Below the pieces are notes generated by a model. That model saw nothing but the letters and a program-made list of their open reading frames with translations. It made no database searches and had not been told where the DNA came from. Positions 1-58,488 of a stretch of DNA of 58,488 nucleotides are shown here, one piece after another. The position numbers were made by a program, and so were the translations under genes. The stretch lies in NCBI RefSeq assembly GCF_000803215.1, contig NZ_JSXC01000036.1, forward strand, positions 1 through 58,488. Direction: 5' to 3'. Position 1 is the first letter of the stretch; the number at the start of each line of letters is the position of its first letter. This DNA comes from Pectobacterium fontis (GTDB taxonomy: Bacteria; Pseudomonadota; Gammaproteobacteria; Enterobacterales; Enterobacteriaceae).

Positions 1-200
1 GTGGCTATTTGGCGCTAATTGTGTCGCTACGCGATACCTTCGGCGTTCGTGACTGCTATTCGGGCCACGAGTGACGCGTTCCCGACGCGGCACTAGTTTT
101 CGCCGCCTCCATGCGGCTCACCCGGCAGTCACGTCCACCTCAGCACAATTTTTTACGCCAGAGAAAACACCAGCAAGATAGATTCTGGCATTTCAGATTA
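1..200. other. Left edge, no gene seen
   Basis: This is the stretch downstream of narK. I see no convincing reading frame or RNA gene in it. In E. coli narGHJI lies beyond narK in this direction, but nothing inside the window confirms that here. Confidence 0.4.
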
Positions 201-1589
201 TTAATTTTTCTTCCTGGCATAAAACAACCACGTCACCAGAACACACACCACATAGCACACTACAAATATTTTCATTGCGCCGGTGGGTGAACCGGTTAAC
301 TCCAGCGACATCCCAAAGGCCTGGGGAATGAAGAACCCGCCGATAGCTCCCATGGCCGAAATAAAACCTAGCGCCGCGGCGGTATCCGTGGCGGCGGTAC
401 TCTGCGCATCCGCATCACTTCCGCCCTGTGCTTTAACCCGATCCGTCGTTAATTTTCGGAAAATCACCGCGATCATCTGAAACGTTGAACCGCTACCCAG
501 ACCAGCCGTCAGGAACAGCATCATGAAGATGCCAAAGAACATCCCGAATGACCCCGCTGAGTGCGCACTCGGCAGAGACAGGAACAGCAACATCGAGAAG
601 AGTGCCATCAGGATGAAGTTAATCAGCGTGACCTTCACACCACCAAAGCGGTCAGACAACATTCCCCCCACCGGACGCGCCAGCGCGCCCAGCAACGGCC
701 CGAAGAAGGCATAGTACAGAATCACGATATCTGGGAACTGCGTTCTGGACAGCATACCGAAGCCTGCTGAAAAACCGATAAATGAACCAAACGTGGACAG
801 ATACAGGAAGCTAAGTACCCACAGGTGCATTTGCTTGAGAACCGGCAATTGCTTGCGTATCGACGCATTGGCCGTTGAAAGATCGTTCATGCCAAACCAG
901 GCAGCAGTGGCGGCAATCACCAAAAACGGCACCCACATCCATGCGGCATGGTGTAGCCAAATCTGGTGGCCATCAGGCTGAACGACGCCATTGCCGGAGA
1001 AGCCCAGAAGCGGTAGGAAAATCACCACTGGCACCAGCAGTTGCATCACGCTAACGCCGAGATTACCCAATCCGCCGTTAATGCCGAGTGCACTGCCCTG
1101 ACGGGATTTGGGAAAGAAGAAACTGATGTTCGCCATGCTGGAGGCGAAGTTAGCGCCAGCGAAACCACACAGCAGGGAAATGATGACGAACACGCGGTAA
1201 GGCGTTTGTGGATTCTGCACGGCAAACCCAAGCCAGATACACGGGACAACCAGAATAAACGTGCTTAAGGTCGTCCAACGGCGGCCCCCCACCAGCGGGA
1301 TAACGAAAGAGTAAGGAACGCGTAACAGCGCACCGGAGACAGAAGGCAGCGCGGTAAGCAGAAATAACTGATCTGTGGTAAAACTAAACCCGACCTTGTT
1401 TAGGTTAACGGCTACGGTACTAAAAATCATCCACACACAAAACGACAACAGCAGGCACGGAACAGAGATCCAAAGATTGCGCTGTGCTATCCGTTGTCCA
1501 CCAGATTGCCAGCATTTTGTATCTTCAGGATTCCATTCCCTTATCAGCGTGCTTTGCGATAGTTTTTCAGGTGATAAAGGCTGCGTCAT
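201..1589 (-). CDS. narK: Nitrate/nitrite transporter NarK
   Basis: This is a major facilitator of the nitrate/nitrite porter family, 462 residues (E. coli NarK is 463), located in the inner membrane. It exchanges nitrate for nitrite during anaerobic nitrate respiration. Visible family marks are the substrate arginine in ALLRVPYSF, a second in LARPVGGMLSDRFG, and the glycine-rich nitrate signatures GINGGLGNLG and GLGSGSTFQ. The frame is open 15 codons further upstream, but the ATG at 1589 begins MTQPLSPEK and has a GAGG Shine-Dalgarno 5 bases before it, so that start is chosen. It is transcribed away from narXL, behind an FNR box. E. coli has the paralogue NarU with nearly the same length, but the narXL neighbourhood favours NarK. 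Confidence 0.95.
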   Translation of the reverse strand: MTQPLSPEKLSQSTLIREWNPEDTKCWQSGGQRIAQRNLWISVPCLLLSFCVWMIFSTVAVNLNKVGFSFTTDQLFLLTALPSVSGALLRVPYSFVIPLVGGRRWTTLSTFILVVPCIWLGFAVQNPQTPYRVFVIISLLCGFAGANFASSMANISFFFPKSRQGSALGINGGLGNLGVSVMQLLVPVVIFLPLLGFSGNGVVQPDGHQIWLHHAAWMWVPFLVIAATAAWFGMNDLSTANASIRKQLPVLKQMHLWVLSFLYLSTFGSFIGFSAGFGMLSRTQFPDIVILYYAFFGPLLGALARPVGGMLSDRFGGVKVTLINFILMALFSMLLFLSLPSAHSAGSFGMFFGIFMMLFLTAGLGSGSTFQMIAVIFRKLTTDRVKAQGGSDADAQSTAATDTAAALGFISAMGAIGGFFIPQAFGMSLELTGSPTGAMKIFVVCYVVCVLVTWLFYARKKN

Positions 1590-1630
1590 AAAAACCTCGA
1601 TAAATAAAAACGCGGTAGAGTTAAGGCGCA

Positions 1631-1671
1631 ACATTAGGGATTACACCGCAGGTAAAGTTGATGCAAATCAA
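1631..1671 (-). promoter_or_regulatory. FNR-dependent narK promoter
   Basis: Bases 1658-1671 read TTGATGCAAATCAA, a perfect match to the FNR consensus TTGAT-N4-ATCAA. On the narK strand a -10-like TAATGT lies at 1636-1631, which puts a start of transcription near 1624 and the FNR box at about -41, the class II position. This fits anaerobic induction of narK; the start site itself is inferred. Confidence 0.85.
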
Positions 1672-1819
1672 CGCGCTGTCAGGTAAAAAAACTGTGCAAA
1701 AACAATCACACTCCTTAATGAGTAATAAAAATAGAAAAATAAGCCACGATAATTCAAGCCGTTATAGCCCTATTTTTTCTTACTGTCATATCCTCTTTTA
1801 AGGTGAGGATATTCGGTGG

Positions 1820-1835
1820 TACTCACTAATAGGTA
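1820..1835. promoter_or_regulatory. NarL/NarP 7-2-7 binding site
   Basis: TACTCAC-TA-ATAGGTA is a 7-2-7 inverted heptamer pair; the right half fits the NarL heptamer consensus exactly and the left half misses one base. It lies about 200 bp upstream of the inferred narK transcription start, like the distal NarL sites of E. coli narK, and about 90 bp ahead of narX, so it could serve either gene. Confidence 0.6.
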
Positions 1836-1925
1836 TAGGGTTATCATGTAGGATCGGGAAAAATGCCAAAAGGGTTATCCCTCTCGGTACTGGTTTTCTA
1901 CTCCTCCAGCAGAGGTCGCTTTATT

Positions 1926-3734
1926 ATGTTGAAACGTTTCCTGCTGCCGCTGTCGCTCGTCAATCAGGTTGTGCTGCTGATGCTGCTACTCGGTCTGCTA
2001 GGTATTGCAGGCATGTCAGTTTCAAGTTGGATGTCTCAAAGCATTCAAGGGAACGCGCACGCCATCAATAAAGCGGGCTCGCTACGCATGCAGAGTTATC
2101 GCCTGTTATCCATGGTGCCGCTCTCCGCCGAGAATCAAATTTATCTGCAAGAACTGGAAGAGAACGAAACCAGCAGCGACCTACAGCAGGCGGTGCGTCG
2201 GGAAGGACTCAGCGAGCAATTCACTGCGCTACGCCTTTTCTGGCTGGAGAATCTGCAACCGCATCTGCGGCAGGCGACACACCCCGCCGATGCCTCCACC
2301 GATGTCGCCCGCTTCGTGAAGCAGTTGGACGATCTGGTTTCCGCCATCGACCATAAAACCGAACAGCGGTTGAAGATGGTCACGCTCGTGCAGCGTATCT
2401 TCATCGGCATCATGTTTATCCTGCTGCTCAGCACGTTCTTTTATCTGCGTCGTCGTCTGTTAACACCGTGGCGACATCTGGTTTCGATGGCGCAGGCCAT
2501 CGGTCATGGCGATTTCTCCCAGCGCGTCACCATCAACGGCCACGACGAAATGAGCACGTTGGGACGGGTGCTAAACAGCATGTCGGACGAGCTTTCCGCC
2601 ATGTACCACAGTCTGGCACTGCGTGTGGCCGAGAAAACAGCCGATCTGCAACAGAAAAACGATCTGCTTTCTTTCCTTTATCGCGCTAGCCGACGTCTGC
2701 ATACTGGCGCGCCACTGTGCAGTCGGCTGATGCCAATCCTGAACGAGCTTTCCTCGTTAACGCCGCTTCGCAATATTCAACTACGGCTGTATGAAGATAA
2801 CAATCAGGAACAGTTTCATCAGTTTAGCGATGACAGCCTGCCACAGCCGGCGCACTGCCCGGATAACAGTTGCCAGAGCTGTGGTATGCAAATAAAACGC
2901 GAGGAACCGTCAGGTGAGCCTCACTGTTGGGATCTGCACGACAAACACGGGCAGTATGGCGTCGTACTGGCCACACTGCCGGGCAATACTACGCTAAGCC
3001 GCGATCAGAATCAGTTGCTGAATACCTTATTAGAACAGTTGACCAGTACACTGGCGCTGGAGCGGCAGTCCAACCATCAGCAGCAACTGATGCTCATGGA
3101 AGAACGCGCCACTATTGCCCGCGAACTTCACGACTCTATCGCACAGTCTCTCTCCTGCCTGAAAATTCAGGTAAGTTGTCTGCAAATGCAGAGCGGCGAT
3201 TTGCCCCCCGCATCGCAGAAACTGCTGACAGAAATGCGGGAGGAGTTGAACACCGCCTATCGCCAACTGCGTGAGTTGCTGACGACCTTCCGGCTTAAGC
3301 TGTCTGAATCGGGCTTACTCGCCGCGCTACGAGCATCGGTCGATGAATTCAGCAAGCGGCTGGGGTATCCCATCGCATTGCATTACCGTTTGCCGCCGCA
3401 GTCGGTATCCGCACATCAAGGGATACATGTCCTGCAAATTGTGCGTGAAGCATTGAGCAATATTTATAAACATGCGCAGGCCACGCAGGTCGAGATAACC
3501 CTGCAACTCCATCAAGGTTATATCGAACTCAGCGTGGCCGATAATGGTATCGGCATTCCTGATGATGCCAGTCGCGCCAACCACTATGGACTTATTATTA
3601 TGCGCGACCGTGCACGAGGTTTGCACGGCGAATGCATTGTTCGACGCCGGCCATCGGGAGGCACTGAAGTCAATGTCAGTTTCCTCTCCGAATATCGTCA
3701 CCGGCAGCCATTAACAGGAGAAACTCATGATTAA
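1926..3734 (+). CDS. narX: Nitrate/nitrite sensor kinase NarX
   Basis: This inner-membrane sensor kinase detects periplasmic nitrate and nitrite and phosphorylates NarL. It has 602 residues (E. coli 598). In order: TM1 about 13-35, the ligand-binding P-box [17 protein letters not shown] just after it, TM2 about 153-176, HAMP to about 222, a central cysteine cluster CPDNSCQSC near 310-320, the HPK7 H-box [10 protein letters not shown] with His402, and an ATPase domain with DNGIGIPDD and [11 protein letters not shown]. The frame is open from 1863, but the E. coli-like start MLKRFL at 1926 has AGAGG 10 bases upstream. Its end overlaps narL by 8 bases, so the two are translationally coupled. A weaker alternative start is the ATG at 1863. 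Confidence 0.96.
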
Positions 3735-4377
3735 CGAAGATGCCGCCACCCTATTGCTGATTGACGACCATCCCATGTTGCGCAATGGCGTTAAGCAACT
3801 CATCAGTATGGACCCGGAATTACAGGTGGCAGGTGAAGCCAGCCACGGTGAACAGGGTGTCGAACTCGCGGAACAGCTCGACCCGGATTTGATTCTGCTT
3901 GATTTGAACATGCCTGGGATGAATGGCCTGGAAACACTGAACCGTCTGCGGGAAAAATCGCTATCGGGACGCATTGTGGTCTTTAGCGTGTCCAACCATG
4001 AAGACGATGTTGTCAATGCATTAAAAAATGGTGCCGATGGCTACCTGCTGAAAGACATGGAACCAGAGGATTTGTTAGCTGCGCTGCATCAGGCAGCATC
4101 AGGGAAAATGGTGCTGAGTGAGACACTGACGCCGATTCTGGCCGCCAGCCTGCGTGAGAGTCGTCATAGTAGCGACCGGGATATTCAGCAGCTTACGCCA
4201 CGCGAACGCGATATCCTGAAGCTGCTGGCTCAAGGATTATCCAACAAAGTGATTGCCCGTAAGCTCACCATTACCGAAAGTACCGTTAAGGTTCACGTCA
4301 AACATCTGTTGAAAAAAATGAAGCTCAAATCACGGGTTGAAGCGGCCGTATGGGTATTGCAAGAGAAAGTCATTTAA
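3727..4377 (+). CDS. narL: Nitrate response regulator NarL
   Basis: This LuxR/FixJ-type response regulator of 216 residues is phosphorylated by NarX and controls nitrate-responsive promoters. The receiver domain covers about 1-125, with the acidic pocket at Asp13/Asp14 and the phosphoacceptor Asp59 in LLDLNMPG; the conserved Lys is in GYLLKDM. The DNA-binding helix-turn-helix occupies about 150-216 ([19 protein letters not shown], then [13 protein letters not shown]). The Shine-Dalgarno AGGAG lies 6 bases before the ATG, inside the 3' end of narX. narL closes the two-gene narXL operon. NarP is the alternative paralogue, but the linkage to narX decides for NarL. Confidence 0.96.
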
Positions 4378-4577
4378 TCAAATCGTCACAAAAACCAGCG
4401 ATTGTCAGCGGTACGGATAAGGCGCTCTGGCGCCCTTCCCTCCGCCAAACCTAAACGGTGGCTAAACACCCCTACATTTATAGCTATTATCCTAATTAAT
4501 GTGACGTTGCTCTCGTCTAAACTAGTTCGTAATCGCATTTTTCGGCTTTTACACCGAGTTTAACGTTGAGGAACAAC

Positions 4578-5855
4578 ATGAAGAAGGCTAATAAGGAGCG
4601 ATTTATCGGCCTGGAATGGTTACGATTTTTGCTCGGCTGCTATGTGATGATTTATCATACCGTGCACGTTTATCCCCAGCGTGAGCGCATTCCGTTCTTA
4701 AGCGAGCTCACCAGTATGGGATTCTTCGCGACCAGTACGTTCTTTGTCCTGTCTGGCTTTCTGCTCGCGCATGTCTATATTAAGGACGGACGTCTACGTG
4801 AACCCGTTCGCCAGTTCTGGGCCAAACGCTTCTTTAATCTTTATCCCATTCATATCATTGCGCTGCTGTCGTCGATTGCGGTGGTTACGCTCATGCAGTG
4901 GTTGGCCGTGCCGCCGGAAGGACAAGTTGCCAGTGCGCGTTTCGTCATTTATGACACCAACGATCCTGCTGTCGATCCTGAGTCGCTGCGCCATTACATG
5001 ACGAATGCGCAGTTAGCGTTCAACGGGTTATTGCAAGTACTGATGTTGCAGGCATGGAATCCTTATTTCCTGACCTTCAATGCCCCGTTATGGTCGCTAT
5101 CTACGCTGTTCTTTTTCTATCTGACCTTTCCGCTGTTGGCACCGCGTCTGTTGAACAGCCGCCATCCGTGGCTGTGGATGGGGATCGTCTGCCTGCTGTA
5201 TCTGCTGCCGCCGATTTGGGTTATCTGGCAACAACAGTTCGGCATGCCGTACACCGGGCTGCTACAGCGTGGGCCGATCTTCCGTTTACCGGAGTTTCTG
5301 GCTGGGATTTTGGGGTATGCGCTGTTCCGCCATTATCGTCAGAAAGATCGCTTACCGCAGACCAAAGGCCAGCGCTATGCGGTTGCCCTCTTTATCGGTG
5401 TGAATTTCCTTGCTGCGACCTGGCTGTTCACAAAAGGTGAAGCCTATTGGTACTTCCTACTGCATAACGGCTTGCTCCTGCCCGCTCAGGTTGGTCTGGT
5501 CTGCCTCAGTGCGCTAGCGCGTGAACCTAACAGTGATTGGCTGCGGCGTTGGTCGCCGCGACTGGGGGCAGCCTCGCTTTCCATTTTTGCGCTACATGTT
5601 CCCCTCTTCAATCTGTTCCGCACGTTGGAACAACTGGTGCGCGGTAACCCGATGGCCTGCTTCAGCGATTGGGATCAGTGCATTGCTGCCGCCGGTCAGG
5701 TACAGCTTTCCATGACTGGCTATATCATTTTCCTGCTCAGCACCGTGACGCTGTGTGTACTCTTCCAGGAGCGGATCGTACTGCGCGTCAGAACGTTCCT
5801 GACCTCGCGTTTCCTCAGGAACAACAGCACATCACGCACGCAACGTACCGCGTAG
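4578..5855 (+). CDS. Acyltransferase family 3 membrane protein
   Basis: This is a 425-residue integral membrane protein of the acyltransferase-3 (OafA/YrhL-like) family, whose members usually move O-acetyl or other acyl groups onto carbohydrate or lipid acceptors. The family start is clear: an aromatic first helix with GLEWLRFLLGCYVMIYH carrying the conserved Arg and His, then FFVLSGFLLAHVY and an AKRFFNLYP segment; about ten hydrophobic helices follow. The ATG at 4578 has TGAGG 6 bases upstream; an in-frame TTG lies 12 bases earlier. It stands alone after narL, 200 bp downstream, and is followed by a hairpin. The substrate is unknown; surface polysaccharide or glucan acylation is only a guess from family membership. 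Confidence 0.85.
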   Translation: MKKANKERFIGLEWLRFLLGCYVMIYHTVHVYPQRERIPFLSELTSMGFFATSTFFVLSGFLLAHVYIKDGRLREPVRQFWAKRFFNLYPIHIIALLSSIAVVTLMQWLAVPPEGQVASARFVIYDTNDPAVDPESLRHYMTNAQLAFNGLLQVLMLQAWNPYFLTFNAPLWSLSTLFFFYLTFPLLAPRLLNSRHPWLWMGIVCLLYLLPPIWVIWQQQFGMPYTGLLQRGPIFRLPEFLAGILGYALFRHYRQKDRLPQTKGQRYAVALFIGVNFLAATWLFTKGEAYWYFLLHNGLLLPAQVGLVCLSALAREPNSDWLRRWSPRLGAASLSIFALHVPLFNLFRTLEQLVRGNPMACFSDWDQCIAAAGQVQLSMTGYIIFLLSTVTLCVLFQERIVLRVRTFLTSRFLRNNSTSRTQRTA

Positions 5856-5874
5856 CATCACTAACAGCTTACGT

Positions 5875-5905
5875 TCCTCTGGCCTGACGCCATCTGGCCA
5901 GAGGA
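5875..5905 (+). terminator. Hairpin after the acyltransferase gene
   Basis: A perfect 10-bp stem, TCCTCTGGCC paired with GGCCAGAGGA, encloses an 11-base loop 20 bases past the stop codon. There is no U-run, so it may stabilise the 3' end rather than terminate transcription. Confidence 0.5.
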
Positions 5906-6092
5906 CATTCCGCCTGCGACAACGCCTTTGTGAGGGGCTAAAAACGTGACAGGCATCGCGTTATAGCTGTTAATCATCAATAGCACCTTTTATAACTATT
6001 TACATTCTAATCAATCATCGTTTTCGGGTAGAGCATCGCCACAATTCCTGTTAATGTTTGCCGTTCCGAGCTAAATCGATTCGTTTTAGCGT

Positions 6093-6148
6093 AGATAATT
6101 CAAGCTGCCAGAGCACAATGCACCGGGATCTTGAAGTATGACGGATAT
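6093..6148. repeat. Dispersed palindromic repeat, short copy A
   Basis: Left arm ATAATTCAAGCTGCC and right arm CTTGAAGTATGACGGATAT are imperfect inverted copies of each other. The same right arm recurs near 8310, 9770 and 30605, so this is a short member of a dispersed intergenic family. The rest of the 357-base gap before the next gene shows nothing recognisable. Confidence 0.6.
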
Positions 6149-6212
6149 CTCAACGGCTGTACGTCTTTAGACGGACATCTCACACCCTGTCACCACGGTT
6201 TACTTGGCAATA

Positions 6213-7253
6213 ATGACACTATCCAAACACGCAATCTCTTCCCTCAGCTTGGTTATCGCCCTCTCTGCGGGCATAACACAGAGCCGCGCAGACACAATTT
6301 GGTTGACCAACGGCGACCAGCTCACAGGGAAAATCACGCTGCTTGACGGCGGTAAACTCTTTATTAACACCGATTATGCAGGCTCTATTTCTGTCGCCTG
6401 GGATAAGGTGAAAACCTTTGAATCTGACCATGGTCTGGTGATCCAAGGCGAACGCTACGAGAAAGGCGTACTGTATCCGGCGATCAAAGCCAGTGAAAAT
6501 CGCACTATTATCGCGAGTCCGTCACTTGCTAACGAAGCCGCAGGCCCGCAAACGTTGCCACTTTCCGAAATCACATCCATCGTAGCGCAGAAACCGCTGG
6601 TGACGGATTTCGTCTGGAAAGGCAACATCGATGCAGGTATGTCGCACAAGAAAAGCTCGACAGAAACCGACAACTACGATGTGACGTTGAATACCAAAGC
6701 GCGTCACGATACATGGCGACACAACCTTGATGCCAGTTATCACTTGGCAAAAGAAGATAATATTGAGAGCACCAAGAATGCGGCTGGCGAATATGCGCTG
6801 GATAAATTCGTGGATGAGAACTGGTTCTGGCAGGGTCGTTATCAGTACAAACGCGATTGGATCGAAAGCATTAAAATCAACCGCTCTTTCGGTATTGGTC
6901 CCGGTTATCAGTTCTGGGATAACGATTTAGGCGCGTTTTCACTGACCTCGCTGGTCAACTCCCAAACCTTCGTATACCGCGATCAGGGTAATGATGACTT
7001 CTACTCCGGTGCGATAAAGTGGGCGTACAACCGCTACCTGTTTAGTAAATCGGTCGAAGCTTTCACCAACGGTGAATTGGGACGTTCATTTGACAGCACC
7101 GCCCCCATCTACCTTAAGGCAGATGCCGGCCTGCGCTTCAAGTTGACCGACTGGTCTTCTATGAGCATGAAAGTGTCACGTACCCGTATTGAAAGTAATC
7201 AGGGGAATGTGGACGACACGCTGTACACCATGGGTGTTGGTGTCGGCTGGTAA
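6213..7253 (+). CDS. DUF481 outer-membrane-type protein, YdiY-like
   Basis: A 346-residue exported protein: residues 1 to about 27 form a signal peptide ending near QSRA-DT. The N-terminal third (about 28-115) carries a beta-rich module beginning IWLTNGDQLTGKITLLDGG. The remainder is the DUF481 domain seen in E. coli YdiY, an array of amphipathic beta strands ending in aromatic VGVGW, as expected for an outer membrane beta barrel. YdiY is about 250 residues, so the N-terminal module is extra. No good Shine-Dalgarno is visible for the ATG at 6213; a TTG at 6204 is in frame. Function is unknown. It is a single gene, convergent with chaC. Confidence 0.8.
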   Translation: MTLSKHAISSLSLVIALSAGITQSRADTIWLTNGDQLTGKITLLDGGKLFINTDYAGSISVAWDKVKTFESDHGLVIQGERYEKGVLYPAIKASENRTIIASPSLANEAAGPQTLPLSEITSIVAQKPLVTDFVWKGNIDAGMSHKKSSTETDNYDVTLNTKARHDTWRHNLDASYHLAKEDNIESTKNAAGEYALDKFVDENWFWQGRYQYKRDWIESIKINRSFGIGPGYQFWDNDLGAFSLTSLVNSQTFVYRDQGNDDFYSGAIKWAYNRYLFSKSVEAFTNGELGRSFDSTAPIYLKADAGLRFKLTDWSSMSMKVSRTRIESNQGNVDDTLYTMGVGVGW

Positions 7254-7276
7254 TTGGGTCGCATAACCTCATCGCA

Positions 7277-7304
7277 AGGTGAACGGCGATACTGTCGTTC
7301 ACCT
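7277..7304. terminator. Convergent hairpin between DUF481 gene and chaC
   Basis: AGGTGAACG pairs with CGTTCACCT across a 10-base loop, between two convergent genes. It lacks a clear U-run on either strand, so its strength is uncertain. Confidence 0.5.
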
Positions 7305-7333
7305 CAACGCTCACCGTACCGTGTTATTGTCCG

Positions 7334-8008
7334 TTACCCGTTCGCAGAGTGCGACTGTTGCAGGATCCGCACCCGTTGCGCTAGTTCGCTCACGTTTTTA
7401 TCTTCTGCTCCGTGATTCTTCAGCTCTTGTTCCAGTGCAAACAAGTATTGCGCATTGGTGCCAAGCGGCCCACTCGCGCGGGCAATCAGCGGTGCCACAC
7501 TCTGAATACAGGTATCATTTTCGTTCGAGGGGTGTTCCGGTTCGGAAACAAAAACCAACGCCGTCAGCGGTGCACCATTTTTTCGATGCAGTTCACGCCA
7601 GAGCGGGCGATAGCAGCCTGTCAGCATTTCACGTTTCCACAGCAGTTCCAAATCTTCGCGTAACGAGGCCTCGGGTAACCGAAAAGCCAGCCCGGTGGTG
7701 TTCCCGCCAGGTTGTAACGCCAGCATCCGTCCGGGTTGCGTTACCGTGCCGCGACCTATCGTGAGGCGTAAACAAAACGCACGCTGCCATCCCGTCAACG
7801 TTGCCAGACAAATTTCTTCGGCATCAAAAACCGGATTCCACATCAGCGAACCGTAACCAAATACCCAAACAGGACAGCTATTAGGGCGGAGCGCCAGCGT
7901 CTTGTCCAGCGAGTCGGCCCGCTGTTGCGGCGTGAGCAGTAAGGTTTCTTCAATGCACCCAAAAGAGGTTCTACAATCTGCTTTTTGCAAAAAATCGCGT
8001 GTTAACAC
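7334..8008 (-). CDS. chaC: Glutathione-specific gamma-glutamylcyclotransferase ChaC
   Basis: This 224-residue cytoplasmic enzyme of the ChaC family cleaves the gamma-glutamyl bond of glutathione to give 5-oxoproline and Cys-Gly. The substrate-binding loop VFGYGSLMWNP starts near residue 48, and the conserved catalytic glutamate sits in the WKREM segment. It aligns with E. coli ChaC from the first residues (TRDFL.KADC), which supports the GTG start at 8008; GGTGG lies upstream. In E. coli chaC belongs to chaABC. Here a siderophore reductase gene separates it from chaA, chaB is absent, and chaC is on the opposite strand. Confidence 0.92.
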   Translation of the reverse strand: MLTRDFLQKADCRTSFGCIEETLLLTPQQRADSLDKTLALRPNSCPVWVFGYGSLMWNPVFDAEEICLATLTGWQRAFCLRLTIGRGTVTQPGRMLALQPGGNTTGLAFRLPEASLREDLELLWKREMLTGCYRPLWRELHRKNGAPLTALVFVSEPEHPSNENDTCIQSVAPLIARASGPLGTNAQYLFALEQELKNHGAEDKNVSELAQRVRILQQSHSANG

Positions 8009-8216
8009 TACTTACCACCCCCAGCCTTACCCTGTTTCTGCTCGCCAGATCGACTCTCGTCCTGCGTTTAAGACCCTAACTGCTTCATCTGTTTAATTTT
8101 ACAACACCATTGATATTGAGGTTATTCATTTATGGCTTTGCGATCAAGTTTGATTGTGGTCACAAAAACTGAAAAGGTTCATGATAATGTTTCATTAACA
8201 CAAGATTCCGTTTTTG

Positions 8217-8328
8217 TACCCTAAACTCGGCCAAAGGCAGCGTTGAATGCTGCTTGCCGCATGAGGTTCAGGGTAAGCGTACCGAGTAGCGTAGCCAACG
8301 CACAGGTAACTTGAAGTATGACGGGTAT
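8217..8328. repeat. Dispersed palindromic repeat, copy B
   Basis: This roughly 112-bp copy starts TACCCTAAA and ends CTTGAAGTATGACGGGTAT, the same ends as copy D at 30432-30626; both also share GCCAACGCACA just before the right arm. It lies in the 688-base gap between chaC and the siderophore reductase. Outside the repeat and the Fur box I see no gene in that gap. Confidence 0.65.
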
Positions 8329-8628
8329 ATTAGCTCATCGGCAACACGCCGTAAGACTTGACGTTTTTCTGATGCAAACGCCATTTTTGTGACCTCAGGA
8401 ATCCGTCAAACACCGTGCGCTTAACGTGAAGACATAACGCCGATCGTTTGAAGATCGAGATACCGGGGGCGAGCACGGTGCGAGGTCGTCCTGCGGGAAC
8501 TTCATCACCGTGTTTCCCCCTACATTCACACTACGTGAACAGTATTAGGCAAAGCGTAGGCCTTAAAAAGCATCTGTATTAGCTGTGGCAAAATTACCTG
8601 TCGACAGGAATCACAGGCAGGCACGAAA

Positions 8629-8643
8629 TGATAATAGTTATCA
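8629..8643. promoter_or_regulatory. Fur box ahead of the siderophore-interacting protein gene
   Basis: TGATAATAGTTATCA is a 7-1-7 inverted repeat that departs from the Fur consensus TGATAATnATTATCA at one base. A further Fur-like ATTATCATCA follows at about 8653-8662. The site is about 55 bases before the start codon, over the likely promoter, so iron-dependent repression is expected. The same 15 bases recur ahead of ryhB. Confidence 0.85.
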
Positions 8644-8696
8644 TCTCATGTTATTATCATCACGACATTGGAATCGACTATCCACGGAGACACTGA

Positions 8697-9500
8697 ATGG
8701 CAACGCCGCGTCAGCCTGTTTTAGTTCAGGTTAAACAGATCCACGACATTTCCCCACATTTACGCTGCATTACTTTCCATCATGACGCGTTGCACGATTA
8801 TCCGGTTGAAAGATATGGCGCACACATCAAACTCTTTCTGCCACAAGCCGGACAGCAGAAACCCGTTCTGCCTGCAATCGGCGAACGTGGCCCGATATGG
8901 CCAGAAGGCGAAGCCCGCCCTATCGTTCGTACCTACAGTGTTCGCGCGTTGCGTCCACAGGAGGCGGAGCTGGATATCGTTTTCGCGCTGCATGAACACG
9001 CCGGGCCAGCCGTCACCTTTGCTCGTCAGGCTAAACCGGGTGACTGGGTCGGTATTTCACAACCTGGCGGCCCGCTCCCGATGCTGCCGCCCGCGAGTGC
9101 CTATTATCTGGCCGCCGATCCGTCGTCACTTCCTGCGCTCATGGCATTGTTGGAGAACCTGCCTGACGACGCACAAGGGCATGCGGTGATTCGTGTTGAT
9201 AGCGAGGCAGATACTCTCGATATCGTCAAACCCGCACAGCTTCAGGTGAAGTGGATCGTCGGCGGAACCGACGCTACCGACGCGTTGCTTCAGTATTTTC
9301 AGGCACTTTCAACGATTGAAAATACCTTTTACTGGTTAGCGGGTGAGGATCGTATCGTGGTTCAGCTTCGTCGCCATGTGCGTCGCGAGCGCGGATGTGA
9401 GCGAAATCAGATGTATGCTGTACCTTATTGGCGAGAAGGGCTAAATGAAGAAGATTATCACCATAAACGTCACGATATCATGGATAATCCTGATGAATAA
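8697..9500 (+). CDS. Siderophore-interacting FAD reductase, ViuB/YqjH type
   Basis: A 267-residue cytoplasmic ferric-chelate reductase of the siderophore-interacting protein family, which releases iron from imported ferric siderophores using NAD(P)H and FAD. The flavin motif RTYSVR is near residue 78, followed by DIVFALHEHAGPA. The C-terminal SIP domain contains FYWLAGEDRIV and the family-typical tail MYAVPYWREGLNEEDYH. GGAGA lies 7 bases before the ATG. The gene is monocistronic, with a Fur box in front and an intrinsic terminator behind. It resembles E. coli YqjH and Vibrio ViuB but is not in that context, so no symbol is given. Confidence 0.92.
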   Translation: MATPRQPVLVQVKQIHDISPHLRCITFHHDALHDYPVERYGAHIKLFLPQAGQQKPVLPAIGERGPIWPEGEARPIVRTYSVRALRPQEAELDIVFALHEHAGPAVTFARQAKPGDWVGISQPGGPLPMLPPASAYYLAADPSSLPALMALLENLPDDAQGHAVIRVDSEADTLDIVKPAQLQVKWIVGGTDATDALLQYFQALSTIENTFYWLAGEDRIVVQLRRHVRRERGCERNQMYAVPYWREGLNEEDYHHKRHDIMDNPDE

Positions 9501-9532
9501 CCACAAAAAATACATTTGATATTATCACGATA

Positions 9533-9560
9533 GGGAGAATACATGCAGATTCTCCCTTTT
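9533..9560 (+). terminator. Intrinsic terminator of the siderophore reductase gene
   Basis: Stem GGGAGAAT / ATTCTCCC with an 8-base loop, followed at once by TTTT, 32 bases after the stop codon: a standard rho-independent terminator. Confidence 0.85.
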
Positions 9561-9735
9561 CATTTAAATTTCAATTCAAAGCGTAAAAATCCGTAAAATT
9601 CCCCGCATTAACATGACAACCTGTTATCATCTTGTTTGTTTTATTACGTTATAACTACTTTTTAGTCACCTTTTACTGTCTATTATGGTTTTACGACTAT
9701 CAACAAATAGCGGTACGACCATTAATAAATGGTTT

Positions 9736-9790
9736 TATACCCGACATAATTCGACTCGTCAGTGCGCTGACTTGAAGTATAACGGGGATA
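9736..9790. repeat. Dispersed palindromic repeat, short copy C
   Basis: TATACCCGACATAATTC and, inverted, GAAGTATAACGGGGATA match at 13 of 17 positions and enclose about 20 bases. It is a 55-bp minimal copy of the family seen at 6093, 8217 and 30432, and lies in the 330-base gap before chaA. Confidence 0.6.
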
Positions 9791-9830
9791 TTTTGCCGTA
9801 TCATTCCTCTGGATAAGGAGAACTCCCGCA

Positions 9831-10931
9831 ATGAAGTCTCATGCTGAGATAGTCAAATCTCGTCATCATGAATACTCACTTATTTTTCCTATTATTGCGC
9901 TAGCTGTGCTCTACATGTGGGGCAGCTCACAAGATTTTGTCGCGATTCTCGGCATCAACGCTCTCGCGCTAGCCGGGATACTTTTCAGTGCATTCAGCGT
10001 GGTGCGTCACGCCGATGTGCTTGCACACCGTCTGGGTGAACCTTATGGTTCTCTGATCCTCAGCTTGTCCGTCGTCATTCTTGAAGTCAGTCTCATTTCT
10101 GCGCTGATGGCAACCGGTGACGCCGGTCCGGATCTGATGCGCGACACTCTTTATTCCATCATCGTGATTGTCACTGGTGGCCTCGTAGGTTTCGCACTTT
10201 TGCTAGGGGGCCGTAAATTCGCCACACAGTATGTCAACCTCAGTGGCATCAAGCAGTATCTGATGGCGATCTTCCCATTGGCGGTCATTGTGCTGGTTTT
10301 TCCCAGCGCCTTGCCTGACGGTAATTTTAGCGTAACGCAGTCGCTCATTGTCGCCGCCATTTCCGCAGCCATGTACGGCGTTTTCCTGTTGATTCAAACC
10401 CGCACGCACCAAAGCCTGTTTGTGTATGAGCATGAAGACGAAGGTGATGGCGACGACCCTCATCATGGAAAACCCTCTGCGCACAGTTCGCTGTGGCATA
10501 CCGGTTGGCTGCTGGTTCACCTGATTGCCGTTATCGCCGTCACCAAAATGAACTCCATGCCACTGGAAACGCTGCTGACCGAAATGAACGCCCCAACGCA
10601 GTTTACGGGCTTCCTGGTCGCACTATTAATCCTCTCTCCTGAAGGGCTAGGAGCAATCCGCGCCGTCCTGAAGAATCAGGTACAGCGCGCGATGAATCTG
10701 TTTTTCGGTTCTGTACTCGCTACCATTTCGCTGACCGTCCCTACCGTCACGATTATCGCTATGCTTACTGGCCGCACGCTGAACTTCGGTCTGGATATGC
10801 CGCATATCGTCGTGATGCTGTCAGTTCTGGTGCTGTGCCACATTACCTTCTCCACCGGTAGAACCAACGTATTAAGCGGTAGCGCGCATCTGGCGCTTTT
10901 TGCCGCTTATCTGATCACCATCACGCTGTAA
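9831..10931 (+). CDS. chaA: Sodium(calcium, potassium)/proton antiporter ChaA
   Basis: This 366-residue inner-membrane cation/proton antiporter of the CaCA superfamily extrudes Na+, Ca2+ and K+ at high pH or salt. It has about eleven hydrophobic helices with the paired repeat motifs GEPYGSLILSLSVVILEVSL and SPEGLGAIRA containing the conserved acidic residues. Between the halves lies the acidic cytoplasmic loop typical of ChaA, EHEDEGDGDDPHHGKP, near residues 200-215. AAGGAG precedes the ATG by 10 bases. It is a single gene here, with chaB missing and chaC elsewhere; a strong hairpin follows. Confidence 0.94.
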   Translation: MKSHAEIVKSRHHEYSLIFPIIALAVLYMWGSSQDFVAILGINALALAGILFSAFSVVRHADVLAHRLGEPYGSLILSLSVVILEVSLISALMATGDAGPDLMRDTLYSIIVIVTGGLVGFALLLGGRKFATQYVNLSGIKQYLMAIFPLAVIVLVFPSALPDGNFSVTQSLIVAAISAAMYGVFLLIQTRTHQSLFVYEHEDEGDGDDPHHGKPSAHSSLWHTGWLLVHLIAVIAVTKMNSMPLETLLTEMNAPTQFTGFLVALLILSPEGLGAIRAVLKNQVQRAMNLFFGSVLATISLTVPTVTIIAMLTGRTLNFGLDMPHIVVMLSVLVLCHITFSTGRTNVLSGSAHLALFAAYLITITL

Positions 10932-10937
10932 CCCCGC

Positions 10938-10965
10938 CGCTGACGCGGTTTTCACCGCGTCAGCG
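10938..10965 (+). terminator. Strong hairpin after chaA
   Basis: A perfect 12-bp stem, CGCTGACGCGGT with its reverse complement, closes a 4-base loop just past the chaA stop. No U-run follows. Confidence 0.6.
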
Positions 10966-11093
10966 CTCCAGACGTCACTTATCTTGATGTATATCTGGAT
11001 CTTCTAAGCACGTCCGGCGTATCTTAAGGCTGTCGTCGACGGACCGACAGGCCCGCCATGTTGATTTACTTTCCTACTTTGGTTTCTGCTTAG

Positions 11094-12797
11094 ATGAAAA
11101 CGCACGGAATTAACGGCGTCAGACCGTTCAGCGCGCTGATTAGCGCATGCTGGCGAGAAAAATATACGCTGCAACGTTTTACCCACGACATTATCGCTGG
11201 CGTGACTGTTGGCATTATCGCCATCCCCTTGGCCATGGCGCTGGCTATTGCCAGTGGCGTCCCTCCGCAATACGGACTGTATACTTCAGCCATTGCCGGG
11301 ATTGTTATCGCCGTCAGCGGCGGTTCACGCTACAGCGTTTCAGGACCCACGGCTGCCTTCGTCGTCATTCTCTATCCTGTATCACAACAGTTCGGGTTAT
11401 CCGGTCTGCTGGTTGCCACCTTGCTTTCTGGCGTTTTCTTGTTGCTGATGGGGCTTTGCCGCTTCGGACGCTTAATTGAATATATTCCACTCTCCGTGAC
11501 GCTCGGCTTTACCTCCGGGATCGCCATCACCATCGGTACGATGCAGATCAAGGATTTCTTCGGCTTAGAGATGGCGGTCGTGCCCGAACATTACGTCGAG
11601 AAAGTGGCGGCATTAGCGCAGTCGCTGCCCACTCTGCATCTTGCCGATACGCTGATTGGAGCAACGACGCTGCTGGTTCTGATCCTCTGGCCCAAACTCG
11701 GTATTCGTCTACCTGGCCATTTGCCTGCGCTGCTGGCGGGTGTCGCGGTGATGGGGATCATGTCATTGCTTGGGGAAAATGTCGCCACCATTGGTTCCCG
11801 ATTCAGCTATATGCTGGCGGATGGTTCACAAGGGCAAGGGATCCCGCCTATCTTGCCACAGCTCATTCTGCCGTGGGATATGCCATCATCAGATGGAAAA
11901 ACGATGACTCTGGACTGGCAAAGCATTTCCGCCCTGCTGCCCGCGGCATTCTCTATGGCGATGCTGGGAGCGATTGAATCACTGCTGTGCGCCGTCGTGC
12001 TGGACGGTATGACAGGCAAAAAGCACAATTCCAACGCAGAATTGATGGGGCAAGGTTTCGGTAACATCATCGCACCGTTCTTTGGCGGTATTACCGCGAC
12101 CGCGGCGATTGCCCGTTCCGCCGCCAACGTACGGGCGGGCGCAAGCTCACCCATTTCTGCCGTGGTCCATGCCTTGCTGGTGCTATTAGCATTATTGATC
12201 CTTGCACCGTGGCTGTCTTATCTGCCACTAGCCGCGATGGCGTCGTTGCTGTTGATTGTTGCCTGGAACATGAGCGAGGCACATAAGGTAGTGGATTTGT
12301 TACGTCACGCGCCAAAAGACGACATTATCGTGATGCTGCTCTGTATGTCCTTGACCGTGCTGTTCGACATGGTGATTGCGATTACCGTCGGTATTGTGCT
12401 GGCATCGTTATTATTTATGCGGCGCATCGCGCAGATGACCCGCCTGAGCGAACTACCGGACACCAAAATACCGGATCATCTGGTGTTGCGTGTTAACGGC
12501 CCACTGTTTTTCGCCGCGGCGGAACGCATCTTCAACGACCTGACGTTACGCAGCGAAGGCTATCAAAATATCATCTTGCAGTGGGATGCCGTGCCAGTGC
12601 TGGATGCCGGCGGGCTAAGTGCATTCCTGCGCTTTAGCGAAACACTGCCCGCAGGCAAACAGCTCATCATCACCGACATTCCCTTCCAGCCGTTAAAAAC
12701 GCTGGCACGGGCAAAAGTACACCCGATTGACGGTCGGCTCCATTTCTATGGCTCATTAGCACAGGCTATCGAGGCGACGACGGCACGTTCAGCGTAA
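11094..12797 (+). CDS. dauA: C4-dicarboxylate transporter DauA (SulP family, YchM)
   Basis: This 567-residue SLC26/SulP transporter is nearly collinear with E. coli DauA (YchM), which takes up succinate and other C4-dicarboxylates aerobically at acidic pH. The membrane part begins near residue 35 ([20 protein letters not shown]) and includes the SulP signature [16 protein letters not shown] and the [19 protein letters not shown] core. The C-terminal STAS domain starts near residue 455 and contains [12 protein letters not shown] and [11 protein letters not shown]. No convincing Shine-Dalgarno is seen before the ATG at 11094, but alignment with E. coli supports it. Older annotations call such proteins sulfate transporters. 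Confidence 0.9.
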
Positions 12798-12816
12798 CAG
12801 CATCAATGACGGGCCA

Positions 12817-12839
12817 CGCCGTGCTCGTGCTGCACGGCG
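12817..12839 (+). terminator. Hairpin after dauA
   Basis: CGCCGTGC pairs with GCACGGCG across a 7-base loop, 20 bases past the dauA stop; no U-run follows. Confidence 0.4.
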
Positions 12840-12908
12840 GGTTCGGCGAGCCGGACAAACTTTCGTCTATAGTATTAAATCCAGTGCCTGTGGTGAGGAA
12901 ACCTAATT

Positions 12909-13631
12909 GTGACAATTTTTGCTTCTGCTCCCGTGTTAATTACTGGCGGCGCACGCCGTATTGGGCTGGGGCTGGCGCGTGCGTTTCTGGCTCAATCGAT
13001 CCCTGTCATTATCAGCTATCGCACCTTTTACCCTGAGTTGGACACACTACGGCAAGACGGTGCCGTTTGTCTGGCTGCCGATTTTTCCACCACGGAAAAC
13101 ATCTATGCGTTTGCAGCGCAAATCCTGTCGCTCACGCCACAGTTGCGCGCCATTATTCATAATGCCAGCCGCTGGGAGCCAGAAAGCCCCTCGACACCGC
13201 CAGAACAAACGCTGGCCGATATGCTGCAAATTCACGTCTATACGCCCTATTTACTCAACCAGTTGCTGGAATCTTGCTTGCGAGGGCAAGGCATCGCAGG
13301 CGCAGACATTATTCATCTGACGGATTACGTGGTAGAAAAAGGCAGCGAGAAACACATCGCCTATGCCGCCAGCAAAGCCGCGCTGGATAACATGACACGG
13401 TCATTTGCCCGCAAACTGGCGCCGGAAGTGAAAGTCAACGCGATTGCTCCCAGCTTAATCTTGTTCAATGAACAGGATAGCGAAGAATATCGCCAACAGG
13501 CGCTGGAAAAGTCATTGATGAAAATCGCGCCCGGCGAAGAAGAAATTATCCAACTGGTGGATTATCTGCTTAGCAGCCGCTATGTCACCGGAAAAACGCT
13601 GGGTGTTGATGGCGGGCGGGCTTTGCGCTGA
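12909..13631 (+). CDS. folM: Dihydromonapterin reductase FolM
   Basis: This 240-residue short-chain dehydrogenase reduces dihydromonapterin (and weakly dihydrofolate) with NADPH in the tetrahydromonapterin pathway. The Rossmann motif GGARRIGLGLA starts near residue 13, the conserved NAS is in IIHNASRW, and the catalytic pair is Tyr152/Lys156 in YAASKAAL; the C-terminus GKTLGVDGGRALR is typical of FolM. It starts with GTG, with AGG about 10 bases upstream. In E. coli folM lies next to rstAB, as it does here, 135 bases ahead of rstA. Confidence 0.93.
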   Translation: MTIFASAPVLITGGARRIGLGLARAFLAQSIPVIISYRTFYPELDTLRQDGAVCLAADFSTTENIYAFAAQILSLTPQLRAIIHNASRWEPESPSTPPEQTLADMLQIHVYTPYLLNQLLESCLRGQGIAGADIIHLTDYVVEKGSEKHIAYAASKAALDNMTRSFARKLAPEVKVNAIAPSLILFNEQDSEEYRQQALEKSLMKIAPGEEEIIQLVDYLLSSRYVTGKTLGVDGGRALR

Positions 13632-13766
13632 GGCCATCCCGCGACAACCCAAGACCTAATTCATGCAAATTAACAAACAATCAACACCCATTTACGCTTC
13701 GCTTCTCGTGTATAACCCATCATCAGGCTATGCTATCAGCAGTAAAATGGGGATGACGTAGAGACC

Positions 13767-14504
13767 ATGAATAAGATTGTTTTTATAGAAGATGATACTG
13801 AGGTCGGAAAATTGATCGCGGCCTACCTCGGCAAGCATGATATTGACGTTCAAGTTGAAGCACGAGGCGATCTGGCATTAGCCTTTATCGAACAGCAGCA
13901 GCCCGACCTCGTGCTGCTGGATATCATGCTACCCGGCAAAGACGGCATGACCATCTGCCAGGAGTTGCGGCCACAGTACAGCGGCCCGATTGTGCTGTTG
14001 ACGTCTCTGGACAGCGACATGAATCATATCTTGTCACTGGAAATGGGCGCTGATGATTACATTCTGAAAACCACGCCTCCCGCCGTTTTACTCGCCCGTT
14101 TGCGCCTGCATTTGCGACAATACGCCACCGCGCCTCAGGCCGTAGCAGAAAAAGCCACGCCCGCCGCGTTACAGGTGCATAAATCACTGCACTTCGGCCT
14201 GCTTTGCATCGATCCGGTTAATCGGGAAGTGACATTAGGGCAAGAGCACATCGTGTTATCCACCGCGGATTTCGATTTGCTCTGGCAGTTGGCAACCCAC
14301 GCCGGCCACATCATGGATCGGGATGCGCTGCTGAAGAATCTACGCGGCGTAACCTACGATGGTATGGATCGCAGTATCGACGTGGCTATTTCCCGCTTGC
14401 GTAAAAAGCTTTACGACAACCCGCTGGAACCGTTCCGTATCAAGACGGTGCGCAATAAAGGTTATCTGTTCGCCCCCAATACCTGGGAGAGCGTGACGCT
14501 ATGA
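13767..14504 (+). CDS. rstA: Response regulator RstA
   Basis: This 245-residue OmpR/PhoB-type regulator has a receiver domain (about 1-120) with acidic Glu8/Asp9/Asp10 and phosphoacceptor Asp52 in LLDIMLPG, and a C-terminal winged helix (about 140-240) ending in IKTVRNKGYLFAP. It pairs with RstB, whose start overlaps its stop as ATGA. In E. coli RstA, under PhoPQ control, activates asr and acts on acid and biofilm genes. Here a RstA box lies just downstream, before asr, so a direct target is in the same locus. I looked for a PhoP box upstream and did not find a clear one. Confidence 0.95.
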   Translation: MNKIVFIEDDTEVGKLIAAYLGKHDIDVQVEARGDLALAFIEQQQPDLVLLDIMLPGKDGMTICQELRPQYSGPIVLLTSLDSDMNHILSLEMGADDYILKTTPPAVLLARLRLHLRQYATAPQAVAEKATPAALQVHKSLHFGLLCIDPVNREVTLGQEHIVLSTADFDLLWQLATHAGHIMDRDALLKNLRGVTYDGMDRSIDVAISRLRKKLYDNPLEPFRIKTVRNKGYLFAPNTWESVTL

Positions 14505-15814
14505 GAAAGCTGTTCATCCAGTTTTTTCTGTTACTGTTTGCCTGCTTTGTTGTCATGACGCTACTGGTCGGGCTGGTTTATAAAGTTACGGCAGAGCGTG
14601 CGGGGCGTCAGTCCATGGATGACCTGATGAAAAGCTCGCTGTACCTCATTCGTAATGAATTACGCGCAATCCCCCCTCGTGAATGGCATAAAACCATCAA
14701 CCAACTCGATTTAAATTTGTCGTTCAAATTGCATATCGAACCGGTGAGTAAGTACGCGTTAAGCACCAGCAATCGACAACGCCTGAATCAGGGCGAGATC
14801 ATCGCACTGGATGACGAATACACGTTTATCCAACGCATCCCCCGCAGTCATTACGTCCTCGCCGTCGGCCCTATTCCTTATTTGTTCTTCCTGCACGAAA
14901 TGCGATTACTGGATTTGCTGCTGGTGATGTTCATCGGGCTGTCGCTGGCGCTGCCGGTTTTCTTGTGGATGCGGCCACATTGGCAGGCCATGTTAAAACT
15001 GGAGAACGCCGCACAGCGTTTAGGCGATGGTCATCTGGAAGAACGTATTCACTTTGATAACACCTCAAGCCTGTTCCGCCTTGGCGTCGCCTTCAACCGG
15101 ATGGCAGATAACCTGAACCAGCTTATCAACAGTAAAAAGCAACTGATTGACAATATTGCGCACGAACTGCGTACCCCGCTGGTCAGGCTGCGCTATCGGT
15201 TAGCCATGAGTGACAATCTGACAGAAAATGAACAGCAGGCATTAAACCGAGATATTGGCCAACTTGAAGCATTGATTGACGAACTGCTGACATACGCCAG
15301 ACTTGACCGCCCACAGGTGACGCTGCATCTTGCCAATATTGATATTCCCGCGTGGCTACAGGCAAAAGTTGACGATTTTCATCTGATCCATCCTGATAAA
15401 CTCATTTCGCTGGACACCTCCCATGCAGCGCACATTGGTGCGCTCGATCTCCGTCTTATGGAGCGAGTTCTGAATAACCTGGTTGGCAATGGATTACGCT
15501 TCTGCCATAGCCGCTTGCATATCAGCCTAACGTCTGATGCCGAGAATATGGCGTGTTTGCAGGTCGACGATGACGGTCCTGGAATTGCGCCCGAAAGTTG
15601 GGAAAGCGTTTTTGAACCGTTTATCCGCCTGGAAGCCGGTATCGAGAACAGCAGCGGTGGATGCGGGCTTGGGCTAGCGATTGTTCACGCCATCGCACGA
15701 GCTTACGAAGGCAGCATTACGGTAGGTGAAAGCCCGCTCGGCGGTGCCCGTTTCCGCTTTTGCTGGCCAATAAAAACGATATCGGCACAGGCGGCCATCG
15801 CCATCCAGCACTGA
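14501..15814 (+). CDS. rstB: Sensor kinase RstB
   Basis: This 437-residue inner-membrane histidine kinase has TM1 about 7-30, a periplasmic sensor region, TM2 about 136-158, HAMP to about 210, an H-box IAHELRTPLVRLR with His221, an N-box LNNLVGNGLRF and the G-box DDGPGIAPES. It phosphorylates RstA, with which it is translationally coupled by a 4-base overlap. A strong hairpin follows 3 bases after the stop. Length and motif spacing are normal for RstB (E. coli 433). Confidence 0.95.
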   Translation: MRKLFIQFFLLLFACFVVMTLLVGLVYKVTAERAGRQSMDDLMKSSLYLIRNELRAIPPREWHKTINQLDLNLSFKLHIEPVSKYALSTSNRQRLNQGEIIALDDEYTFIQRIPRSHYVLAVGPIPYLFFLHEMRLLDLLLVMFIGLSLALPVFLWMRPHWQAMLKLENAAQRLGDGHLEERIHFDNTSSLFRLGVAFNRMADNLNQLINSKKQLIDNIAHELRTPLVRLRYRLAMSDNLTENEQQALNRDIGQLEALIDELLTYARLDRPQVTLHLANIDIPAWLQAKVDDFHLIHPDKLISLDTSHAAHIGALDLRLMERVLNNLVGNGLRFCHSRLHISLTSDAENMACLQVDDDGPGIAPESWESVFEPFIRLEAGIENSSGGCGLGLAIVHAIARAYEGSITVGESPLGGARFRFCWPIKTISAQAAIAIQH

Positions 15815-15817
15815 TGC

Positions 15818-15844
15818 AGAGACAGCGGTAACACCGCTGTCTCT
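15818..15844 (+). terminator. Hairpin after rstB
   Basis: AGAGACAGCGGT and its perfect reverse complement form a 12-bp stem with an AAC loop. The U-run is missing, but the position after the operon suggests a 3' end. Confidence 0.6.
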
Positions 15845-15872
15845 CAATCTCTTCCTCGCCCTTCCAGACTTG

Positions 15873-15886
15873 TACATTAGGTTACA
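15873..15886. promoter_or_regulatory. RstA box upstream of asr
   Basis: TACATTAGGTTACA matches the E. coli RstA box TACATnTnGTTACA except at one position. A -10-like TATTCT lies at 15929-15934, which would put the box near -61 from the start of transcription. This predicts direct RstA activation of asr, as in E. coli. Confidence 0.75.
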
Positions 15887-15992
15887 CGCCGAAACCAATC
15901 ACTCACTGAAGCCGCTCTCGGTTTCTCCTATTCTCTCTTCAACGGCTCAACTACGAGCCACGAAACGTGAATGAGACAATGAGGAAATGATG

Positions 15993-16301
15993 ATGAATAA
16001 AGTATTAGTTATGATCGCTGGCGCAGCACTGGGTCTGTCCTCTGTCGCGTTTGCCGCAGATACCGTAACCACCACACCCGCGCAGCCTTCTGCAACGGCT
16101 ACCACTTCTGCTCCGGCTAAAGCCGTTCACCATAAAAAGCATGTGAAAAAAGCGAAAACTGCGCCTGTTCAGAAAGCACAGGCCGCCAAGAAACACGTGA
16201 AAAAAGCCAAACCCGCTCCTGCACAAAAAGCGCAGGCTGCCAAGAAACACGTAAAAAAAGCGAAATCAGCAAAACACGCTGACACCACGCCAGCAGCGTA
16301 A
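15993..16301 (+). CDS. asr: Acid shock protein Asr
   Basis: A 102-residue secreted, very basic periplasmic protein induced by acid and thought to sequester protons or chaperone periplasmic proteins. A signal peptide ([21 protein letters not shown]) is followed by a Thr/Pro/Ala-rich stretch, then repeats of the type [13 protein letters not shown] (about residues 55-95). Three in-frame ATGs occur at 15987, 15990 and 15993; GAGGA at 15981 gives a proper 7-base spacing only for 15993, which also matches the E. coli start. It is preceded by a RstA box and followed by a terminator, then ydgU. Confidence 0.93.
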
Positions 16302-16398
16302 TCGCTAAATATCCGCGCCTCCTTTCCAAGAGAGGTGCCACTTAAGGTAAGCCCCGTTTGAATCGGGTTATTAAAACGCTTACCGCTACGTCATCATA

Positions 16399-16422
16399 AA
16401 ACACCCGGTTTACCGGGTGTTT
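16399..16422 (+). terminator. asr terminator
   Basis: AACACCCGG pairs with CCGGGTGTT around TTTA, and the stem runs into a short T stretch. It lies between asr and ydgU, so ydgU would depend on readthrough or its own promoter. Confidence 0.75.
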
Positions 16423-16443
16423 ATTTCATGGGGGGACAGAATA

Positions 16444-16524
16444 ATGATACGCCGTTACTCATTTGAAATTTTGTTATCCCTTATTCTACTCTGTGGCGTC
16501 ATCACCCTGAGTTTTTTTCTCTAG
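16444..16524 (+). CDS. ydgU: Tiny membrane protein YdgU
   Basis: A 26-residue reading frame starting MIRRYSFEILLSLIL and ending in a hydrophobic, aromatic tail before TAG. It has one predicted membrane helix and a strong GGGGGA Shine-Dalgarno 8 bases before the ATG. The Arg-Tyr-x-Phe-Glu start followed by an Ile/Leu-rich helix resembles what I recall of E. coli YdgU, the small inner-membrane protein encoded right after asr, and the asr-ydgU-ydgD order is kept apart from one inserted gene. Its function is unknown; acid response is inferred from linkage. It is below normal gene-calling length. Confidence 0.8.
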   Translation: MIRRYSFEILLSLILLCGVITLSFFL

Positions 16525-16831
16525 TATTCAGCGTATTGCTACCACGTCCTTCCTCATATTTTCAATATATTATAAATGAACAATACTATCGGCATGATAA
16601 GAGTTGGTATGTTTATTGAGCATAAGCATGACGTATTGTCATTCTGAGACGGGGATGATCGATTACGTTAATAGCCGATCGGAAGCCACAACAAACAACT
16701 TATTTAAATAATTTATTTAAAAATTAATTAATAAAAGGACATGTAACTGAACAAAGGTTCAGGCGCAATAAAGTTTTATCACGTTGTGCCGTTGATAGCA
16801 TTACACACTAAGCAATATCGGGAACACCATA
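16525..16831. other. AT-rich gap, nothing recognised
   Basis: About 307 bases between ydgU and the next gene. It is very AT-rich towards the right end, probably promoter DNA for the pilin-like gene; I see no ORF or RNA family in it. Confidence 0.4.
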
Positions 16832-17134
16832 ATGAAAAAAATCCTGCAACTCTCTGCTATCGTCATTAGTTCCATGACACTCACATCGTACACATTCGCT
16901 GCCCCTTCATCATCAACAGGCGTCATCCGCTTTTCAGGTTCTATCGTCGAACCCGTCTGTGATGTCACAACGCGCGCCAGTCATGTAGCCATCAGTTGTG
17001 AGCGGCAAGGTCAAATACAAACCCTACAAATGAAAGAAGGATCACAACACGCTGTTTTGCCGCAAGGCATCGGTTCCGTGAGTACGAAAAATCTGGGTTC
17101 AGATGTGCGAATCACGATTGTTAGCTACGAATAA
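16832..17134 (+). CDS. Small secreted type 1 pilin-like protein
   Basis: A 100-residue protein with a signal peptide (about 1-23, cleavage near YTFA-APS). The mature part begins like a chaperone-usher pilin, with TGVIRFSGSIVEPVCDV and a second cysteine in HVAISCERQG, spaced for the usual disulfide, and ends in VRITIVSYE, like the C-terminal beta strand that binds the chaperone. A normal pilin has 150-180 residues, so the middle of the domain is missing. No usher or chaperone gene is nearby. It is inserted between ydgU and ydgD. It could be an orphan secreted protein or a shortened pilin; function unknown. Confidence 0.7.
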   Translation: MKKILQLSAIVISSMTLTSYTFAAPSSSTGVIRFSGSIVEPVCDVTTRASHVAISCERQGQIQTLQMKEGSQHAVLPQGIGSVSTKNLGSDVRITIVSYE

Positions 17135-17154
17135 GCCTGACAACACGACATGGA

Positions 17155-17189
17155 AACACGCTGCCATAGAAGCTCTGTGGCAGCGTGTT
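17155..17189 (+). terminator. Terminator after the pilin-like gene
   Basis: A 12-bp stem, AACACGCTGCCA with its reverse complement, around an 11-base loop, ending in TTT. Confidence 0.7.
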
Positions 17190-17351
17190 TGGAATACTCC
17201 CTTTGCCACAACACAGTGATGTCATGTCACGCTTTTTACACTCAATAACATTTTAATTTCCAGCCCCTCACCAGCAAATGCATCTATAGTTAATTCAACA
17301 CGCTATATTTAGTGCCTCAAGATAACGTTTATCATAAGGTTTATTCACTGC

Positions 17352-18173
17352 ATGCGCATATCAGCCTGGTTGTTATGTTCATTATCCTTTACCGCCCCGT
17401 TCAGTTGGGCAGACTCCTCACCAACAGACATCGCCGCACAAAAGCAACAACAAATCTTATTTTTCAACCACGACGACCGAGATGTCGTTCCTGACACCGC
17501 AATCTGGCCCTGGCAGGCCATTGGGCAGCTAGAAACGACCAGCGGTAACCTCTGTACCGCGACGCTGATTTCCCCTCATTTAGCGCTGACAGCCGGGCAT
17601 TGCGTGGTCATTCCGCCAAAAGGCGAGATAGATAAACCCATCGCGCTGCGCTTTCAGGCAACCGAAAAAGGCTGGCGTTATGAAACAACAGAAATTGAAA
17701 CGCTGGCGAATAAATCACTTGCCAAAAAATTGCAAGCCGACGGCGAAGGCTGGATCGTTCCACCTTCAGCCGCACCGCTAGACTACGCGCTGATTCGATT
17801 AAAACAAACGCCACCCGATATTCGCCCGATTCCCATCTGGCAAGGGAGTCGTCAGGCGTTGATACTGGCGTTACGAAACAACGGCCAGCGCGTCACGCAA
17901 GCCGGTTACCCGGAAGATCATCAGGAGACACTTTATCGTCATCAGGATTGTTTGATCACTGGCTGGGTTCATAATGCCGTGATGGCACACCAGTGCGATA
18001 CGCTGCCTGGTGACAGCGGTTCCCCCTTGATGTTGAATTCCACCTCGGGCTGGGTTCTCATGGGCATCCAAAGCTCCGCGCCTGATGCCAGTGAGCGCGA
18101 TCGTGCGGATAATCGCGCCGTTTCCGTGACGGCGATACGCCAGCAGTTGGAAGCGTTGGCAAAACAACGCTAA
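17352..18173 (+). CDS. ydgD: Trypsin-like periplasmic serine protease YdgD
   Basis: A 273-residue secreted peptidase of family S1, the same length as E. coli YdgD. The signal peptide is residues 1-20 (cleavage before DSSP). The catalytic triad is complete: His83 in LTAGHC, Asp144 in LDYALI and Ser222 in CDTLPGDSGSP. Cys68/Cys84 and Cys200/Cys215 would form the usual disulfides. It has its own promoter region after the terminator of the preceding gene. Physiological substrate unknown; in E. coli it also follows asr-ydgU. Confidence 0.9.
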   Translation: MRISAWLLCSLSFTAPFSWADSSPTDIAAQKQQQILFFNHDDRDVVPDTAIWPWQAIGQLETTSGNLCTATLISPHLALTAGHCVVIPPKGEIDKPIALRFQATEKGWRYETTEIETLANKSLAKKLQADGEGWIVPPSAAPLDYALIRLKQTPPDIRPIPIWQGSRQALILALRNNGQRVTQAGYPEDHQETLYRHQDCLITGWVHNAVMAHQCDTLPGDSGSPLMLNSTSGWVLMGIQSSAPDASERDRADNRAVSVTAIRQQLEALAKQR

Positions 18174-18646
18174 CCCAAACACATTGGTCCCATAACCTCT
18201 TCCGTCAGGCGGATATCGTTATCGAGGGGGTCTGGCACCAATCTCTTTTCTGTCAGCGCCATGGTATAAAAAAAGATCTGTTCTATTCTTATCAGAGCAT
18301 CAGTTAATCATCCATATTGTCGCCAGATCGCAGCATGGCAATTATCAAAATTTTATTTTTATCTTATGGGCGATGCCGTCTTTTATAATTAGACACTCAT
18401 TTATTCACAGAACATTTTTTCAGGAAATTCGCGCATCTCTGCACTTAAATCATGGAAAAATATAATAAATTCATACCGTGCGCCACCAATCTAAAAAATG
18501 CTTCAAGAGAAAAAAGTACAGAAATCTTAACGAGAAGATAATGGCAGTATAATAAGTTACCTCAATTTTTAGCCTCTATGTTATTGTGTCGCCGTGAAAT
18601 TAAATTGATGTTGTCGCGATTATTATTGCGGAAAGGAAGAGTCTAC
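18174..18646. other. Non-coding AT-rich gap
   Basis: About 470 bases between ydgD and the EAL gene. I see no gene, sRNA or clear operator here; it probably holds the promoter of the EAL gene. Confidence 0.4.
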
Positions 18647-20422
18647 ATGTTAAAACATCTGAGCCATGACGAGAAAAAACGCATGCAGACTCTCGACGAA
18701 TTGAAAAAAACCGATATATCTCAAGACGATATCCTTCACAAGCTCACGGAAATAGCTTGCCAACTGCTCAAAACCCCTACGGCACTTGTGACGCTAACTG
18801 GCTCAAAATCTCTGCACGTTAAAGCAAGAAATCATTTTCCACTGGATGATATGGATAAAATTGGTTCATTCGACCATTTTACCGTGCAAACAGGGCAAGC
18901 CTTTGTCTGCCAGGATGCCACCCAGGACGAGCGCTTTAAAAACAGCCCTTATGTAACCGGCGAACCTTTTATTCGTTTTTATGCTGGCGCACCTCTTCAA
19001 ACCAAAGAGGGTTACTCTATCGGCACGTTCTGTGTCATCGATTATGTGCCACGGACATTCCATAAAATGCAACTGCGCCGCCTGCGTGAATTCGCCGCGA
19101 TCGCGATGGAGTTAATGGAATACCGCAATGCGATTGGGTTAATTGACCCGGTGACTTTACTACCCAACCGCCAGCGCCTGGTTGACGATATCAGCCACAT
19201 TACCGACATTCACGAGCGCTATATGCTTGTTCTGATTGACACCATCAACATTTCTTACGCTTATGAAATGGGGTGTGCGCTAGGAATGCCGACCTTAGAA
19301 AGTCTGTTAAAAGATATTGGCATCTTCCTGCGTCTTAGCTTGAGTGCGTCAGACAATATCTACTGCGCGGCCTTAGGGCGTTTCGCCCTTTTGGTGCAAG
19401 CCGATAAAAAAGAACACGTTCTGGCAGAACTCGACGCCTGCGCCGAGCGAATTCATGAAAGTATCACTAGCCATATCCCGCTCAAGCTGGAGTTTTTCGT
19501 TGGGTATACCGAATTCCAGATTCCGGCCAGCGATCCACAGCGTATCCTGCGTGAATCGATGAGCGCACTGCACGCCGCCATCACCAGGAATATCCGCCAG
19601 TTCGCCTATAGCCACGAAGCCGATAGCGCACAGCAAATCACCTTTACCTTGCTCAATGAACTGGCCGATGTTTTACAGAATAATAAGCCGGGTCTCTATC
19701 TGGTTTACCAGCCGAAATTAAGTATTAAGACCAACACCGTCATTGGTGCTGAAGCGCTGATTCGTTGGCGTCATCCTAATTTAGGTGAAATTTATCCTGA
19801 CCAGTTTATTCCGCTAGCAGAAGGAACAACGCTGATGCGCCCATTGACTGATTGGGTCATCCGGGAAGCGGCCTGCCAGGTGAAACAATGGCGTGGGGAC
19901 GGGCGACACTTCCCAGTATCGATTAACGTTTCTGCCAGAAATTTTTCCGAGAATGACTTCATCCCACGTCTTGTCAACATTTTGGACAATCACAGCCTCA
20001 CCCCTCAGGACATTGACATCGAATGCGTCGAAACGCAGAAAATCATCGAAAGTGCTGAAACGCTCACCACCATCCAAACGTTGCAACAACTCGGATTCAC
20101 TATCGCGCTAGATGATTTCGGCACGGGATATAGCAACTTAAGCTACCTGCGTAATATCCCCTCTACCGTGATAAAATTGGATAAATCTCTGATTAAAGAC
20201 ATAAAAACGGACGAGAAAAGCCGTGTTATTGTACAATCCGTTATCAATATGCTGCACAAACTGAATTACATTGTGCTGGCGGAAGGCGTAGAAAATAAGG
20301 AAACACTCGAACATCTGGCGCATTTTGGCTGTGATGAAGTACAGGGTTACTATTTTTCTCGCCCGCTCCAACCTGCTGATTTCACCGCGTGGTTGAATGA
20401 CTACGCATCAAGCGATTCTTAA
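18647..20422 (+). CDS. GAF / degenerate GGDEF / EAL cyclic-di-GMP phosphodiesterase
   Basis: A 591-residue cytoplasmic protein. Residues about 20-165 form a GAF domain of the kind found before GGDEF-EAL modules (FDHFTVQTG, FYAGAPLQT, IGTFCVID). Residues about 175-330 look like a GGDEF domain whose active-site motif has decayed to ALGRFALLV, so it should not make cyclic-di-GMP. Residues about 340-590 form an EAL domain with the signature EAL in GAEALIRW, plus NVSARNF, IDIECVE, DDFGTGYSNLSYL, IKLDKSLI and LAEGVE; the metal and catalytic residues appear intact, so phosphodiesterase activity is likely. The ATG at 18647 has AGGA 9 bases upstream; the frame is open 23 codons earlier. The GAF ligand is unknown. 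Confidence 0.88.
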   Translation: MLKHLSHDEKKRMQTLDELKKTDISQDDILHKLTEIACQLLKTPTALVTLTGSKSLHVKARNHFPLDDMDKIGSFDHFTVQTGQAFVCQDATQDERFKNSPYVTGEPFIRFYAGAPLQTKEGYSIGTFCVIDYVPRTFHKMQLRRLREFAAIAMELMEYRNAIGLIDPVTLLPNRQRLVDDISHITDIHERYMLVLIDTINISYAYEMGCALGMPTLESLLKDIGIFLRLSLSASDNIYCAALGRFALLVQADKKEHVLAELDACAERIHESITSHIPLKLEFFVGYTEFQIPASDPQRILRESMSALHAAITRNIRQFAYSHEADSAQQITFTLLNELADVLQNNKPGLYLVYQPKLSIKTNTVIGAEALIRWRHPNLGEIYPDQFIPLAEGTTLMRPLTDWVIREAACQVKQWRGDGRHFPVSINVSARNFSENDFIPRLVNILDNHSLTPQDIDIECVETQKIIESAETLTTIQTLQQLGFTIALDDFGTGYSNLSYLRNIPSTVIKLDKSLIKDIKTDEKSRVIVQSVINMLHKLNYIVLAEGVENKETLEHLAHFGCDEVQGYYFSRPLQPADFTAWLNDYASSDS

Positions 20423-20444
20423 TAACATCAGCGCCAAGCTAGTC

Positions 20445-20470
20445 GTCGGCAGCAAGCCCATGCCGCCGAC
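20445..20470. terminator. Convergent hairpin between the EAL gene and hrpA
   Basis: A 10-bp stem with one mismatch (GTCGGCAGCA against TGCCGCCGAC) and a 6-base loop lies in the short gap between two convergent stop codons. Confidence 0.45.
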
Positions 20471-20488
20471 CAGATACGTAACAAGAGA

Positions 20489-23400
20489 TTATCCAGCCAC
20501 CTGCTCCATCGCCTGCAAGACACGCTTATCAGAAATCGGGAACGGCGTTCCTAGCTGCTGAGCAAAGTAGCTGACGCGCAGCTCTTCAAGCATCCAGCGC
20601 ACCGCCTTCACATCGTCATCATCGCGTCGCTCCGCAGGCAGCTTATTCCACCACTGCTGCCACACCTGTTGAACCTGCTCCACTTTCAGCATTTGCGCCC
20701 GGTCGCGGTGGACATCCTGCGCCAGCTTCTCCAGACGGCGCTCTATCCCGTGCAGATAACGCAGCACGTCCGGCAGGCGCTGCCAGCCGTTCTCGGTGAC
20801 AAAACCACGAAACACCAGACCGTTCATCTGCCCCTTGATATCGCTTAACGCCAGCGCCATCGCCATGTCTACACGCCCTTTCAGGCGCTTATTAATGGTG
20901 AAGACCGCCGTCAGAATTTGCTCAACCTGTTTGGCAATATCCACCACCGTATCATTTAGCTCCGCGCGCACCTTCTCATGCAACTGCTGAAATGCCTCTT
21001 CCTGCCAAACCGGCCCACCAGACGATGCGATCAGCTTATCCACCGCACAGGCGATACAGTCATCGATCAGATCCAACACTTTGCCGTACGGATTGAAATA
21101 GAGGCCCAGCTTTGCCTTGTTCGGCAGTTTTTCATGCAGATATTTGATTGGCGATGGAATGTTCAGCAATAACAACCGACGCAGGCCTTGCCGCATCACC
21201 TGCTGTTGCTGGTGTGGCGTGTCGAACAGGCGAATCGCTACACTGTCCTTTTCATCTACCAACGCCGGATAGGCTTTAACCGAGTAGCCGCCCCGTTTCT
21301 GCTCATAACAATCCGGCAATGAACCAAAGCTCCAGACGTGCAGACCACGCTGCTCCAGTCCGTCATCCGCCACAGATGACAGCGTCTGCTGCACTTTATC
21401 TTTGAGGTGATCTTTCAGTGCATTCAGGTCTTTGCCTTCACGCTGTGTCCGATTTTTCTCGTCGATGACGCGGAACGTGATTTTCAGATGATCGGGCACC
21501 TGATCCCATTGCCACGCCTCGCGCGGCACCGTCACGCCCGTCATCAGCCGCAACTCACGCTCCAGCGCATCCAGCAATCCCTTTTCTAACGGCGTGGTAC
21601 GCGCCAGAAATGCTTCGGCATAGTTCGGTGCGGGGACAAAGTTACGGCGTAACGGTTTGGGCAACGATTTAATCAGCGCAATCGTCAGTTCGCGGCGCAC
21701 GCCGGGAATCTGCCACTCGAAGCCCTCTTCACGCACCTGATTGAGGATAGGCAGCGGGATATGTACCGTCACGCCATCCGCATCCGCACCCGGTTCAAAC
21801 TGATAGGATAACCGTAGTTTCAGACTGCCTTGATGCCAGAAATTCGGGTAGTCCAGCGCGCTCACTTTCTCCGCACCGTCCTTAATCAACATGCTTTTTT
21901 CAAAATTAAGCAGGTCGGCATTATCGCGGCTGGCGGCTTTCCACCACTTGTCAAAATGACGCGACGACACGACATCATGCGGCAAACGTTGATCGTAGAA
22001 AGCAAACAGCGTCTCGTCATCCACCAGGATGTCGCGGCGGCGCGATTTATGCTCTAAATCCTCCACCTCAGCCAGCAGCTTGAGGTTGGCGCGGAAAAAG
22101 GCGTGATGCGTTTGCCAGTCACCTTCCACCAGCGCGTGACGGATGAACATCTCACGCGCCAGCGTCGGATCGATTTGGCTGTAATTCACCTTGCGCGCCG
22201 CGACAATCGGCAGCCCGAAGAGCGTCACCTTCTCCTGCGCCATTACCGTGCCCTGCGCTTTCTCCCAGTGAGGATCGCTGTAACTCCGCTTAATCAGGTG
22301 CTGCGCCAGTGGTTCAATCCACTCAGGTTCAATACGCGCCGCAATACGTCCCCACAGGCGACTGGTTTCCACCAGTTCCGCTACCATCGTCCACTTAGGC
22401 GGCTTTTTGAATAACCCGGAGCCGGGGAAAATGGCAAACCGTGCATTGCGCGCGCCGCTGAACTCCTGTTTTTCAATATCTTTCTGCCCGATATGCGACA
22501 GCAATCCCGTGAGTAGCGCACAGTGGATACTCAGGTAATCGGCGGGTTCGCTGTTGACCGGTAACCCCAGTTCTTTCACCACCTGACGCAGTTGTGTATA
22601 GATATCCTGCCATTCGCGAACGCGCAGATAATTAAGGAAATCCGAGCGGCACTGGCGGCGGAACTGGCTGGAAGACAACGCCTTTTGCTGCTCACGCAGA
22701 TAGTCCCACAGGTTGACGAAAGCCAGAAAATCGGAGTCTTTGTCGGCAAAACGACGGTGTTTTTCATCCGACGCCTGCTTCTTGTCCATCGGCCTTTCAC
22801 GCGGATCTTGGATCGACAGTGCGGCAACAATCACCATCACTTCACGCACACAACTGGTTTTACGCGCTTCCAGCACCATTCGCGCCAAGCGCGGATCGAT
22901 CGGCAATTGTGCCAACTGTTGCCCCTGCGGCGTCAGGCGGTAATGTCCATTTTCCGCCAGATTAATCGCGCCTAATTCTTCCAGCAGCCGCACGCCGTCC
23001 TGAATATTGCGTTTATCCGGCGCTTCCACAAACGGAAATGCGGCGATATCACCCAGCCCCAATGACGTCATTTGCAAAATAACGGAAGCTAAGTTGGTGC
23101 GAAGGATTTCAGGATCGGTAAATTCGGGCCGCGACAGGAAATCCTGCTCGGAATAGAGGCGGATACATACCCCCGCAGCGACACGACCACAGCGCCCTTT
23201 GCGCTGATTCGCCGACGCCTGCGAGATCGGTTCAATCGGCAAGCGCTGCACCTTGGTGCGGAAGCTGTAACGGCTGATACGCGCCGTACCAGGGTCGATC
23301 ACATAGCGGATACCCGGCACAGTTAATGAGGTTTCCGCCACATTGGTCGCCAGCACAATGCGGCGACCGTGATGTGACTGAAAGACGCGATTCTGTTCCT

Positions 23401-24385
23401 GATTGGACAGGCGGGCGTACAACGGGAGGATCTCAGTATGCGGCAAATCCAGACGAGTCAGCGCCTCTGCCGTATCGCGAATTTCACGCTCACCGCTCAT
23501 GAAGACCAGAATATCCCCCGGCCCTTCGCGCGTCAGTTCATCGATCGCATCAAAAATCGCCTGTAGCTGATCGCGTTCGCTATCGTCAGCATCTTCCACG
23601 ACGGGACGATAGCGCACATCAACCGGATAGGTTCGACCAGACACTTCAATGATCGGTGCATGATTAAAGTGGCGAGAGAAACGCTGCGGATCGATGGTGG
23701 CCGACGTAATAATCACTTTTAAATCGGGGCGTTTCGGCAACAACTGGCGCAAATAACCCATGATGAAATCGATATTCAGGCTGCGTTCGTGCGCTTCATC
23801 GATGATCAGCGTGTCGTATTGCATCAACAGGCGATCTTGCTGAATTTCCGCCAGCAAAATACCATCGGTCATCAGTTTGACCAGCGTATTGTCACTCACC
23901 TGATCGTTAAAACGGACTTTATAACCGACACTTCCGCCCAGCGGCGTTTCCAGCTCTGCGGCAATACGATCGGCGACGGTTCTGGCAGCCAGACGACGCG
24001 GCTGCGTGTGACCGATCAGGCCGTGCACACCTCGACCCAGTTCGAGACAAATCTTCGGTAACTGTGTCGTCTTACCCGACCCGGTTTCACCAGCGACAAT
24101 AATCACCTGATGCTGACGCAGCGCCTCCAGTATCTCGTCTTTTTTTTGGCTAACGGGAAGCTGTTCAGGGTAGTGAATGGCTGGACAGCTCGCCCGTCGG
24201 TTCTCGACTTTCTGGCGCGCCGCGACGATTTCTCCCTCAATATCCTGAGCGATCGCGGCCTGAGCTTGCGGGCTGCTGACCTTCGCCGCGCCCTGCAAAC
24301 GGCGGCTCAGGCGTTGCCGATCGCGAAGCATTAGCTCACTTAACTGCGTAGATAATGCATTGAGAGGTGATTTCACGTTGCTCAT
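20489..24385 (-). CDS. hrpA: ATP-dependent RNA helicase HrpA
   Basis: A DEAH-box helicase of about 1298 residues (E. coli 1300), reported to rescue stalled or collided ribosomes and to act in mRNA processing. Visible motifs: Walker A GETGSGKTT, TQPRRLAA, DEAH in IIDEAHERS, the SAT motif in ITSATIDP, TNVAETSLT and QRKGRCGR, followed by HA2/OB-fold regions and the long C-terminal region typical of HrpA. The start is uncertain. ATG 24385 begins MSNVKSP but has TAAGG directly against it; a GTG 9 bases further in (24376) has better spacing; a TTG at 24424 opens the frame without a Shine-Dalgarno. It is divergent from azoR, as in E. coli. Confidence 0.95.
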   Translation of the reverse strand: MSNVKSPLNALSTQLSELMLRDRQRLSRRLQGAAKVSSPQAQAAIAQDIEGEIVAARQKVENRRASCPAIHYPEQLPVSQKKDEILEALRQHQVIIVAGETGSGKTTQLPKICLELGRGVHGLIGHTQPRRLAARTVADRIAAELETPLGGSVGYKVRFNDQVSDNTLVKLMTDGILLAEIQQDRLLMQYDTLIIDEAHERSLNIDFIMGYLRQLLPKRPDLKVIITSATIDPQRFSRHFNHAPIIEVSGRTYPVDVRYRPVVEDADDSERDQLQAIFDAIDELTREGPGDILVFMSGEREIRDTAEALTRLDLPHTEILPLYARLSNQEQNRVFQSHHGRRIVLATNVAETSLTVPGIRYVIDPGTARISRYSFRTKVQRLPIEPISQASANQRKGRCGRVAAGVCIRLYSEQDFLSRPEFTDPEILRTNLASVILQMTSLGLGDIAAFPFVEAPDKRNIQDGVRLLEELGAINLAENGHYRLTPQGQQLAQLPIDPRLARMVLEARKTSCVREVMVIVAALSIQDPRERPMDKKQASDEKHRRFADKDSDFLAFVNLWDYLREQQKALSSSQFRRQCRSDFLNYLRVREWQDIYTQLRQVVKELGLPVNSEPADYLSIHCALLTGLLSHIGQKDIEKQEFSGARNARFAIFPGSGLFKKPPKWTMVAELVETSRLWGRIAARIEPEWIEPLAQHLIKRSYSDPHWEKAQGTVMAQEKVTLFGLPIVAARKVNYSQIDPTLAREMFIRHALVEGDWQTHHAFFRANLKLLAEVEDLEHKSRRRDILVDDETLFAFYDQRLPHDVVSSRHFDKWWKAASRDNADLLNFEKSMLIKDGAEKVSALDYPNFWHQGSLKLRLSYQFEPGADADGVTVHIPLPILNQVREEGFEWQIPGVRRELTIALIKSLPKPLRRNFVPAPNYAEAFLARTTPLEKGLLDALERELRLMTGVTVPREAWQWDQVPDHLKITFRVIDEKNRTQREGKDLNALKDHLKDKVQQTLSSVADDGLEQRGLHVWSFGSLPDCYEQKRGGYSVKAYPALVDEKDSVAIRLFDTPHQQQQVMRQGLRRLLLLNIPSPIKYLHEKLPNKAKLGLYFNPYGKVLDLIDDCIACAVDKLIASSGGPVWQEEAFQQLHEKVRAELNDTVVDIAKQVEQILTAVFTINKRLKGRVDMAMALALSDIKGQMNGLVFRGFVTENGWQRLPDVLRYLHGIERRLEKLAQDVHRDRAQMLKVEQVQQVWQQWWNKLPAERRDDDDVKAVRWMLEELRVSYFAQQLGTPFPISDKRVLQAMEQVAG

Positions 24386-24602
24386 CCTTAATCGTTTCTC
24401 TAATTCTTTGTTCTGCCGGGACAATGCGCGTCGCCGAATCTGGCTCGACTGAGCCTAACCTGATGTCAAGGTACGGAATTTTAAGCTGTGGATAGTAGCA
24501 CATTGTCATAAACGGCTCTAATCGTCCCACGTCGTCTTATTCAAGAAAATCGAATAATGACCTCGAATATTTGCACTTTTCACTTTCCAGAGCACCGCAT
24601 AA

Positions 24603-25268
<666 letters not shown>

Positions 25269-25353
25269 CGAATCATTGTTCCGGCTATCGTGAATAAGGG
25301 TTCATACCGAATCATTGTTACTGACCTTGCCATATCTTGATTTAATTGGCTCA

Positions 25354-25587
25354 TTATTGCGCGCCTACGAGCGCGCTTTTCTTTATCTCATCACCCGCCG
25401 CATTGTCCGATCTTTCCAGCAGTTGTGTCGCTTCTTTATCAGCTTTGATATGAATTTCATGCTCGATCTTCACATTCATATTGATGGTGATCGGCTCTTT
25501 AGGTGCAGCAACCTCAATGCGCGGCACACATCCCGTAAGGAAAGCGACCGTGCAATATGCCACCAGCAATATCTCGCTCTTGTTCAT
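25354..25587 (-). CDS. ynbE: Outer membrane lipoprotein YnbE
   Basis: A 77-residue lipoprotein with lipobox LTGC (Cys20). The core, EVAAPKEPITINMNVKIEHE, is nearly identical to E. coli YnbE. There YnbE partners YdbH, an AsmA-like protein, in an intermembrane bridge that maintains outer membrane lipid balance. It follows ydbH by 15 bases on the same strand, with AAGG before the ATG. Compared with the 61-residue E. coli protein it has a longer C-terminal tail, which runs through the azoR terminator. The third E. coli gene, ydbL, is not found downstream. Confidence 0.92.
   Translation of the reverse strand: MNKSEILLVAYCTVAFLTGCVPRIEVAAPKEPITINMNVKIEHEIHIKADKEATQLLERSDNAAGDEIKKSALVGAQ
25359..25384 (+). 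terminator. azoR terminator within ynbE 3' end
   Basis: GCGCGC stems around CTACGA, followed by TTTTCTTT, form an intrinsic terminator for azoR. It lies inside the last codons of convergent ynbE. Confidence 0.75.
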
Positions 25588-25602
25588 TGTTCTGCCTTGA
25601 AT

Positions 25603-28194
25603 TTATTGATTTGCCTGCTGTTCCAACGTATCCCGCACGTTATCGCCAAAACGTAAACTGCGCCATAGCTGGAAAATATTCTCCTGATGGCGATAGTTAA
25701 GAATAACCTGTCGCTGCGCACTGAGCTGCGGGTTTTTCCCCTGCACCTGAGACGTTAATGTCAATTCCCCCTGATTGTTCAGGTCAAGTGTGGCATAAGA
25801 ACGCCCGATCTCCAGATAGCGCAGCCAGCCAATCGCCACACCGCCGGCCATATTTTCATTCGCTAACTCATCGGCTAATTGATTGTCCAACCGCAACGTC
25901 AGGAAGCTATCATTGGTAATACGTCCACGTTCAATGAGCATGCTCGGATGATTAAAATTCAGCGGAAGTACACCGCTCACGCGCCCGGACAACGCAAACT
26001 GCTTCTGCTTCAGTACAGTCAGCAGCTCGCTGAGATCCACACTTTTAACAGTAAACAGCGCCGGTTCCCGCTGTGGCCAGCGCAACGTAGACAGACTGAT
26101 ATGACCATCCAAGACATCCATATCAGCCTGAGACATCACCAACGGTCTCCGCTCGCTGTACGGATAAAACCCTTGTAGATCAACGCGGATATTGCTCATC
26201 CGAAACAGGTTATCCAGTACGTCAATTCGTAGCGTGACGGGCTGCTTGACACCCAATTGCCAGCGTTGATCTTTCAGGCGGTAAGGCAGGACAAAATTTA
26301 CCCCGCTGACTTCCCCATCCTGTAGCCACAACCCGCCGTTTTTCACCACCCAATGCCCGCCCGCGCTGAACCCTTCCTTACGTGCGGCGGAAAATGCCGC
26401 CTGTGCGTAAAATTGCCCGGCGCGGATATTCATTTTCAACAGCGGGGAAAGCAGAGGCTGAAACACTTTCAGCGGCTGTGTTGGCCACCATGCACCACCG
26501 CGCAGCCGCTCGCCGTCCCAACGCCCGCGCAGCCTGACCGGCCCGATATCGTCAGCCTGTAGCTGGCCTTGTAGTTGGAAATCATTTGGACTGTGTCCTT
26601 GCATCGCCAGTGTCAGCAACGAGGGCGGCAGATAACCGCCATTGCTGAAATGTGCCCGTTCTGAGGCCAGTTGCAGCGCACCTTGAAAATACTCGCCTGA
26701 ACGAGCGCGTTGCCAACGAATCGGCTCCGTAATCGTCAGACGTGGCTGCTGCACCGTCACAATGCCGTAGCCCAATTGATCCAGGCCGCTCGACAGTTGA
26801 CTGACTTCAATCAGCGTATCCTGCCACTGGCCTCGACCAGCCACATCCCATTGCCCTTTCAGCGGTGGCAGGTGCCCATTCCCCCAATAGCGCCATTGCC
26901 ACTGTCCTTGATCCGGCCAGAAATCCTGCGCCTGACCGTCAAGATGCAGATTAAAGTGCCCCCAGTATGCTTCCCGTGCCTTCACAATCGCCTGTAGTCG
27001 TCCATTCACGCCTGTTGCACTAACCCGGACCCCCGCCAGTGGCCAGCGCGCTTCTTCAAGATAAACCTGCGGCGCGGGCATCCCCCAGGCACGTAGCAGC
27101 GCGCCGGGTAAAAGAGAAAGTTCAGGATTGAGAATGGAGCCTTGCAAAATGCCCGGCAGCGTCGCCGTCAGGGAAAGATCCGGTAAGTTAGCTTGCCCAG
27201 TGAGCTGAAAACGCAACTCGCTATTGAGCAGGCCAATATTGCCCGGCCCCAGTACCAATACGGCATTCGCCTTGCCGTTATGTCCCTGCGTCAGCATGTT
27301 CAACCGCGCGTTAATCGTGGTGGCATCCAGTCCTTGTCGCCAGTGCTGTAATGTCATCGCTACTTGCCCGGAGAGAGGCTGATCCGCATAAGGCCAGCGC
27401 CAGACACCGTTAGTGACCTGAATAACCTCATCCGTCAGTTGCCACGGCAGCGATACCAACGGCGCTGCTTCATTCGTCGCATTCAGCACCAGTTCACCCT
27501 GCTGGTTATGCCAATCCAGTAGGAACGAAAGCGGATCCGGCGTCTGCCCTGAATCCAGTTTTCCGGTAAGTCGCCCCCGCACCGGTGCGGCATCCAGCAT
27601 ATCGGCCAGTTCCACCTCGCCGCTGACTTGCAGGCTTACGCCCCCCGCTGGGGTGGCGATCATGCTCTCATGCAACGTCAGACGCTTATCGTTCAATTCA
27701 GCCCGAAACGCCAGTTGATCGCCCTGATAATCGAGCATTTGCTGCCGTTTGCCATCGCTACTGAACCGCACCTGTCCGGCATAATCCTGCCAGGGCTGTA
27801 GCGTAAATTTTTTCACCTGAATATCAGCCGTTGGCGCACGTCGCTGCCACTGCGCCAGTGGCGTCGCTGGCTCAGTACGACGCCCTGTTGGCACATATTG
27901 CAGGCAGTCGCTGTTTAACGTCACAGCATCGATATCAACATGCCATCGCCAATGATGCCAACCCAGCGTCATATTCCGTACGTCAAACAGCGTGCACTCT
28001 CCAGCCATAATACTGAATCCCGCGCTATGCAGACCACCATTCTGCCAGCCAGGCGTATTATTCACGCTCAAAGATACCTCTGCCGGGAGCCAAATTTCGG
28101 CAAGATGCGGCAGCCACCGTGGCAACGTTCGCCAAGAGAGAACCAGCAATGCAGCGAGCAGGAAAGCGATTGAAAGTGCCTTTTTTTTAATCAT
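25603..28194 (-). CDS. ydbH: AsmA-like intermembrane bridge protein YdbH
   Basis: An 863-residue protein (E. coli 879) with one N-terminal membrane anchor (about 5-22) and a long periplasmic beta-rich body of the AsmA/TamB-like group, predicted to form a lipid-carrying groove across the periplasm. In E. coli YdbH works redundantly with TamB and YhdP and binds YnbE at the outer membrane. The C-terminal part (LPLNFNHPSMLIERGRI onwards) is the most conserved. The ATG at 28194 begins MIKKKALS. It is the first gene of a two-gene operon with ynbE. Confidence 0.93.
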   Translation of the reverse strand: MIKKKALSIAFLLAALLVLSWRTLPRWLPHLAEIWLPAEVSLSVNNTPGWQNGGLHSAGFSIMAGECTLFDVRNMTLGWHHWRWHVDIDAVTLNSDCLQYVPTGRRTEPATPLAQWQRRAPTADIQVKKFTLQPWQDYAGQVRFSSDGKRQQMLDYQGDQLAFRAELNDKRLTLHESMIATPAGGVSLQVSGEVELADMLDAAPVRGRLTGKLDSGQTPDPLSFLLDWHNQQGELVLNATNEAAPLVSLPWQLTDEVIQVTNGVWRWPYADQPLSGQVAMTLQHWRQGLDATTINARLNMLTQGHNGKANAVLVLGPGNIGLLNSELRFQLTGQANLPDLSLTATLPGILQGSILNPELSLLPGALLRAWGMPAPQVYLEEARWPLAGVRVSATGVNGRLQAIVKAREAYWGHFNLHLDGQAQDFWPDQGQWQWRYWGNGHLPPLKGQWDVAGRGQWQDTLIEVSQLSSGLDQLGYGIVTVQQPRLTITEPIRWQRARSGEYFQGALQLASERAHFSNGGYLPPSLLTLAMQGHSPNDFQLQGQLQADDIGPVRLRGRWDGERLRGGAWWPTQPLKVFQPLLSPLLKMNIRAGQFYAQAAFSAARKEGFSAGGHWVVKNGGLWLQDGEVSGVNFVLPYRLKDQRWQLGVKQPVTLRIDVLDNLFRMSNIRVDLQGFYPYSERRPLVMSQADMDVLDGHISLSTLRWPQREPALFTVKSVDLSELLTVLKQKQFALSGRVSGVLPLNFNHPSMLIERGRITNDSFLTLRLDNQLADELANENMAGGVAIGWLRYLEIGRSYATLDLNNQGELTLTSQVQGKNPQLSAQRQVILNYRHQENIFQLWRSLRFGDNVRDTLEQQANQ

Positions 28195-28566
28195 TAGTGC
28201 GAATTAAGCATCCTGTTCAATAGAGGTAAAAAATCGTCTTGTATGTATCCGTCGATAATTCATTCACAAATTACTATTTTTATTAAAAACAAACCCATCT
28301 AATTCACATTTACCCCTATTGCGCATGCATGATTATTACCCTTTCATGGTAAAATGTTTAATAGAGGTTATATTTTGTAATGAATCGCGTTATCTCATCA
28401 TGAACAAAGCGTTTCCCGGTGCCTATCAGGATTATCTCCTTCTGCCGGGATCGCCTTAAAAAAAGCAATGAGCAACCTGAACCATTACCGCTATCCGCTG
28501 ATTCATTGTCGTGGGTATGCCTCATGTTAAATCAGTATTCGGACACAGCATATAAAGGACTGCTTT
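28195..28566. other. Non-coding gap before first Aer-like gene
   Basis: About 372 bases between divergent ydbH and the receptor gene, AT-rich on the left. I looked for a sigma-28 promoter for the receptor and found none with correct spacing; no RNA gene is recognised. Confidence 0.4.
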
Positions 28567-30120
28567 ATGCGTAATAACACCCCTGTAACCGACCATCAAC
28601 GCCCTCTTTCTGAAAAAACCAGACTCATGTCAGTCACCACGCCAGAAAGCCACATTACCTACGCGAACAAAGATTTTATTGATGTTAGTGGCTATACCAC
28701 TGATGAGCTGATGGGGCAGCCCCATAATCTTATCCGACACCCGGATATGCCACCAGCCGCCTTCGCGGATATGTGGACAACGCTGCGCGCCGGTAAGATC
28801 TGGACAGGGGTTGTGAAAAATCGTTGCAAAAATGGCGATCATTATTGGGTCAAATCCAGCACCACACCGCTGAAAAAAGACGGTGAGATTACCGGTTACA
28901 TGTCGGTGCGCACCGCTGCATCATCCGAAGAGATTTATCAGGCAGAGAGGCTTTATGCCCGTGCGAACGAAGGAAAATTGAAATATCGCGCGTTTCGTCA
29001 TGGGCTGCTCATTTATACGGGACCACTGCGCATCCTGAGTCTCTTTAAAACCATGCCGCTCCGCTGGCGCATGCGTAGCTATTTTCTACTTTTTAGCCTG
29101 CTCCCGTTGATTGCCGCCTATTCCCTGCTGTCAGGAACGGCATTGGCTTCTGTGCTCTTTCCGTTGCTTATCGCCTGCTGTTTTGCCAGTGGCGAACTGC
29201 TGGTGCACCATGTGGCTCGCCCCATCGAGCACATTTTATCGCAAGCTATGCGTTCTGCCGCCGGACAGGCCGATAATCTGACGCAGCTTAATCGCGTCGA
29301 TGAGATTGGCATGTTGATGCGGGCAGTGAACCAGTCCGGTATGAATTTCCGTACCTTCGTGGACGATGTGAACACCAATCTGAGTGAACTAAAAAACGCC
29401 TGTAATGAGATCGCGCAGGGCAACCAGACGCTGGCACAGTGCTGCGAGGAAACGGAAGAAAGTTTGCAACAAACTGCGGCGTCCGTGGAACAGCTTACCG
29501 CAACAATAAAAAGTAACGCGGAGGCCTCGCTTCAGGCGTCAATATATACGCAGGATGTGAATCAGGCGGTGAACTCCGGCGAACAGGCGGTTAGTCAGGT
29601 TTCCAATACGATGGAAACCATTACCCGCTCCAGCGAACGCATTACGGATATCGTTAGCGTGATGGATAATCTCGCGTTCCAGACCAATATTTTAGCGGTG
29701 AATGCCGCCGTCGAAGCCGCACATGCCGGAGAACAGGGTAAGAGTTTTGCGGTGGTCGCCAGTGAAGTTCGCTCGTTGGCGCAACGCAGTGCTTCCTCCT
29801 CCAGCGATATTTCGACCATCATTGATGAAACGTTGCACAGTATTCGCACCGGTGAACAGCAGGTCTCTCATACACATAAGTCCATGAGCAATATTCTGCT
29901 TCAGGTTCAGCACGTCACGGGCTTGATGAATGAGATTAGCCTGGCAACGCAGGAACAATCTCAGGGGCTAGAGCAAATTCATGAAGCGGTAAACCGTATT
30001 GATGAACTCACGCATCAAAATACCGCTTTGGCAAGCCAGTCACATTCAGCCACCGACCACCTGCAACAACAGATCTCAAGCATGGTGCAGGCCGCTTCTG
30101 TATTCAGCCTTTCCCGCTAA
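28567..30120 (+). CDS. Aer-like PAS chemoreceptor, copy 1
   Basis: A 517-residue energy/redox chemoreceptor of the Aer type. An N-terminal PAS domain (about 20-120: SHITYANKDFIDVSGYT, GQPHNLIRHPDMPPAAFADM, GDHYWVKS) closely resembles the FAD-binding PAS of E. coli Aer. A membrane hairpin at about 170-220 without a large periplasmic domain follows, then HAMP-like sequence and a cytoplasmic signalling hairpin with FQTNILAVNAAVEAAHAGEQ. No C-terminal receptor pentapeptide is present, as in Aer. AAAGGA lies 7 bases before the ATG. The gene at 30655 is a tandem paralogue of exactly equal length, so calling either one aer would be arbitrary. Confidence 0.9.
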   Translation: MRNNTPVTDHQRPLSEKTRLMSVTTPESHITYANKDFIDVSGYTTDELMGQPHNLIRHPDMPPAAFADMWTTLRAGKIWTGVVKNRCKNGDHYWVKSSTTPLKKDGEITGYMSVRTAASSEEIYQAERLYARANEGKLKYRAFRHGLLIYTGPLRILSLFKTMPLRWRMRSYFLLFSLLPLIAAYSLLSGTALASVLFPLLIACCFASGELLVHHVARPIEHILSQAMRSAAGQADNLTQLNRVDEIGMLMRAVNQSGMNFRTFVDDVNTNLSELKNACNEIAQGNQTLAQCCEETEESLQQTAASVEQLTATIKSNAEASLQASIYTQDVNQAVNSGEQAVSQVSNTMETITRSSERITDIVSVMDNLAFQTNILAVNAAVEAAHAGEQGKSFAVVASEVRSLAQRSASSSSDISTIIDETLHSIRTGEQQVSHTHKSMSNILLQVQHVTGLMNEISLATQEQSQGLEQIHEAVNRIDELTHQNTALASQSHSATDHLQQQISSMVQAASVFSLSR

Positions 30121-30431
30121 TCTTATCCACACGGACGCTCAATCAGAGCGCCCGTTGCCTGATTCTCCTCCTCATTTTCCCGTTCTTCAACGTGCGTTGC
30201 TCACAGTGCAAATTCGCAGAGTCATAATATACTTAACAAATGAATGCTTTTAGTTTCGGCCTAGGCGGTTACGGCGGGTCAGGTTAAGCGACTACTTTCC
30301 TGAAGAAAAAATAACAGATGAAATTAGTCACAATATATAAATCTACTCGCTAATTATTTCGTCAACATTGCCGTTACTTAAATAGCATGACTCGTTTTCT
30401 GTTAGCTAATGAATCTAAAAAACATCAAATC

Positions 30432-30626
30432 TATATCCTAAATAATTAGAGTTACGTGAAGGCGACAACCATGCGAATCCCCATGTCTTACTCAGATAAT
30501 GACGGGAATGCGTAAGGACACATTGGCTTAGCCAATTTGAACGTCGTTTGCGATGGCCTTTCAGGGCAAGCTCAGAAATGAGCAGGGTATTGCCAACGCA
30601 CAAGCAACTTGAAATATGACGAGATA
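30432..30626. repeat. Dispersed MITE-like repeat, full-length copy D
   Basis: This roughly 195-bp unit begins TATATCCTAAATAATTAGAG and ends CAACTTGAAATATGACGAGATA; the ends are imperfect terminal inverted repeats. It shares its ends and the GCCAACGCACA segment with copy B (8217-8328). It sits between the two Aer-like genes. The interior has no reading frame that looks like a transposase, so it would be non-autonomous. Confidence 0.65.
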
Positions 30627-30654
30627 GGCTTGCTGATACTAAAAGGATCAATAA

Positions 30655-32208
30655 ATGCGTAAGAATTTTCCTGTCAGTGATGTCCAGTATTTATTAGATG
30701 AAAAAGCCAAACTCATGTCGGTAACCACCACCGATAGCCATATCACTTATGCCAATGACGATTTTATTGATGCCAGTGGTTACGGCTTTGAGGAAATCCT
30801 CCATCAGCCTCACAATATCGTGCGCCACCCGGATATGCCCCCACAGGCGTTTGCCGACATGTGGGCAACGCTGAAAGCAGGAAAAATCTGGACAGCCATC
30901 GTCAAAAACCGGCGTAAGAATGGCGATTACTATTGGGTAAAAGCCAGTACGACACCCCTGATGAAGGAAGGGAAAGTAGCGGGATATATGTCGGTGCGAA
31001 CCCGCGTTTCACAGGAAGAGAGTCGGCAAGCAGAAGCGCTTTATCATCAGATGAATGAGAATAAATTAAGAAACCGCCGACTCTTTCAAGGACTATTGAT
31101 TTATAAAGGGCCGCTAAAACTGCTGAGTTTATTTAACGTCATTCCCGTGCGCTGGCGGATAAGAAGCTATGTTTTCCTTTTTATGCTATTTACACTGCTT
31201 TTCTTACTGACGACCTTTCCACTCACCACACCGCTATTCATTTTTGTTTTAGCACTACTCGCTGGCGCGACAATAACCAGTGAATTATTAGTTCAGCACC
31301 TGGCAAAACCACTGGAAAAAATTCTACGCCAGGCCATTAATTCCGCATCCGGGCAGGCGGATAATTCGTTTCAACTTAATCGCGTGGATGAAGTTGGCAT
31401 GTTATTACGCGCCGTCAATCAATCCGGCATGAATTTCCGCACGTTTGTCGATGATGTCAACAGCAAGCTGGCTGAACTACGCCATGCCTGCGGCGAGATT
31501 GCGTCTGGGAATTACACATTAAGCCAGCGCTGTGAAGATACCGCCCAAAGTTTACAATCCACTGCATCATCCATGGAAGAACTCACGGCAACGATCCAAA
31601 GTAATGCGTCTGCCACACAGTTAGCAACGCGTTGTGCCACTGATGCTAATCAGGCTGTCAATGCCGGAGAGCAAGCGGTCAGTCAGGTAACCGATACCAT
31701 GGCAATCATGACCCGTTCCAGTAAAGAGATCACCGACATCATCAGCGTGCTGGATAATCTGGCGTTCCAGACCAACATTCTCGCGCTTAATGCAGCAGTA
31801 GAAGCCGCGCACGCCGGAGAACAGGGTAAGAGTTTCGCCGTAGTCGCTGGGGAAGTCCGTATTCTGGCGCAGCGTAGTGCCGCCGCCGCAAAAGACATCG
31901 CAGAGATCATCGATACAACCATCACCAACATTCACACCAGTGATAAATTGGTCAACCACACCAGTCAGTCAATGAACAATATTCTGGCTCAGGTACAGCA
32001 GGTTTCGCAGCTTGTAAATCAAATCAGTTTGGCGACACAAGAACAATCGCAAGGGCTGGGGCAGATTAATTCTGCGGTCAATAACATTGATGAATTGACG
32101 CGCCAGAACACTATTTTGGCGACGCACTCTAGTTCTGCCATTAACAGTCTGGAACAGCAGATCGCGACAATGTCCGAAGCTGTATCGGTTTTCAGTACGC
32201 CCCGCTAA
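30655..32208 (+). CDS. Aer-like PAS chemoreceptor, copy 2
   Basis: A second 517-residue Aer-type receptor: PAS at about 20-120 (SHITYANDDFIDASGYG, HPDMPPQAFADMWATLKAG), membrane hairpin at about 175-220 (a different, more Phe/Leu-rich sequence than copy 1), then a signalling hairpin with FQTNILALNAAVEAAHAGEQ. AAAAGGA lies 7 bases before the ATG. The signalling tips of the two copies are almost the same, while the membrane regions and the linkers after PAS differ most, as expected if the pair senses related but not identical conditions. Gene duplication is the simplest origin. Confidence 0.9.
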   Translation: MRKNFPVSDVQYLLDEKAKLMSVTTTDSHITYANDDFIDASGYGFEEILHQPHNIVRHPDMPPQAFADMWATLKAGKIWTAIVKNRRKNGDYYWVKASTTPLMKEGKVAGYMSVRTRVSQEESRQAEALYHQMNENKLRNRRLFQGLLIYKGPLKLLSLFNVIPVRWRIRSYVFLFMLFTLLFLLTTFPLTTPLFIFVLALLAGATITSELLVQHLAKPLEKILRQAINSASGQADNSFQLNRVDEVGMLLRAVNQSGMNFRTFVDDVNSKLAELRHACGEIASGNYTLSQRCEDTAQSLQSTASSMEELTATIQSNASATQLATRCATDANQAVNAGEQAVSQVTDTMAIMTRSSKEITDIISVLDNLAFQTNILALNAAVEAAHAGEQGKSFAVVAGEVRILAQRSAAAAKDIAEIIDTTITNIHTSDKLVNHTSQSMNNILAQVQQVSQLVNQISLATQEQSQGLGQINSAVNNIDELTRQNTILATHSSSAINSLEQQIATMSEAVSVFSTPR

Positions 32209-32240
32209 CCCGCGTCTGCCTCACAATTGCCTGTAAATTT

Positions 32241-32272
32241 CAAACCGTTACTGTCAGTCCGGTAACGGTTTG
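32241..32272 (+). terminator. Hairpin after second Aer-like gene
   Basis: CAAACCGTTAC pairs perfectly with GTAACGGTTTG around a 10-base loop, 32 bases past the stop; no long U-run. Confidence 0.55.
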
Positions 32273-32326
32273 TCATCGCCCGATTTTCTGATAGCTTAAT
32301 CTGAGGATTTTTCGGAGAAACGATCA

Positions 32327-33319
32327 ATGAAACTGGCAATTTACAGCACCAAGCAGTATGACCGTAAATATCTGGAACAGGTCAATCAGCAGTTTGGCTA
32401 TGAACTGGAGTTTTTCGATTTCATGCTGACCTCCCGTACAGCGAAAACCGCCGCAGGCTGTCAGGCTGTCTGCATTTTCGTGAACGATGACGGCAGCCGC
32501 GAGGTGTTGACCGAGCTGGCCGCGTTGGGCATTAAAACGCTCGCGCTACGCTGCGCGGGCTTTAACAATGTCGATTTGGACGCCGCCAGAGAACTGGGTA
32601 TCAACGTGGTACGCGTTCCCGCCTATTCCCCGGAAGCGGTGGCCGAACACGCCGTCGGCCTGATGCTAACGCTTAACCGCCGCATTCATCGCGCCTATCA
32701 ACGTACCCGCGACGCGAACTTCTCTCTGGAAGGGCTGATTGGGTTCAATATGCACAACCGGACGGCGGGCATTATCGGCACTGGAAAAATTGGCATCGCT
32801 ACGATGCGTATCCTGAAAGGTTTTGGCATGCGCCTGCTGGCCTTCGATCCCTACCCGAACCCGCAAGCACTGGAATTAGGGGCCGAGTATGTCGATCTAA
32901 AAACGCTGTATGCCCATTCAGACGTCATTTCCCTGCACTGTCCACTGACGCCGGAAAACCACCATCTGCTAAATCAAGCCGCTTTTGCGCACATGAAAAA
33001 CGGCGTCATGATCGTGAATACCAGCCGTGGCGGGCTGATCGATTCACAGGCCGCTATCGATGCGCTGAAGCAACAGAAAATTGGCGCGCTGGGTATGGAC
33101 GTTTATGAAAACGAGCGCGATCTCTTCTTCGCTGATAAATCCAACGATGTGATTCAGGACGATGTTTTCCGCCGTTTATCTGCGTGCCACAATGTGCTAT
33201 TTACCGGACATCAGGCGTTTCTGACGGAAGAAGCGCTGATCAGCATTTCCCAAACCACGCTTCAAAACCTGAAAGACATCAGCCAGAATGTACCTTGCGC
33301 CAATCTGGTGACCTCTTAA
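32327..33319 (+). CDS. ldhA: Fermentative D-lactate dehydrogenase LdhA
   Basis: This 330-residue cytoplasmic NAD-dependent D-2-hydroxyacid dehydrogenase reduces pyruvate to D-lactate during fermentation. The nucleotide motif is GIIGTGKIGIAT (about 146-157); the active-site Arg lies in NTSRGGLID, the Glu in YENERD and the His in GHQAFLTEEA. GGAGAAA precedes the ATG. In E. coli ldhA is followed by hslJ and ydbJ; here hslJ is missing and a ydbJ-like lipoprotein gene faces it. Confidence 0.95.
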   Translation: MKLAIYSTKQYDRKYLEQVNQQFGYELEFFDFMLTSRTAKTAAGCQAVCIFVNDDGSREVLTELAALGIKTLALRCAGFNNVDLDAARELGINVVRVPAYSPEAVAEHAVGLMLTLNRRIHRAYQRTRDANFSLEGLIGFNMHNRTAGIIGTGKIGIATMRILKGFGMRLLAFDPYPNPQALELGAEYVDLKTLYAHSDVISLHCPLTPENHHLLNQAAFAHMKNGVMIVNTSRGGLIDSQAAIDALKQQKIGALGMDVYENERDLFFADKSNDVIQDDVFRRLSACHNVLFTGHQAFLTEEALISISQTTLQNLKDISQNVPCANLVTS

Positions 33320-33326
33320 CGCTCTC

Positions 33327-33348
33327 GGTGGCAGTGCACACTGCCACC
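33327..33348. terminator. Convergent hairpin after ldhA
   Basis: GGTGGCAGTG and CACTGCCACC form a near-perfect palindrome between convergent ldhA and the DUF333 lipoprotein gene. Confidence 0.55.
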
Positions 33349-33352
33349 ACAC

Positions 33353-33643
33353 TCACCCCGCCGGACACGTTCCGTTCATCAGCGATTGCTCGCTACAGCG
33401 TTTGCCATTGGCTAACTGACAGGCTCCCACACTCGCCCCATCAAGCTGCCTGGCCATCGCCATTGTTCCGCCAATCAGCGTACAGTTGACGTCAACTGGC
33501 GAACTGCTTTTCAGCAGCACAACGGCGTTTTTATCATCGGTTTGCGTCGAATCTTGCTGAGCAGCAGAAGTGTTCTCACTATGATTACTGCATCCCGCCA
33601 GCAGCAACGCAGCAGCGGTACATAGCCATGGCAATAGTTTCAT
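33353..33643 (-). CDS. ydbJ: DUF333 lipoprotein, YdbJ-like
   Basis: A 96-residue lipoprotein with signal peptide and lipobox LAGC (Cys18), a Ser/Gln/Asp-rich linker, and a C-terminal DUF333 domain (about 52-93: VNCTLIGGTM, VGACQLANGKRC, LMNGTC) with four cysteines that probably pair. E. coli YdbJ, in the ldhA-hslJ-ydbJ cluster, has the same architecture, so the symbol rests on synteny. Function unknown. Confidence 0.75.
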   Translation of the reverse strand: MKLLPWLCTAAALLLAGCSNHSENTSAAQQDSTQTDDKNAVVLLKSSSPVDVNCTLIGGTMAMARQLDGASVGACQLANGKRCSEQSLMNGTCPAG

Positions 33644-34026
33644 GTTTTGGCCTCAGATCGGGTGGATTGTCGGTCCCGACGCCACGTTTGGCATCAACAC
33701 CTATCGAATAAACTTTTCAGACAAGGACTATATCCACCACACTCCGATTCATCAACACATCCCTGAGTGAAAAGAGACGTTGCCCCATCAAAAGCAGGCA
33801 CCACTTGACTACGCGCCATACATCAAGCCGCATGAGCATTCGCTACATTATTCGGCACACTAACGTATGCCTCGTCTACAGAGTAATTGTGAAACGCCGC
33901 GATAAAACGATCTGGCATTCGTCGCCGTAATCCGTACCATACACGCCATGATCGTGCAGACCATGTTGACGTCTGCACTGAACCGTTTTCCATCCGCAAC
34001 GCTTTTTGCAACGAGCACAGATAAAA
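33644..34026. other. Gap upstream of ttcA, possible gene remnant
   Basis: About 383 bases without a convincing gene. On the minus strand the frame 34011-33823 encodes 62 residues containing YSVDEAYVSV, which recalls the YSIDEAF motif of Y-family polymerases (UmuC/DinB), but nothing else in the frame clearly fits; I treat it as chance or a decayed fragment. Confidence 0.3.
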
Positions 34027-34962
34027 ATGTCAGAAAAACAAGAGATTAACCCAAAAACTCAGTACAATTTCAACAAATTGCAAAAGCGCCTGCGTCGTCA
34101 CGTCGGCGAAGCTATCGCTGACTTCAATATGATTGAAGAAGGCGACCGCATTATGGTGTGCCTGTCCGGCGGGAAAGATAGCTTCACAATGCTGGAAATT
34201 CTGCGCAATCTGCAACAAAGCGCACCAATTCATTTTTCTCTGGTCGCGGTGAATCTGGATCAGAAGCAACCTGGGTTTCCAGAGCATGTTCTGCCGCAAT
34301 ACCTTGATAGCATCGGCGTGGAATACAAGATCGTCGAAGAAAATACCTACGGAATTGTGAAAGATAAAATTCCAGAAGGAAAAACCACCTGCTCACTGTG
34401 TTCACGTCTGCGTCGCGGGATTTTATACCGTACCGCGACAGAACTGGGTGCAACGAAAATCGCACTGGGTCACCACCGCGACGATATTCTGCAAACGCTG
34501 TTCCTGAACATGTTCTACGGTGGAAAATTGAAAGGCATGCCGCCGAAGCTGATGAGCGACGACGGTAAACATGTCGTCATTCGCCCCCTGGCTTACTGCC
34601 GCGAAAAAGATATCGAACGCTTTGCGCAAGCCCGTCAATACCCGATTATTCCGTGCAATCTGTGCGGCTCGCAGCCAAATCTGCAACGTCAGGTGATTAA
34701 AGATATGCTGCGCGACTGGGATAAACGCTACCCAGGCCGTATTGAAACCATGTTCAGCGCCATGCAAAACGTTGTGCCTTCTCATCTTGCCGATCATGCG
34801 CTCTTTGATTTCAAAAGCATTCGTCACGGTAGTGACGTGGTAGACGGTGGCGATCTGGCTTTTGACCGCGAAGAACTGCCGATGCAGCCCGTTGGCTGGC
34901 AGCCAGAAGACGATGACGAAGCGCCGCCAATTGCCCGTCTGGACGTACTGGAAATAAAATAA
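34027..34962 (+). CDS. ttcA: tRNA 2-thiocytidine synthetase TtcA
   Basis: A 311-residue cytoplasmic enzyme, the same length as E. coli TtcA, which thiolates cytidine 32 of certain tRNAs using ATP and an iron-sulfur cluster. The PP-loop SGGKDSFT is near residue 47; the two CxxC motifs that bind the cluster are TCSLCSR and CNLCGSQ. The start [10 protein letters not shown] aligns with E. coli, although the Shine-Dalgarno is weak; a TTG 21 bases earlier is in frame. In E. coli the Rac prophage is integrated at ttcA; no prophage is present here. Confidence 0.96.
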
Positions 34963-35017
34963 GCAGAGGATATTCGTTACCCTGTTTTATACCCAATACT
35001 GTCGCTAAGGGATAATG

Positions 35018-35302
35018 ATGGAACAAAAAATAGCAACCATTGAACGGTTAGAAAAGGAATTACAGGGGAAAATAAAATTAACGCGGTGGGTCTTTCTCGG
35101 TGGCTTTTCCACCACGATGTCAGCCCTTTTAGAGTGTTATTCTGATCCTTATAGCAATAGCCTCTATTCATACTCTCAAGTATTTTTGGCTGTGTGGTGC
35201 TTTGGATATGGCGTAGCGTTGCTTTATCAGCAGAAAAAGCTGGAAGCAACATCAGCCATCTTGCATTTAACAGCCAGAGATAAGGTTGATACGGAAAAAT
35301 AG
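35018..35302 (+). CDS. Small two-helix membrane protein, unknown
   Basis: A 94-residue protein I do not recognise: a basic, possibly coiled N-terminus (EQKIATIERLEKELQGKI), two predicted membrane helices (about 24-42 and 52-70) and a charged C-terminal tail. AAGGG lies 6 bases before the ATG at 35018; another ATG is directly upstream at 35015. Base composition is more A+T-rich than ttcA. It occupies the place where E. coli has dbpA, and its stop codon is almost touching the fnrS terminator on the other strand. It may be lineage-specific or acquired. Confidence 0.6.
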   Translation: MEQKIATIERLEKELQGKIKLTRWVFLGGFSTTMSALLECYSDPYSNSLYSYSQVFLAVWCFGYGVALLYQQKKLEATSAILHLTARDKVDTEK

Positions 35303-35303
35303 C

Positions 35304-35423
35304 AAAAAAAAGCCGACAAAACTGTCGGCATGGTGTGAATCAATTGTGCTATGCAGTAATTCAAAAAAGGAAGTAAGACAATATGGAGCGCAACGCCCAT
35401 CGCTTGACGTTGCATTCACCTGC
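35304..35423 (-). ncRNA. fnrS: Small RNA FnrS
   Basis: The minus strand carries a sequence nearly identical to what I recall of E. coli FnrS, from GCAGGTGAATGCAACGTCA through the region containing GGCGTTGCGCTCCATATTG, CTTACTTCC and ACTGCATAGCACAATTGATT, and ends with the stem GCCGACA / TGTCGGC and eight Us. FnrS is an Hfq-dependent RNA made anaerobically that represses aerobic genes. A -10-like TATCAT lies at 35435-35430 and an FNR box at 35459-35472. It is downstream of zntB, as in E. coli. Ends are placed by homology. Confidence 0.93.
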
Positions 35424-35458
35424 GGGAATGATAGTGCCGCACAATAAGGTAAAAAATG

Positions 35459-35472
35459 TTGATATTGCTCAA
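35459..35472. promoter_or_regulatory. FNR box of fnrS
   Basis: TTGAT-ATTG-CTCAA matches the FNR consensus with one mismatch and is centred about 42 bases upstream of the fnrS 5' end, the position expected for class II activation. Confidence 0.85.
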
Positions 35473-35540
35473 TTTACGCGTGGTTTTTTAGCCGTTCGCG
35501 ACAGTTTGTGATTATCGTTGCACTCATTCACCGTAAGTCG

Positions 35541-36524
35541 CTATAACCATTTACTGCGTTTTAACCACCACGCAACGCTGCCAATCAATATCACCAACAT
35601 CAGGCAGAACGTGAAAAAACCAAATGGTGCATCGCCACCAGGAATGCCACCTAAGTTGACACCAAATAAGCCCGTCAGAAACGTCGTCGGCAGAAAAACC
35701 ATCGCCAAAAGCGACATCGTATAGGTACGACGATTCATCGCTTCGGTCATCAAGGCGGTGATTTCATCGGAGAGCACCGCAGTGCGCGCAATACTCGCAT
35801 CCAGATCCTCCAGCCCGCGGCCTAAGCGATCGGCGATTTCTTGCATTCTGCGGCGATCGTCATCCTGCATCCAGGGTAGCTTCTCGCCGGAGATACGCGA
35901 GAATACGTCGCGTTGTGGCGTCATATAGCGGCGTAGCACAATAAGTTGTTTACGAATCAGCGCCAGCGCACCACGCGGTGGAATCTGTTGTTCCAGTAAA
36001 TCGTCTTCCAGATCGATGATTTTCTCATGTAAATCATCAATGAATTCGCTGGTATGATCGGTCAACGATTCCGCAATAGAAACCAGCCAACTTCCACTGT
36101 CCGTCGGGCCATTGCCTTCTTTCAGATCGGTAAGAATCTCCTCGATAGCCAGAATCTTACGGCGTCGGGTGGAGATGATCAGTTTGTCGGTAATATATAC
36201 CCGAACGGCAACCAGTTGCTCTGGCCGCGCGTTGGCATTCAAATTCACACTGCGTAGCGTAATAAGCGTACCTTCCCCCAAACGCGTGACTCTCGGCCGA
36301 ACGCTTTCCCCTGCCAGCGCATTACGTAGGCTATCCGGCACCCGTGTCGTTTTATTCAGCCAGCGCGCGCTGGCAGGCAAGGTAGAATCCAGGTGCAGCC
36401 AGCAGGGTTTCTCGCTGCTAACCACATCCTGCTCGCCAATCGGGGTAATCCCCCCCTTCCCATCCAACTGATACGCATGAACCGCACCGCTGTTTTGCAA
36501 CTCTTTTCCTGAAAAGGATTCCAC
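35541..36524 (-). CDS. zntB: Zinc transporter ZntB (CorA family)
   Basis: A 327-residue inner-membrane protein of the CorA/ZntB group, the same length as the E. coli protein, which moves Zn2+ driven by the proton gradient. A large cytoplasmic funnel domain (1 to about 265) is followed by two C-terminal helices. Between them is [10 protein letters not shown], where ZntB proteins have GVN in place of the CorA GMN. It starts with GTG, with GGAGG about 7 bases upstream. A few dozen bases past its end is the FNR box of fnrS. Confidence 0.94.
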
Positions 36525-36629
36525 GTCTTGCCTCCAACGGTTTTACTACCCGCTCTTACCGTTCTACGCTCTGTCAGCCGGAATGACCATGATAACGACG
36601 CCGGTTTTATCGCCACATTCCCACGGTAC

Positions 36630-38246
36630 TTAATGTTTTTCGATGTAGAGCATGTGGCTATAGGCCACGTCTTCAGGGTTAGTAATGGGATAGCCTTTCA
36701 CCCACGGCTTGATCAGACGTCCGTTAGTATATTGATAGATAGGTGCAATCGGTGCCTCATCCATCAGTATCTGCTCTGCCCGGTTGTAATCTGCATTCAG
36801 CGCCTGCGGATTGGTCTGATTACCCGCTTCATCCAATACACGATCGTAATTCGCGTTTTTAAAACGCGCGATATTACCACTGTGGTGCGATGTCAGCAGT
36901 GAAAGAAAGGTCGAGGGTTCATTGTAGTCACCCACCCAAGAGGCTCGCACCACGTCAAAATTGCCGCTGTTACGGCTATCGATATAGGTTTGCCACTCTT
37001 GATTAGATAAGCGAACCTCTACCCCCAGTGTTTTCTTCCACATTGACGCTACCGCAATCGCGATCTTCTGGTGGCTTTCGGAGGTGTTGTACAACAGTGA
37101 TAATTTCAGTGGGTTATTAGGGCCGTAGCCTGCGGCCGCCATCAGTGCTTTTGCCTGTGCGTCTAACTCATCCTGAGAATATTGCTGCAACAGGCTTTCC
37201 GTCGGTTTGAAGCCCGCGGTGACATCTGGCGTAAAGTGCCAGGCTGGTTTTTCCCCTGTCCCCAATACTTTTTCGGCAATCACTTTACGGTCAATGGCAT
37301 AAGACAACGCTTTCCGTACCCGGACATCATTGGTCGGCGCACGCTGGGTGTTAAACGCATAGTAATAAGTGCCAAGCTGATCGGGTGTATAAACCTGACC
37401 GGGTAAGTCTTTTAGCAGTTTTGGGTACAGGTTTTTAGGAAATGACTCCGTGATATCGATATCTCCAGACAAATAGCGCTTTGTCGCGTTCGATTCCTGA
37501 TTGATCGGAACAAAGGTCACTTTTGTCAGGCGCGTATTGGCGTTATCCCAATAATATTGATTCTGCGTGAGTACCAGTTTCTCATTAACGACGCGCTGAT
37601 CCAGTTTAAACGCCCCGTTGCCGATCAAATTCCCTGGTTTCGTCCAATCGTTCCCGAATTTTTCTACCGTGGCCTGATGCACCGGAAACAGACTAAAATT
37701 TGCCGTCAGGCTAACGAAATAGGGAACAGGTTTGCTGAGTTGTACTTTCAAGGTGTGGTCATTAACGGCCGTCACACCAAGCTGATCAACCGGCATTTTG
37801 CCAGCGAGAATCTGTTCCGCGTTTTGAATCCCTGCGAGCCGGGCGAACCAGGCGAATGGCGAACTGTTTTCGGGCGTGACCAGACGACGCCAACTGTAGA
37901 CAAAATCGTTGGCCGTTACAGGGTCACCGTTAGACCAACGGGCATTATTACGCAGGGTAAAGATAAACGTGCGGTTATCGGTCGTCTGCCAGCGCAGCGC
38001 CACACCAGGAGTGATATTCCCCTTAGCATCTTGATTCACCAGCCCTTCAAACAGATCGCGCGACACCTGCGCTTCCGGCAGGCCCACCGCTTTTATCGGA
38101 TCGAGAGAAGCTGGTTCATCTTTAATGTGGCGAACGATCTCTTGTTTTTCAGCCAGAACCGTTCCCGCCGGAACCTGCGCCGCGACGGCATTACCCGCCA
38201 TGGCCGCCATCAACGCGGCATAAAATACAGAATACCCATAGTGCAT
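36630..38246 (-). CDS. mppA: Murein tripeptide-binding protein MppA
   Basis: A 538-residue periplasmic solute-binding protein of the OppA family that binds the cell-wall tripeptide L-Ala-gamma-D-Glu-mDAP and delivers it to the Opp transporter for recycling. Conserved blocks HIKDEPASLDPIKAVGLPE, GTYYYAFNTQ and the tail GRLIKPWVKGYPITNPEDV match MppA closely. The ATG at 38246 gives a normal signal peptide (cleavage near AVAA-QVP); the frame opens 13 codons earlier at a TTG. The Shine-Dalgarno is weak. Divergent to it lies mpaA, which cleaves the same peptide. Confidence 0.94.
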   Translation of the reverse strand: MHYGYSVFYAALMAAMAGNAVAAQVPAGTVLAEKQEIVRHIKDEPASLDPIKAVGLPEAQVSRDLFEGLVNQDAKGNITPGVALRWQTTDNRTFIFTLRNNARWSNGDPVTANDFVYSWRRLVTPENSSPFAWFARLAGIQNAEQILAGKMPVDQLGVTAVNDHTLKVQLSKPVPYFVSLTANFSLFPVHQATVEKFGNDWTKPGNLIGNGAFKLDQRVVNEKLVLTQNQYYWDNANTRLTKVTFVPINQESNATKRYLSGDIDITESFPKNLYPKLLKDLPGQVYTPDQLGTYYYAFNTQRAPTNDVRVRKALSYAIDRKVIAEKVLGTGEKPAWHFTPDVTAGFKPTESLLQQYSQDELDAQAKALMAAAGYGPNNPLKLSLLYNTSESHQKIAIAVASMWKKTLGVEVRLSNQEWQTYIDSRNSGNFDVVRASWVGDYNEPSTFLSLLTSHHSGNIARFKNANYDRVLDEAGNQTNPQALNADYNRAEQILMDEAPIAPIYQYTNGRLIKPWVKGYPITNPEDVAYSHMLYIEKH

Positions 38247-38399
38247 GATGATTTGATCCGAAAGCATAATGAATTGATTAAACAATATAATAGTCAGAAA
38301 TCGCCGCAGTCATCCAGCAATACACGGGCTATTTCGCGGTTTGCGTCTCAGAGCCGATTTTTTTATGATGAAACGCATAGGTCACTACAGGACGATATT

Positions 38400-39119
38400 A
38401 TGGAAAGTACCATCACGCCTCTTCTGGCTCGCCAGCAGCGCGGTAATCTGCCTTCGCTGGGTGAACCTTATGGGAAATCGCTGCTGGGCGCGCCGCTACT
38501 GTATTTCCCCGCCGAATTAGCGCCATCGGAAAGTGGGCTGATTATTGCCGGAACACACGGAGATGAAACCGCCGCGGTTGTGGCGCTTTCCTGCGCGCTT
38601 CGTACCCTTTTTTCAGGCCAGCGCCGCCATCATGTGATTCTTGCGGTAAACCCGGATGGCTGTCAATTGGGCTTGCGTGCCAACGCCAACGGCGTCGATC
38701 TCAATCGTAATTTTCCGGCCAGTAACTGGCAGCCGGGAATAACGGCATACCGCTGGAACAGTGCCGCAGATGAACGCGATGTCGAGCTATCTACGGGGGA
38801 AACCGCGGGTTCAGAGCCGGAAACCCAGGCCCTTTGTGCACTGATTGAGAAACTTAATCCTCACTGGGTTGTCTCTTTTCATGAGCCTCTCGCCTGTATT
38901 GAAGATCCACAGCGTTCTGAACGGGGTCGATGGTTGGCACAACAGTGCGGGTTGCCGCTCGTTTCGAGTGTGGGTTACGACACACCTGGCTCTTTCGGAA
39001 GCTGGTGCGCCGATCGTTCGCTCCATTGCATCACCGCTGAACTTCCGCCGATCTCGGCAGATGCCGCCAGCGAATGCTACCTTGACGTAATGGTCGCGTT
39101 GCTAAGCCAGCAATTTTAA
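38400..39119 (+). CDS. mpaA: Murein peptide amidase MpaA
   Basis: A 239-residue cytoplasmic zinc carboxypeptidase (family M14) that cuts the gamma-D-Glu-diaminopimelate bond of the recycled murein tripeptide. Zinc ligands are in GTHGDE (HxxE) and SFHE, the substrate Asn-Arg in NRNFPASNW, and the catalytic Glu in ITAELPP. The reading frame is open for about 280 codons upstream only because of its overlap with mppA on the other strand; the real start is the ATG at 38400 with AGGA 8 bases before it. It is placed back to back with mppA, so uptake and cleavage of murein peptide are encoded together. Confidence 0.94.
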   Translation: MESTITPLLARQQRGNLPSLGEPYGKSLLGAPLLYFPAELAPSESGLIIAGTHGDETAAVVALSCALRTLFSGQRRHHVILAVNPDGCQLGLRANANGVDLNRNFPASNWQPGITAYRWNSAADERDVELSTGETAGSEPETQALCALIEKLNPHWVVSFHEPLACIEDPQRSERGRWLAQQCGLPLVSSVGYDTPGSFGSWCADRSLHCITAELPPISADAASECYLDVMVALLSQQF

Positions 39120-39198
39120 TCATAATTTTTATACCAATGTTGCTAATGTTGCCCTAAACTGAGCAGCGTGTTAATTACCTGTAATTAAGGACGCAAAC

Positions 39199-39702
39199 AT
39201 GTCACAGACCGTACATTTTCAAGGCAATCCTGTGCCAGTAGCAGGGTCATTCCCAGCCAAAGGAAGCAAAGCCCCGGCATTTACTCTGGTGGCTAAGGAT
39301 CTGTCCGATGCTTCACTCAGCAACTATGCTGGCAAACGCAAAATCCTAAACATCTTCCCAAGCATCGATACCGGTGTTTGTGCCGCGTCCGTGCGCAAAT
39401 TCAACCAGTTGGGTTCTGAGCTGGATAACACCGTTGTTCTGTGTATCTCTTCCGACCTGCCGTTCGCACAGTCCCGTTTTTGCGGTGCTGAAGGTCTGAA
39501 CAACGTCGTTGTGCTTTCCACGCTGCGTGGCGGTGAATTCAAGGAAAACTATGGCGTCGCTATCGCCGATGGCGCGCTGAAGGGCTTAACCGCTCGTGCG
39601 GTGGTCGTACTGGATGAAAACGACAACGTGCTGCATGGCGAACTGGTGAACGAAATCACCACTGAGCCAGACTATGACGCAGCACTAGCTGTTCTGAAAT
39701 AA
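39199..39702 (+). CDS. tpx: Thiol peroxidase Tpx
   Basis: A 167-residue periplasm-associated 2-Cys peroxiredoxin (atypical Tpx group) that reduces alkyl hydroperoxides with thioredoxin. Peroxidatic Cys61 is in [12 protein letters not shown] and resolving Cys95 in SRFCGAEGL; the active-site Thr58 precedes Cys61 by three. TAAGGA precedes the ATG and a strong intrinsic terminator follows. The order mpaA-tpx-tyrR resembles E. coli, with the ynb operon inserted between tpx and tyrR. Confidence 0.97.
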
Positions 39703-39723
39703 GCCACTCTCATTACCGATGTG

Positions 39724-39750
39724 AAACGGCTGCTCACGCAGCCGTTTTTT
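39724..39750 (+). terminator. tpx terminator
   Basis: AAACGGCTGC / GCAGCCGTTT around TCAC with a run of six Ts: a clear rho-independent terminator. Confidence 0.9.
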
Positions 39751-39825
39751 GTGGTCATCCTCAACCCCCCACCTCTGACGGCGGCGATTGTCCTTTTGGG
39801 GCTTTCACTCATGGTGGTTCATACC

Positions 39826-40230
39826 CTACCTAGTCAACCGCGTAATCGCTCGGTAAAGGGTCGAGCACAATGAAGCGAACCACAACGCCATAAGTGAGAA
39901 CATCGCACGATAAAACAGATCTCTCGTCCCACGCCAGCGCTCAGCCAGCGTGCGAGTGTTGCACGTTTTTTTTCCCCACAAATACGCCATTCCGTTATCA
40001 AACTTACTGAGATCATTTTCATTATCAAGTAGTTGAAATAATTTTTCATCCAACCAGAGACGCCAGCAGTAATAATGCGTAAGCAAAAAAAGCACCATCA
40101 AAATGACACAATCGATCGAGAAAAAAAGGGTAAATATCAGCCCCACCGGAGGTAGCGTCAGCGCCGCAAAATAGCGCCAGCTCGACAGATGGATTTGCAT
40201 AATGCGATTTGTCATTGTGTTATCAGACAT
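39826..40230 (-). CDS. Unknown membrane protein, last gene of the ynb operon
   Basis: A 134-residue protein with two N-terminal membrane helices (about 18-37 and 40-60), a charged cytoplasmic segment containing DNENDLSKFDNGMAYLWGKK, and a third helix near 105-125. I do not recognise the family. The ATG at 40230 has AAGGAG 5 bases upstream and overlaps the ynbD stop by 8 bases, so it is translated with the operon. I recall no counterpart in E. coli ynbABCD. Its coupling suggests a role with the lipid enzymes. Confidence 0.75.
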   Translation of the reverse strand: MSDNTMTNRIMQIHLSSWRYFAALTLPPVGLIFTLFFSIDCVILMVLFLLTHYYCWRLWLDEKLFQLLDNENDLSKFDNGMAYLWGKKTCNTRTLAERWRGTRDLFYRAMFSLMALWFASLCSTLYRAITRLTR

Positions 40231-41533
40231 GGGACTCCTTGCTGAACGTCTCCAGAACCTGAAAATGGGCGGGGGTAAAAACAACCTGAGGACGCCGGGC
40301 TTTAATCAGCGCCACAGCTTGCTGCACGGATCCGGCATATCTTTCACTCAGTAACCAGGCGGCTACCACCGTTGCACTACGAGATAAGCCTAAAGCACAG
40401 CACACAAGTACGGTGTCATGTGACTGGCACAACTGACTGAGCCGGGTAACGGCAAGCCGAATATCCTGTACTTCCGGTGCCACTAAATCCATTAACGGAT
40501 AAGCCTGCCAGCGCATGGTTTTGCGATTGCCTTTATGAAATTCAGCCGTCAGATCAAGTACAGCAACTTGATCTGGGATTTTATCCGGGAAGCGCCCCAA
40601 CGCCACACCAGCATAAATTATGTGACTTCGGGGTATCCGTCTGGAAAACCAGGCTTTAGAAAGCCACGCTCCGGCTAAATACGGGAACAAAAACCCGCGC
40701 GCAGAGAGGGATAAGTCGCCCTGGTCGTTTTTCTGGAATACCGACACGCCTAGCCCGGCATAGCCCGCCGCCACCATCAGCAAGGCGGCAGAAGGCCACA
40801 GCAAGATTACGCCGTATGGAATGCACAACCCCGCCAGTAAAAACAAACCGCTTCCGGCACTGTATTTAACCGCGAGCCGCAATGCGTGTGATGACGGACG
40901 ACGCCAACGCCAATGGCCTTCAATCGGAATCGCGTAGCTGATTATTACACCGACGACGATCCCGCTGAGAACATCGATAAAATGGTGCTGCCAGGTGGTG
41001 AGCACTGAAACGGCAATCAGTAAAAACCATGCACCTGACACCCGTCTTGCGCCCTTGCCTAGATGCTGACGAAAACGCAGCCACAGCAGCCATGTCAGGA
41101 TGACATGCAGTGAAGGAGCCTGATTGTAAGGCAAATCAAACTGCTCAAGCTGCTGAAATAGCCAGCCAAACATGCCCTGTATTTCCGGGCGAACAAAAGT
41201 GAATTTCAGAGGAAAAAGCAGGAATCCCGCACAGGCGATCAGTGATGCGGCAAGCAGTCGGCAACCATGGCGGGTCAGTTCCTGTTTTGACATGCAGATC
41301 AATAGCGACATGCCGTAAAGCAGATCGATGCTCCAGTAAGGCACGATGGTCCACGACATAAACGGAATCGCATACTCCCAGCCAAAGACCAGGCTTCCCA
41401 CATCGTTGCGTGTAGCAGTGAACTGATTCACCTGACCATAGCTTAAGAAAAACAGCGGCCCCAACAGCACCAGCCAGCACAGCCCTTGCTTCCAGAGAGT
41501 GTATTTGTTTTGTGTGAGCAAGGACTCAGCCAT
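40223..41533 (-). CDS. ynbD: PAP2 / dual-specificity phosphatase fusion YnbD
   Basis: A 436-residue inner-membrane protein. The N-terminal half has several membrane helices and a PAP2-type lipid phosphatase layout: FTFVRPEIQG, APSLHVILTW and HHFIDVLSGIVVG carry the Arg-Pro, Ser-x-His and His-x3-Asp parts. The C-terminal part (about 300-430) is a dual-specificity phosphatase domain with the CX5R loop CALGLSRSATVV; the residue before the loop Cys is Cys rather than the usual His. Such a protein could dephosphorylate a phospholipid phosphate such as a phosphatidylglycerophosphate-like product. Overlaps with both neighbours are 8 bases. Confidence 0.85.
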   Translation of the reverse strand: MAESLLTQNKYTLWKQGLCWLVLLGPLFFLSYGQVNQFTATRNDVGSLVFGWEYAIPFMSWTIVPYWSIDLLYGMSLLICMSKQELTRHGCRLLAASLIACAGFLLFPLKFTFVRPEIQGMFGWLFQQLEQFDLPYNQAPSLHVILTWLLWLRFRQHLGKGARRVSGAWFLLIAVSVLTTWQHHFIDVLSGIVVGVIISYAIPIEGHWRWRRPSSHALRLAVKYSAGSGLFLLAGLCIPYGVILLWPSAALLMVAAGYAGLGVSVFQKNDQGDLSLSARGFLFPYLAGAWLSKAWFSRRIPRSHIIYAGVALGRFPDKIPDQVAVLDLTAEFHKGNRKTMRWQAYPLMDLVAPEVQDIRLAVTRLSQLCQSHDTVLVCCALGLSRSATVVAAWLLSERYAGSVQQAVALIKARRPQVVFTPAHFQVLETFSKESHV

Positions 41534-43289
41534 GCGGCTTTCTCACGGCCAGCGAGACAGTAAAAATACCAAATTCATCAATCACCTGATGGCATTTTTC
41601 AAAGCCCGCCTGCTCCACCAGCGTGTCCATCTCTTTCTGAGTGCGCACACGCATCATCCACGGAATACCGTTTTGGTGGCTGGTTAACGTATACGCGATG
41701 GTCTTTAGCTGCGGATGCCACGGTTGTCCGGTATAGACCAGTACACCGCCTGGCGGCATCGCCGCAGCCAGCCCGGCAAGCGACGTTTTGATTAACTCGT
41801 TATCCGGGAAGAGTTCATACAGCCCGGAAACAATGCCCAGCGTCGGGGCCGGTTCAAGTGTAGAAAGAGAATCATAGTCAAAGGCATTACCCTTTTTGAA
41901 CCGCGCAACGTGGCCTAATCCGCGCTCGTCAATCATGGCCTGGCCTTTTTCCACATTTAATTCGCTGTAATCACGCAGCAATATGCTTTCAATACCCGGA
42001 TGTTTTTCCAGCGCGTCGAGAACATAGCGTCCGTGCCCGGCCGCAATATCTACCACGCGTACCGACATACCACGCGCTTTCAACGTTGTGACCGCCTGTT
42101 CAATGACATGCTGGATATTAATTTTTCGTATCCGAATGCCCTTCCAGCCGATGCTGTTGAGGTAGTGCTTATCAAGCATCCGTCCCAGCACTCCCTTGCC
42201 TTCGGGGTAATTACGGTACACATAATCCAGTGTGCTACCGGAATCAAAACCCGTCTCATAGCCCAGACGCATCCCTTTCGATAATCTACCCACCGTTTTC
42301 ATACCATAGCTTAACGAGGAATAGGCCATCCCCTCCAGCGACCACGATGTTGGCGGAACCTGCAATTCACGATATGCGTCGGCACTAGGGCTCCATTGGT
42401 CTTCATGGCTATAATCGAACGTATAAGGTTGATCCGCATAGAGCTTGTCGATAAAGCACTTCATTTTATCGAAGGCAATGGCACGGTTTTTTTCACCCAA
42501 CGTATCATGATAAAAGCCAGGTAAAATATGCTGCTCTTTTATGGCGCTGCGCAAACCAACGTAAAAATGTTTTTGTGGTTTCGCGTGCACAACAAAATCG
42601 TTACCGGAAATAAGCAACTGCGTGGGCAGTGTAATTGCAGAAGAGTCGGAAACAATGCGCTCGGCTGTTTTGTAGAGATCGAGCAAAATATTGACGGCAA
42701 TCTGGCGCGTAATAAGTTTATCCTGCTCGAAACTTGCGATACGTTCAGGATCGTGGCTGAGGAATTTTCCTTTCACGTAGGAATTCACATAAAACAGCCC
42801 ACGAATGCGTTGCATTAATCCCAGCCCGATGCGGGCAAACGGCACATAAAGTTTGACCTTAAAGGCCGGGGAAGCGAGTACCATCCCCCGAATTTTCGGC
42901 GCGTAGTCATGAACCCATGTGGATACCAGCACGGCACCCACGCTCTGCGCGATCACCACGATATCCTCAAGGCTGACTTGCGCATCCTGAGCCACGAAAC
43001 GCACAAACTCATCAACGTCCAGAACCGAGCGAGCCAGACTCGGGCTGTAACCGCGCGCGCCCGGAGACTGGCCGTGCCCGCGTGCATCCCAAGCATAAAA
43101 ATGCGTATCCGGCATAACCAACTCATCAACAATGTGTTGCAGACGCCCGGAATGTTCATGCCCGCGATGAAACAGCACGATCACTTTCTTACTGAAACCT
43201 TCCGTTGCAGGCCAGTAGCGAAAATAGAGCGACTCTCCATCGCTGGTTGAGAACGTGCTTTCCTGAAATACACGCGTTTCCTGACTCAT
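41526..43289 (-). CDS. ynbC: Alpha/beta hydrolase-methyltransferase fusion YnbC
   Basis: A 587-residue two-domain protein (E. coli YnbC about 585). Residues 1 to about 285 are a monoacylglycerol-lipase/lysophospholipase-like hydrolase: GHGQSPGARGY, nucleophile Ser in VIAQSVGAVL, Asp in GNDFVVH and His in GFYHDTLGE. Residues about 330-587 are a class I SAM-dependent methyltransferase with motif I VVDIAAGHGRYVLDAL. The pair of activities suggests removal of an acyl group and methylation of a lipid or head group, but the substrate is not known. Start ATG overlaps the acyltransferase stop by 4 bases. Confidence 0.88.
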   Translation of the reverse strand: MSQETRVFQESTFSTSDGESLYFRYWPATEGFSKKVIVLFHRGHEHSGRLQHIVDELVMPDTHFYAWDARGHGQSPGARGYSPSLARSVLDVDEFVRFVAQDAQVSLEDIVVIAQSVGAVLVSTWVHDYAPKIRGMVLASPAFKVKLYVPFARIGLGLMQRIRGLFYVNSYVKGKFLSHDPERIASFEQDKLITRQIAVNILLDLYKTAERIVSDSSAITLPTQLLISGNDFVVHAKPQKHFYVGLRSAIKEQHILPGFYHDTLGEKNRAIAFDKMKCFIDKLYADQPYTFDYSHEDQWSPSADAYRELQVPPTSWSLEGMAYSSLSYGMKTVGRLSKGMRLGYETGFDSGSTLDYVYRNYPEGKGVLGRMLDKHYLNSIGWKGIRIRKINIQHVIEQAVTTLKARGMSVRVVDIAAGHGRYVLDALEKHPGIESILLRDYSELNVEKGQAMIDERGLGHVARFKKGNAFDYDSLSTLEPAPTLGIVSGLYELFPDNELIKTSLAGLAAAMPPGGVLVYTGQPWHPQLKTIAYTLTSHQNGIPWMMRVRTQKEMDTLVEQAGFEKCHQVIDEFGIFTVSLAVRKPHG

Positions 43290-43918
43290 GTTATTTTCCT
43301 TGTCGCTTGCTGTTGTAATGTAACAAATCGATTAAATAACGATTGTTTAAACGCGACCTTATCCGCATCGTAAAACAGAGGTTCGTCTATAAAGATATCG
43401 ATGAAGAACGGAACAGGGATTTTTTGGCCTTTACCCATTGAGCGGTCCAGACCATGCATGTAAACAGGAATAATGGGCACATCTGGACACTGCTGGCTTA
43501 AATGCCAAATGCCGGATTTGATCTCCGAAAATTTACCTGGCTCGCCACGCGTTCCTTCCGGGAAGATAATCACAATTTTCTTTTCCGCCAGCGCATCGAC
43601 GCAGGCTTGTAACGGATTCGACTGATGGGCTCCGCGATAAACAGGAATAATACCGATGACCTTCAGGGCGAACCATCCGATAGCTTTATTCCGCAGGAAA
43701 TAATCCGCCGCCGCCACTGGCTGCACCTTAACCAGCGCTGAAAGCGGAAACAGCGTGAACAGCGTCAACACATCCAGATGGCTATTGTGATTCGCGACGA
43801 TAATTGCCGGCCCTTCTGTGGGCAGCTTTTGACGCCCGGAAACGCGAACGCCCAGCCAAATCCAGACCACGGGATAAGCGATACATAGCGTAAAGATCCA
43901 GCGCAGCATACGGTTCAT
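43286..43918 (-). CDS. PlsC-type 1-acylglycerol-3-phosphate acyltransferase
   Basis: A 210-residue membrane-associated acyltransferase with one N-terminal helix, the catalytic HX4D motif in NHNSHLDVL, and the glycerophosphate-binding motif FPEGTRGEPGKF. Members transfer an acyl group from acyl-ACP or acyl-CoA to lysophosphatidic acid. It is inserted between ynbB and ynbC, where I recall no such gene in E. coli, and is coupled to ynbC by an ATGA overlap; 16 bases separate it from ynbB. It would provide phosphatidic acid, the substrate of the CdsA-like YnbB. It is not plsC itself, which is normally linked to parC. Confidence 0.88.
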   Translation of the reverse strand: MNRMLRWIFTLCIAYPVVWIWLGVRVSGRQKLPTEGPAIIVANHNSHLDVLTLFTLFPLSALVKVQPVAAADYFLRNKAIGWFALKVIGIIPVYRGAHQSNPLQACVDALAEKKIVIIFPEGTRGEPGKFSEIKSGIWHLSQQCPDVPIIPVYMHGLDRSMGKGQKIPVPFFIDIFIDEPLFYDADKVAFKQSLFNRFVTLQQQATRKIT

Positions 43919-43934
43919 CGGCGTGCCTTATCAT

Positions 43935-44864
43935 TTACAAGTAGAAATAGTAATAGAAGTGGAAAAACAACGGCGCGGTGTAAATGAGTGAATCCAGCCG
44001 GTCAAGAATACCGCCATGCCCCGGCAATAATCTCCCAGAGTCTTTCACGCCAAAATCGCGTTTAATCGCCGACATCACCACATCGCCACAGAATCCACTC
44101 AGCCCAATAATCACCCCCGCCCCCAGCGAATAGATCCAGTTCATCGGGGTCAGTAGCGGGCCGAAAAGCGCTGCCAGCAGCGTGGTGGTCAATGCACCAC
44201 CTAATAATCCGGCCAGCGTTTTATTCGGGCTGACTTTCGGCGTAACCTTGATTTTCCCCAGCGATTTCCCCCACAGATATTGCGAAATATCGTTAAGCTC
44301 GGTAGCCGCCACCAGGAAAATAACCAGCAATGCGCCTGCTTTGGTATCAACACCTGGCAACGTCATCAGAAACGCAACATGGCTTAAGGCGAAAACCGTC
44401 GTCATCATGCCCCAGTGCATAACCGATGCAGAGTGTAAGAATCCTTTAGTATCGCCAACAAGAACCATCCGGGCAGGCAGGAATAAAAAGACATAAATAG
44501 GAATGAAGATAATAAACATCCCGTACCACGACATCCCCACCCAGAGATATTGCAGCGGGATCGCCGCATACATCCACAGCAACGGAATGCTATCGGAACG
44601 GCGGGTTGGTGCCAGCGTCAGATACTCCTTCAATGACAGAAAACTGATAAACCCGAAGAACGTCAGCGCCAGTCCTTTTGGCAACAGCATCGCCAGCGAA
44701 AACAGGCCAATAATCACCCACCAACTGTTAATCCGCTGCTGAAGCTCCAGCCAGTCACGCTCTGGGCGGCATTTTTTTAAAACAAAGATAATTACGGTTG
44801 CCAGCACTAAAATGCTGAAGATCCCGCCAAGGCAATAATACAAAGTGCGCAGAGAATCAGGCAT
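43935..44864 (-). CDS. ynbB: CdsA-like phosphatidate cytidylyltransferase YnbB
   Basis: A 309-residue polytopic inner-membrane protein of the CDP-diacylglycerol synthase family, which makes CDP-diacylglycerol from CTP and phosphatidic acid. The C-terminal family signature is present: SAIKRDFGVKDSGRLLPGHG followed by GGILDRLDS. The frame is open 37 codons further upstream, antisense-like; the ATG at 44864 has GGAGG 6 bases before it and overlaps the ynbA stop by 8 bases. It is a paralogue of housekeeping CdsA and probably dedicated to the operon's own product. Confidence 0.9.
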   Translation of the reverse strand: MPDSLRTLYYCLGGIFSILVLATVIIFVLKKCRPERDWLELQQRINSWWVIIGLFSLAMLLPKGLALTFFGFISFLSLKEYLTLAPTRRSDSIPLLWMYAAIPLQYLWVGMSWYGMFIIFIPIYVFLFLPARMVLVGDTKGFLHSASVMHWGMMTTVFALSHVAFLMTLPGVDTKAGALLVIFLVAATELNDISQYLWGKSLGKIKVTPKVSPNKTLAGLLGGALTTTLLAALFGPLLTPMNWIYSLGAGVIIGLSGFCGDVVMSAIKRDFGVKDSGRLLPGHGGILDRLDSLIYTAPLFFHFYYYFYL

Positions 44865-45459
44865 TTTTGACCTCCAACGCGCTGCGGCAACGGTTGATAG
44901 CGGTCCATACCAGTAACACTGCCGAGGCACCAAACACAATATTGACAGCACCAATATATTGCGGCCAAAGTGCAATAAATAAGCCTAAAGCCCCCAGCAC
45001 AAAAGCCCGATCGCTCTTACCCATCGGGCCAAGGTAATTTCGGCTGCCCGTCAGTACCTGAGTAATGACACCGCAAAATTCCGTCAGCCACGCCAGCAAC
45101 ACCACCAGGACAACCAGCCACGGCGAAACCCCTGTCAAAAAAGCAAACGCGAGGTAAAGCGCAGCATCAGCGATGATATCGCCGACTTCATTAAGAATGG
45201 CACCAAGTCTGGATTGCTGGTTAAATTCCCGGGCTAACATGCCGTCTATGGCATTCAGCGCCATACGGAAAAATAAAAAGATTGGTAGAGAGAGAAAGAA
45301 AAACGGCTCAGGAAAACACATCAGTACTCCGCCGAGCAGTACCGATGCCAGCATTGCCAGCAGCGTAATCTGGTTTGCCGTCGCCCCCATGGCATGAAGT
45401 CTGACAACAGTGGGTCGAAGCAAATTCTGAAACTTAGGTTTGATATCATACAAAGTCAC
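44857..45459 (-). CDS. ynbA: CDP-alcohol phosphatidyltransferase YnbA
   Basis: A 200-residue polytopic membrane enzyme (E. coli 201) of the CDP-alcohol phosphatidyltransferase family, which joins a CDP-diacylglycerol phosphatidyl group to an alcohol. The family motif is present but altered: NAIDGMLAREF, then GAILNEVGDIIAD, with Asn where the first and third conserved Asp are expected. The start is GTG at 45459 with AGGAG 8 bases upstream. It is the first gene of a six-gene operon on this strand. The acceptor alcohol is unknown. Confidence 0.9.
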   Translation of the reverse strand: MTLYDIKPKFQNLLRPTVVRLHAMGATANQITLLAMLASVLLGGVLMCFPEPFFFLSLPIFLFFRMALNAIDGMLAREFNQQSRLGAILNEVGDIIADAALYLAFAFLTGVSPWLVVLVVLLAWLTEFCGVITQVLTGSRNYLGPMGKSDRAFVLGALGLFIALWPQYIGAVNIVFGASAVLLVWTAINRCRSALEVKNA

Positions 45460-45578
45460 ATTACGGCTCCTGCCTTTTTTTTAATGAATCCATGTCAATG
45501 GTATCAAACTATCACGTCATCCCTTCGCGAATCAGATCAAAGTCCTGACAAGGAAATCAGGACGTTGCTATCAGTCTG

Positions 45579-45602
45579 ACGGCTGTGCGAGCAGCCGTTT
45601 TG
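45579..45602. terminator. Hairpin next to tyrR 3' end
   Basis: ACGGCTG / CAGCCGT with a 6-base loop and TTTT on the plus strand. It lies between the tyrR stop and the ynbA promoter region and probably insulates them; a second hairpin (GTCCTGA / TCAGGAC) is at 45542-45563. Confidence 0.5.
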
Positions 45603-45606
45603 TTAT

Positions 45607-47175
45607 TCACTCGTCGTCATCCCCCGCCGCCTTGCGCTGGCTGAGTCCATACTCTCGCAGTTTGTTGGCTATCGCCGTGTGCGATACTCCCAGCCTTTTT
45701 GCCAGCTTACGCGTGCTTGGATAGGATTGATAAAGGCGGGTCAGCACAGAGCGCTCAAAACGTTTGTTGATATCGTCCAACGAGCCATCAAGCAGCGTTT
45801 CATCTTGCGGAGCATCTATCGAAAAGGCAGGGAGTTCGATGTCCTGCATATGCAATTCGTTCCCTTCCAACTGGGTCAGCGCCCGATAAATGGCATTTCT
45901 TAACTGCCGAACGTTACCCGGCCAGCCGTACTGTGGCAGAAAATGTTCCACGTCTGCGGCCAATGTAGGACGCGCAATCCCTTGTTCGTCGGCAAAGCGT
46001 GCTACGAAAAGTTCAGCCAACGGCATAATGTCAGCCGGACGCTCGCGCAGTGGCGGTAGCATCAGCGTCAGGACATTGAGGCGATAATAAAGATCCTCGC
46101 GGAACTCACCGCGTTGTACCAGTTCCAGCAGGTTCTTCTTGGTTGCGCAAATCACCCGCACATCGACATGCACTTCATGATCTTCACCCACGCGGCGGAA
46201 TGTTCCGTCATTCAGGAAACGCAGCAGTTTCGTCTGCATCTGTGCCGACATTTCACCGACTTCATCTAACAGAACCGAACCACCATTCGCCTGTTCAAAG
46301 AACCCTTTTTTGCCTTCCTGCGCATTAAGATACGCACCGGGCGCATGACCGAACAGTTCACTTTCCATCACATCATCAGGCAGTGCCGCACAATTCAGCG
46401 CCAGAAAAGGATTCTTGCCACGCGGCCCGCGCAGGTGACAGGCACGCGCCAGCATATCTTTGCCCGTTCCCGTATCGCCCACGATCAACAGCGGCGCGTC
46501 CAGCATCGCCAGCTTGCGAGCCTGTTCAACGACCTGACGCATTTTCGGGCTAACGGCAACGATGTGATCGAATTCATTTTCATCGTTCACGGCAAGGTTC
46601 TGTAACTGTCGGCCCATGCGCGCCGCCGATTTCAGCATCACCAACGCGCCCGTCGTTGCCACGTTACCATCATCATCTTCCAGACGAACTGGCGTCATTT
46701 CCAGTAAGAAATCCTGACCGCGAATCACCACGCGTTCCGCCACAACGGAATGGCTCTTCTCCAGCCAACTGGCAAAATTGAAGCCGGGGACCATGCTGGC
46801 AATCGTCAGTTCGCTGATAGTCTCTGCCGATTGTTCAAACAACGCCAGCGCAGCGGGGTTAAACAATTCAGGCTTCCCTTTCATATCCAGCGAAAATACA
46901 GGCTCAGGCATCGATTCCAGCAATGCGTTCAACGCGCGATGCTCGCGTTCAGATGGCATGAACGCCACGGTACGCACATCGCTAACACTTTCAATACGGC
47001 GGATTTCCGTCATTAGCAGACGGAAATCATCAAAACCGAGGGTGGCGAAATTGAGATAAATACGGCCAATGGGCGCAATTTCGATGCCGCGTAAATCAAT
47101 ATTGCGTGACGCCAGCAGATCCAATAGTTCACGGACCATACCAATGCGGTCTTCACAAATTACTTCCAGATGCAT
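45607..47175 (-). CDS. tyrR: Aromatic amino acid regulator TyrR
   Basis: A 522-residue transcription factor that, with tyrosine, phenylalanine or tryptophan and ATP, represses or activates aromatic amino acid synthesis and transport genes. Domains: ACT at 1-75 (MHLEVICEDRIGMVRELLDL), PAS at about 80-190, AAA+ at about 206-430 (Walker A GDTGTGKD; Walker B VLLDEVGEM) and a C-terminal HTH (RKLAKRLGVSHTAIANKLRE). Where NtrC-type activators have GAFTGA it reads GAYLNA, while as I recall E. coli TyrR (513 residues) lacks the segment. The ATG at 47175 is used; the codon before it is TTG. Confidence 0.96.
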   Translation of the reverse strand: MHLEVICEDRIGMVRELLDLLASRNIDLRGIEIAPIGRIYLNFATLGFDDFRLLMTEIRRIESVSDVRTVAFMPSEREHRALNALLESMPEPVFSLDMKGKPELFNPAALALFEQSAETISELTIASMVPGFNFASWLEKSHSVVAERVVIRGQDFLLEMTPVRLEDDDGNVATTGALVMLKSAARMGRQLQNLAVNDENEFDHIVAVSPKMRQVVEQARKLAMLDAPLLIVGDTGTGKDMLARACHLRGPRGKNPFLALNCAALPDDVMESELFGHAPGAYLNAQEGKKGFFEQANGGSVLLDEVGEMSAQMQTKLLRFLNDGTFRRVGEDHEVHVDVRVICATKKNLLELVQRGEFREDLYYRLNVLTLMLPPLRERPADIMPLAELFVARFADEQGIARPTLAADVEHFLPQYGWPGNVRQLRNAIYRALTQLEGNELHMQDIELPAFSIDAPQDETLLDGSLDDINKRFERSVLTRLYQSYPSTRKLAKRLGVSHTAIANKLREYGLSQRKAAGDDDE

Positions 47176-47316
47176 CAACGGCTACCTTCTTCAAGAGACA
47201 CGATATGGCTATTGCTCCTGATAATACCCTTTCATGTGCATCGGATGAAGTAAAGTGGCAGCAAAAGTTGACACACCTGTACATTTTTTCTGCGTCAATT
47301 TTTTACCGAGAATCAT

Positions 47317-47350
47317 AAAAACGCCCTGTTACAGAGAAATGAGGCGTTTT
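47317..47350 (-). terminator. Terminator of ycjXF
   Basis: On the minus strand AAAACGCC pairs with GGCGTTTT across a 17-base loop and runs into TTTTT, about 90 bases after the ycjF stop. Confidence 0.55.
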
Positions 47351-47437
47351 GCTCTTACGCACAATACGGTCATCGTGGCACTCACAGAATACGGTCTGCA
47401 TTTCCTGCCGAACACGACGGCGCATACTGCCGCCCCC

Positions 47438-48481
47438 TTAGCGTCCCTTTTGCAACGTTTCTTTCACCTGTCCGATCAACTCGCGGCGGAAATCACCGAG
47501 GCGCGGTTTATCATCCAGCCACGGCAGCGGGCGGCACAGTTCCATCGCTTTAATACCGAGGCGGGCCGTCAGCAGCCCGGCACCAATACCCTGTGCGGCG
47601 CGAGTCGATAGCCGCGCCGCAAGATCCTGCGACATCCAGTCCATACCAATTTCCCGTACCAGTTCCGATGCGCCAGCAAACGCGATATTGACCAATACCA
47701 GACGGAACAGACGAATACGGCTGAAATAGCCGAGTTCGATGCCGTACAGCGCGGCAATACGATTAATCAGGCGTAGATTACGCCAGGCGATAAATGCCAT
47801 ATCCACTAGCGCCAGCGGGCTGACAGCGATCATCAAGGTCGATTCCGCCGCCGAGCGGCTGATTTCGCGTCGCGCCTGCGTGTCCAGTACCGGCTGAACC
47901 AAACGTGCATAAAGTTCCAGTACTTCACGATCGTTGTGGGTTTCGTGGAGTGAGGCCTGCCAGCGTTGTATCGCCGGATGGCCGCTATCCAACCCCGCCT
48001 GTCGCGCCAGTTTTTCACAGAAGTCACGCCCATGCCCGACACCGTGACTATGCAGCAGATCGCGCGCCACATCGCGCGCTTGCGCACGTTCCCGTAGGCG
48101 ATAAAGGCGTCGCCATTCGACGGCCAGTGAACCGACGCCCGCCGCCACAATCAGGCTACCCGCAGTGATGCCGCCCAGCGCGATCCAATCCTGTTGTACC
48201 CAGGCGTTGTGTAGCGACTGCACGCCCTGCGCCAGTGCGCTGACGCCGAATAGCCCTATTCCCGCCATCACCATACGTCGCCACAGACTACGCTTCGGGC
48301 GCAGTGCCGCACTGATCGCCTCTTCCGCGACGCCTTCTTCCGGCACTTCTTCTTCGCGGCTGATGGGGGAAAATGGCGTGCCGTTCTGCTCATCAAACGC
48401 CAACCCGGCACGCAACTGTGGCTGCGGTTCCTGGGGTGAAACATCGTCGAACGTGACGCGTGGTTTTAATGGCTCGTTCAT
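47438..48481 (-). CDS. ycjF: DUF697 inner membrane protein YcjF
   Basis: A 347-residue membrane protein (E. coli 353) with two helices near 70-115 and a C-terminal DUF697 domain (about 205-347; [19 protein letters not shown]). It accompanies YcjX in the stress-induced ycjXF pair, which in E. coli lies by the psp operon. Its start overlaps the ycjX stop as ATGA. Molecular function is unknown. Confidence 0.92.
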
Positions 48482-49875
48482 CGCAATTTATCCTTTAGCA
48501 GAAAGTCCATGACCGTATCCAAGCGGATGTGTGGCAACGGCGTGTCTACCGTCATTTCACGAGGACGAAATTGATCAAAATGGAAGCCCTGCGTTTGCCA
48601 GAATGCCGCCCCCGGCAACCGTGCAGGCACCTCACCGGGGTAGACCGTCAGCGGCTGGCCGTCACTGAGCCGATGTCCTTTCAGCGCCGGAATTTTTTGC
48701 CCCTGATGCTCGACCACCCCGCTCTGCGTTGACTGAATTGACGCAATGCCTTCACAGCGCATATCAATGCCTTCAAACGCGGCGTTCTGCCACGCCTCTT
48801 GCACCAGTTGCTGAAGCAAAGACACCAGGTTAGCGTGCTGATCGGCGGTAATGTGATCCGCTTTACTCGCGGCAAACATCAGTTTATCGATGCAGGGAGA
48901 GAACAAACGTCGAAACAGCGTGCGTTTCCCGTAGTGAAAACTTTGCATCAGTTGGGTCAGCGCCAGTCGCATATCGTTAAACGCATGGATACCGCTATTC
49001 AACGGTTGCAGACAGTCAACCAGCACAATCTGTCGGTCGAAGCGCACGAAGTGATCTTTATAAAATCCTTTGACGACCGACTGACAGTAATAATCAAAAC
49101 GCTTACGCAGCATACCAATATTGGTTTTCTCATCCGCCTGCGCCAGTTTGGCTTCACCGATATGATTCACATTCGGCCAGGGGAAGAATTGCAGCACGGG
49201 CGCACCTGCCAGATCGCCCGGTAGCACAAACCGCCCCGGCTGAATAAAGTGCAGTCCTTCCTGCTTGCAGCGATGCAGATAGTCGGTATAAGCCAGCGCA
49301 ACCTCGGCAAGCTGGTTTTCATCCGCCGGGGCCAGCGGATCGATTTTCTCACACAGCGCCAGCCACGGTTTCGCCCATTCGGTACGTCCCCCTTGTAGCA
49401 ATCCGCTCATCTGCTGTGACCAACTCAAATAGGTTTGCTCCAGCAGCGGTAAATCCAGCAGCCACTCGCCGGGATAATCGACAATTTCCAGATAAAGCGT
49501 CGAGGTGTCTTTAAAGTGGCGCAACAGCGAATCTTTGGAGCGATAGCGTAACGCCAGACGAATCTCACTCACGCCACGCGTCGGTGTCGGCCAGTCCGGC
49601 GGCGAACCATACAGCGCCGCCATCCCTTCATCATAGGCAAAGCGCGGCACGCCGAGATCGCGCTGCGGTACGCGTTTCACGCCAAGCAAACGCTCTTCGC
49701 GTACGGGGGAAAACATCGGCAAATGTGCGCCGCTGTGGGTGTTTAATAATTGATTAACGAATGCGGTGATAAACGCGGTTTTGCCACTGCGGCTCAACCC
49801 GGTGACGGCAAGGCGCAGGTGGCGATCCACGCTGCGATTGACCAGTGAGTGAATTTCGTTTTGTAATCGACTCAT
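48478..49875 (-). CDS. ycjX: P-loop stress protein YcjX
   Basis: A 465-residue predicted GTPase (DUF463; exactly the E. coli length with this start) induced with the phage-shock and heat-shock responses. The P-loop [11 protein letters not shown] is near residue 30; [19 protein letters not shown] carries the switch-like region. The frame is open 29 codons upstream. Both ATG 49887 (MDHSMSR) and ATG 49875 (MSRLQNE) are possible; the second matches the E. coli start. Upstream is an unusual four-copy direct repeat, then the pspC terminator. Confidence 0.93.
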
Positions 49876-49897
49876 TGAATGATCCATCACTCCTGTA

Positions 49898-49960
49898 GTT
49901 GAAAATGCATGTCGTTGAAAATGCATATGTAGTTGAAAATACAACCCGTTGAAAATGCGC
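49898..49960. repeat. Four direct repeats upstream of ycjX
   Basis: GTTGAAAATGCAT occurs at 49898 and 49914 and in slightly changed forms at 49932 and 49948, a period of 16-18 bases. The array sits in the 5' leader or promoter of ycjX, ending 11 bases from the first possible start codon. It could be a regulator binding array or slippage-prone spacer. Confidence 0.7.
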
Positions 49961-49987
49961 ATTCAGGCTACCGCATTGATTGCGGAG

Positions 49988-50038
49988 AAAAAAGCAGTGC
50001 AGACATTATCCACGCTCAAGCTGATGAATAATGTCTGC
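49988..50038 (-). terminator. Terminator after pspC
   Basis: On the minus strand a perfect 11-bp stem GCAGACATTAT with its complement and an 18-base loop is followed after 5 bases by TTTTTT, ending the pspABC transcript before ycjX. Confidence 0.7.
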
Positions 50039-50076
50039 GGTGGCTATCACTGATGAATGTCACAATCGAGGACAAA

Positions 50077-50442
50077 TTATAGGTGACGAAAGCGGTTCTG
50101 AACGCCAAACGTATCCGAGGTGACATAGCGTTCAATGTTACGCAAGCGTTGTTCGCTGGCCTGCAATGTCGCGTCGGCCTCATTCAGCAGTTGGCTGGGC
50201 GTTCGGCTCATTTTTTCATCCTCAAATCCCATTCCCGCCGGAGCCGGATCGAGCATAAAGGTCAGAATGATGTAAGCCACGATGGTGAAAAAGAACAGGC
50301 CGAAAAATATCGACAACACGGCAATCAGCCGAACGAGTTTCACTGGTACGTCAAAATAACGCGCTAACCCCGCACAAACGCCTTTCAGCATGCCCTCTTC
50401 CGGTAGCCGGTATAGCGTTTTACCTGACCATGTATTTTTCAT
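50077..50442 (-). CDS. pspC: Phage shock protein C
   Basis: A 121-residue inner-membrane protein (E. coli 119) that senses envelope stress with PspB and recruits PspA from PspF. The PspC domain (about 8-70) includes MLKGVCAGLARYFDVPVKLVR and a single helix at about 42-67; the C-terminal part, with NEADATLQASEQRLRNIER, is cytosolic or periplasmic and coiled-coil-like. Start overlaps the pspB stop by one base (TAATG). Confidence 0.95.
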   Translation of the reverse strand: MKNTWSGKTLYRLPEEGMLKGVCAGLARYFDVPVKLVRLIAVLSIFFGLFFFTIVAYIILTFMLDPAPAGMGFEDEKMSRTPSQLLNEADATLQASEQRLRNIERYVTSDTFGVQNRFRHL

Positions 50443-50666
50443 TACGATTTTCTCCAGTCCGGGTGTTCTGCATCCAGAATATCTTCCAGTGCTCTGATAC
50501 GCTCGCGCATACGGCTGGACTCTTCCGTTAAGCGTGTCAGACGTTGCATATCGTTTTGTCCTAGTTGAGCACTGTTTTTACGCTGACTGTAATGTAGCCA
50601 AAGCCATATCGGCGCCACAAACAACATGAAAATGGTCAGCGGAATGGCAAGAAACAACGCACTCAT
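50442..50666 (-). CDS. pspB: Phage shock protein B
   Basis: A 74-residue inner-membrane partner of PspC with one N-terminal helix (about 3-22: LFLAIPLTIFMLFVAPIWLW) and a cytoplasmic coiled coil with QNDMQRLTRLTEESSRMRER. AAGGAG precedes the ATG. It lies between pspA and pspC, coupled to pspC. Confidence 0.96.
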   Translation of the reverse strand: MSALFLAIPLTIFMLFVAPIWLWLHYSQRKNSAQLGQNDMQRLTRLTEESSRMRERIRALEDILDAEHPDWRKS

Positions 50667-50749
50667 TGTGTCTCCTTAGTTATTATTCACACGCCTTATC
50701 GTGGCTGCCGTCTTCCAACGACAGCCCGTGCGATGACGTTTACGCTTTA

Positions 50750-51415
50750 TTACTCTGCTGGCTTAACTTTAGCTTTGAGTGCCGCCAACTGCGCACTGAT
50801 TTCATCGTCTGCTTTCAGCTCGGCAAACTGCTGATCCAGCGATTTTGGTTTCCCCAGGCCGTGGCTTTCAGCTTCTGCTTCCATGGTATCGATACGGCGT
50901 TCGAACTGATCGAAACGCGCCATCGCTTCATCCAGTTTACCGCTATCCAACTGGCGGCGCACATCACGCGACGATGCCGCAGCCTGATGACGCAGCGTTA
51001 GCGCCTGCTGGCGAGCGCGCGTTTCGCTTAATTTGTTTTCCAACTCGCCGATTTCACGCTTCATACGCTCCAGCGTTTCATCCACGCTTGCGGCTTCCTG
51101 CTGCAACAGTGCAATCAGGTCGGTCAGTTTTTGCTTCTCAATCAGTGCCGCACGAGCCAGATCGTCTTTATCTTTGCGCAGCGCCAGTTCGGCTTTTTCC
51201 TGCCACTGCTCTTGCTGACCATGTGCTTGTTCAATACGACGGGCAATCTGTTTCTTTTCTGCCAGCGCCCGCGCCGAGGTTGAACGCACTTCAACCAGCG
51301 TATCTTCCATTTCCTGAATCATTAGTCGCACCAATTTTTGCGGATCTTCAGCTTTATCCAGCAATGCATTGATGTTGGCGTTCACGATGTCGGCAAAACG
51401 AGAAAAAATACCCAT
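50750..51415 (-). CDS. pspA: Phage shock protein A
   Basis: A 221-residue ESCRT-III-like coiled-coil protein that binds PspF to inhibit it and, under stress, coats and stabilises the inner membrane. The amphipathic N-terminal helix ([20 protein letters not shown]) binds membrane; the rest is long heptad coiled coil with the conserved [23 protein letters not shown] lies 7 bases before the ATG. It is the first gene of pspABC; no pspD is found after pspC. Confidence 0.97.
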
Positions 51416-51505
51416 AATTACATCCTCTTCATAATTTCCAGCGTCTGATTACGCCTGATTTATCACCGTGGCTAGCCAGGCCAGCCGCGATCTCACTATA
51501 GGTAT

Positions 51506-51522
51506 ATCAATAAGCATGCCAA
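51506..51522 (-). promoter_or_regulatory. Sigma-54 promoter of pspABC
   Basis: TTGGCATGCTTATTGAT on the minus strand fits the -24/-12 pattern TGGCAC-N5-TTGC with two changes; the E. coli pspA promoter also departs from TTGC at -12. The resulting leader would be about 80 bases. Confidence 0.65.
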
Positions 51523-51593
51523 TATTTAATTTTATTTAACTAACTGAAAATTAAAGAATAGATATTTTTGACTATTTTTCCCTTTTGGTTAAA

Positions 51594-51610
51594 TTAGTCA
51601 AATACACTAA
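51594..51610. promoter_or_regulatory. Probable PspF binding site
   Basis: TTAGT-CAAATAC-ACTAA is an inverted repeat resembling E. coli PspF upstream activating sequence I. It lies about 100 bases upstream of the inferred pspA start and just ahead of pspF, so it could also mediate PspF autoregulation. Confidence 0.55.
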
Positions 51611-51640
51611 TAGTTAGTAAAAATCACACGGTAAAACATC

Positions 51641-52627
51641 ATGCTTCAGGAAAAAGAGAATCTACTGGGCGAGGCCAACAGTTTTTTGGAGGTACTGGAA
51701 CAGGTGTCGCAACTGGCGCAGTTGAATAAGCCCGTACTGGTGATCGGCGAACGCGGCACTGGTAAAGAGTTGATCGCCAGCCGCCTGCATTACCTTTCCC
51801 CACGTTGGCAAGGGCCGTTCGTTTCTCTCAACTGTGCGGCGCTCAACGAAAATCTGCTGGATTCCGAACTATTTGGTCACGAAGCGGGGGCGTTTACCGG
51901 GGCGCAGAAACGTCATCTTGGGCGTTTCGAGCGCGCCGACGGCGGCACGCTGTTTTTAGATGAACTCGCCACCGCACCGATGCTGGTGCAGGAAAAACTA
52001 CTGCGGGTGATCGAATACGGCATGTTGGAACGCGTCGGTGGTCGGGATCAGCTACAGGTCGATGTACGGCTGGTGTGCGCGACCAATGACGATCTCCCCG
52101 CGCTGGCCGCCAGCGGTAAATTCCGTGCCGATTTGCTCGACAGGCTGGCTTTTGACGTTGTGCAGCTCCCACCACTGCGCGAACGTCAGCAGGACATTAT
52201 GTTGCTGGCGGATCACTTTGCGATTCAGATGTGCCGCGAATTACATTTGCCGCTGTTTCCCGGTTTTACGCCCGCCGCACGCGAGGCGCTGCTGAATTAC
52301 GGCTGGCCGGGCAATATTCGTGAGCTAAAAAATGTGGTGGAGCGCTCAGTGTATCGCCACGGCGACAGCGAACAGGCGCTTGATAATATCATTCTGAATC
52401 CCTTCAGCCGGACGACTGCCGTTGAGGAAAAACCACAGGCGGTATTGGGTCAGCCGGATTTACCGCTGGAAATGAAGCCGTGGCTGTTGGGACAAGAGAA
52501 AAGCTTGATCGAGCGAGCTTTGAATCAGGCAAAATTTAACCAGCGTAAAGCGGCGGAACTGCTGGGATTAACCTATCACCAGTTGCGTGGACTGCTGAAG
52601 AAACACGATATTGCGGTGAACGAATAA
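51641..52627 (+). CDS. pspF: Sigma-54 activator PspF
   Basis: A 328-residue bacterial enhancer-binding protein without a receiver domain that drives pspA transcription and is held inactive by PspA. The AAA+ domain covers about 8-235: Walker A GERGTGKE, the intact GAFTGA loop in GHEAGAFTGAQ, Walker B in GTLFLDELATAP (PspF-type), and the arginine finger region FRADLLDRLAF. The C-terminal helix-turn-helix is RKAAELLGLTYHQLRGLLKK. The Shine-Dalgarno is weak. It is divergent from pspABC. The tail between AAA+ and HTH differs from E. coli. Confidence 0.96.
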   Translation: MLQEKENLLGEANSFLEVLEQVSQLAQLNKPVLVIGERGTGKELIASRLHYLSPRWQGPFVSLNCAALNENLLDSELFGHEAGAFTGAQKRHLGRFERADGGTLFLDELATAPMLVQEKLLRVIEYGMLERVGGRDQLQVDVRLVCATNDDLPALAASGKFRADLLDRLAFDVVQLPPLRERQQDIMLLADHFAIQMCRELHLPLFPGFTPAAREALLNYGWPGNIRELKNVVERSVYRHGDSEQALDNIILNPFSRTTAVEEKPQAVLGQPDLPLEMKPWLLGQEKSLIERALNQAKFNQRKAAELLGLTYHQLRGLLKKHDIAVNE

Positions 52628-52633
52628 CGTCTG

Positions 52634-52663
52634 AAAAGAAAAAGCGGGCGAATTAACGCCCGC
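52634..52663 (-). terminator. celV terminator
   Basis: GCGGGCG / CGCCCGC with a 6-base loop; on the minus strand the stem is followed by TTTTTCTTTTC, so it terminates celV. It may also end pspF from the other side. Confidence 0.8.
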
Positions 52664-52697
52664 AGAGTAAAGGGATCAATACGTTAACCGTGTGCTA

Positions 52698-54215
52698 TTA
52701 CGGCTCCGCGCCCCATACCAGCGTGCCTTTGTCATGCACGCTGATCTTATCCCAGTTGGTGTAGCTTGTAACATTCGCGCCGTATGAGTAGTCATTCGCT
52801 TCATTCACGTTGCTCCAGTCACCGGCGTGCATACGCACCTGCACCTCCCCCGTTTCCGCCCCCGGTTGAAGAGAGCCAGCGCCGCTACCGAATGTCACCA
52901 ATACATAGCGATTCGCTCTATCGGTGCTGGCGGCTGGCGTCCCCGTGCTGGTCACGATGTTCTGAGCACCCACGTTCGCCCAGTCAACAAAAAGGTTCGC
53001 GCCAGGTTTACCATCATCATGGAAGTAGTAACGCACTTGCAGATCGCGCAGTGCAATCGGCGTATTTCCGGTATTTTTGATGTTGAAGGCCATGCGGATC
53101 GCATCATCGGAAGGATTATTATCTACGTTACGGTATTGCAGCACGATGTCACCGGTGGTGCCGCTACCGGGATTCGTCGGTTCTGTCGGCGTCGTTGGCG
53201 TATCGTCACCGCTCAAATCCGCGCCGGCGCGAATCTGCTCTCGGACAAATTTTCCTGATGCAGACAGATTTTGCTCCGTCCAACCGCCTGATTTGCTCGC
53301 CCCTGGAGCCAGCGCCGCTGACGCCTCTGACTTATCAGTCAGCGACCAGTTCACCCAGCTTACGCCACGATTGTTCAGGAAATCGATCCAGGTCTGCGAT
53401 TCTGGCAGGAATGGCCCGCCCCCACCGGAGGCATCACTCGTCCCCCACTCGCTGACAAAAATCGCAGCCCCGCGGCTTTGGGCATAATCAATGCGATCGC
53501 GCAGGAACTGTCCGTGCGTACCGGCATAAAAATGCAGCGCATACAGGGTGTTCGGATCGGGCAGTGGGTTATCCGCCGCATCATGGATATCCTGACTCCA
53601 GGTGCCGGTGCCGACGATAATGATATTGTCAGGATCTTGACTACGGATAGTCTCCGTCACGTCCAGCGCATAAGGACGAATCTGTCCGTTCCATGTCACC
53701 CCGCCGTTCGGCTCATTAGCGATTTCATAAATCACATTCGGCGAGTTGCCATACAGACCAGCCATTTCGGCAAAGAAGGTTTTTGCCTGTGCTTTATAAA
53801 TATTGGGATCGTTATCCGACAAGATGTGCCAGTCGATGATGATGTAGACGCCAAGGCTTTGCGCCGCCGCAACGGCCTCTTTTACCTTATTGGCAAGGGA
53901 GGGATTGGAAATATAGCCGTCAGACGACGTATACATAGCGACCCGGAAGACGTTAATTCCCCAGTCGTCACGCAGCCATTTCATCGAGTCCTTGTTGACA
54001 AAATCACCAAACCACTGCAAACCGTGCGAACTCATCCCGCGCAGTTGCACTCTTTTTCCCTGTTCATCCACCAGTTGACCGTTATCAATCGACAGTTGGC
54101 CATGCGTTTCCACCGGCGTGGCGGAGAATGCTGAGAAACTGAGCGACATACCCAGTGCCGCGGTTACCAGACCTAACGTCAATTTCCTGACGGTTTGATT
54201 CCTTTTCTTCCACAT
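52698..54215 (-). CDS. celV: Secreted endoglucanase, GH5 plus CBM3 (CelV type)
   Basis: A 505-residue secreted endo-beta-1,4-glucanase that hydrolyses plant-wall cellulose. Signal peptide 1-31 (MWKKRNQ..., cleavage near AFSA-TPV). GH5 domain about 40-340 with acid/base Glu in [10 protein letters not shown] and nucleophile Glu in [10 protein letters not shown] Thr/Pro linker ([16 protein letters not shown]) joins a C-terminal carbohydrate-binding module of family 3 (about 370-505). ATG 54215 has GGAG 9 bases upstream; ATG 54230 is an alternative. Architecture and length are those of P. carotovorum CelV, exported by the Out type II system. I saw no firm KdgR box upstream. The sRNA ryhB lies 170 bases upstream on the same strand. 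Confidence 0.92.
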
Positions 54216-54384
54216 ATTCCTTATCTCCATTGTGAACCCCCATGATCGTGGGTATAGGAATGATAAGGGAGATTTCCGCTCCCGAAAATAATTTAGGAAA
54301 TATCTCAATCATATTGATTTTATTAATTATTTATAAATAAATAGAAAGCAGAATAAGCATATGGCGAGGACATATATAGCAGGC

Positions 54385-54488
54385 AAAAAAAAAGCCAGCA
54401 CAACGGCTGGCTAAAATAATACTGGAAGCAATGTGAGCAATGTCGTGCTCTCCTTCAGTGCCTGCGAGAAGCTACTGCTGAAGTGCGA
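54385..54488 (-). ncRNA. ryhB: Iron-responsive small RNA RyhB
   Basis: The minus strand contains GCACGACATTGCTCACATTG followed by CTTCCAGTATTAT and the terminator stem AGCCAGC / GCTGGCT with nine Us, the conserved core and 3' end of enterobacterial RyhB. A first stem-loop (CTTCAG / CTGAAG) precedes the seed. RyhB, with Hfq, represses iron-using proteins when iron is scarce. A -10-like TATTAT lies inside the Fur box at 54495-54509. The 5' end is inferred within a few bases; about 104 nt against 90 in E. coli. Confidence 0.92.
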
Positions 54489-54494
54489 AAATGA

Positions 54495-54509
54495 TGATAA
54501 TAGTTATCA
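54495..54509. promoter_or_regulatory. Fur box in the ryhB promoter
   Basis: TGATAATAGTTATCA overlaps the likely ryhB -10 and is identical to the Fur box ahead of the siderophore reductase at 8629-8643. Confidence 0.88.
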
Positions 54510-54709
54510 GTATCATCTGTAAAGCACTTTGTTGAGAATTTTTCTCATTTCCATGCTAATTATAGGGTTCCTGTCATCGTCATCCGCAGCAAAAATGCCG
54601 TTCAGAATCCGATTATTTCTGCTAATCCCCCCGCCACTGACACATCTGATGCCTCAAGCGGTTGGAAAGTCGCCAGACGCACACAACAAGAGTGGGGAGG
54701 ATGCCAAGA

Positions 54710-56443
54710 GTGCGATACACTCTGTGTATACCCGTATTGACTGAAAAATCCCGTATGTTCGGAAAAACCTGTTTCGCACTGGCATTCACCTGTTTGGCAT
54801 TGCCTGCACTGGCCGCTCCACCGTCTGTGGCAACGCCACCTGTTCCGCTGGAAAATATTCACCAGAGCGGTTTTGTCTATTGCGTCAATGATGTCCTGAA
54901 CACCTTTAATCCGCAGATGGCACGCAGCGGGGTCACCATTGATACACTGGCGGCGCAGCTTTACGACCGCCTGCTCGATGTCGATCCCTATACTTATCGC
55001 CTGATGCCGGAGCTGGCACAGCGCTGGGAAGTGCTGGATAACGGTTCGACATATCGTTTCTACCTGCGCCATGATGTGCCATTTCAGCACACAGCCTGGT
55101 TCAGCCCCACCCGCAATATGAACGCTGACGATGTGATATTCAGCTTCCAGCGCATGCTAGACGAAAAGCACCCGTATCATGATGTCAACGGCGGCGACTA
55201 TCCCTATTTCGACAGCCTGCAATTCGCCGATTCCGTGCAAAGTATTCGTAAAATAGGCGAGTATAGCGTTGAGATCCGCCTTAATAGCCCGGATGCCTCT
55301 TTCCTGTGGCATCTTGCCACGCATTACGCGCCGATTCTGTCTGCGGAATATGCGCAACGTCTGGAGCAAGAAGATAAAAAGGAACGGCTGGATCGCGAAC
55401 CGGTCGGCACTGGCCCTTATATGCTCAATGAATACCGCAACGGGCAATATATCCGGCTGACGCGTAGCGCCAACTATTGGCGCGGCTTACCGCGCATGGC
55501 GCAGGTGGTTATCGATCTCGGTTCCGGTGGTACGGGGCGCTTATCCAAGCTGCTGACCGGCGAATGTGATGTGCTCGCCTATCCAGCCGCCAGCCAGTTG
55601 ACGATCCTGCGTAACGACCCGCGCCTGCGCCTGTCGCTGCGCCCCGGTATGAACGTCGCCTATCTGGCCTTCAATGTGCGTAAACCGCCGCTGGACGATC
55701 GCCGTGTGCGGGAAGCCATCGCGCTGGCGATCAATAACGACAGGCTGATGCAGTCAATCTATTACGGCACCGCGGAAACGGCGGCGTCTATTCTGCCCCG
55801 CGCCTCATGGGCGTACGACAATCAATCACAAGTAACCGAATATAATCCGCAGAAGGCGCGGCAAATCTTGCAGGAACTGGGGCAGACTACTCTCAACCTG
55901 CGCCTGTGGGTCCCCAGCGCCTCGCAGTCCTACAACCCCAGCCCACTGAAAACGGCTGAGTTGATACAGGCCGATCTGGCGCAGATTGGCGTCACTGTGA
56001 CCATCGTTCCGGTGGAAGGCCGCTTTCAGGAAGCACGCCTGATGGAACTCAGTCACGATTTAACGCTGGCAGGCTGGGCAACGGACAGTAATGACCCGGA
56101 CAGTTTTTTCCGGCCATTGCTAAGCTGTGCGGCGATTCGTTCCCAGAGCAACTACGCGCACTGGTGCGATCCCACCTTTGATGAAGTGCTGCAAAACGCA
56201 CTTTCATCACAGCAGCTTTCCAAGCGAATTGACTATTATCAGCAGGCACAGCGTATTCTGGCAGAGCAGTTACCCGTTCTCCCGCTGGCGTCGTCGTTGC
56301 GGCTGCTGGCCTACCGCTACGACATGAAAGGGTTAGTATTGAGTCCGTTCGGCAATGCCTCGTTCGCAGGTGTATTCCGCGAAACTCAACAGGCGCAGCA
56401 GAAGCCCTCTGCATCGGAAACCGTGGAGGAAGCACAGCCGTGA
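54710..56443 (+). CDS. sapA: Peptide-binding protein SapA
   Basis: A periplasmic solute-binding protein of the DppA/OppA family, first component of the Sap ABC system linked to resistance to antimicrobial peptides and, in E. coli, to putrescine export. Conserved runs include [39 protein letters not shown] and [18 protein letters not shown]. The start is not certain: GGGGAGG at 54694-54700 abuts an ATG (54701) but is 9 bases from a GTG at 54710, chosen here (577 residues); ATG 54755 gives a shorter, cleaner signal peptide ([20 protein letters not shown]) but lacks a Shine-Dalgarno. The C-terminus has an extra Gln/Glu-rich tail. It overlaps sapB by 4 bases. Confidence 0.93.
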
Positions 56444-57405
56444 TTATTTTTACCTTGCGACGTCTGGTATTGCTCATGGTGACACTGTCACTACTGACGC
56501 TGGTTGGCTTTAGCCTGAGCTATTACACACCCAATGCGCCGCTCAATGGCGCGGCGCTGTTTGATGCCTATCACTTTTACCTCTCCAGCCTGTTTCAGGG
56601 GGATTTCGGTCGCTCCAGCATTAACGGGCAGGCCATCAGCGAACTGCTGAAAGAAGTGTTCCCAGCCACGATCGAGCTTTGTCTGCTGGCGTTTGCACTC
56701 TCGCTGCTGGTTGGTATTCCACTGGGGATTACGGCGGGCGTGATGCAGAATCGCGGGGCGGATATCGTGATCAGCACGCTGGCGCTCATCGGCTTTTCTC
56801 TTCCGGTGTTCTGGCTGGCGCTGCTGTTGACGCTCTTCTTCTCACTGCATCTCGGCTGGTTACCCGTTTCAGGCCGTTTCGACCTGCTCTATCAGGTGAA
56901 AACCGTGACCGGCTTTGCCTTGATTGACGCCTGGCTGTCCGATTCGCCCCATCGTGGTGAAATGATCGTCAGCGCCATCCGCCATCTGATTCTGCCGATT
57001 ACCGTGCTGGCCGTTGGGCCGACGACCGAAGTGGTCCGTCTGATGCGCCTCAGCACGACAGAGATTATCAGTAAAAATTACATTAAAGCAGCCGCAACCC
57101 GCGGGCTATCACGCTTTACGATCATTCGTCGCCATCTGATTCACAACGCGCTGCCGCCGATTATTCCCAAACTGGGATTACAATTTTCCACCATGCTGAC
57201 GCTGACGATGATTACCGAAGTGGTTTTTAACTGGCCGGGTATCGGTCGCTGGTTGGTGAACGCCATTCGCCAGCAGGATTTCGCCGCAATTTCTGCGGGC
57301 GTCATGGTGGTCGGCGCGATGGTCATCACGGTCAATATCCTGTCTGATATCTGGGGCGCTATGGCAAATCCGTTGAAACATAAGGAATGGTATGCCCTAC
57401 GATAA
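56440..57405 (+). CDS. sapB: Sap ABC permease SapB
   Basis: A 321-residue inner-membrane permease of the DppB/OppB type with six helices. The EAA loop that contacts the ATPase is in [19 protein letters not shown]. It starts with GTG at 56440, overlapping the sapA stop as GTGA, with GGAGG 10 bases upstream. The region between helix 1 and the next conserved block is short relative to DppB, as in SapB. Confidence 0.95.
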
Positions 57406-58282
57406 CGTCTATAGCGAAAAGCGGTTGCCAAGCCGGTTGGGCGATACCTGGCGGGCATTCCATCAGGATATGCTGGCCATGATCGGACTGTTCGGTTTTC
57501 TGATCCTGATCGGCCTGTGCCTGTTCGGCAAATTTCTCGCACCTTATGAAGTTGATCAGCAATTTTTGGGCTATCAACTGCTGCCTCCTTCCTGGTCTCA
57601 CTATGGCGAAGTCTCGTTCTTTCTTGGCACCGACGATTTAGGGCGTGATCAGTTAAGTCGACTGCTGAGCGGAGCGGCACCGACTGTCGGCGCGTCGCTC
57701 ATCGTCACCTATGCCGCGGCGCTGTGCGGCATCGTGTTAGGGGTCTTTGCTGGCGTCACGCGCGGGCTGCGCTCTGCGATGCTCAATCATATTCTGGATA
57801 CGCTGCTGTCGATTCCGTCGTTGTTGCTGGCTATTGTGATCATTGCTTTTATTGGCCCGAAGCTCGAACATGCGATGCTCGCCGTCTGGTTGGCACTGTT
57901 GCCGCGCATGGTGCGCACCATCTACAACGCCGTACACGATGAAATGGATAAAGAATACGTGATCGCCGCGCGTCTTGATGGGGCTTCCACGTTCTATCTG
58001 GTGTGGTACGTCGTGCTGCCAAACATCGCAGCACTGTTGGTTTCCGAATTTACCCGCGCGTTGTCGATTGCGATTCTGGATATCGCCGCGCTGGGCTTTC
58101 TCGATTTGGGCGCACAGTTGCCAACCACCGAATGGGGCGCCCTGCTCGGCAACTCGCTGGAACTGGTGTATGCCGCGCCCTGGACCGTGATGCTGCCCGG
58201 CGCGGCTATCGCGCTGAGCGTGTTAATCGTCAATCTGCTGGGCGACGGCATCCGCCGTGCGCTCGGCGCAGAAACGGAATAA
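57392..58282 (+). CDS. sapC: Sap ABC permease SapC
   Basis: A 296-residue permease of the DppC/OppC type, partner of SapB. N-terminal cytoplasmic region and TM1 (about 30-50), a periplasmic segment with [15 protein letters not shown], then membrane domain with the EAA loop in [18 protein letters not shown]. Its start lies 14 bases inside sapB, so the genes are translationally coupled. Confidence 0.95.
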
Positions 58283-58298
58283 GAGGCGACGACTCCCT

Positions 58299-58488
58299 AT
58301 GCCATTACTTGATATCCGTAATCTGACGATTGAATTTCTGACTCCAGACGGTGCCGTAAAAGCCGTTGACCGCGTGAGTATGACGCTGAGCGAAGGGGAA
58401 ATTCGCGGGTTGGTGGGCGAATCCGGTTCAGGTAAAAGCCTGATCGCCAAAGCCATCTGCGGGATCACCAAAGAGAACTGGCGGGTAA
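58299..58488 (+). CDS. sapD: Sap ABC ATPase SapD, 5' part
   Basis: The first 63 codons of the ATP-binding subunit, cut by the window end. The start [13 protein letters not shown] and Walker [17 protein letters not shown] are nearly identical to E. coli SapD. It is 16 bases downstream of sapC in the same operon, with GAGG upstream. In E. coli SapD is also reported to affect Trk potassium uptake. Confidence 0.93.

Follow-up and report, generated by a model that had tools for sequence, protein, structure and literature searches.

Six genes of Pectobacterium fontis probably direct the synthesis and modification of a minor membrane lipid, separately from the main line of phospholipid synthesis. 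They were found in the window, that is the whole stretch of 58,488 nucleotides analysed (contig NZ_JSXC01000036.1), where six open reading frames, all on the reverse strand, occupy positions 39826-45459 (Table 1). Judged from sequence comparison, the grouping is beyond chance, because the set of six reappears in distantly related bacteria, with conserved active-site residues. An even chance is given to the reading that they form a side pathway of membrane-lipid synthesis apart from the bulk, supplied by a dedicated CDP-lipid.

Table 1. Genes of the ynb operon and flanking stems (positions refer to the window)
Feature	Positions	Strand	Description	Pfam family
ynbA	44857..45459	-	GTG start, 200 aa	CDP-OH_P_transf
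ynbB	43935..44864	-	309 aa	CTP_transf_1
plsC-like acyltransferase gene (P)	43286..43918	-	210 aa	Acyltransferase
ynbC	41526..43289	-	587 aa	Hydrolase_4 + Methyltransf_20
ynbD	40223..41533	-	436 aa	DSPc + PAP2_3
orf6 (sixth gene)	39826..40230	-	134 aa from ATG, start 40230	no family match
terminator-like stem beside tpx	39724..39745		22-nt inverted repeat arm, partner 45579-45600	
terminator-like stem beside tyrR	45579..45600		inverted repeat partner of 39724-39745	

The Pfam assignments of the five named genes are all above cut-off. From ynbA to orf6, the junctions are an overlap of 8 bases, a gap of 16, and overlaps of 4, 8 and 8 bases; a first-pass annotation of this DNA had described a coupled six-gene operon with overlaps of 4-8 bases and one 16-base gap, which is correct; the start of orf6 needed a small correction, to 40230. 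The operon is bracketed by the two stems and lies between the convergent genes tpx and tyrR, which are spaced by 43 bases in the record of the E. coli type strain. A promoter scan was uninformative (5 sites versus a shuffle mean of 6.5).

In both locus sets examined, which share some species, the six-gene layout is the most frequent (47/80 named and 55/90 sampled loci), with gene order varying. Layouts were called by score thresholds, orf6 being required right behind ynbD and loci cut by contig ends being counted as seen; this strict rule missed the orf6 listed in L098, L102, L113, L198, L201 and L228, and also L229. By the same rule, orf6 directly follows ynbD in 70/76 named and 71/78 sampled loci having ynbD. 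The genes ynbB and P occur as a pair or are missing as a pair in 78/80 named and 83/90 sampled loci; loci truncated at contig ends and four distant loci holding only ynbC are among those counted. Genomes in which the acyltransferase gene and the sixth gene vary independently of ynbABCD had been named as grounds for refuting the pathway; the pairings largely withstand this test, the real exceptions to the linkage being E. coli, L066, seven B-only loci and remnant operons. Three loci (L283, L284, L286) hold ynbA, ynbB and P, and lack ynbC, ynbD and orf6; the whole six-gene set is therefore not indispensable. Within the family the operon is patchy: 59 of 295 genomes have PF12147. The six-gene layout also appears in annotated plasmid records of Shinella and Citrobacter, and in one of Burkholderia ambifaria, in which a hypothetical protein is taken as orf6 by position only, without a profile match.

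On the E. coli chromosome, in the one annotation read, ynbABCD is followed by azoR, and both P and orf6 are missing, as the first-pass annotation had stated. A query that began with ynbA and ended within the first part of ynbC had matches in 4,545 of 5,426 E. coli genomes, and no match covered more than 80% of the query. A search of one open-licence library found neither literature on the term ynbABCD nor an agreed function in print for the four E. coli ynb genes.

YnbA matches CDP-OH_P_transf with 42.4 bits (cut-off 22). The class I CDP-alcohol phosphotransferase signature, D1xxD2G1xxAR...G2xxxD3xxxD4, comprises eight residues described as absolutely conserved in the accessible part of PMC4634129. 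Alignment to five PDB chains places N69 at Asp1 and N90 at Asp3 of YnbA, both metal-binding positions. Both asparagines are found in 80/80 aligned YnbA sequences, which thus depart from the signature; D72, D94 and D98 are kept, and the six remaining signature residues are invariant (80/80). The alignment comprises matches of at least 200 bits, a cut-off that excluded the partial copies in L057 and L106; no YnbA was found in L108 and L133. Asparagine occupies both positions also in 30/30 of the A3 sequences, and aspartate occupies both in 30/30 other CDP-AP loci (the strongest, mostly PgsA-like). With two of the eight positions substituted throughout the alignment, the earlier description of YnbA as an ordinary phosphatidyl transferase is not supported as it stood.

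YnbA residues R151 and R190 align, in 80/80 sequences, with R155 and R195 of mycobacterial PIP synthase (residue numbers follow the 6h53 chain), whose role in that enzyme is to bind the acceptor phosphate, according to the text available of PMC4634129. INO1 (PF07994), which supplies inositol-1-phosphate, was found in 0/67 ynb-positive genomes searched and in 5/14 by the control search. Inositol-1-phosphate was rejected on this count as an acceptor made de novo, and the acceptor of YnbA is probably not inositol-1-phosphate made by INO1.

In MjPSS, changing signature aspartates to Ser or Asn cuts or abolishes activity (PMC8633023, accessible part), both residues substituted in YnbA being among those needed there; YnbA might therefore not be a transferase at all. 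It could bind a CDP-lipid or hold a complex together, and the operon could be a module for lipid remodelling or recycling made up of lipase, acyltransferase and phosphatases, in which YnbC and P may act as a deacylation-reacylation pair. This reading is unlikely. All 80 copies retain the acceptor arginines and the rest of the signature without change, a pattern unlike that of a decayed enzyme. Moreover, a second triad, A'-P'-B', exists, in which A' is also of the NN type, having the same two asparagines with D2 and D4 kept. An altered but working transferase is retained in the reading preferred here.

YnbB scores 223 bits against CTP_transf_1, and nine CdsA signature residues checked, which we take to be S..KRD....D...H....DR.D, are conserved in 58/58 aligned sequences. 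By its signature, ynbB is identified as encoding a CdsA-like CTP:lipid-phosphate cytidylyltransferase. In the acyltransferase P, the HX4D and PEG residues are conserved in 55/55 aligned sequences.

Sixteen sampled loci have ynbA and ynbC and lack ynbB and P; this set excludes L163, whose contig has 3,844 bases, as well as L201 and the four distant loci with ynbC only. A YnbB-type gene was found elsewhere in 15 of these 16 genomes and in 8/80 ynb-negative control genomes of the family (Fisher p 5e-11 by genome, 1e-5 by genus), statistics confounded by kinship, as several of the 16 are close relatives. Controls were hand-picked, and include 8 known A' carriers, raising their count, and 16 genomes under 3 Mb, lowering it. 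When only the family is considered, which removes G890 and G695 from the 16, and genomes under 3 Mb are left out, figures are 13/14 versus 8/64 (p 1e-8). The in-trans YnbB matches score 385-492 bits, and the other match, of CdsA type, scores 105-118. The extra YnbB is alone, without P, in L310 and L312, two of the 15 genomes; G043, which has an A-C-D-6 locus and is rated 100% complete, lacks a YnbB-type gene. The 15/16 count weakens the idea that A-C-D-6 loci rely on housekeeping CdsA.

As far as the accessible text of PMC6362211 goes, E. coli YnbB cannot replace CdsA in vivo (data not shown there), but its overproduction increases the glycolipid MPIase roughly as much as that of CdsA; both observations fit an enzyme outside the bulk supply. 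The plain supply line from LPA through PA to CDP-DAG, as first annotated, finds no support, because the genome has its own CdsA and further acyltransferases, YnbB reportedly does not replace CdsA, and where ynbB is missing from the locus a YnbB-type gene mostly lies elsewhere in the genome.

YnbD is made of a membrane PAP2_3 domain (PSLH143, H183xxxD187; 34.2 bits, cut-off 27) followed by a dual-specificity phosphatase (DSP) domain (D349, C379x5R385). The C-x5-R loop and acid Asp of the DSP domain are conserved in 77/77 sequences; the domain matches many dual-specificity phosphatases, the best being ShufPTP (6.2e-15), with PTPMT1 (3rgo) at 2.8e-13. PAP2 phosphatases carry a C1 Lys, a C2 catalytic His, and, in C3, the SR Arg and His-x3-Asp. 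H143, H183 and D187 of YnbD, conserved in 77/77, correspond to the C2 His and C3 His-x3-Asp, but the phosphate-binding Lys and Arg of PAP2 phosphatases are not conserved: position 110 is K in 39/77 and R in 27/77, and position 177 is V in 76/77. A membrane PAP2-type chain is absent from the best 60 of 109 PDB matches of YnbD. YnbD of E. coli failed to rescue strains of the PgpB type (PGP phosphatase, C55-PP) in vivo, according to the accessible part of PMC7413402. On account of this failure and of the missing classic residues in the PAP2_3 half, the two phosphatase domains previously assigned to YnbD are not supported.

The operon might be a redundant copy of ordinary phospholipid synthesis, in which P, YnbB and YnbA add PA, CDP-DAG and, for example, PG, with YnbD as an additional PGP phosphatase. 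The Pfam matches, the intact CdsA and PlsC signatures and the relatedness of the DSP domain to PTPMT1 would agree with redundancy. However, YnbA misses two signature aspartates, YnbB and YnbD fail in the complementations cited above, and a spare pathway would need no further YnbB elsewhere in the genome. We hold redundancy quite improbable, and keep to a line of synthesis apart from the bulk.

By sequence criteria, ynbC is assigned to a monoacylglycerol-lipase-type hydrolase fused to a class I SAM methyltransferase (Methyltransf_20). The N-terminal domain matches MGL (6qe2, 1.7e-25), and the triad is conserved (S116 in 83/84 with one gap, D231 and H261 in 84/84). PDB matches of the methyltransferase are weak only (9sls, 9sm0), and do not resolve the substrate class; a tailoring role of YnbC is plausible. 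Orf6 is probably a small, all-helical membrane-bound protein. D61 and R98 are invariant and R57 and G101 nearly so among 61 sequences, and the model predicted from this 61-row alignment is confident (pLDDT 93.6). Orf6 was unmatched in Pfam and NCBIfam at E 0.1 and in PDB sequences, and no fold, that of the integral-membrane diacylglycerol kinase DgkA included, is claimed, because the 95 structures aligned to the model are mostly unrelated helical chains. Profiles detect distant orf6 copies on the Citrobacter (65 bits) and Shinella (32 bits) plasmids; a tblastn search of plasmids with the window orf6 (1e-5) gave no match.

Genes flanking the operon vary by lineage. Twenty flanking proteins scanned with Pfam include type VI secretion components, sulfate permease, trehalase, a sigma-54 activator, alpha-2-macroglobulin and others; used as a clue to the head group, they gave no acceptor. 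In four loci (L056 by Pfam; L060, L061 and L110 by cluster membership) the operon sits amid type VI genes, with IcmF and TssJ before it and TssF and TssG after it. The operon could thus be cargo of mobile elements or contact weapons, altering the membrane against lipid-attacking effectors, and the plasmid copies and the insertion between tpx and tyrR go in the same direction. Yet the type VI clusters (c27-c29) are found in 6/83 loci as far as the flanks were scanned, and apparently represent few independent events; the cargo reading, which also leaves the chemistry unexplained, is very unlikely. Also very unlikely is an accessory supply of MPIase, in which YnbB would make GlcNAc-PP-DAG for modification by the other genes: besides the overproduction effect, YnbB loss under Tam41p expression worsened the protein-integration defect, but loss of YnbB alone did not significantly change MPIase (both in the accessible part of PMC6362211), the operon is patchy, and the 20 flanking proteins scanned include no glycosyltransferase.

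The genes belong together, as expected for the complete side pathway first annotated; its textbook chemistry is not supported for YnbA, the supply line and YnbD. We infer the reactions, their order and topology as follows. P and YnbB would make a dedicated CDP-activated lipid, and YnbA, with its altered metal site, would link the lipid-phosphate to an acceptor that is itself phosphorylated. On what is probably the cytosolic side, the DSP domain of YnbD would strip the acceptor phosphate, as PTPMT1 does on PGP, and the membrane PAP2_3 domain, more likely an AUR1-type transferase than a plain phosphatase, would act on the head group at the opposite face. The lipase domain of YnbC may trim or exchange an acyl chain and its C-terminal domain may methylate, orf6 being a putative membrane partner of YnbD. 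More tentatively, and with less than even confidence, Proteobacteria may host a second, insulated phospholipid line built around the NN-type YnbA and A', each with its own acyltransferase-cytidylyltransferase pair making a CDP-lipid that bulk enzymes neither make nor use; in the ynb branch, the lipase-methyltransferase YnbC, the two-headed phosphatase/transferase YnbD and orf6 as a small membrane partner would be added, leading to a lipid not yet described.

Several known systems can be compared. The E. coli ynbABCD genes are homologous to A, B, C and D and lie in the same order as here, but the chromosomal operon lacks the acyltransferase and orf6 of the six-gene form, which is commoner in the loci examined. 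Because only part of the set is present on the E. coli chromosome, single ynb knock-outs may be uninformative. The comparison yields a gene list for co-expression and points to a phosphorylated acceptor. YnbB and P share intact signature residues with bulk CdsA and PlsC, but are separate from the genome's own CdsA and other acyltransferase-family proteins, respectively. The closest NCBIfam and PDB sequence relatives of YnbA are PIP synthase and archaetidylinositol-phosphate synthase, though YnbA scores far under the equivalog cut-offs (73.8 versus 180 bits, 51.2 versus 170 bits). YnbA retains both acceptor-phosphate arginines of PIP synthase, and differs from both relatives in having Asn at Asp1 and Asp3; it would be a natural exception to a signature called absolutely conserved, and is relevant to how metals act in the mechanism of CDP-alcohol phosphotransferases. 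PTPMT1, a PGP phosphatase, and related DSPs share the C-x5-R site and acid Asp with YnbD; in YnbD, unlike PTPMT1, the DSP domain is fused behind a PAP2_3 membrane domain, and the E. coli protein did not act as a PGP phosphatase in vivo (PMC7413402, accessible part). With its PAP2_3 score above cut-off and its conserved H143 and H183xxxD187, the membrane half of YnbD presumably resembles the AUR1-type PAP2_3 transferases.

The six genes ynbA, ynbB, a plsC-like acyltransferase gene, ynbC, ynbD and orf6 are flanked by convergent tpx and tyrR. The first-pass annotation had described them as coupled, with a single 16-base gap, and measurement of ORFs and junctions confirms this: in order, the genes overlap by 8 bases, are separated by 16, and overlap by 4, 8 and 8. 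Its domain calls are upheld by Pfam, with two refinements, the hydrolase of YnbC being of the monoacylglycerol-lipase type and the PAP2 part of YnbD being PAP2_3. The orf6 product had no family match in Pfam or NCBIfam. tpx and tyrR adjoin in the record of the E. coli type strain, with 43 bases between them, and since a similar terminator stem is found at either side of the P. fontis operon, this operon occupies what is in E. coli a shared short gap. PF12147, the YnbC methyltransferase family, is absent from 2/2 sampled relatives of the genus. The tpx/tyrR gap, the flanking stems and this absence fit gain of the operon by transfer.

Coordinates of the ynb operon and of the flanking terminator stems
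Feature	Positions	Location	Description
ynb operon	39826-45459 (-)	between tpx and tyrR	six genes
terminator stem	39724-39745	one side of operon	arm of 22-nt inverted repeat
terminator stem	45579-45600	other side of operon	arm of 22-nt inverted repeat, resembles 39724-39745 stem

PF12147 was found in 59/295 genomes of the family (Enterobacteriaceae), 16/369 of the class (13 above cut-off) and 27/398 of the phylum, samples that partly overlap. Scanning the proteins of named genomes yielded 281 relatives; among the best 80, retained as named loci, all six genes are present in 47, ynbA, ynbC, ynbD and orf6 in 21, and other sets in 12. Corresponding figures for the 90 loci cut from sampled genomes, which have species in common with the named ones, are 55, 14 and 21. 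The order A-B-P-C-D-6 (P, acyltransferase; 6, orf6) is found in Enterobacterales, and also in Andreprevotia, Jeongeupia and Iodobacter, A-C-D-6-P-B in Pseudomonas, and A-C-D-6-B-P in Shewanella gelidii and further gammaproteobacteria. The set is also carried by annotated plasmid records of Citrobacter and Shinella (orf6 by profile, 65 and 32 bits, respectively), and by a Burkholderia ambifaria plasmid record, where a hypothetical protein without profile match takes the place of orf6. As gene content is constant while order varies, simple hitch-hiking of the six genes is unlikely. The ynb genes form a widespread six-gene system, probably of lipid synthesis, and E. coli ynbABCD is a reduced form of it: the lack of acyltransferase and sixth gene, stated in the first-pass annotation, is borne out in one E. 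coli chromosome annotation. In the open-licence literature searched, no paper was found for the term ynbABCD, and only one, a genome announcement, for ynbA, ynbB and ynbC together.

Type VI secretion genes flank or enclose the operon at several loci. In L056, IcmF and TssJ (Pfam) precede it, and TssF and TssG follow; the same clusters are found in L058, which also has an ImpA_N protein, L060, L061, L066 and L110. A divergent ynb operon has, a short distance upstream, a StlD/DarB-type ketosynthase of the dialkylresorcinol family (L203:2373-3527). In one genome of the same taxonomic order as P. fontis, ynbC and ynbD are separated by an inserted 717-residue WG-repeat protein (L225:7708-9861).

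Acyltransferase and ynbB are both present or both missing in 78/80 named and 83/90 sampled loci. Under a strict rule, orf6 directly follows ynbD in 70/76 and 71/78 of the loci having ynbD, and in more under a looser one. Searched by itself, orf6 was detected in 52/295 genomes of the family; two of these (G117, G135) are weak partial matches, and the other 50 all fall within the 59 PF12147 genomes, nine of which lack orf6. Several exceptions speak against tight linkage: only ynbA, B, C and D are present in the one annotated E. coli chromosome and in L066, seven of the 90 sampled loci are B-only, and two E. coli plasmids, L007 and L009, have ynbA-B-plsC-ynbC together with no more than a short ynbD stub. 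Remnants also occur, with ynbA, ynbB and acyltransferase lacking C, D and orf6 (L283, L284, L286), the same three plus a 47-residue ynbC stub (L287), ynbA and a short ynbB (L282), or ynbA alone (L285). Plasmid L007 also has colicin M genes, some 5 kb from its ynb genes.

Where the locus lacks ynbB and acyltransferase, the YnbB profile identified a YnbB-type gene elsewhere in 15/16 genomes, at 385-492 bits, well separated from the CdsA-type match (105-118 bits); none was found by this profile in genome G043. YnbB-type genes occur in 8/80 ynb-negative genomes of the family. Fisher p values are 5e-11 by genome (15/16 vs 8/80), 1e-5 by genus (7/8 vs 6/62) and 1e-8 within the family once genomes under 3 Mb are dropped (13/14 vs 8/64), and all overstate the case, because several of the 16 genomes are close kin. 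The surroundings of all 15 extra genes include a PlsC-like neighbour in 12, and in seven of these also A', a CDP-alcohol phosphotransferase; the extra gene is solitary in L310 and L312, and in L314 no acyltransferase was called. Operons A'-P'-B' (A', PlsC-like, YnbB-like) are found with or without ynb (L289-L299, L301-L303, L315), and no paper naming the three proteins together was found in the open-licence literature searched. YnbB overproduction is reported to raise the glycolipid MPIase, and YnbB loss to have little effect alone but to worsen the defect when Tam41p is expressed; CdsA is described there as not replaced by YnbB (PMC6362211).

In YnbD, residues C379, R385 and D349 of the dual-specificity phosphatase (DSP) domain are conserved in 77/77 copies, and profile matches include dual-specificity phosphatases (ShufPTP best, 6.2e-15; PTPMT1, 2.8e-13). 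Classic PAP2 phosphatase motifs include C1 Lys, C3 Arg, and catalytic histidines and Asp. In the alignment, the PAP2_3 part retains histidines and Asp, and lacks C1 Lys and C3 Arg, so that it is at least as likely to be a transferase. Six membrane segments precede the DSP domain by a crude hydropathy count (a seventh, within it, is taken as false), an arrangement that, given a cytosolic N terminus, would tentatively place the domain in the cytosol as well. E. coli YnbD is reported not to complement PGP-phosphatase or C55-PP-phosphatase strains (PMC7413402), and ynbD is in a list of uropathogenic E. coli fitness candidates (PMC3855560). Lipase triad and SAM motif of YnbC are conserved in the alignment, and ynbC is among the mutated genes listed in a persistence study (PMC13313352). 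A distant YnbC-like hydrolase-methyltransferase fusion (L194) sits in an operon with FabF-, FabG- and MaoC-like, predicted metal hydrolase and carrier protein genes, which hints that such fusions act on acyl substrates; L193, L195 and L197 resemble L194, judged from first residues only.

The operon had been regarded as resembling a complete side pathway of phospholipid synthesis, a reading that is supported in some points and superseded in others. Linkage of the genes as a set speaks for it; against it, YnbA departs from the signature of its family. This eight-residue signature is termed absolutely conserved, Asp1-3 being metal ligands and Asp4 the likely base (PMC4634129). Asn replaces Asp1 and Asp3 in 80/80 aligned YnbA copies and in 30/30 of a more divergent set, and both residues are Asp in five aligned PDB chains and in 30/30 other, mostly PgsA-like, CDP-alcohol phosphotransferase loci. 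The assignment of position 1 rests on the PDB chains, because the YnbA profile alignment to the mycobacterial enzyme is gapped there. A' likewise has Asn at both positions (14 motifs in 15 loci, plus one more). In MjPSS, changing these Asp to Ser or Asn is reported to lower or abolish activity (PMC8633023), and the main rival reading is that YnbA has a binding-only role. The remaining signature residues are retained in YnbA, as are D98, K148, R151 and R190, and we read YnbA as a probably active enzyme, which would have a different metal site and use a phosphorylated acceptor. By alignment, R151 and R190 of YnbA correspond to R155 and R195 of mycobacterial PIP synthase, two arginines held to bind the acceptor phosphate (PMC4634129).
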